From positions 1-20,805 of the forward strand of contig JACCXN010000040.1 of NCBI GenBank assembly GCA_013696965.1: DNA of 20,805 nucleotides, written 5' to 3'. The notes beneath the pieces were generated by a model. The model did not search any database, had not been told where the DNA came from, and saw only the letters and a list, made by a program, of their open reading frames with translations. Positions within the stretch are counted from its first letter, which is position 1. Each line of letters opens with the position of its first letter. The position numbers and the translations under genes were made by a program. The stretch is from Bacteroidota bacterium. GTDB taxonomy: Bacteria; Bacteroidota; Bacteroidia; JACCXN01. Positions 1 to 20,805 of the stretch are shown here, piece after piece.

Positions 1-25
1 AAAAGCCCGCTGGAATCAGCGGGCT
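1..25 (-). terminator. Attenuator-type intrinsic terminator after the trp leader peptide
   Basis: A perfect 9-bp stem, AGCCCGCTG with CAGCGGGCT around a GAAT loop, occupies 4-25. On the minus strand it is followed by a run of T that continues to the window edge. It begins 31 bases after the stop codon of the Trp-rich leader peptide, which is the arrangement expected of a transcription attenuator. The controlled gene, probably trpE or another tryptophan gene, would begin beyond the left edge. I did not find a convincing competing antiterminator pairing. Confidence 0.8.
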
Positions 26-56
26 CAGTATTTTTGAAATAACAAAAAAACAGGAA

Positions 57-122
57 CTACTTCATCCAACCTTGCGGGAAGAAGTGCCACCACCAATTGT
101 TATTTAATAGATTCTGTTTCAT
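57..122 (-). CDS. Trp-rich leader peptide (trp operon attenuator peptide)
   Basis: This 21-codon reading frame begins MKQNLLNNN, continues WWWHFFPQGW and ends MK before a TAG stop. Three consecutive Trp codons plus a fourth near the end make 4 of 21 residues tryptophan, far above chance. It lies directly upstream of an intrinsic terminator and downstream of a good Bacteroidota promoter. Leader peptides of this kind sense charged tRNA-Trp: scarcity stalls the ribosome at the Trp codons and lets transcription continue into the biosynthetic genes. The peptide probably has no function of its own. The target operon is outside the window, so assigning it to trpE or trp genes is inference. Confidence 0.85.
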   Translation of the reverse strand: MKQNLLNNNWWWHFFPQGWMK

Positions 123-131
123 TGTAGACTG

Positions 132-164
132 CAAATATAAGTGAAAAATATTTAATTCTGCAAA
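132..164 (-). promoter_or_regulatory. Promoter of the trp leader
   Basis: On the minus strand TATATTTG (139-132) matches the Bacteroidota -7 consensus TAnnTTTG. A TTTG (164-161) lies 21 bases upstream as a -33 element. The predicted transcription start near 128 is only about six bases before the leader ATG at 122, so the leader mRNA may be almost leaderless. Confidence 0.6.
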
Positions 165-359
165 AAAAATAACAGTAACATAAATAAGAGAATTTATGTA
201 TTGAGGCTATGAAAAACTTGGATCTATAAACACCTTCCTCTGCTTAAAAATAAAATATTTTTTATACTGTTTTCCAATTTTCACTTCTATTTATATGAAT
301 TAAGCCCCCTTAACTATAGTATTCCAAATTTAATTGCAATACCATATTTATTCTCCATC

Positions 360-1337
360 TTATTTAATTTTCCAAATAGAATTGGTGAAATAATTGGCAC
401 TGTCAAAGAAATTTCTTACTACCTGAAAGCCACATTCTCCAGCAAGCAGGTCAATTTCCTTAAGAGAATACTTTTTAGAAATTTCAGTATGAATTGCCTC
501 TCCCTCTTTAAAGGGCACAACCATTTCCAATGCAGGAATTTCTACACTTTGAGAAATTTTACTAATAAGAAAACTACGTGCCTCACCACTCTCAGAATCA
601 TAATAAGGAGAATGTTCAAACAGATCGGGATTAAAATTTGCTTTCATCTCCCGGTTAATTCTGTGAAGCAGATTTAGATTAAATTCTTTGGTAACGCCTG
701 CTTTATCATTATAAGCCGCCAGAATTACATCAGGGTCTTTCCGCAAATCAAAGCCAATTAACAGAATGTCCTCCGAAGCCATTGCATTAGCTATTTCTTT
801 TAGAAAAATTCTGGTTTCCTCATTGGAAAAATTACCAATGTTAGAACCTAAAAAAAGTAAAACCTTCTTGCAGCTTTTTTCTAACTCTTTCAGGGCAGAA
901 AAGTATTCTTTACAAATTCCGGCAACATTTATTTCAGGCAAATTGCTCCTGAAATCTATCAAAATACTGTTGATTGCATTTTGGGATATATCAACAGGAA
1001 CATAAGTAAAATTCAATCCCTTCTTATTAAAATGGTTCAGAAGAATTTTTGTTTTAAATCCGTCCCCGGCTCCTAAATCAACTATTTTAAGAGCTTCGCC
1101 CGGATCCAACAATGAAAGAATAGTTGCCTTATGATTATTTAAAATTTCAAGTTCGCATCTTGTAAGATAATATTCCGGAAGTTCCATTATCTTCCGGAAA
1201 AGTTCATCTCCTCTTTTGTCATAAAAATATTTTGATTTTAAAAATTTAGGTGATGAAAATAATCCCTTAATAACATCTATTATAAAATCACTATCTGCTT
1301 TTGCAGGACTTACAATGTCTACGTCACTTTTTCTCAT
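360..1337 (-). CDS. egtD: L-histidine N-alpha-methyltransferase (EgtD family)
   Basis: This 325-residue protein is a SAM-dependent methyltransferase of the EgtD (histidine-specific, Methyltransf_33) family, which trimethylates histidine to hercynine, the first step toward ergothioneine. Visible family features are FYDKRGDELF (38-47), LPEYYLTRCE (53-62), the SAM loop DLGAGDGFKT (87-96), LFLGSNIGNF (161-170), GFDLRKD (195-201), a conserved stretch near 208-230, and HTEISKKYS (283-291), whose Glu and Ser match the substrate-binding pair known in mycobacterial EgtD. Length is normal for the family. No EgtB partner is visible, although the neighbouring genes to the left lie outside the window. The start at 1337 is only 14 bases from the terminator hairpin of the upstream gene, leaving no room for a separate promoter. 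The gene may depend on read-through. About 235 bases between its stop and the trp leader hold no evident gene. Confidence 0.88.
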   Translation of the reverse strand: MRKSDVDIVSPAKADSDFIIDVIKGLFSSPKFLKSKYFYDKRGDELFRKIMELPEYYLTRCELEILNNHKATILSLLDPGEALKIVDLGAGDGFKTKILLNHFNKKGLNFTYVPVDISQNAINSILIDFRSNLPEINVAGICKEYFSALKELEKSCKKVLLFLGSNIGNFSNEETRIFLKEIANAMASEDILLIGFDLRKDPDVILAAYNDKAGVTKEFNLNLLHRINREMKANFNPDLFEHSPYYDSESGEARSFLISKISQSVEIPALEMVVPFKEGEAIHTEISKKYSLKEIDLLAGECGFQVVRNFFDSANYFTNSIWKIK

Positions 1338-1351
1338 ATATTTAAAGATGA

Positions 1352-1384
1352 AAAAGTCCTTTCATTAAGGTTGAAAGGACTTTT
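1352..1384 (-). terminator. Intrinsic terminator after the lipoprotein gene
   Basis: A 13-bp perfect stem, AAAAGTCCTTTCA with TGAAAGGACTTTT around a 7-base loop, lies 18 bases after the lipoprotein stop codon and immediately before the egtD start. The arms begin and end in A/T runs, so it could work in both directions. On the minus strand it ends in TTTTT. Confidence 0.75.
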
Positions 1385-1402
1385 CTGTAACAAAAAATTT
1401 CT

Positions 1403-2116
1403 TTATTTTTTTCCCATTAATTCATCCAACACCTTTTTATCTATGTTTGGCTGATCGCTGTCTCCTGCATTCTTTTTTGTCTGAAACATCAGTTTTTGGG
1501 TGTAATCAGATTTTTCTCCCTTCATAAGAGAAACTATAGTCTTAGCATAAAAACTCCTTGCATCCTCTACACTTCTTTTTCCCTGTGCAACATCATTTGC
1601 AAGATTTAAAGCAAGATAATTTGCAGCTTCCTTATCGCATCTTGCTGCCATTGTTCCTTTGGTTCTTTCAGTTACAACACTGCCATCGTATTTTGCGATA
1701 TCTGTAAATTTTTCAACCGGGACTTCATAATTGACAGATTGTAATAAACAATCCTTGTGAGGCATTGGGAAATTATGATCAATTTCTTCGTTTGTAACCA
1801 TTGTCATAGCAAAATCGCCTTTATTGTGCCATACTAGTCTGTAATTAGTAACTTCATCAGGCACGCCATATTTATCAACCATTGCAGTAGCTGCTTCCTT
1901 AGGGGTGTCTTTCCAGCTTTTTACGTGATTCTTAACAGATTCCTTTGTCCAGCTTTGCTGTCCCATTGTTCCACTTTCTCCAGTGGTTGTGTTTTGTCCT
2001 CCGGTTGTAGTACTCTGATCATTACCTGATCCTGCCGTCCCGGAGTTACAAGAAGAAACAGTGAATCCAAATAGTGCTGTAGCAATTATCAATACTGCTT
2101 TTAATCTTTTTTTCAT
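1403..2116 (-). CDS. Putative lipoprotein of unknown function
   Basis: The 237-residue product starts with a lipoprotein signal peptide: MKKRLK, a hydrophobic stretch, then the lipobox VSSC with Cys23 as the lipidated residue. A Ser/Thr/Gly/Gln-rich linker (about 24-55) follows, then a soluble domain (about 56-230) starting WTKESVKNHVKSW, with a DKYGVPDEV segment and two later cysteines. I do not recognise the domain. The protein should sit on the periplasmic face of the inner or outer membrane. Its promoter carries a TGTCA-N6-TGACA palindrome with the same spacing as that of the 3308-5186 operon. This suggests joint control by the neighbouring Crp/Fnr-type protein. Confidence 0.75.
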   Translation of the reverse strand: MKKRLKAVLIIATALFGFTVSSCNSGTAGSGNDQSTTTGGQNTTTGESGTMGQQSWTKESVKNHVKSWKDTPKEAATAMVDKYGVPDEVTNYRLVWHNKGDFAMTMVTNEEIDHNFPMPHKDCLLQSVNYEVPVEKFTDIAKYDGSVVTERTKGTMAARCDKEAANYLALNLANDVAQGKRSVEDARSFYAKTIVSLMKGEKSDYTQKLMFQTKKNAGDSDQPNIDKKVLDELMGKK

Positions 2117-2153
2117 GGTTTTATATTTTTTTAGTTAAACATTTCTCTATTAT

Positions 2154-2161
2154 CAAATTTA
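2154..2161 (-). promoter_or_regulatory. -7 promoter element of the lipoprotein gene
   Basis: TAAATTTG on the minus strand matches TAnnTTTG and lies 38 bases before the lipoprotein start codon. No TTTG -33 element is present at the usual distance; the Crp/Fnr-type palindrome at 2183-2198 covers that zone instead, suggesting an activator-dependent promoter. Confidence 0.6.
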
Positions 2162-2182
2162 CGTAACAATTACTAAAAAAAA

Positions 2183-2198
2183 TGTCAGATTTATGACA
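2183..2198. promoter_or_regulatory. Candidate Crp/Fnr-family operator, site 1
   Basis: TGTCAGATTTATGACA is a perfect inverted repeat of two 5-base half-sites separated by six bases, the architecture of Crp/Fnr-family operators. Its centre is 33 bp upstream of the centre of the TAAATTTG element of the lipoprotein gene, placing it near -40 relative to the predicted start, the class II activator position. An equivalent site with the same spacing lies at 3224-3239. Confidence 0.65.
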
Positions 2199-2531
2199 GT
2201 AACCTCAGGTAAAAGAAAATATTTTTTCGTGCTGTATTTTAGAAAAAATATTGACTTAAATAGTTCCGGCTGAATGTAATCAATAGTTTTTTTTCTGTTG
2301 TGGACGGTTCAGTGCGTTTGGAAACTTTGCTACTTTCTATTATTATACCTGCTCATCAGATCCCGGATGCATGCATTCAGGAGTGCAATAAAAGCCTACC
2401 TTCTGCTATGCGCGCAATAATTTGCCTGCCCAGCATTTCTAAACTTTAGAGGGATAATAAGAAACCCTGGCTAAAATCCTTCCTTATCTGATAGTTTTTG
2501 CTTAATTTAATAGTTCCAAAACCAAAAACAA
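2199..2531. other. Intergenic region before the Crp/Fnr-type gene
   Basis: These 333 bases between divergent genes contain no credible reading frame. A purine/pyrimidine patch with ATGCATGCAT near 2369 and a TAGTTTTTG (2492-2500), one base off the -7 consensus and about 30 bases before the ATG, are all that stands out. I could not define the promoter of the regulator. Confidence 0.4.
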
Positions 2532-3212
2532 ATGGAACAAAAATCAAAAGTGTGGTTTCTTGAAAATTTCAATTTCTTTTCTGAATTAACTGTAGATGAA
2601 AGAAATTTTATATGTAAGAACACCGAAATGAAATCATTTGAAAAAAATGAACCGGTATATTTTCAGCATAGTCCTGCCAAGAGTGTGTATTTTTTAAAGG
2701 AGGGAAAAATCAGGGTTTCCAAATATAATGAGCAGGAGGCAGAATTCCTGATTGCCATTTTAGGTGGCGGGGAAATTTTTGGTGAATCGGCAGTTGCCGG
2801 AAAAACAAAAAGAAATGAAGTTGCCATTGCCGAAGAAAAAACCATGCTTTGTGTAATGAGTGAAGAGAAAATGAAAGAACTATTGCTAATGGTTCCAGGT
2901 CTTAACCTTAAATTTGGTCGGATGATTGAAGAGAGGCTTGAAAAAACCCAAAAGCGGCTCGAGGATCTTACTTTTAAAAACAATGAGGAAAGGATTATTG
3001 GATTCATTAAAGAAACGGCACTAAAATCTTTAAAAGATGCCAACAATGAGTTTGTAATAGAAAACTCATTTACACATGAAGATATCGCCAAGCTTACTTC
3101 AACCAACCGTCAAATGGTTTCTTCTGTTATGAGCAGTTTAAAAAAGAAAAAGATCATTGATTATGACAGGAAGAATATCAGGATCCTGGAACTGGAAAAA
3201 CTGGATTGCTGA
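2532..3212 (+). CDS. Crp/Fnr-family transcriptional regulator
   Basis: The 226-residue protein has the standard layout: an N-terminal cyclic-nucleotide-binding-like beta barrel (about 10-120), a long dimerisation helix (about 125-155), and a C-terminal winged helix-turn-helix (about 165-222) with HEDIAKLTSTNRQMVSSVM as the HTH. The effector-pocket segment GGGEIFGESAVAGKTKRNEV resembles Crp, with FGES and an Arg matching the phosphate-binding region, but Asn replaces the Ser after the Arg, so ligand binding is uncertain. The N-terminal Cys cluster of FNR is absent, so an oxygen-sensing Fe-S cluster is unlikely. In the recognition helix NRQMVSSV aligns with Crp SRETVGRI: the Arg180 equivalent is kept, while Glu181 becomes Gln and Arg185 becomes Ser. 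That fits an operator differing from TGTGA, such as the TGTCA sites on either side of this gene. No such site precedes its own start. Confidence 0.88.
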   Translation: MEQKSKVWFLENFNFFSELTVDERNFICKNTEMKSFEKNEPVYFQHSPAKSVYFLKEGKIRVSKYNEQEAEFLIAILGGGEIFGESAVAGKTKRNEVAIAEEKTMLCVMSEEKMKELLLMVPGLNLKFGRMIEERLEKTQKRLEDLTFKNNEERIIGFIKETALKSLKDANNEFVIENSFTHEDIAKLTSTNRQMVSSVMSSLKKKKIIDYDRKNIRILELEKLDC

Positions 3213-3223
3213 GCCTGTTTTTC

Positions 3224-3239
3224 TGTCATTTTTATGACA
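3224..3239. promoter_or_regulatory. Candidate Crp/Fnr-family operator, site 2
   Basis: TGTCATTTTTATGACA is a perfect TGTCA-N6-TGACA palindrome, with the same half-sites as site 1 and a similar T-rich spacer ending in TTTA or TTTTA. Its centre is 33 bp upstream of the centre of the TAAATTTG element at 3261-3268, the same spacing as at site 1 but on the opposite strand. It lies between the regulator gene and the operon starting at 3308. Confidence 0.68.
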
Positions 3240-3260
3240 AATTTTTTGTTTTCAAAATCT

Positions 3261-3268
3261 TAAATTTG
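3261..3268 (+). promoter_or_regulatory. -7 promoter element of the 3308-5186 operon
   Basis: TAAATTTG matches TAnnTTTG and is identical to the lipoprotein promoter element. The predicted start is near 3272, giving a 5' leader of about 36 bases. The expected -33 position holds the end of the TGTCA palindrome rather than a TTTG. Confidence 0.65.
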
Positions 3269-3307
3269 AGTTAACGCTTATAGTTTTAACTTAAAAAAAA
3301 GATACAT

Positions 3308-4045
3308 ATGAAAAGTTCAGAATGGAAAGTAATCCAGGCAGCAAAGGAAGCAGGTTTGCCTGACCCGGGTTTTGAAATTGACCAAAACACAGCCATAGTT
3401 ATAACAGACCCCCAAAATGATTTTTTACGCTCTGACGGTGTTGCCTGGCCCATTGTAAAGGACAGTGTAAAAAAGAACAATACCATTGATAATATGCTTA
3501 CTGTGTTCAAATTATGCCAGGAACACGGAATGAAGGTTTTTATATCCCCGCACTGGTTTTATCCTGCGGATAAAGGCTGGAAATTTGGAGGAAGCCTTGA
3601 ACAATTTATGGATTCAAAGGAAATGTATATAAGGGAAGGACAATTGGACCTGGAAGGGTTTGAAGATTCAGGCGCTGATTTTTTGGAGGATTTTAAACCA
3701 TTCCTGAAACAGGAAAATATAATCCTTTGCAGCCCGCATAAAATATTTGGCCCTCAAAACAACGACCTGGCCCTTCAACTACGCAAGTACAATATCCAAA
3801 AAGTGCTAATGGCCGGCATGTCAGCTAACCTTTGTTTGGAATCACATCTTAGGCACCTGGTGGAACTTGGATTTGAAGTTGGGGTTATTGCCGATGCCAG
3901 TGCCAGCGCCATAGCCCCCGGAATGGACACTTTTGAAGCTGCTCTAATGAATTTCCGCATGATTGGCAGCCATGTTTTCAGTACGGAAGAATTTGAGCAA
4001 GAAATGGAAAAGGTAAATTTTTCTGAGGCATCCAGAACAAGATAA
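3308..4045 (+). CDS. Isochorismatase-family cysteine hydrolase
   Basis: The 245-residue protein has the isochorismatase-like alpha/beta hydrolase fold. The catalytic triad is visible: Asp34 in VITDPQNDF, Lys145 in PHKIFGPQ, and Cys176 in MAGMSANLCLESH, preceded by the segment that forms the non-proline cis peptide in this family. SPHWFYPAD (80-88) is the segment usually holding metal or substrate residues. Family members hydrolyse amides, carbamates or isochorismate; the substrate here cannot be assigned. It is first in an operon with a DUF427 protein (15-base gap) and a flavodoxin-like oxidoreductase, and its promoter carries a Crp/Fnr-type operator, suggesting a redox or respiratory-stress role. 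A decayed fragment of a close paralogue lies at 5371-5490. Confidence 0.85.
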   Translation: MKSSEWKVIQAAKEAGLPDPGFEIDQNTAIVITDPQNDFLRSDGVAWPIVKDSVKKNNTIDNMLTVFKLCQEHGMKVFISPHWFYPADKGWKFGGSLEQFMDSKEMYIREGQLDLEGFEDSGADFLEDFKPFLKQENIILCSPHKIFGPQNNDLALQLRKYNIQKVLMAGMSANLCLESHLRHLVELGFEVGVIADASASAIAPGMDTFEAALMNFRMIGSHVFSTEEFEQEMEKVNFSEASRTR

Positions 4046-4060
4046 AAGCTGGTAATTTAA

Positions 4061-4387
4061 ATGGATATAAAAATGAAAGCGCCCAAGGATGACAGGCTGA
4101 TGCAAGCAATCTGGAAGGGGCAGGTAATTGCAGAGAGTGATGAAACATTGGTTGTGGAGGGGAATAATTATTTCCCTCCTGATTCCATTAAATGGCAGTA
4201 TTTTGAAAAAAGCGACAACCACACTTTTTGTTCCTGGAAAGGAGAGGCCTCTTATTACGATGTGGTGGTAAAGGGAGAAAAAAACCATGGAGCTGCATGG
4301 TACTATCCTGAGCCATTTGAAAAAGCGGCAGAACTAAAAGATTATTTAGGCTTTTGGAGGGGTGTAGAGGTTAAACCGGTGGGCTGA
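4061..4387 (+). CDS. DUF427 domain protein
   Basis: This 108-residue protein is a single DUF427 domain. Hallmarks are the strand segment VIAESDETLVVEGNNYFPP (about 22-40), then TFCSWKGEASYYDVVV (about 55-70) and GAAWYYPEPFEKAAEL (about 76-91), with the conserved WKGEASYY and WYYPEP cores. No catalytic function is established for the family. It starts 15 bases after the hydrolase stop and ends 40 bases before the oxidoreductase, so it is almost certainly co-transcribed. No signal peptide or membrane segment is present. Confidence 0.85.
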   Translation: MDIKMKAPKDDRLMQAIWKGQVIAESDETLVVEGNNYFPPDSIKWQYFEKSDNHTFCSWKGEASYYDVVVKGEKNHGAAWYYPEPFEKAAELKDYLGFWRGVEVKPVG

Positions 4388-4427
4388 ATTTTAAAAGATA
4401 ATATGTATTTAAAAAATAAATTTTTAA

Positions 4428-5186
4428 ATGAGTCTTGAACCAACATTAAATCAAATACAAAAAGAATGGAATGAAACCTCTAAATGGGATTTCTCTGATT
4501 TAAAAGTTTTGTATTTGAACTGCACTTTAAAACGCTCTCCTGAAAAATCGCATACTGAAGGATTGATAAATCTTTCAGCCAAAATAATGAGAGAAAACAA
4601 TGTAAAGGTTGAAATTCTGCGCCCTGTTGATTATGATGTTCCTCCAGGGGTATATCCGGATATGAGGGAAAAAGGATGGGATAAGGACGACTGGCCTGGT
4701 ATTTTTAAAAAAGTAATGGCAGCTGATATTCTTATCATTGGTTCTCCTATTTGGTTAGGGGATAAATCTTCGGTTTGCACTAATACTATTGAAAGACTCT
4801 ATGGGCAATCGGCAGAGTTGAATGAAAAAGGCCAGTTTACTTATTATGGCAAAACCGGAGGTTGTATTATAACCGGAAATGAGGATGGTATTAAACATTG
4901 CGGAATGAATATCCTTTACTCTTTGCAGCATTTGGGGTTTGTGGTACCTCCGCAGGCAGACGCAGGATGGGTGGGCGAAGCAGGCCCCGGACCTTCTTAT
5001 CTGGATGAAAATTCACACGGGCCTGAAAATGATTTTACCAACCGGAACACCACTTTTATGGCCTGGAATTTAATGCATACAGCAAGAATGCTAAAAGACA
5101 GAGGGGGTATTCCTGCACACGGAAATCAACGCAAAATTTGGGATGCAGGGTGCAAGGTGGAGAATGAAAATCCGGAGCACAGATAA
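4428..5186 (+). CDS. Flavodoxin-fold NAD(P)H-dependent oxidoreductase
   Basis: The 252-residue protein belongs to the flavodoxin-like NADPH-dependent FMN reductase superfamily. After a short N-terminal extension, KVLYLNCTLKRSPEKSHTEG (26-45) is the first beta strand and FMN-phosphate loop. ILIIGSPIWLGDKSS (101-115) is the second FMN loop and CIITGNEDGIKHC (146-158) the third. Segment 170-206, rich in Gly/Pro/Asp/Asn, and NTTFMAWNLMHTARML (207-222) follow. It should be a cytoplasmic flavoprotein reducing quinones, flavins, nitro compounds or a similar acceptor; the substrate is unknown. It is third in the putative Crp/Fnr-controlled operon. I saw no strong terminator after it. Confidence 0.82.
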   Translation: MSLEPTLNQIQKEWNETSKWDFSDLKVLYLNCTLKRSPEKSHTEGLINLSAKIMRENNVKVEILRPVDYDVPPGVYPDMREKGWDKDDWPGIFKKVMAADILIIGSPIWLGDKSSVCTNTIERLYGQSAELNEKGQFTYYGKTGGCIITGNEDGIKHCGMNILYSLQHLGFVVPPQADAGWVGEAGPGPSYLDENSHGPENDFTNRNTTFMAWNLMHTARMLKDRGGIPAHGNQRKIWDAGCKVENENPEHR

Positions 5187-5370
5187 AAAACATTTTTCAA
5201 GGTTTAAATAAATTACGGCTATTAGGGAATTACTTCTAGAAATTGGAAATTTTTGTAAAATCTGGGTATTTAATATGATGTTTTTCAGATAATAGTAAAG
5301 GGTGAAAGAAGTTCCTGTAAGTTATTCTATTATGATTTTTTGCAGTTGCTACAGATGCTCCTCTTAATAC

Positions 5371-5490
5371 CATCTGGTTTACCATAAACTTGCCAGTGCC
5401 ATCACCATAGCCCCCGGAATGGACACCTGTGAAGCTGCATTAAAAAAAATTCAGCATGATATCCTGGCTTTTTACTTTTCTGATCGATAG
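5371..5490 (+). pseudogene. Decayed fragment of an isochorismatase-family gene
   Basis: From 5392 the frame reads [17 protein letters not shown], closely matching ASASAIAPGMDTFEAAL (197-213) of the intact hydrolase at 3308; the DNA is nearly identical over about 55 bases. Upstream, HLV may correspond to the intact HLVELGF stretch with several codons deleted, and an in-frame TAA (5365-5367) cuts off anything earlier. After 5460 the similarity fades and a TAG follows at 5488. It is a remnant of a second copy, probably left by a tandem duplication of the operon. The rest of the 5187-5605 gap shows no gene. Confidence 0.75.
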
Positions 5491-5605
5491 TTAAAAGTAA
5501 TCGGCTTTCCCGGTTTCATATTCTTGAAAAGCATGCACATATCTGTCAAGAAGTGAATATTTCCATGTTATTGGAACCTTTTCATAAGTGCCATTGAACA
5601 AATTT

Positions 5606-6556
5606 CTATTTTGATAATACTAAGTATCTATCCTCTAAAAGTATCCGATACTTTTCTTTGTACTCATTTGATAAAAAAGAATTATCAACCCACTCAATCG
5701 CAACAGGTTTGTTATTTATAAAACGTTTAAACACACCTTCAATTTGTTTCTCATTTAGCTCTAAAATTTTTCCAAGCCATTCAAAATTTTCGCGCCTTAA
5801 TTTTTTCTTTTTCCCTTCAAGCGTTAAAGCAAGCTCCTCCTTGTTGCCAGGATTAACAATCACGACATTCAATAGATCGTAGGCAGGAGCAAGCACCCAT
5901 TTAGTATCGGTATTAATCATGGAAAAATTTTTAAGGTGCATGTCATTGTTGCCAGTAAGAAAACTAAAAATGCTTAACTCTAAAAAATACAGTTTGTCAA
6001 GTAAAGTATCGCTGGAATATTCTCCTAAGGCTTTTCCAACCCTTTCCATAGAATTCTTGTATTTATCGAATGCTTCCAAAATTTGAAACATATCCAGCAT
6101 GTGAATTTTTTCCCCGCTTTCTTTCCGGTCAATTCGTTTGGTGATATAAGATAATTCTCCCGATTGCAACCGTATCAAACTTGACTTCACTGTATGTATT
6201 CCAAAAGCTTCTGCGATCCGCATGGTTACATGCTCATTTTGAGGCATTTCTGGATAATGCTCTGAGGGAGGCTTGAAAATATAATTTCCGCCTAAAGCCC
6301 CAACAACTGTTAAACGACCTTTATTCCCATCTACCATAGTATCTTTAACCAATGACAAAGACAGTTTAGGTTGCACACCGGGTAAAGCAATACTTCGCTT
6401 CACTATATCCTTAGCTAACTCAGACATCTGATTTAATGAATAAGATAATAGAGGTGCTTTTTTTGTTCCGAAAAACGCTAAGCTACAATAATCGTGAAAA
6501 TCACTTTCAATTTGTTTGTCCAGTTCTTTATAACAGTATAAACATTTCTTATTCAT
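5606..6556 (-). CDS. hipT: HipT-like Ser/Thr kinase toxin (HipA kinase core)
   Basis: The 316-residue product corresponds to the HipA kinase part without the N-terminal subdomain, which is encoded separately by the upstream gene, as in HipBST systems. It opens with a likely zinc-binding motif, CLYC then DFHDYC (Cys5, Cys8, His21, Cys24). Kinase features are SIALPGVQPKLSL (55-67), the Gly-rich loop with a nearby Ser for autophosphorylation, Lys95 in YIFKPP, the catalytic loop NNDMHLKNFS (Asp205, Asn210), and Asp227 in PAYDLLN. All key residues appear present. I chose the ATG at 6556, which overlaps the hipS stop in ATGAATAA; an ATG at 6580 would add eight residues. Known HipA/HipT proteins phosphorylate aminoacyl-tRNA synthetases; the target here is unknown. 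Confidence 0.85.
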   Translation of the reverse strand: MNKKCLYCYKELDKQIESDFHDYCSLAFFGTKKAPLLSYSLNQMSELAKDIVKRSIALPGVQPKLSLSLVKDTMVDGNKGRLTVVGALGGNYIFKPPSEHYPEMPQNEHVTMRIAEAFGIHTVKSSLIRLQSGELSYITKRIDRKESGEKIHMLDMFQILEAFDKYKNSMERVGKALGEYSSDTLLDKLYFLELSIFSFLTGNNDMHLKNFSMINTDTKWVLAPAYDLLNVVIVNPGNKEELALTLEGKKKKLRRENFEWLGKILELNEKQIEGVFKRFINNKPVAIEWVDNSFLSNEYKEKYRILLEDRYLVLSK

Positions 6557-6881
6557 CTTCTTCCGGTATTGGTTTAACACTTACCGCTCCGATGCAATTT
6601 TTACAACAGGCCAAAAGCAATCCCATTCGGTCATTAGGATTTATTTTCCAGTTTTTTGCTGCGATTTCTAACAACCATCCTTCAGGAATAAGACCTTCAA
6701 AAAAGGGGAATAACCGATTTTCGCCATAAGGATGCTCAGTAACCGGCATAGAAAAGGTAATAAACTGATCAGGATACTTCGCAACATAATCCCGGTCATA
6801 CTGGAAAGTGTATTGACCTTCGTTGGTTTCAGTAAGAATACCGGCAACTACATCTTTATAATATATTTCTGCTCGCCTCAT
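6549..6881 (-). CDS. hipS: HipS-like protein (HipA N-terminal subdomain, probable antitoxin)
   Basis: This 110-residue protein matches the HipA N-terminal subdomain: a beta-rich start (AEIYYKDVVAGILTE), then FSMPVTEHPYG, FPFFEGLIPEGWLLE and the closing IGAVSVKPIPE typical of the domain end. In most HipA proteins it is fused to the kinase; here it is a separate gene, as in HipBST, where the small protein rather than HipB neutralises the kinase. It overlaps hipB by ATGA and hipT by ATGAATAA, so the three are translationally coupled. The antitoxin role is inferred from that family. Confidence 0.82.
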   Translation of the reverse strand: MRRAEIYYKDVVAGILTETNEGQYTFQYDRDYVAKYPDQFITFSMPVTEHPYGENRLFPFFEGLIPEGWLLEIAAKNWKINPNDRMGLLLACCKNCIGAVSVKPIPEEDE

Positions 6882-7102
6882 GTTTTGGGGTTCTCTTTTT
6901 TTAGTTCTTTGCTGCTTACTGGAACTAATAAATGTCCAAACATTTTTAGGACTTGATTTACCTTTTCCAGTTTTACATTTTCTTTTCCCTGTTCAATTTT
7001 TCGTATAATGGTAAGCGCCACGCCAGCCCGTTCAGCGAATTGTTCCTGGGTTAGTTTGGCTTCTTTCCTTTTATCTTTTACAAATTGGGCTAAAGGCTTC
7101 AT
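6878..7102 (-). CDS. hipB: HipB-like helix-turn-helix regulator
   Basis: The protein is a single HTH_3 (Xre/Cro) domain with KLTQEQFAERAGV as the first helices and TIIRKIEQGKENVK as the recognition and following helix, then LEKVNQVLKMFG. I place the start at the ATG at 7102, giving 74 residues. An ATG at 7117, five codons upstream, lies inside an operator palindrome and would add MRSHI. HipB should dimerise, bind the palindromes upstream and repress its own operon, and help hold the HipS-HipT complex on DNA. The C-terminal tail SSKELKKENPKT is charged and probably flexible. Confidence 0.85.
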   Translation of the reverse strand: MKPLAQFVKDKRKEAKLTQEQFAERAGVALTIIRKIEQGKENVKLEKVNQVLKMFGHLLVPVSSKELKKENPKT

Positions 7103-7121
7103 TATATGCGATCGCATTGAT
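7102..7121. promoter_or_regulatory. hip operator 1 (promoter-downstream)
   Basis: A perfect 12-bp palindrome ATGCGATCGCAT (7106-7117) within a TTATATGCGA-TCGCAT match to the hip operator motif. It overlaps the upstream candidate hipB ATG and lies just downstream of the predicted transcription start. Its centre is 39 bp from operator 2. Confidence 0.75.
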
Positions 7122-7127
7122 TTTAAG

Positions 7128-7135
7128 CAAATATA
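7128..7135 (-). promoter_or_regulatory. -7 element of the hipBST promoter
   Basis: TATATTTG on the minus strand matches TAnnTTTG. It lies between operator 1 (7102-7121) and operator 2 (7141-7160). The predicted start near 7124 gives a leader of about 22 bases to the ATG at 7102. Bound repressor on either side would block polymerase. Confidence 0.65.
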
Positions 7136-7140
7136 CTAAA

Positions 7141-7160
7141 TTATATGTGATCGCATATAA
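7141..7160. promoter_or_regulatory. hip operator 2 (promoter-upstream)
   Basis: TTATATGTGATCGCATATAA is a 20-bp palindrome with one mismatched pair. It covers the -33 zone of the hip promoter. Its centre is 40 bp from that of operator 3. Confidence 0.75.
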
Positions 7161-7170
7161 AATATTAAAA

Positions 7171-7210
7171 TTAACATAAATTATATGCGATCGAATATAA
7201 TTTATGTTAA
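7171..7210. repeat. hip operator 3 inside a 40-bp inverted repeat
   Basis: The centre TTATATGCGATCGAATATAA (7181-7200) is the third copy of the operator motif. The symmetry continues outward: TTAACATAAA (7171-7180) mirrors TTTATGTTAA (7201-7210). All 20 base pairs of the two arms match except one (C against A, four bases from the centre). It could be a high-affinity HipB site, a terminator-like cruciform or the end of a small mobile unit. Confidence 0.75.
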
Positions 7211-7216
7211 GGTTCG

Positions 7217-7309
7217 ATGAAAAAATTAAAAATTATGTATAAATATACCGCAAAAGCCGGTGGAAGCAGCTTGGGACAAACCATTTACCAATTGGATGAA
7301 GGAAATTAA
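7217..7309 (+). CDS. Possible 30-residue peptide
   Basis: An ATG seven bases beyond the 40-bp inverted repeat opens a 30-codon frame beginning MKKLKIMYKYTAKAGG and ending YQLDEGN before TAA. Composition is protein-like, with a Lys-rich start and acidic end, but I recognise no family. It is divergent from hipB and could be controlled by the same operators, or be the remnant 5' end of a lost gene. Short length makes chance occurrence possible. Confidence 0.25.
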   Translation: MKKLKIMYKYTAKAGGSSLGQTIYQLDEGN

Positions 7310-7645
7310 TAAATTATTTACAGTGGTACTACCTTTTTGGGATTTTGTGCATTTTAATCAATGATGTCTCAATATTCTTCCCCTCTCATAACATATATTC
7401 CCGCATTATTGTTTTTACTTTAGATATAAAATTTAATTGTAGTAATTTGTTAATTGTTTATAAACAAATATTTAAATATAGTCCATTTTTAGTCCATCCA
7501 TTTAAATTTATTTCCATTTATTTAAATATTGTAATACCTTTGTTAAAGTGTTGTTAATGTTGAAGTTGGTAGGGATGTTGTTGTTTTATTGGTAACCTAG
7601 AAAAAACAAAATTTAATTGTTGTAATCTCTCGGGCTCCACAATTT
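7310..7645. other. Gene-free region between the hip locus and the acylase gene
   Basis: No credible gene. It contains a 19-base AT-rich direct repeat, AAAATTTAATTGTwGTAAT, at 7428-7446 and 7608-7626, exactly 180 bp apart with one mismatch. TACCTTTG at 7535-7542 fits the TAnnTTTG -7 consensus on the plus strand. AATCTCTCGGGCTCCACA at 7624-7641 resembles the 3' end of a tRNA (T-arm, acceptor strand, CA) without the rest of the gene. The last could be an old integration-site scar; that is weak. Confidence 0.35.
7535..7542 (+). promoter_or_regulatory. Candidate -7 element upstream of the acylase gene
   Basis: TACCTTTG matches TAnnTTTG; no TTTG is seen at the -33 distance. It would give a transcript of about 140 bases ending at the terminator at 7646-7688, or reading through into the acylase gene. 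Confidence 0.35.
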
Positions 7646-7688
7646 AAAACCTCAACCAATTAAAATTTCAAATGGTTGAAGTTTTTTT
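7646..7688 (+). terminator. Intrinsic terminator immediately before the acylase gene
   Basis: AAAACCTCAACCA pairs with TGGTTGAAGTTTT (12 pairs, one mismatch) around a 14-base AT-rich loop and is followed by a run of seven T (7682-7688). It ends only 19 bases before the acylase start at 7708, and the ATG at 7672 lies inside it. It may end a short upstream transcript or act as a read-through control element for the acylase gene. Confidence 0.6.
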
Positions 7689-7707
7689 ACTTTTTTTACT
7701 CCTTCTT

Positions 7708-10071
7708 ATGATTAAAAGAATACTTGTATTGCTGCTTTGTTTTTTATGGATTGGTTTGACTTTTTACCGTCCGGCAGGATTATTTCAATCCATTGGCACT
7801 TTGTTTACTTATTCCACAGGAGTTTTTTCACTTCGCTCCCCCGATGCGAAGGTTGGAAATATTGAGTTGAAAAGCCAGGGTAAATTTGAAGTTGACATTC
7901 ACATTGACATTATAGGAATTCCTCATATTTATGGAAAGGATGCCTCTAATGTTTCTTTCGGTATGGGGTATATGCATGCACGTGACAGGTATTTTCAAAT
8001 GGAAATTATAACACGGGTTGTACAAGGCAGGCTTGCTGAAGTATTAGGTAAAAAGGTAACATCATCGGATATATTCTGGAAACCTCTTGAAATTGAAGTG
8101 AAAGCAATGGAAGTGCTTAGCGAACTGCATGTAGAACAACCGGAAGTCTATAAACAATTAATGGCTTACAATGCAGGGGTTAGTTTTTATATTGACCAGG
8201 AAAAACCAAATAACAATTCACCCGAATACCGTCTGCTTGGGTTTGCACCCAGAAAATGGGAATCACATTATCCTGTTTTGCTTTCATGGTATATGAATTA
8301 TATGCTCACCTATAAAGACAGGCATGCAGAGCGCGAACAAGTGCTTCTTAGTTTGCCTGCTAATTTAATTGAGGAATTATATGGTTTAAACAATGAACAG
8401 TATCCTTTTATAATAACAGATACAACATTTACCACTGTAATACCTGAGAATTCCAGTCCTGTTAAAGTATTTGGAAAACTTGATAAGCAAACTGAAACAA
8501 TAGGAGAAAAAGAACTTAGGCAATCAATAGGAAGTAATAACTGGGCAGTAAGTGCAAACAAAAGTGCCACAGCAAGGGCGATGTTATGCAATGATACCCA
8601 TCTGGATATTTCATTACCAAATCCATGGTATGAGGCACACCTGGTTTGTCCTGAATTTAATGTTTATGGTTTCTCTATTCCATGCAGTCCTTTCATAATT
8701 TCGGGATACAATGAAAATATTGCCTGGGGTATTACCAATGGCGGATGGGATCTTAGCGATCGATTTCTTTTAAAAACAAATCCAGACAATAAAAATGAAT
8801 ACTGGTATGAGGGTGCTTGGAAGAAAATGCAGGAAAAGCAATATGTAATCAGACAAAACAATGCTAAGGATACAGTTGTAAAACAGCAATTCACTATTTA
8901 TGGGCCTGTGGTGCATGGAGAAAAGCAGGTATATGCCCAAAAATGGTACCCTGCTGGCAAAACCTCTTCTGTAATTTCCTTCAATTATTTGGCAAGGGCA
9001 AAAAACTGGGAAGATTTTAAAAATGCGCTTTCCTACTTTTCTTACCCTCCTCAAAATTTTGCCTATGCCGATAAACAAGGAAACATCGGTATGATTTCAG
9101 CTGGAAAAATGCCTTTACGGTATGCAGGATATAAAGGAGGATTACTAGATGGTAGTAAAAAACACAGGGAACAATTTGTTCCTTTTTCGTCACTTCCACA
9201 GCAGTTTAAACCAGCTCAGGGTTTTGTATATTCTGCAAACCAAAATCCTGCAAACACGGATTATTATATCGAGTATGATTTTCATGACACTTATAGGGCA
9301 AAACGAATATTTCAATTGCTCGCACAAAACAAGAATTTAAGCATTAAAGACATGAAAGCAATACAGGCAGACCGCAAGGATATTGGAATTGAAGATATAA
9401 AAGCGCTCATTAAAAAATACAAAAAAGCAACCGGAAAATGGAAATTGATTGAACCTCTGGAGCACTGGAATGGAGAAATAAGTGCATCATCAAAAGAGGC
9501 AATACTTTATTCATACTTTGCTTATTGTTTGCGCAACACTTTTCAAAAAATCCTTAAATCAGAATTTGAGATAACTGAAATTGTAAACAACAGCAATCTT
9601 GTAAGTTTTCTCCTTAAAAATGACACTTTTAGAATAGGTGAAAAAACTATAGTAGTCAATGATTTCCTGGAAGAGTGTTTAAAGGCTACCCAGGAACATT
9701 TGCAAAAAGATTTTGGCGAGGATTACAATAAAGCGGATTACTCCTATTATTCAAGTTTTGACATTAAGCATCTTGTTCATTTCCCAGGTTTAGGTGCAAA
9801 AGTTACTGATGCAGGAGGAAACGTAAATACCCCAAATGTAAATACACAACGAGTACATGGAGCATCCATGCGTTCCATTATAATTATGGATGAAAAACCC
9901 AAAGCATTAACTGTGCTTGCAGGAGGCCAAAGCGGAAGGGCAAATAGTTCTAATTATAAGAACCAGCTCGAGGATTGGAAGAATGTTTTATACCATAAGG
10001 CACAATTTACTGCAAAACATGAAGAGTTAAAGAATATAAATAACGTTATATCCATAAAGGCTGATGAATAA
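7708..10071 (+). CDS. Penicillin acylase family protein (Ntn hydrolase)
   Basis: The 787-residue protein is a penicillin-amidase-type N-terminal nucleophile hydrolase, made as a precursor that self-cleaves into alpha and beta chains. MIKRILVLLLCFLW at the start is a signal peptide or anchor. HIYGKDASNVSFGMGYMHARDRYFQME (about 73-99) is the conserved alpha-chain start. Cleavage should fall in SIG/SNNWAVS, making Ser276 the nucleophile, followed by ANKSATARAMLCNDTHL and, later, SANQNP, which fits the oxyanion Asn. PNVNTQRVHGASMRSII near the C-terminus is also typical. Substrates in this family include beta-lactams, N-acyl homoserine lactones and acyl peptides; the one here is unknown. I chose the ATG at 7708 because the one at 7672 lies in a terminator hairpin and would prepend an odd Leu-rich stretch. 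It overlaps the next gene by eight bases. Confidence 0.88.
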   Translation: MIKRILVLLLCFLWIGLTFYRPAGLFQSIGTLFTYSTGVFSLRSPDAKVGNIELKSQGKFEVDIHIDIIGIPHIYGKDASNVSFGMGYMHARDRYFQMEIITRVVQGRLAEVLGKKVTSSDIFWKPLEIEVKAMEVLSELHVEQPEVYKQLMAYNAGVSFYIDQEKPNNNSPEYRLLGFAPRKWESHYPVLLSWYMNYMLTYKDRHAEREQVLLSLPANLIEELYGLNNEQYPFIITDTTFTTVIPENSSPVKVFGKLDKQTETIGEKELRQSIGSNNWAVSANKSATARAMLCNDTHLDISLPNPWYEAHLVCPEFNVYGFSIPCSPFIISGYNENIAWGITNGGWDLSDRFLLKTNPDNKNEYWYEGAWKKMQEKQYVIRQNNAKDTVVKQQFTIYGPVVHGEKQVYAQKWYPAGKTSSVISFNYLARAKNWEDFKNALSYFSYPPQNFAYADKQGNIGMISAGKMPLRYAGYKGGLLDGSKKHREQFVPFSSLPQQFKPAQGFVYSANQNPANTDYYIEYDFHDTYRAKRIFQLLAQNKNLSIKDMKAIQADRKDIGIEDIKALIKKYKKATGKWKLIEPLEHWNGEISASSKEAILYSYFAYCLRNTFQKILKSEFEITEIVNNSNLVSFLLKNDTFRIGEKTIVVNDFLEECLKATQEHLQKDFGEDYNKADYSYYSSFDIKHLVHFPGLGAKVTDAGGNVNTPNVNTQRVHGASMRSIIIMDEKPKALTVLAGGQSGRANSSNYKNQLEDWKNVLYHKAQFTAKHEELKNINNVISIKADE

Positions 10072-10423
10072 AATATTAAAATATATACCCCTGTTAACCG
10101 GGATTCTTGTACCACAGCTTTTTTTTAGCCAGTATTGGATTGTACTTACTGTTTGGATTTTTACAGGTTATTTGCTTTCTTCAAATTTCAGGAATATATT
10201 CATTAGCACTTTCATTCTGCAATCAGTTATTGGTACTGTTTTATTCTTTTTATGGTCCTCAAATGCTTCTGATTTCCTTCTGGAAATTCCAGTTTCATTT
10301 AACCTTCCTGGTTTTTTAATGCCGCTTTTTGCAAGCCTTTTCAATGCCTTAAATGTTGCTTTTTGCTTACTTGCTGGAGCAACAATTGCCAGGATAATCC
10401 AAAGAAGGAAGTTTGCAGCTTAA
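10064..10423 (+). CDS. Small integral membrane protein coupled to the acylase
   Basis: This 119-residue hydrophobic protein has about four predicted transmembrane segments (roughly 7-35, 45-67, 79-95 and 95-112) and a positively charged C-terminal tail (RIIQRRKFAA). I recognise no family. Its ATG overlaps the acylase stop in ATGAATAA, so translation is coupled, suggesting linked function. The 190 bases after it have no gene or clear terminator. Confidence 0.7.
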   Translation: MNKILKYIPLLTGILVPQLFFSQYWIVLTVWIFTGYLLSSNFRNIFISTFILQSVIGTVLFFLWSSNASDFLLEIPVSFNLPGFLMPLFASLFNALNVAFCLLAGATIARIIQRRKFAA

Positions 10424-10614
10424 GAAGCGTTTCAAAAGGGATTAAGTTTTAAATGTAGCCTGGTGAAATTTGCTAATGCAACATAAGGGCTTAAGGCAAA
10501 AAGGGGGGCAAGGGTCTAACGCAACAAGTCGATAAATTTATAAATTGATTTGTGCGATTAGTTATTGAATTCGCAAGGTGTAATCTAAAAGATGAATAAG
10601 CATACTTATTGCAA

Positions 10615-11514
10615 TCAATACAGTTCAATCAGCGTTTTTTCTCCACTGCCTTTGTATCCCCTGTACATTCTGTGGGAATTATGGATAAATTTTACATTTC
10701 CTTCTTTATCCATTGCCACGAGTCCTGCATGGCCACCAAAGGGTGTTAATTTCTCTTTCATTGTTTTCTCACAGGCCTGGTTTAAATCAATGTTGTGGTA
10801 TAAAAGCATGGACGAAATTTCATGAGCAACAACTGCCCGAATAATTGATTCACCTTTTCCTGTGCAGGAAACAGCACAGGTTTTATTGTTGGCATAGGTT
10901 CCTGCACCAATTAATGCGCTATCTCCAATTCTAAATTCATTTTTGTTAATAAGGCCGCCAGTTGAAGTTCCGGCTGCAAGGTTTCCTTCCTGGTCAAGGG
11001 CAACAGCACCTACGGTTCCATGTTCTTCCTGGTTTCTCTTTTTCTTTTCTTCCTGCCATTGATCGTATCTCTCCTGAGTGAAAAAATAATGTGGTGGCAT
11101 CATTTCTAATCCTATCTGCATTGCATAATCTTGTGCTCCTTCATCTCCCAGGAAAATATTTTCAGGGTTTTCCATTAATGCCCTGGCTAATGCAATAGGA
11201 TTTTTAACAAACATAACTCTGCAAATTGCACCAGCCTTCATTGTTTTTCCGCACATAATGGAAGCATCCATGCGGTTATTTCCATGTGTGGTAAATACTG
11301 ATCCTTTGCCGGCATTAAACAATGGGTCATTTTCCAGGATTTTTATTGAATTTTCTACCGCATCAAGACTAGTTCCGCCTTTTTCCAGAATTTTATATCC
11401 TCTTTCCAGAGATTTTTTTAAACCGGATAAATAATCCTTTTCCCTTTCAGGAGTCATTCCATAGAAGGGGAGCCTACCCGCGCCTCCATGAATTGCAATA
11501 CCCCATTTTTCCAT
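10615..11514 (-). CDS. Isoaspartyl peptidase / L-asparaginase (plant-type Ntn hydrolase)
   Basis: The 299-residue precursor belongs to the Thr-nucleophile asparaginase family (IaaA/EcAIII type), which self-cleaves and hydrolyses isoaspartyl dipeptides and asparagine. WGIAIHGGAG (4-13) is the conserved N-terminus, ENDPLFNAGKGSVF (61-74) is typical of the alpha chain, and cleavage is expected before Thr167 in HGTVGAVALD. Arg195 and Asp198 in FRIGDSALIGAGTYA and the GKGESIIR segment (219-226) bind substrate. I start at the ATG at 11514 because homology begins there; the open frame further upstream overlaps the preceding gene and lacks family character. No signal peptide, so it is probably cytoplasmic. 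It is last in a three-gene operon, five bases after the membrane protein gene. Confidence 0.88.
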   Translation of the reverse strand: MEKWGIAIHGGAGRLPFYGMTPEREKDYLSGLKKSLERGYKILEKGGTSLDAVENSIKILENDPLFNAGKGSVFTTHGNNRMDASIMCGKTMKAGAICRVMFVKNPIALARALMENPENIFLGDEGAQDYAMQIGLEMMPPHYFFTQERYDQWQEEKKKRNQEEHGTVGAVALDQEGNLAAGTSTGGLINKNEFRIGDSALIGAGTYANNKTCAVSCTGKGESIIRAVVAHEISSMLLYHNIDLNQACEKTMKEKLTPFGGHAGLVAMDKEGNVKFIHNSHRMYRGYKGSGEKTLIELY

Positions 11515-11519
11515 TTTAT

Positions 11520-11858
11520 TTATTTTATAAAAGCAAAAATTATCAGATATATAAAACCAGTAACAGCAATTAATCCATGAACAATTCCCAGCCATTTTGG
11601 AATTGTTTTGCCGGTCATATCTTTTATAAACATAATAATTCCTCCACCTGCAGCAATTAAAAACAATACAGTTGCTTCAATTGGTCCGGGGCCTTGCTTA
11701 AATGAGTAAATAATTAATAGGATTATTCCTGCGGCTGCCAAAGGACCATGAGAAAATACAATTCCTTTGGGTGTTTCTTTGCCTTGAAGAACAAAAGTCA
11801 ACAACACCATTCCCAATATGGCTGCCAGGGCAAATAAGGCAATTGCAGTATAAATCAT
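11520..11858 (-). CDS. Four-helix membrane protein with internal duplication and two histidines
   Basis: This 112-residue protein has four likely transmembrane helices: about 3-25, 36-52, 62-78 and 91-110. The second and fourth are related: ETPKGIVFSHGPLAAAGIIL (28-47) matches TIPKWLGIVHGLIAVTGFIY (85-104) in the pattern PK-x5-HG-xxA-xxG, each followed by LIIxxFxK. Each half has one His at the same place, so the two could pair, for example as axial ligands of a heme b. That is inference. It lies 12 bases after a FAD/Rieske oxidoreductase and 5 before the asparaginase, so co-transcription is near certain. I recognise no named family. Confidence 0.75.
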   Translation of the reverse strand: MIYTAIALFALAAILGMVLLTFVLQGKETPKGIVFSHGPLAAAGIILLIIYSFKQGPGPIEATVLFLIAAGGGIIMFIKDMTGKTIPKWLGIVHGLIAVTGFIYLIIFAFIK

Positions 11859-11870
11859 GCTTATTTAATA

Positions 11871-13385
11871 TTAATGTTCAATGATTACTTTTGATAAAAG
11901 ATCTGTAATTGCCGGGCCCTCTATAACTGTTCCGTTTAAGTCAAATCTACTTCCATGGCAGGGGCAATCCCATGATTTCTCAGCACTGTTCCAGTTAACA
12001 ATGCATTTCATATGAGTGCAAACGGCTGATAAAGTATATACCTTATTATTTATATCCCTATATGCAGCGATCTTTTCCCCCTCTACACTAATTACTTTTC
12101 CTTCATTTTGTTTTATCTCTTTAAATTGATCCACATCCGCAATTCCTGGAAGATCTTTCATGTATTCTCCCATTACATTCAGGTTTTCATTAATGTAATT
12201 TTTTGCTGCTTTCAATGGATTGTGCCTATTTATGTCATACATTTTAGCATAAGGATTTTTTATTCCATTGATTGTGTCAGAAATAATCATTCCAGCTAAA
12301 GTTCCATACGTAAGGCCATCCGTTGAGAATCCTGTTCCTGTAAAGATGTTTTCTTCAATTTCTCCGATATAGGCTAATCCATCTGCAGAGCGGTAACTTT
12401 GTGCCGCCCATTGATATTCTATAGATGCAATATCGAACCTCTGCCTTGCAAATTTTTCCAGTGCTTCGAATTTTTTCCTTGTATCCTCTGTTTGCCCTAC
12501 TTTATAGTGTTCTCCCACAAGCACTAGGAACTTTTGATTCTCAGTTGTTGTATAGGTCCGGAAGGAATGGTGCTGGTTTTTTGTTAGGCCCCAGTAAATG
12601 CCCTGAGGAGGATAATTCTCAGTGTTTTTTAATTTAACAGCAATAGCATCTTCCCGGTAAGGGGAAATAGCACTTTGAATGGCATAAGCACCCTTAGGAG
12701 TATGGCTGGCCAATATAATATGTTTAGCTGATATTCTTGCCAGTGATGTTTCCAAAACACATGGACTGGCAGCCTTAAAATCCAAAACCCTGGTATTCTC
12801 AAATATTTTGCAGTTATCATGGGAAATTGCTTTTGCCAGTGCTTTTACATATTTCATAGGATTGAACTGGGCCTGGCCCTCAATACGAACTGCCGATTCT
12901 ATTTTAAATGGCGTTAAAAGCGATTGCGACAGAGTAGGGGATAAACCTGCTTTTTCTAATGCCTTATACTCTTTTTCTATTGTTTTATTTTCTTCTTTTG
13001 ATTCTGTAAACAAATGCCAGGGAGTTCTGTAAAAATCACAGGAAATAGAATATTTTGCAATTGTTTGTTCAATCAAATCAATTGCAGAAGCTCTTGATTC
13101 TACAACATTCTTGCTTGTTTTTTTATCAAATTTTGAGCTTATGTGATAAAGCCGGCTATCAACTGTGGAATATAGATTTCCAGTAGAAAAGCCTGTAGTT
13201 CCACCTCCAATTTCCCTTGCTTCCAGTACCGCTACAGATTTTCCACTCTCTGATAACAAATGAGCACAGGTTAATCCCGTTATGCCCCCTCCAACAATTG
13301 CCACATCAACAGAAATGTCCTTTTGAAGCTTTGGGAAATCAACTTTTTCAGTCGTTGCTTTCCATATTGAGTTTTTGTTTATCAT
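11871..13385 (-). CDS. FAD-dependent oxidoreductase with C-terminal Rieske [2Fe-2S] domain
   Basis: The 504-residue protein is a two-domain redox enzyme. Residues 26-49 (VDVAIVGGGITGLTCAHLLSE) form the Rossmann FAD site of the DAO (D-amino acid oxidase-like) family, followed by the second-strand acidic residue in VAVLEARE and by GGGTTGFSTG. TGTGFSTDGLTYGTLAG, around 350-365, is the second FAD contact. A Rieske domain occupies about 425-504: CTHMKC gives Cys456 and His458, and CPCHGS gives Cys474 and His477. This fusion is known in several bacterial families, but its substrate is unsettled. It is first in an operon with a small membrane protein and an asparaginase. A repeat copy at 13391-13529 covers its upstream region, and I found no clear promoter there. 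Confidence 0.88.
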   Translation of the reverse strand: MINKNSIWKATTEKVDFPKLQKDISVDVAIVGGGITGLTCAHLLSESGKSVAVLEAREIGGGTTGFSTGNLYSTVDSRLYHISSKFDKKTSKNVVESRASAIDLIEQTIAKYSISCDFYRTPWHLFTESKEENKTIEKEYKALEKAGLSPTLSQSLLTPFKIESAVRIEGQAQFNPMKYVKALAKAISHDNCKIFENTRVLDFKAASPCVLETSLARISAKHIILASHTPKGAYAIQSAISPYREDAIAVKLKNTENYPPQGIYWGLTKNQHHSFRTYTTTENQKFLVLVGEHYKVGQTEDTRKKFEALEKFARQRFDIASIEYQWAAQSYRSADGLAYIGEIEENIFTGTGFSTDGLTYGTLAGMIISDTINGIKNPYAKMYDINRHNPLKAAKNYINENLNVMGEYMKDLPGIADVDQFKEIKQNEGKVISVEGEKIAAYRDINNKVYTLSAVCTHMKCIVNWNSAEKSWDCPCHGSRFDLNGTVIEGPAITDLLSKVIIEH

Positions 13386-13390
13386 AATGC

Positions 13391-13529
13391 ATGTAATTTA
13401 TTCGTTTTTTAATTATTCCTTTAAGGAACTCAAGAATGATAAAGCATTTGATTTTTAATTGTTATCCCCATTTATAGGAAGCCATGTTTTATTCATTCCT
13501 GTTTTTACATTTTCTGGGCATGGCATTTC
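13391..13529. repeat. Intergenic repeat, copy A
   Basis: This 139-base copy shares with copy C the blocks TAATTTATTCGTTTTTT, AATTATTCCTyTAAGGAACT, GAATGmTAAAGCATTTG and GCCATGTT, in order and spacing, with a GGCATGGC-like end. TTCCTTTAAGGAA (13416-13428) is a palindrome. It lies directly before the FAD/Rieske operon, about 0.8 kb from copies B and C. Confidence 0.75.
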
Positions 13530-13843
13530 AAAAAAAATTATATTAAAACCTTCATTAAATTTAATGGATTTAATCGATATAAAAAAGTTGCTTTAATGGA
13601 TACTATTTTATGAGATTATTCCCTGAAGAAAGGCATTAAGTGAATTGAATTTCCGAATTTAAATCAACATTCTTTACCCTTGGTTTTCAAAAATACACAG
13701 TTAACATTTCACCCACATTTTGCTTTAAAAGGGTTTTGGTTTTCTTTTGATTCTGTTATAAATCATATCCCATTCTGATTGAAATCATAATTATAGGTAG
13801 GGTGACAAATTATTTTTGTACTAGTTAAAACTCCAATTGTTCC
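13530..13843. other. Gene-free stretch before the stress-protein pseudogene
   Basis: No reading frame of interest. TATTTTTG at 13811-13818 fits the -7 consensus and is probably the relict promoter of the pseudogene starting at 13844. Confidence 0.4.
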
Positions 13844-14136
13844 ATGAAAACTATTTTAATTCCTACCGATTTTTCACCAAATGCTGACAAAGCCCTTGAT
13901 TATGCACTTGAGCTCGCAAATACTTATGCATCAAAAGTAATTTTATTAAGTGCCTGAGATCTTCCTCATCAAAAGTCAACAATGTTTTATCCATTAAAGA
14001 GCTTTTAAAGGAAAAGACGGAACAGGAATTAGTAGCCCTAAAAGAAAAGCAACAGGAAAAATATCCTGATTTGCATTTTGAGACAGTAATCATGATGGGG
14101 GAAACTGCAACAGTAATAAAAATATTACGCAAATAA
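13844..14136 (+). pseudogene. Universal stress protein pseudogene
   Basis: From the ATG at 13844 the frame reads MKTILIPTDFSPNADKALDY, matching MKTILVPTDFSINAEKALEY of the intact protein at 15438. A TGA at 13955-13957 replaces the Trp codon in the equivalent of HAWELPHQKS. Soon after, near 13990-14000, a frameshift moves the similarity to another frame, which continues ELLKEKTEQELVALKEK to VIMMGETATVIKILRK before TAA. Only the first third of the two-domain protein remains; the rest, including the ATP-binding motif, is gone. Two independent lesions and truncation make this a clear pseudogene of a paralogue. Confidence 0.85.
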
Positions 14137-14144
14137 AAAGTGCA

Positions 14145-14336
14145 GAATCGCTCAACCTGCTTTTGTATTCCAGTATTGCAACTGGAGTTTCGCTTATAAT
14201 CTATGGATTTTTAAAAAGCCTACTTACATAAAAAAGTGCTATTCGTGGTATTTATGAAACTGTTGGCCTTGGAGGAATTGCAGCTCTTGTTGCTTTTTAC
14301 TCCGGAGCATTTCTAGAAAAGATTCTTTCCAATTGA
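14145..14336 (+). pseudogene. C-terminal remnant of a VIT/CCC1-like membrane transporter
   Basis: The frame beginning ESLNLLLYSSIATGVSLIIY contains two hydrophobic segments and ends VGLGGIAALVAFYSGAFLEK then ILSN before TGA. The last two helices with a Gly-rich YGFLKSLLT-x-KSAIRG linker resemble the C-terminus of VIT1/CCC1-family iron/manganese transporters. An in-frame TAA splits the linker. No N-terminal part exists: the fragment begins a few bases after the stress-protein remnant, as if a deletion joined two genes. Family assignment rests on recall of a short region, so it is moderate. Confidence 0.55.
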
Positions 14337-14341
14337 AAATA

Positions 14342-14448
14342 TTTCATATGTAGATAATTTGTTATTTTTTAGTTGTCATCCCGATTTATCGGGACGCCAG
14401 GTTATCTTCATTAGTGTTTGTGCACTGTTCGGTGCATGGCTATTTCAT
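14342..14448. repeat. Intergenic repeat, copy B
   Basis: It starts TTTCATATGTAGATAATTT and ends GTGCATGGCTATTTCAT, like copy C, but lacks the central TTCCTCTAAGGAACT block. It contains a perfect hairpin TCCCGATTTATCGGGA (14379-14394) and a second, GCACTGTTCGGTGC (14422-14435). It is in tandem with copy C. Confidence 0.75.
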
Positions 14449-14588
14449 ATGTATATAATTTATTCGTTTTTTTAATTATTCCTCTAAGGAACTCATGAAT
14501 GCTAAAGCATTTGTTTTTTAACTGTCATATGGCAAAGCCATGTTATATTTATTAGCGTTTGTGAACTGTTCGTGCATGGCTATTTCAT
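14449..14588. repeat. Intergenic repeat, copy C
   Basis: This copy abuts copy B and matches copy A along its full length (blocks TAATTTATTCG, TTCCTCTAAGGAACTCA, TAAAGCATTTG, GCCATGTTATATTTATTAG) and copy B at both ends. Its internal hairpin is ATGGCAAAGCCAT. Hairpin positions are conserved among copies while hairpin sequences differ, which suggests a structured repeat family. Confidence 0.75.
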
Positions 14589-14728
14589 AAAGTGATAAAA
14601 AAACGCTATTGCACTATCTATAAACCACACCCTGATGAATAGCATTAATTTTATTTCCTGGCAAATACCTTAATTCATACCCTGGCTTCGATTTTTGAAA
14701 CCTAGTTTTCTTTGTCTTTATATTCTTT

Positions 14729-14893
14729 TTATTGGCAGTTTTTACAGGAAGAAATGGGAGCCTGCACTTTTGCACTTTCATTGTCTGAAGCCCCTAAAAC
14801 ATTCCCACTTATTTTTGCAAAATCCAACTGAATATTACCCAATATATTCACTTTTTGTGGAATTAATTCCCTTATTTTTAGCCTTTTAGTCAT
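14729..14893 (-). CDS. Possible small protein ending in a CxxC motif
   Basis: A 54-codon frame starts MTKRLKIRELIPQKVNILGN and ends PISSCKNCQ before TAA. It has a basic start, a mixed middle (ILGNIQLDFAKISGNVLGAS) and two Cys in CKNC at the extreme C-terminus, with none elsewhere. A promoter-like pair lies 35 bases upstream. Length, composition and the Cys-containing tail recall ribosomally made peptide precursors of the phylum or a small metal- or thiol-binding protein, but no modification or export gene is near. I recognise no family and it may be spurious; an opposite-strand frame overlaps it. Confidence 0.35.
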   Translation of the reverse strand: MTKRLKIRELIPQKVNILGNIQLDFAKISGNVLGASDNESAKVQAPISSCKNCQ

Positions 14894-14927
14894 TTATTTA
14901 CCTAAGTTAAAAAGGGCATTGGTTTGG

Positions 14928-14956
14928 CAAGTATAGAAGGCAGCAGGCAGGCCAAA
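14928..14956 (-). promoter_or_regulatory. Candidate promoter of the 54-residue frame
   Basis: On the minus strand TATACTTG (14935-14928) matches TAnnTTTG at all fixed positions but one, with TTTG (14956-14953) 17 bases upstream. The predicted start near 14924 gives a leader of about 31 bases before the ATG at 14893. Confidence 0.35.
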
Positions 14957-15437
14957 AGGAAGCATGCAGGTAAAATAATTTAATTTCCTGAATGATGTTT
15001 GGGTTAGAATAGTGCAAATCATTCATTTTTATTCTTTGCTTGAGTTTACAAGCAATTGCAAAATAATGAAATGGATTTTTTTGCTCAATTTTTTGAAGAA
15101 AATTTATGGGTGTTTTAATTAGAAATTTCAAATTTAAATGCCTTCAGGGGTTTTTGCAATTGGTATAAAAACATGAAAATCAATAGTCCTTTTAGCTGGA
15201 GAAATAGGTTTGTAATGCTATTGAATTTTCATTATTTTTAGATAAAAGCAAAGCAATGGAAAAAATTTAACACCTTTTTATATGAACCATTAAAAAGCCT
15301 AAGCATAGCAGGGGAATGCTACAAGGAATAAATTTTTTTAATACTGTTATCCTTGATTTTTAGGAACAATAGAATTTTTTGCAGATTCAAAAAATCTGAA
15401 ACTATATATTTTGAGCTAATTTTTAAAACAAGATTTT
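14957..15437. other. Gene-free region upstream of the stress-protein gene
   Basis: No convincing gene. Near the right end, TATATTTTG (15405-15413) is one base longer than the -7 consensus and about 25 bases before the ATG; a small hairpin AGATT-CAAAA-AATCT lies just upstream (15383-15397). This is the likely promoter region for the universal stress protein. Confidence 0.35.
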
Positions 15438-16304
15438 ATGAAAACCATACTCGTGCCAACAGATTTTTCTATAAATGCTGAAAAAGCGCTGGAATATGCG
15501 CTTCATCTGGCATTGTATTTTTCATCAGAAATTATTTTGTTGCATGCATGGGAGCTTCCCCATCAAAAATCGGCCATGTTTAAATCATTGCAGGATATGG
15601 TAAAGGAAAAAGCGGAGAACAATCTTAGGGAATTAAAAGAAAAGGCTCAATATAGATTTACTGAACTTAAAATAAGATCGGTTATTATGATGGATGAGCC
15701 TGAGGATGCTATAAAAAGTGTTGCACAAAAAATTGGGACCGATCTTATAATAATGGGAACTAAAGGAGCTTCGGGCCTTAAAAGCTATTTTTTTGGTAGC
15801 ACCACCAATGATGTAATTGAGGATGCACCCTGCCCGGTGTTCGCTGTTCCTGAAAAAGCTGAATACCGTAACATTAAAACCATTTGTTATGCCCTTGATT
15901 TTGATCATGATGAAATCCATGTTATTGGCTCACTTATTCCAATGGCAAAAGTATTTAATGCTAAAATAATTTTGACTCACATAACTGACAATTTAAAGCA
16001 AAAAGAGGAAAAACTTAATAATTTTGCTGAACAAGTAATCAAACTATATCAATACAATAATATCGACACAGCACTTTTATATGGGGAAAATATAGTTGCT
16101 AGTCTTGTAAATTTTGTGGAAGAAAACCAGGTGGATATTGTTTCTATTGCAAGGAAAAAACGGGATTTTATAGAAAGGGTTTTCCACAAAAGCGTATCCA
16201 AAGAAATGACATTTTCCTCAACTATTCCAATTATAATTTTCCAAAGTTCACTGCTTCCACTTGATGTTCAGGGCAAGAATGAAGAAAAATCCTCCTTTTT
16301 TTAA
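15438..16304 (+). CDS. Universal stress protein with tandem Usp domains
   Basis: The 288-residue protein has two UspA domains. The first (about 1-138) starts MKTILVPTDFSINAEKALEY and carries the ATP-binding signature GTKGASG (107-113) and GST (120-122), matching G-2x-G-9x-G(S/T). The second (about 145-270) starts IKTICYALDFDHDE and lacks that signature (IARKKRDFIERVFHKSV instead), so it probably does not bind ATP. Two-domain proteins like this are frequent in Bacteroidota and tied to starvation, oxygen limitation or redox stress; the exact role is unknown. It stands alone. A broken paralogue lies at 13844, so a tandem duplication probably existed. The 196 bases after it hold nothing evident. 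Confidence 0.88.
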   Translation: MKTILVPTDFSINAEKALEYALHLALYFSSEIILLHAWELPHQKSAMFKSLQDMVKEKAENNLRELKEKAQYRFTELKIRSVIMMDEPEDAIKSVAQKIGTDLIIMGTKGASGLKSYFFGSTTNDVIEDAPCPVFAVPEKAEYRNIKTICYALDFDHDEIHVIGSLIPMAKVFNAKIILTHITDNLKQKEEKLNNFAEQVIKLYQYNNIDTALLYGENIVASLVNFVEENQVDIVSIARKKRDFIERVFHKSVSKEMTFSSTIPIIIFQSSLLPLDVQGKNEEKSSFF

Positions 16305-16500
16305 TAGAGGACTTAGCTTCATATTATAGTAAAACCAGTTGGATTAAGCCTGCAGGGATAAGAATTGTTGTTGTATAAAAGCAGGGCTAAAGAAAAACAA
16401 AATAACTAGTTTGCTATTTCAAGTTCCTGTTTCATGTAATATGGTTCTCAGGTATTTTCTGTTCAAGAATTTCCAGGCAAAGATTCCTGATTTACAACTA

Positions 16501-18003
16501 TTATTTCAAAGGAATTCTTTTTAAAGTCTCAAGTAGGAAACTCCAGTATTTTTGAACAGAACTAATTTGAACTTTTTCATCAGGAGAATGTGCTCCGGTA
16601 ATATTGGGACCAAAGGAAATCATTTCCATTCCCGGATAATTTCCTCCAATTATGCCACATTCAAGTCCTGCATGACAGGCATTTACGTGAGGTTCTGAAT
16701 CAAACATTTCCCTGTATAGCTTGCTCATTAAAGATGCAATTTTAGCGTCTGGTTTTGGAGTCCAGCCAGGATAGTTACCTGCTAATTCAACCTTGGACCC
16801 ACACTGCTCAAATTCATTTTTAATTTCACCTGCGAGTTTCATTTTCTCCACATCCACAGAACTTCTGGTAAGGCACAAAATTGTATAGCTTGTGTCTTTC
16901 AAAAGAACACGGGCCAAATTGTTGGAGGTTTGCACCAATCCGTCAATATCGGGACTCATTGAGTAAACTCCGTTCGGGCAGTTTTTTATTGCTGATAATA
17001 ATTCTCCCTGGAATTTATCGCCAATTACATTAAGTGGAGCCTCCGTTTGCTGAACTAGTAAAGATAAATTGGGATCTGTTGTTTTGAATTTCATTTTTAA
17101 GGCTTCGGCTTCCCTATTTGCAAAATCCAAAAAAGCCTGTTCCTTGATTTTAGCTAGTGCAACAACTGCAACAGATTCTCTTGGAATGGCATTACGCAGG
17201 CTACCTCCGTCAATGGATGCTATTTTTAAATTGAATTGTTCCCCAGCTTTAAGCAGCAATCCGTTCATTAATTTATTTGCATTTGCTCTTCCCTTATGGA
17301 TGTCCATACCGGAATGCCCTCCGGTAAGGCCTTTGAGCGTTAGTTTAAAACCAATCATTTCTTCCCTTGTTTTAACCTGCTCAATATTTCCTGTTACGGT
17401 AACATCAATTCCACCTGCACATCCAATGGTAAGTTCTGTGTCGTCCTCGGTATCCAAATTAAGCATGATTTTAGCGGAGAATAAGCCTGCTTTTAGGTTC
17501 AAAGCACCTGTCATACCTGTTTCTTCATCAATTGTAAAAAGCGCTTCTATGGCAGGGTGAGCAATTTCTTTTGATGCCAACAAAGCCATAATTGTTGCAA
17601 CTCCAATTCCGTTGTCAGCGCCAAGTGTAGTTCCTTTTGCCCTTACCCAGTCTCCCTCAAGTTCCATCTGTATGCCTTGCAAATCAAAATCAAAAAGGGT
17701 ATCGTTGTTTTTTTGGTGCACCATATCCAAATGACTTTGAAGCAGTATGGTTTCCCTTTGTTCCATTCCAGGAGTTGAAGCTTTTTTTATGATTACGTTT
17801 CCAATCTCATCTTCCATGGTATCCAGGCCAATGCTGTTACCAAAATCCTTAATAAATTGTATAACCCTCTCTTCTTTTTTTGATGGCCTTGGTACTGCAT
17901 TTAAATCTGCAAAATAATTCCACAATGCCTTAGGCTCTAATGCCCTTACTACTGAATTAACTGTTAGTTTTATTGCTGATTCTAATTCCTGGTTGGTTTG
18001 CAT
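16501..18003 (-). CDS. pepD: Aminoacyl-histidine dipeptidase (PepD, M20C family)
   Basis: The 500-residue protein is a cytosolic zinc dipeptidase of the PepD/carnosinase type, cleaving Xaa-His and other dipeptides. ALEPKALWNYFADLNAVPRP and SKKEERVI (21-48) is the family's N-terminal signature. Metal and catalytic residues are in QSHLDMV (His91, Asp93), LGADNGIG (Asp130), IDEETGM (Glu160, Glu161), NLDTED (Asp184) and ACHAGLECG (His444). TGGHSGMDIHKGRANA marks the dimerisation/lid domain. Length is normal. The first 20 residues exceed typical family starts, but no later ATG is available. It is monocistronic with its own promoter. Confidence 0.92.
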   Translation of the reverse strand: MQTNQELESAIKLTVNSVVRALEPKALWNYFADLNAVPRPSKKEERVIQFIKDFGNSIGLDTMEDEIGNVIIKKASTPGMEQRETILLQSHLDMVHQKNNDTLFDFDLQGIQMELEGDWVRAKGTTLGADNGIGVATIMALLASKEIAHPAIEALFTIDEETGMTGALNLKAGLFSAKIMLNLDTEDDTELTIGCAGGIDVTVTGNIEQVKTREEMIGFKLTLKGLTGGHSGMDIHKGRANANKLMNGLLLKAGEQFNLKIASIDGGSLRNAIPRESVAVVALAKIKEQAFLDFANREAEALKMKFKTTDPNLSLLVQQTEAPLNVIGDKFQGELLSAIKNCPNGVYSMSPDIDGLVQTSNNLARVLLKDTSYTILCLTRSSVDVEKMKLAGEIKNEFEQCGSKVELAGNYPGWTPKPDAKIASLMSKLYREMFDSEPHVNACHAGLECGIIGGNYPGMEMISFGPNITGAHSPDEKVQISSVQKYWSFLLETLKRIPLK

Positions 18004-18032
18004 AATTCAAGGATTTTAATATTTTAGAATTA

Positions 18033-18060
18033 CAAAGATAAGAAACACTTTTAATTGCAA
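18033..18060 (-). promoter_or_regulatory. Promoter of the dipeptidase gene
   Basis: TATCTTTG on the minus strand (18040-18033) matches TAnnTTTG, with a TTG (18060-18058) 17 bases upstream as a partial -33 element. Predicted start near 18029, giving a leader of about 26 bases. Confidence 0.6.
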
Positions 18061-18486
18061 TGGAAACCATTTTAAGCTTTGGGTTCTGTTAAATTTTGTT
18101 CCAAAACCCATGGAATGTTTTTTGAATGCAGCATTTGTTGCATGTTCTATCTGCAAGAGATTACCCCCTTAGGTGGGAATGACAGCTTGTTGTTTTTTAG
18201 GATTAGAAATAGTGTTCTTGATTCAATAATCCTGAACAACTGTTTCAAAAGTATATCCTTGTTCTGGAATTTCAACATTTAGAAAGCCTGATTCTATTAG
18301 TTTTAATTTAAAATCTTGCTGAACTTTGTATTCCCCATGTACCATGAAAATTTTCTTTACCTGTGTTTTATCCTGGCAAGAGCAAATCGAATTTAAAATT
18401 ATATAATATAGCTATTGTTTTTACTTAGGATAAATACAAAATAAACTTTAATAAGAGTATTGCTGCTATATCCAGAGTTTGTTGCT
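18061..18486. other. Gene-free intergenic stretch
   Basis: No credible gene. Around 18161-18186 an imperfect hairpin CCCCCTTAGGTGGG is followed by AATGACAG; read on the minus strand this gives CTGTCATTCCCACC, similar in type to the hairpins in the repeats near 14.4 kb. It may be a decayed intergenic repeat. Confidence 0.35.
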
Positions 18487-18517
18487 TTTGCAAAGTGCTT
18501 GCTTTTATTTATCTTTG
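18487..18517 (+). promoter_or_regulatory. Promoter of the NUMOD4/HNH-like gene
   Basis: TTTG (18487-18490), 19 bases, TATCTTTG (18510-18517): a full match to the Bacteroidota -33/-7 consensus with standard spacing. The predicted start near 18521 gives a long leader of about 120 bases containing small inverted repeats (AGTATT...AATACT near 18573-18591, GTTATT...AATAAC near 18600-18617). Confidence 0.65.
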
Positions 18518-18643
18518 TAATAATTAAAATAGCAGAAGAATCAGCATATTCCTGCATTTATGAGGAAAATTGAGTATTTGATGTGAATACTGAATAAGCG
18601 TTATTTTATTCAATAACTATAAAAAAATCTAATTTAGGTAATT

Positions 18644-19231
18644 ATGTTGCGGTTTTATTACAATGAACAATGGAAAGAATTTAAACTTGAATACGATTCC
18701 CAACTTCGATATGCAATTTCTGATTTCGGACGTATCATTAGTTTTGTTGATGAAATTGAAAATGGCAGACTATTAAAAGGCAGTATTACCGTTGGGTATA
18801 ATGTATTTAAATATAAGATATTCAAAAAAAAGAAAATCATCAACAAGCTTCAATATGTTCACAGACTTGTTGCCCTAAATTTTTTGCCTGAACCGGAAAA
18901 GGATCAAGTGTATGTTTTGCATAAGGATTACAAAAAGGAAAAAAATCATGTAGATAATTTAAAATGGGCAACAAAACAGGAGTTGGTTGAGCACAATAAA
19001 AAAAACCCGGCAGTGATTGAGGCAATTAAAAAACTAACCGAGTTTAACAAACAGCGTGACGGACATAAGCTAACTGCAGCAAAAGTGCAATTCATTAAAA
19101 TGAAAATATTTGATCCCAATAGAAAAACACGATTGAAGATGATTGCAAAACAATTTGGAATAAGTGAAATGCAGTTGTACCGTATTAAAACCGGAGAAAA
19201 TTGGGGACATGTAAAAATAAAGGAAGAATAA
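18644..19231 (+). CDS. NUMOD4 / HNH-like DNA-binding protein
   Basis: The 195-residue protein has a NUMOD4-like N-terminus (LRYAISDFGRIISF and GRLLKGSITVGY, about 21-52), an HNH-endonuclease-like middle (VHRLVALNFLP 72-82, LHKD 92-95, HVDNLKWAT 102-110) and a C-terminal helix-turn-helix (DPNRKTRLKMIAKQFGISEM, about 157-176, then YRIKTGENWGHVK). The usual NHxD of the HNH centre reads LHKD, losing the first Asn, so nuclease activity may be lost. The C-terminal segment closely resembles a type widespread in Bacteroidota. I infer a chromosomal DNA-binding regulator derived from a homing endonuclease rather than an active mobile element; no intron or intein is seen nearby. Confidence 0.75.
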   Translation: MLRFYYNEQWKEFKLEYDSQLRYAISDFGRIISFVDEIENGRLLKGSITVGYNVFKYKIFKKKKIINKLQYVHRLVALNFLPEPEKDQVYVLHKDYKKEKNHVDNLKWATKQELVEHNKKNPAVIEAIKKLTEFNKQRDGHKLTAAKVQFIKMKIFDPNRKTRLKMIAKQFGISEMQLYRIKTGENWGHVKIKEE

Positions 19232-19290
19232 AGTTTCAGCCTTTTAAAATTCTGATTTTTGAATGGTAGTGGAGACTTTCTAAAAAATAA

Positions 19291-19318
19291 GAGGAAGCAT
19301 TTTAATTAATGCTTCCTC
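19291..19318 (-). terminator. Intrinsic terminator between convergent genes
   Basis: GAGGAAGCATT pairs perfectly with AATGCTTCCTC around TTAATT (11-bp stem). On the minus strand it is followed by TTATTTTTTAG, serving the secreted protein gene; on the plus strand, where it is flanked by A runs, it may also stop transcription from the NUMOD4 gene. Confidence 0.75.
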
Positions 19319-19340
19319 AAAAAATCAAAAACAGTGATTT

Positions 19341-20360
19341 TTATTTTATAACATTAACCTTTTGCACCATTGTAGATTGGTCAGTTGTTATTTTTACAAA
19401 ATATGTTCCAGGTGGCAAGTCTTTCAAATCAATACTTGCTTCTAATTTAGGAATAATGGTAAGGATGTTTTTTCCTGTAATATCAATTAAATTAATTTCA
19501 TTAACCTTAAGGTCAGAAAAATTAATTGTTAATACCCCTGTAGCAGGATTAGGAAAAACAGTGATATTATCTTCAGTTATTTTTAAAATTGAAGTAGGAT
19601 CTGATGCAGGAAGGGCAACTAATTCCCCACCAGTTGGAAGAGCAACAAACAACCCAAAAGATGCACCGTTACTGTTGTTCTCAGGCATTAAAAAACCTGA
19701 TGTAATTACAACTATTGCTTGATTTTCCAGCCCTAGTGTTGCTAAAGGAGCATTAACAGAAGCTAAAGTTGTATTTCCCTGATCCCTTACTTCTAATACA
19801 TAATCAATTGTTGGCAATTCAAAATATCCTGCGAACTGTGAATATGCTGCATCTTCCACTACGGTTCCTGCTCCAAATCCTACTTCAACAATATCAATAA
19901 GCGGTGCATCTGTTACTCCATGGTAAACTAAAACATCAGTAAAATTGGAAAGTCTGGCAGTTTCCCTTGCCCCGGTAAATACTTGCAGGGTAAATGCGGG
20001 TGCGGGGGTATAACCCTGATCTGAAATTATCCCTGAAGCAACTACAACATAGGTTTGGTCCATTTCAAGAGTAAAAGGAAAGGATGCAATTGCCTCACTG
20101 GGACCTGAACTATTGCCAGGGGCAATTTGTACATTCATTTCCCTGCCTGCAGGTACGGTTCTGTATTCAGTAGCAGTTCTAAACTGAAAGTTATCCTCAT
20201 ACATTTGTCCATCAACATATATGTCAATTGTTTGAGCTGCGGCATCTGCTGAATTGTGAATAATTTGCACCCTTGCTGTTTGTGCATTGGTACTGCTAAA
20301 AAATAGCATTATGGGTATAAAGAATGCAATTATTGAAATTGCAAAAGGCTTGTTTTTCAT
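19341..20360 (-). CDS. Secreted DUF4397 protein with T9SS type A sorting domain
   Basis: The 339-residue protein has a Sec signal peptide (MKNKPFAIS, hydrophobic core, cleavage about after NA at 26). Two related beta-sandwich modules of DUF4397 type follow: ARVQIIHNSADAAAQTIDIY (29-48) with DQTYVVVASG (101-110), and LVYHGVTDAPLIDIVEV (144-160) with ENQAIVVITSG (212-222). Residues about 263-339 form a type IX secretion C-terminal domain: VFPNPATGVLTINF, INLIDITGKNIL, IDLKDLPPGTYFVKI and VQKVNVIK. The product should cross the outer membrane by the T9SS and lose this domain on secretion or surface attachment. DUF4397 has no defined activity. It is monocistronic; I could not define the promoter. 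Confidence 0.9.
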   Translation of the reverse strand: MKNKPFAISIIAFFIPIMLFFSSTNAQTARVQIIHNSADAAAQTIDIYVDGQMYEDNFQFRTATEYRTVPAGREMNVQIAPGNSSGPSEAIASFPFTLEMDQTYVVVASGIISDQGYTPAPAFTLQVFTGARETARLSNFTDVLVYHGVTDAPLIDIVEVGFGAGTVVEDAAYSQFAGYFELPTIDYVLEVRDQGNTTLASVNAPLATLGLENQAIVVITSGFLMPENNSNGASFGLFVALPTGGELVALPASDPTSILKITEDNITVFPNPATGVLTINFSDLKVNEINLIDITGKNILTIIPKLEASIDLKDLPPGTYFVKITTDQSTMVQKVNVIK

Positions 20361-20805
20361 AAGTATTATCGTGTTTAGTTATTTTAGAATTGTTACTATT
20401 AAATGATTGTTATTTTTTTAACTTTATTTTAACTGGCCAAAAAACATACCACTTGTATTGCTTTGGATTCATATTAATAAAAGCTGCATTGCCAGCAGAA
20501 TTAATGGATTTTGAAGGAAAAAAAAGAATGAGATCTAAAAAACCATTGCTAACACAAGGAACTACATGAAAAACTAAACACAACTGCCATTTTACCCTAC
20601 AGTAGCGGGCAGCAGGAAATTCAATTTGCTTAGCGTTTAAAATTGATTTTTAAGCAGGAACTATTTTAAGTTTTTGTTATTTAGAAACTGTTTTGAATTA
20701 TTTAAGAATAATTTTATGTGAATAAGTATGTTTATAACTAATTGATTTTCAGTAAGTTGGCCTGGGTTAATTTTGTATCTTGTAGATTATCAACCAAATA
20801 ACTCT
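20361..20805. other. Gene-free right end
   Basis: No credible reading frame in these 445 bases. Near the edge, TAATTTTG (20768-20775) matches the TAnnTTTG -7 consensus on the plus strand, so it may drive a gene starting beyond the window. Confidence 0.4.
20768..20775 (+). promoter_or_regulatory. Candidate -7 element for a gene beyond the right edge
   Basis: TAATTTTG fits TAnnTTTG. A TTG (20742-20744) lies 23 bases upstream, slightly far for a -33 element. No start codon follows within the window. Confidence 0.35.

Follow-up and report, generated by a model that had tools for sequence, protein, structure and literature searches.

Ribosome-mediated trp attenuators are already known in Bacteroidota. 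The Bacteroid-trp family (RF01692; Weinberg et al. 2010, PMC2864571) has been noted ahead of the trp operon of Flavobacterium psychrophilum (PMC6414381), in which leader-peptide attenuation before amino-acid operons has also been inferred (PMC9723704). Attenuators of the classical E. coli type are described by the Trp_leader family (RF00513), and a leaderless trpL is described in the Alphaproteobacterium Sinorhizobium meliloti, with additional trans-acting roles for its attenuated RNA and its peptide (PMC7298713). Here we analyse an element lying at the extreme left edge of contig C40 of a Bacteroidota genome; the whole contig, 20805 bp, was analysed and is referred to as the window. The element is very probably an intact ribosome-mediated transcription attenuator of a Bacteroidota tryptophan biosynthesis operon, the operon itself being missing from the assembly, and as such is an ordinary but clean case.

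The element resembles Bacteroid-trp in phylum, in its Trp-rich leader peptide and in the place its relatives occupy before trp genes, but scores 23 bits (E = 3.2) against the curated RF01692 cut-off of 49 bits. With Trp_leader it shares tandem Trp codons, a leader hairpin and a terminator in identical order, and differs in its near-leaderless start and in a segment 1 that lies ahead of the Trp codons; the RF00513 score is 34.4 bits (E = 2e-5), under the cut-off of 41 bits, with the match running off the contig end. Like S. meliloti trpL, it is a trp attenuator whose predicted transcript begins at or close to the leader ATG. As it falls under both cut-offs, the window is formally in neither Rfam family. 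Two undoubted trpE leaders, L074 and L075, are also under the RF01692 cut-off (37.8 and 39.2 bits, respectively) and a third, L066, exceeds it. The RF01692 model seems to cover less than the whole biological class, and the present leader suggests that it misses many true leaders.

Leader, promoter and terminator at the contig edge

All parts of the element are on the minus strand, a point left unstated in an earlier reading made from the sequence only, and the contig truly ends at window base 1. The leader ORF (122-57), MKQNLLNNNWWWHFFPQGWMK, comprises 21 codons with Trp at residues 10, 11, 12 and 19, the tandem Trp codons lying at 95-87, the fourth at 68-66 and the UAG stop at 59-57. The intrinsic terminator at 25-4, AGCCCGCUG-AUUC-CAGCGGGCU, has a perfect 9-bp stem and an AUUC loop, as the sequence-only reading had noted in describing a 9-bp GC-rich terminator. 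That reading called the attenuator complete, which is slightly overstated, as the contig stops within the U-tract and only four U are visible. Among the general features of trp attenuators, the window contains a tandem-Trp leader ORF, an intrinsic terminator and a 1:2-like helix. That these represent a chance ORF beside an ordinary terminator, with no regulatory role, has a negligible probability; scores under the Rfam cut-offs would fit such a reading, but short ATG ORFs (8–40 aa) with WWW are expected at 0.017 per dinucleotide-preserving shuffle, compared with the one present, and the homologous leaders before trp genes and the conserved pairings described below contradict it.

The promoter (132-164), which the same reading had judged good, is of the Bacteroidota type, with TTTG at 164-161, a 21-nt spacer and the -7 box TATATTTG at 139-132. 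An E. coli-type promoter scan of the window did not pick it up, as expected for a Bacteroidota sigma factor. In Flavobacterium johnsoniae the promoter consensus is TTTG/TAnnTTTG and the start site lies 4–5 nt from the -7 box (PMC6847099). The leader ATG is situated 9 nt past the TATATTTG box, and the F. johnsoniae spacing would therefore give a 5′ UTR of approximately 4–5 nt, in agreement with the earlier estimate of a start about six bases before the ATG. The same TTTG/-7 box arrangement is found upstream of most relatives' leaders. A TAnnTTTG box lies no more than 15 nt from the start codon in 14 of 17 trpE leaders, the 17 being those in L066-L095 that have such a box in the 60 nt preceding the leader ORF. 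The trp leader ORFs are thus unusually near the -7 box, which suggests near-leaderless leader mRNAs across the class. Leaders exceed 10 nt in 87% of F. johnsoniae transcripts (PMC6847099), and only about 3.7% of 5′ UTRs in B. thetaiotaomicron are shorter than 10 nt (PMC7366714). Given the leaderless trpL of Sinorhizobium, the near-leaderless start constitutes a noteworthy trend and not a new principle.

Alternative pairings in the leader RNA

Two pairings recur in these leaders: helix A, the anti-antiterminator, formed by the stretch directly before the Trp codons with the stretch before the terminator, and helix B, formed by the leader stop-codon region with the terminator apex. In the window, helix A is a perfect 9-bp helix between segment 1, AAAUAACAA (97-105, directly 5′ of the Trp codons), and segment 2, UUGUUAUUU (37-45), with p = 0.03 for the window alone. 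Its sequence is identical in L074 and L075, while other leaders have different yet complementary sequences. Helix B in relatives is often GUGAACAGC:GCUGUUCAC, a convincing version being absent from L069, L084 and L089.

When the 24 trpE leaders and the window were taken together, the mean helix score of the true pairs exceeded that of all 5000 random re-pairings for both helix A and helix B. Per-leader shuffles with the window excluded gave combined values of 1.8e-10 for A and 1.6e-10 for B. For the antiterminator, the RNA that a ribosome positioned on the first Trp codon would leave exposed was folded with the terminator 3′ arm incomplete, and compared with folds in which the upstream sequence was shuffled; the exposed RNA was more stable than shuffled RNA, with a combined value of 1.4e-11 over the 24 trpE leaders, and combined values overstate independence as the leaders are related. 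Ten further leaders, unused in forming the idea and some of them mutually close, gave 0.009 (A), 0.0005 (B) and 4.2e-8 (fold).

In the window itself, the candidate 5′ side of the antiterminator, GUUGGAUGAAGUAGUUC (54-70), spans the stop codon and would pair with 26-23, 20-18 and 14-9. RNAfold of the exposed RNA gives GUUGGA:UCCAGC, AGU:GCU and GUUC:GAGC together with a U-rich inner hairpin, at -17.3 kcal/mol versus -13.3 kcal/mol for shuffled sequences (p = 0.08), a value short of significance, which makes the window's antiterminator, taken alone, no more than suggestive. Whole-state energies are -22.6 for the antiterminator and -27.2 for the terminated state. The sequence-only reading had seen no antiterminator and had supposed a mechanism differing from the E. 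coli four-segment model. Neither view is supported, as both the anti-antiterminator and the antiterminator reach significance in relatives and the window has candidates for each; the antiterminator was probably overlooked because it is interrupted and does not form one long helix.

Comparison of the 24 relatives lends strong support to both pairings, which follow the E. coli 1:2, 2:3 and 3:4 logic. Helices A and B cross and should therefore be mutually exclusive. As read from these pairings, the architecture is that of E. coli with segment 1 shifted ahead of the Trp codons, a simple arrangement that these leaders make testable for Bacteroidota trp attenuators. Transcription would start some 5 nt upstream of the AUG of the leader. 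With ample Trp-tRNA, the ribosome would clear the WWW codons and arrive at the stop codon, masking the 5′ side of the antiterminator; segment 1 would then be free to pair with segment 2, the terminator would form and transcription would stop. With scarce Trp-tRNA, the ribosome would stall on WWW and mask segment 1, breaking the 1:2 helix, and the stop-codon region, left free, could base-pair with the terminator's loop and 5′ arm. The antiterminated RNA polymerase would then transcribe the gene that follows in the sequence missing from the assembly, in all likelihood trpE or trpD.

Homologous leaders and the missing downstream gene

Homologous leaders were sought in two ways. Full-length trpE loci of the class were re-oriented and scanned for leaders, and of 30 fetched loci 24 proved to have a short Trp-containing leader ORF within about 420 nt upstream of trpE; the number of Trp codons in these leaders ranges from one to four, a tandem of two or three being commonest, and nearly all the leaders are followed by a terminator. 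Two of the remaining six loci are cut by contig ends and four have no clear leader. The conservation of Trp codons on which the sequence-only reading had made its interpretation depend is thus observed, in the form of tandem codons in relatives. In addition, the window's own 170 bases were used as a DNA query against 395 class genomes, returning 30 loci, of which 17 were inspected and 11 carried WWW leaders. Five of these lead into trpE (L298, L307, L310, L311, L325) and six into trpD (L300-L304, L308), with one trpE and one trpD example assigned separately. L298, which is the same place as L074, has in common with the window a run of 24 nt around its Trp codons. The earlier reading of the element as a trp attenuator with a Trp-rich leader peptide, a near-leaderless start and a terminator is upheld. 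The trpD loci, in which the WWW leader stands ahead of trpD near oriented locus position 1500, belong to the split trp operons of some Bacteroidota, and a trpF-like frame follows trpD where the locus extends far enough. One genome, G080, has two leaders, L078 before trpE and L300 before trpD, which differ in both peptide and terminator.

The gene downstream of the window's own leader would lie off the contig, and trpE, trpD, trpC, trpB and trpA were all absent from the genome bin, which is rated 100% complete. The genome's single chorismate-binding enzyme was considered as TrpE and rejected as PabB-like. Neither trpE nor trpC was found in two members of the same family, G001 and G002, although these are only 81% and 86% complete, respectively, and full-length TrpE was undetected in roughly two out of three of the relatives searched in the class. 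These absences would be expected of a relic in which the trp operon has been lost and the leader left without a target, or of a mixed population with and without the operon that broke the assembly. We regard this as unlikely, as every part is intact, from the promoter and the ORF with its four Trp codons to the two helices and the terminator, and the contig dead-ends at the leader and does not run on across a deletion junction. It is less likely again that an intact trp attenuator has been kept in a lineage truly lacking tryptophan biosynthesis and now controls a non-trp target.

The absence of biosynthetic genes from the bin would also be compatible with control of a different Trp-linked gene, for example one for a transporter or for tryptophanyl-tRNA synthetase, and a leader CDS does precede trpS in Caulobacter (PMC4117421). 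This is highly improbable here: trpE or trpD follows each of the 11 WWW leaders most similar to this one, the TrpS/TyrS-type genes of the genome sit inside other contigs, away from their ends, and visual inspection of the 67 other dead contig ends brought up no trp-like or Trp-linked gene. The left end of the contig did not overlap any other part of the bin (207 ends of its 106 contigs read); many contig ends have about 127 bp in common, and the right end of the window overlaps contig C79. An exact genome scan for WWW[HLYF]FFP led to ten loci that were inspected and rejected, none being leader-like and WWW occurring in frames of unrelated sequence, and looser WWW patterns were useless, being swamped by chance matches. 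Most simply, the trp operon would be on a contig left unassembled or unbinned. A contig that ends in an orphan leader can flag a missing operon in a genome rated 100% complete, one that would otherwise pass as a tryptophan auxotroph.

Other genes of the window were identified on the same strand. The gene upstream of the leader (360-1337, minus strand) encodes a histidine-specific methyltransferase (PF10017, EgtD-like). A protein with a HipA-like C-terminal domain (PF07804) is encoded at 5606-6881 (minus strand) and is preceded by a short overlapping ORF (6549-6881), an arrangement resembling a split HipA-type pair. At 19341-20360 (minus strand) lies a gene for a DUF4397 protein with a Por secretion C-terminal sorting domain (PF18962), which fits Bacteroidota.

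Follow-up and report, generated by a model that had tools for sequence, protein, structure and literature searches.

Two perfect palindromes with TGTCA-N6-TGACA half-sites flank a Crp/Fnr-family gene in the window (the whole 20,805-nucleotide stretch that was analysed). The question raised by this locus is whether the encoded regulator acts through them on its neighbours and, if so, by what kind of promoter. The first-pass annotation had described the two palindromes, identical TAAATTTG boxes lying on opposite strands exactly 33 bp from them, and the lack of a TTTG -33 element at both promoters. These descriptions proved correct in both position and sequence: each box is 21 bp from the operator edge, equivalent to 33 bp from centre to centre, and no TTTG is present 17-23 bp upstream of either box. 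The primary sigma factor of Bacteroidota uses TAnnTTTG as its -7 element, together with a TTTG near -33 that is frequently weak or missing (PMC7366714).

The explanation that best accounts for this arrangement, to which we assign a probability of roughly 0.83, is class II-type activation of Bacteroidota-type promoters by a Crp/Fnr subfamily that is uncharacterised and distributed across this class of Bacteroidota-like bacteria. A dimer of the regulator would bind TGTCR-N6-YGACA operators placed upstream of a housekeeping-sigma -7 element (TAnnTTTG), with 33 bp between the two centres. Because of this distance, the dimer should be positioned at about -40, where it would cover the -33 region, replace the missing -33 element and aid RNA polymerase at a promoter without an upstream element. 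In the window, the lipoprotein gene would be activated leftwards and the isochorismatase-DUF427-flavodoxin operon rightwards. The regulator might, more doubtfully, act on its own gene as well: TATTTTTT, a box facing this gene that was missed in the first-pass annotation, also lies 33 bp from the left operator, and autoregulation-type sites are present in the relatives L048, L145 and L154. In addition to its neighbours, the regulator very probably switches on several other operons of the same genome that are linked to redox functions or make lipids or quinones, the predicted targets being a porin/YceI/UbiA/type III polyketide synthase/methyltransferase/FAD-oxidoreductase operon and an ArsS/TIGR04282/DUF547/TIGR04283 operon.

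Table 1. Features of the regulator locus and its predicted target operons (window positions).
Feature	Position	Strand	Remarks
Secreted lipoprotein-like protein, 237 aa	1403-2116	-	no Pfam family; predicted target
-7 element TAAATTTG, lipoprotein gene	2154-2161	-	zero-mismatch composite, 33 bp from operator centre
Left operator TGTCAGATTTATGACA	2183-2198		perfect palindrome, TGTCA-N6-TGACA half-sites
TATTTTTT, possible -7 box facing regulator gene	2220-2227	+	1 mismatch to TAnnTTTG
Crp/Fnr-family regulator, 226 aa	2532-3212	+	cNMP_binding and HTH_Crp_2 domains
Right operator TGTCATTTTTATGACA	3224-3239		perfect TGTCA-N6-TGACA palindrome
-7 element TAAATTTG, hydrolase operon	3261-3268	+	33 bp from operator centre
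Isochorismatase-fold hydrolase	3308-4045	+	PF00857; first gene, right operon
DUF427 protein	4061-4387	+	PF04248; second gene, right operon
NADPH-dependent FMN reductase / flavodoxin-fold protein	4428-5186	+	PF03358; third gene, right operon

The regulator combines an N-terminal cNMP-binding-type domain (PF00027, E-value: 2.7e-17) with a C-terminal Crp-type helix-turn-helix (PF13545, E-value: 8.2e-11), both above the curated cut-offs, as is characteristic of the Crp/Fnr superfamily. The 16-bp palindromes, with 5-bp half-sites separated by N6, are of the type bound by this superfamily. The protein falls far under the equivalog cut-offs for CRP (59.8 bits, cut-off 266), NtcA (53.9, cut-off 245), LdrP (44.3, cut-off 300) and Fnr, and only one distant Paenibacillus protein was identified as a relative in a scan of genome contigs. 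In the regulator tree the window protein forms a long branch, and its recognition helix reads TNRQMVSS (with Arg193, Gln194 and Ser197) as compared to TSRQTVTT in orthologues. Judged by eye from the sequence, the conserved Arg of the cNMP pocket motif is followed by Asn in place of Ser/Thr. His is present only at positions 46 and 182, and Cys107, which is common to most orthologues (by eye on the alignment), is a possible redox switch. An AlphaFold model built from the regulator sequence alone was of insufficient quality for use (mean pLDDT 46.7).

The closest precedent for the DNA specificity of this protein is CooA, the CO-sensing regulator of Rhodospirillum rubrum, in which Arg177, Gln178 and Ser181 are equivalent to Arg193, Gln194 and Ser197. 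The CooA operator consensus TGTCGGCNNGCCGACA has the same TGTCR/YGACA half-site with N6 as the predicted operator, and TGTCGG...CCGACA is bound by CooA (PMC545781); several relatives of the regulator use TGTCG/CGACA half-sites. Because the recognition residues match and CooA binds such a sequence, the motif is CooA-like and not unprecedented. The first-pass annotation had called it non-standard, which holds with respect to the TGTGA of CRP but not with respect to CooA, whose half-site is of the same kind (PMC545781). Its argument that a Gln in place of CRP Glu181 suits a C at the fourth base of the half-site also holds: Arg193 and Gln194, which align with the CRP Arg180/Glu181-type positions, are invariant in the 13 orthologues aligned, and CooA, with its TGTCR half-sites, has the same Arg-Gln pair. 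The two proteins differ in that the CooA haem ligand His77 is replaced by Ser86 in the regulator (by eye, GDMF/GEIF motif). CooA controls the CO dehydrogenase (coo) genes, unlike the predicted targets here, and no coo genes were seen among the site-bearing neighbours of regulator orthologues.

E. coli CRP shares the Crp fold and family and a 5-N6-5 operator with the regulator, and at CRP class II promoters a distance of about 32-33 bp likewise separates the operator centre from the promoter element downstream of it. In the classical CRP site TGTGAnnTnnnTCACA, position 8 is a T. This preference is common to both systems, as position 8, which was outside our search pattern, is T in 17/19 sites. 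In contrast, the half-site is TGTGA for CRP and TGTCR here (TGTGA-N6-TCACA gives no spacing peak), CRP Glu181 is replaced by Gln194, and the position of CRP Arg185 is occupied by Ser/Thr. From the same phylum, BT4338/Crp (Cur) of Bacteroides thetaiotaomicron is also a Crp-family protein with palindromic operators and an autoregulation-type site, but its motif TATGTTnTAnAACATA (wwwTATGTTnTAnAACATAwww) and its carbohydrate genes are unlike those of the regulator described here (PMC3878776). HcpR, a Crp/Fnr regulator predicted in Bacteroides among others, differs in both its motifs (TTGTGA-N6-TCACAA or atTTGAcc) and its targets (hcp and electron transport) (PMC545781).

AT-rich intergenic DNA might by chance give two similar palindromes near promoter-like sequence. 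The bare palindrome was rejected as a genome-wide signal, as it is unenriched in the 3.86 Mb genome (three occurrences versus two for a reversed-pattern control), and boxes with one mismatch are frequent in AT-rich DNA. Because the palindrome alone is not enriched, the signal lies in clustering and geometry, the non-random part being the occurrence of two palindromes within 1.04 kb, each at a fixed distance from a -7 box. When the window was subjected to 400 dinucleotide shuffles, perfect palindromes occurred at a mean of 0.0075 per shuffle, and neither two palindromes in one shuffle nor the composite of operator and box was ever obtained. The spacing found in independent genomes is a second argument against coincidence. 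In 56 orthologue neighbourhoods from across the class, chosen regardless of sites, we counted intergenic TGTCR-N6-YGACA sequences that were followed, after a gap of 10-34 bp, by a TAnnTTTG. When the own genome was included, there were 18 cases with a gap of 21 bp and no more than one at every other gap. With the own genome left out, 14 of the 22 spacings were at gap 21 (33 bp centre to centre), in 11 genomes of 10 families, with a nominal binomial P of 6e-15 that overstates independence, given the relatedness of the genomes and the use of some palindromes on both strands; every other spacing was seen once at most. No gap-21 case was obtained in the orthologue neighbourhoods with any of six control half-sites, TGTGA and TTGAT among them. 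A chance origin, already refuted by this conserved spacing, is scarcely credible.

The sites could also belong to another DNA-binding protein, such as a Crp/Fnr paralogue, with the flanking regulator merely a neighbour. At the thresholds used, 38/57 tree rows (some two thirds of the orthologue loci) lack an adjacent site, so that only about a third have one, and the own genome contains a second Crp/Fnr-type match (on contig C56). This is quite improbable given that the sites occur beside regulator orthologues in 11 other genomes and that the Arg-Gln of the regulator matches CooA specificity; the two deep clades of the regulator tree both include sites. Across the class, 6/10 perfect palindromes that have a box at gap 20-22 were in regulator-bearing genomes, which make up 54/394 overall (P 7e-4), while those at other gaps showed no such enrichment (5/25, P 0.25). 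The peak at gap 21 among class-wide perfect palindromes alone is modest (5/35, P 0.012). The search of related genomes for this geometry, suggested in the first-pass annotation, thus shows that the composite tracks regulator orthologues. A regulator that binds at these sites could in principle be a repressor, with a dimer at -40 that blocks RNA polymerase and must be released for expression. Both repression and activation are known for Crp/Fnr proteins (PMC545781), and the operator overlaps the place of a would-be -33 element. Repressor sites, however, usually overlap the -7 box or begin at variable positions, whereas here at least 10 families share a fixed distance of 33 bp, and for this reason repression is the less likely mode. 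Furthermore, TTTG at -33 is absent from all 19 tabulated sites, a signature of activator-dependent promoters. Repression is accordingly unlikely, and class II-type activation is preferred; the conserved 33 bp and the lack of TTTG at -33 would agree with class II promoters, in which the operator lies near -41.5.

Additional sites were identified in the own genome. The two zero-mismatch copies of the composite TGTCA-N6-TGACA-N21-TAnnTTTG that the 3.86 Mb genome contains are both in the window. Elsewhere there is a single TGTCA composite with one mismatch, C11:5253-5297 (minus strand, TAATTTTA), which includes the only perfect palindrome in the genome besides the two of the window and a TAnnTTT box at exactly 33 bp. 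This site lies upstream of an operon for an outer-membrane protein/porin (no Pfam family), YceI, a UbiA prenyltransferase, a type III (chalcone/stilbene-type) polyketide synthase, a methyltransferase and an FAD oxidoreductase. With TGTCR/YGACA half-sites allowed, a further site was found at C49:1500-1544 (AGTCGTTTAGCCGACA, TAACTTTG), which precedes genes for ArsS (TIGR04167), TIGR04282, DUF547 and TIGR04283 proteins. A composite relaxed to 2-3 mismatches was barely above background in this genome and was left unused, and because of this the full regulon cannot be listed.

Following BLAST comparison of the C11 operon with the neighbourhoods of Crp orthologues, the same gene types were found to adjoin the regulator in five relatives (G016, G042, G050, G256 and G229). 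The genes next to the regulator encode YceI, DM13, DoxX, UbiA, polyketide synthase, methyltransferase and FAD proteins in G042, DM13, UbiA, polyketide synthase and methyltransferase proteins in G050, and porin, DM13, YceI and MsrB proteins in G016; in all three, these genes are preceded by an operator with a -7 box exactly 33 bp from it. Similarly, ArsS and TIGR04282/DUF547-type genes adjoin regulator orthologues in G103 and G037. As operons that carry operators but are unlinked to the regulator here sit beside it elsewhere, they provide independent evidence that the sites belong to the regulator. A variant site, AGTCA-N6-TGACT, is located at 2891-2906 of L088 (G000:C66), with TAAATTTG exactly 33 bp away on one strand and TAAATTTA on the opposite strand. 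Its flanking genes are of the peptidase S51 and DUF6789 types, with a second YceI gene further downstream on the strand of the latter, and its boxes are very near start codons. This site is a plausible member of the regulon and was left uncounted.

The proposal that the regulator activates the lipoprotein gene and the hydrolase operon is supported, with one qualification: the geometry is conserved with the regulator, but these particular operons are not conserved targets. Orthologues of the hydrolase are found in only 3/395 genomes, all of which have the regulator, and an operator was looked for upstream of the two others (in G103 and G261) and was absent. Among the 395 genomes, the lipoprotein-like gene has two paralogues in its own genome (G000:C14:4381-4950 and G000:C58:26429-27007, with identities of 58% and 47%) and none elsewhere; the operator was absent upstream of both. 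Conservation of the operators upstream of orthologues was thus not borne out for these two targets, since none precedes the hydrolase orthologues and the sampled genomes contain no lipoprotein orthologue, and assignment of the two window targets is based on their sites and the family-wide rule. Both window operons carry sites, as the first-pass annotation had noted, but the predicted regulon is wider than those two. Downstream of the flavodoxin gene, bp 5391-5460 comprise a decayed 70-bp copy with 84% identity to the 3' part of the hydrolase gene (3895-3963), evidently a remnant of tandem duplication. On the other side of the locus, the lipoprotein gene is followed on the same strand by egtD (ergothioneine L-histidine methyltransferase, TIGR03438; 360-1337). 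Co-transcription of these two genes was considered and set aside; a strong hairpin (1351-1385, -16.9 kcal/mol) that ends in T lies between them.

The genes neighbouring regulator orthologues, which include YHS, DoxX, MsrB, AhpC/TSA, glutaredoxin-like and YceI genes, suggest that the regulator may respond to a redox or oxidative stress signal. No Bacteroidota regulon with these genes was found described in the literature covered by our search, most subscription papers lying outside it. On the whole, we consider it rather more probable than otherwise that this is a class-wide, uncharacterised Crp/Fnr subfamily with CooA-like DNA specificity but without the CooA haem ligand, controlling a redox-linked regulon through an obligatory operator at a fixed distance, in place of the -33 element of Bacteroidota promoters. 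Its predicted targets would include ArsS (arsenosugar/rSAM), type III polyketide/UbiA quinone-like lipids, YceI, DM13, DoxX, YHS, MsrB and peroxiredoxins. Promoter activation in Bacteroidota, with their TAnnTTTG box and weak -33 element, has been poorly mapped so far, and a fixed operator-box distance across families offers a sharp, searchable rule for class II activation. It also ties an unstudied Crp/Fnr subfamily to operons of obscure physiology (type III polyketide synthase/UbiA, the ArsS cluster and YceI/DM13/DoxX/YHS), and allows the CooA Gln178-type recognition code to be tested in an unrelated setting.

Several other features were observed in the remainder of the window. Overlapping ORFs at 5606-6580 and 6549-6881 (minus strand) resemble the C- and N-terminal parts of HipA, respectively, and may form a split kinase toxin pair; the longer of these has a weak match to a HipA-like gene of another locus. 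A large intergenic inverted repeat of about 100 bp is located at 7101-7210. A truncated copy of the start of a UspA-type gene, with 70% identity, lies 1.6 kb upstream of it (13844-14021 and 15438-15616), and a 150-bp repeat (13382-13534 and 14445-14591) is found around this truncated copy.
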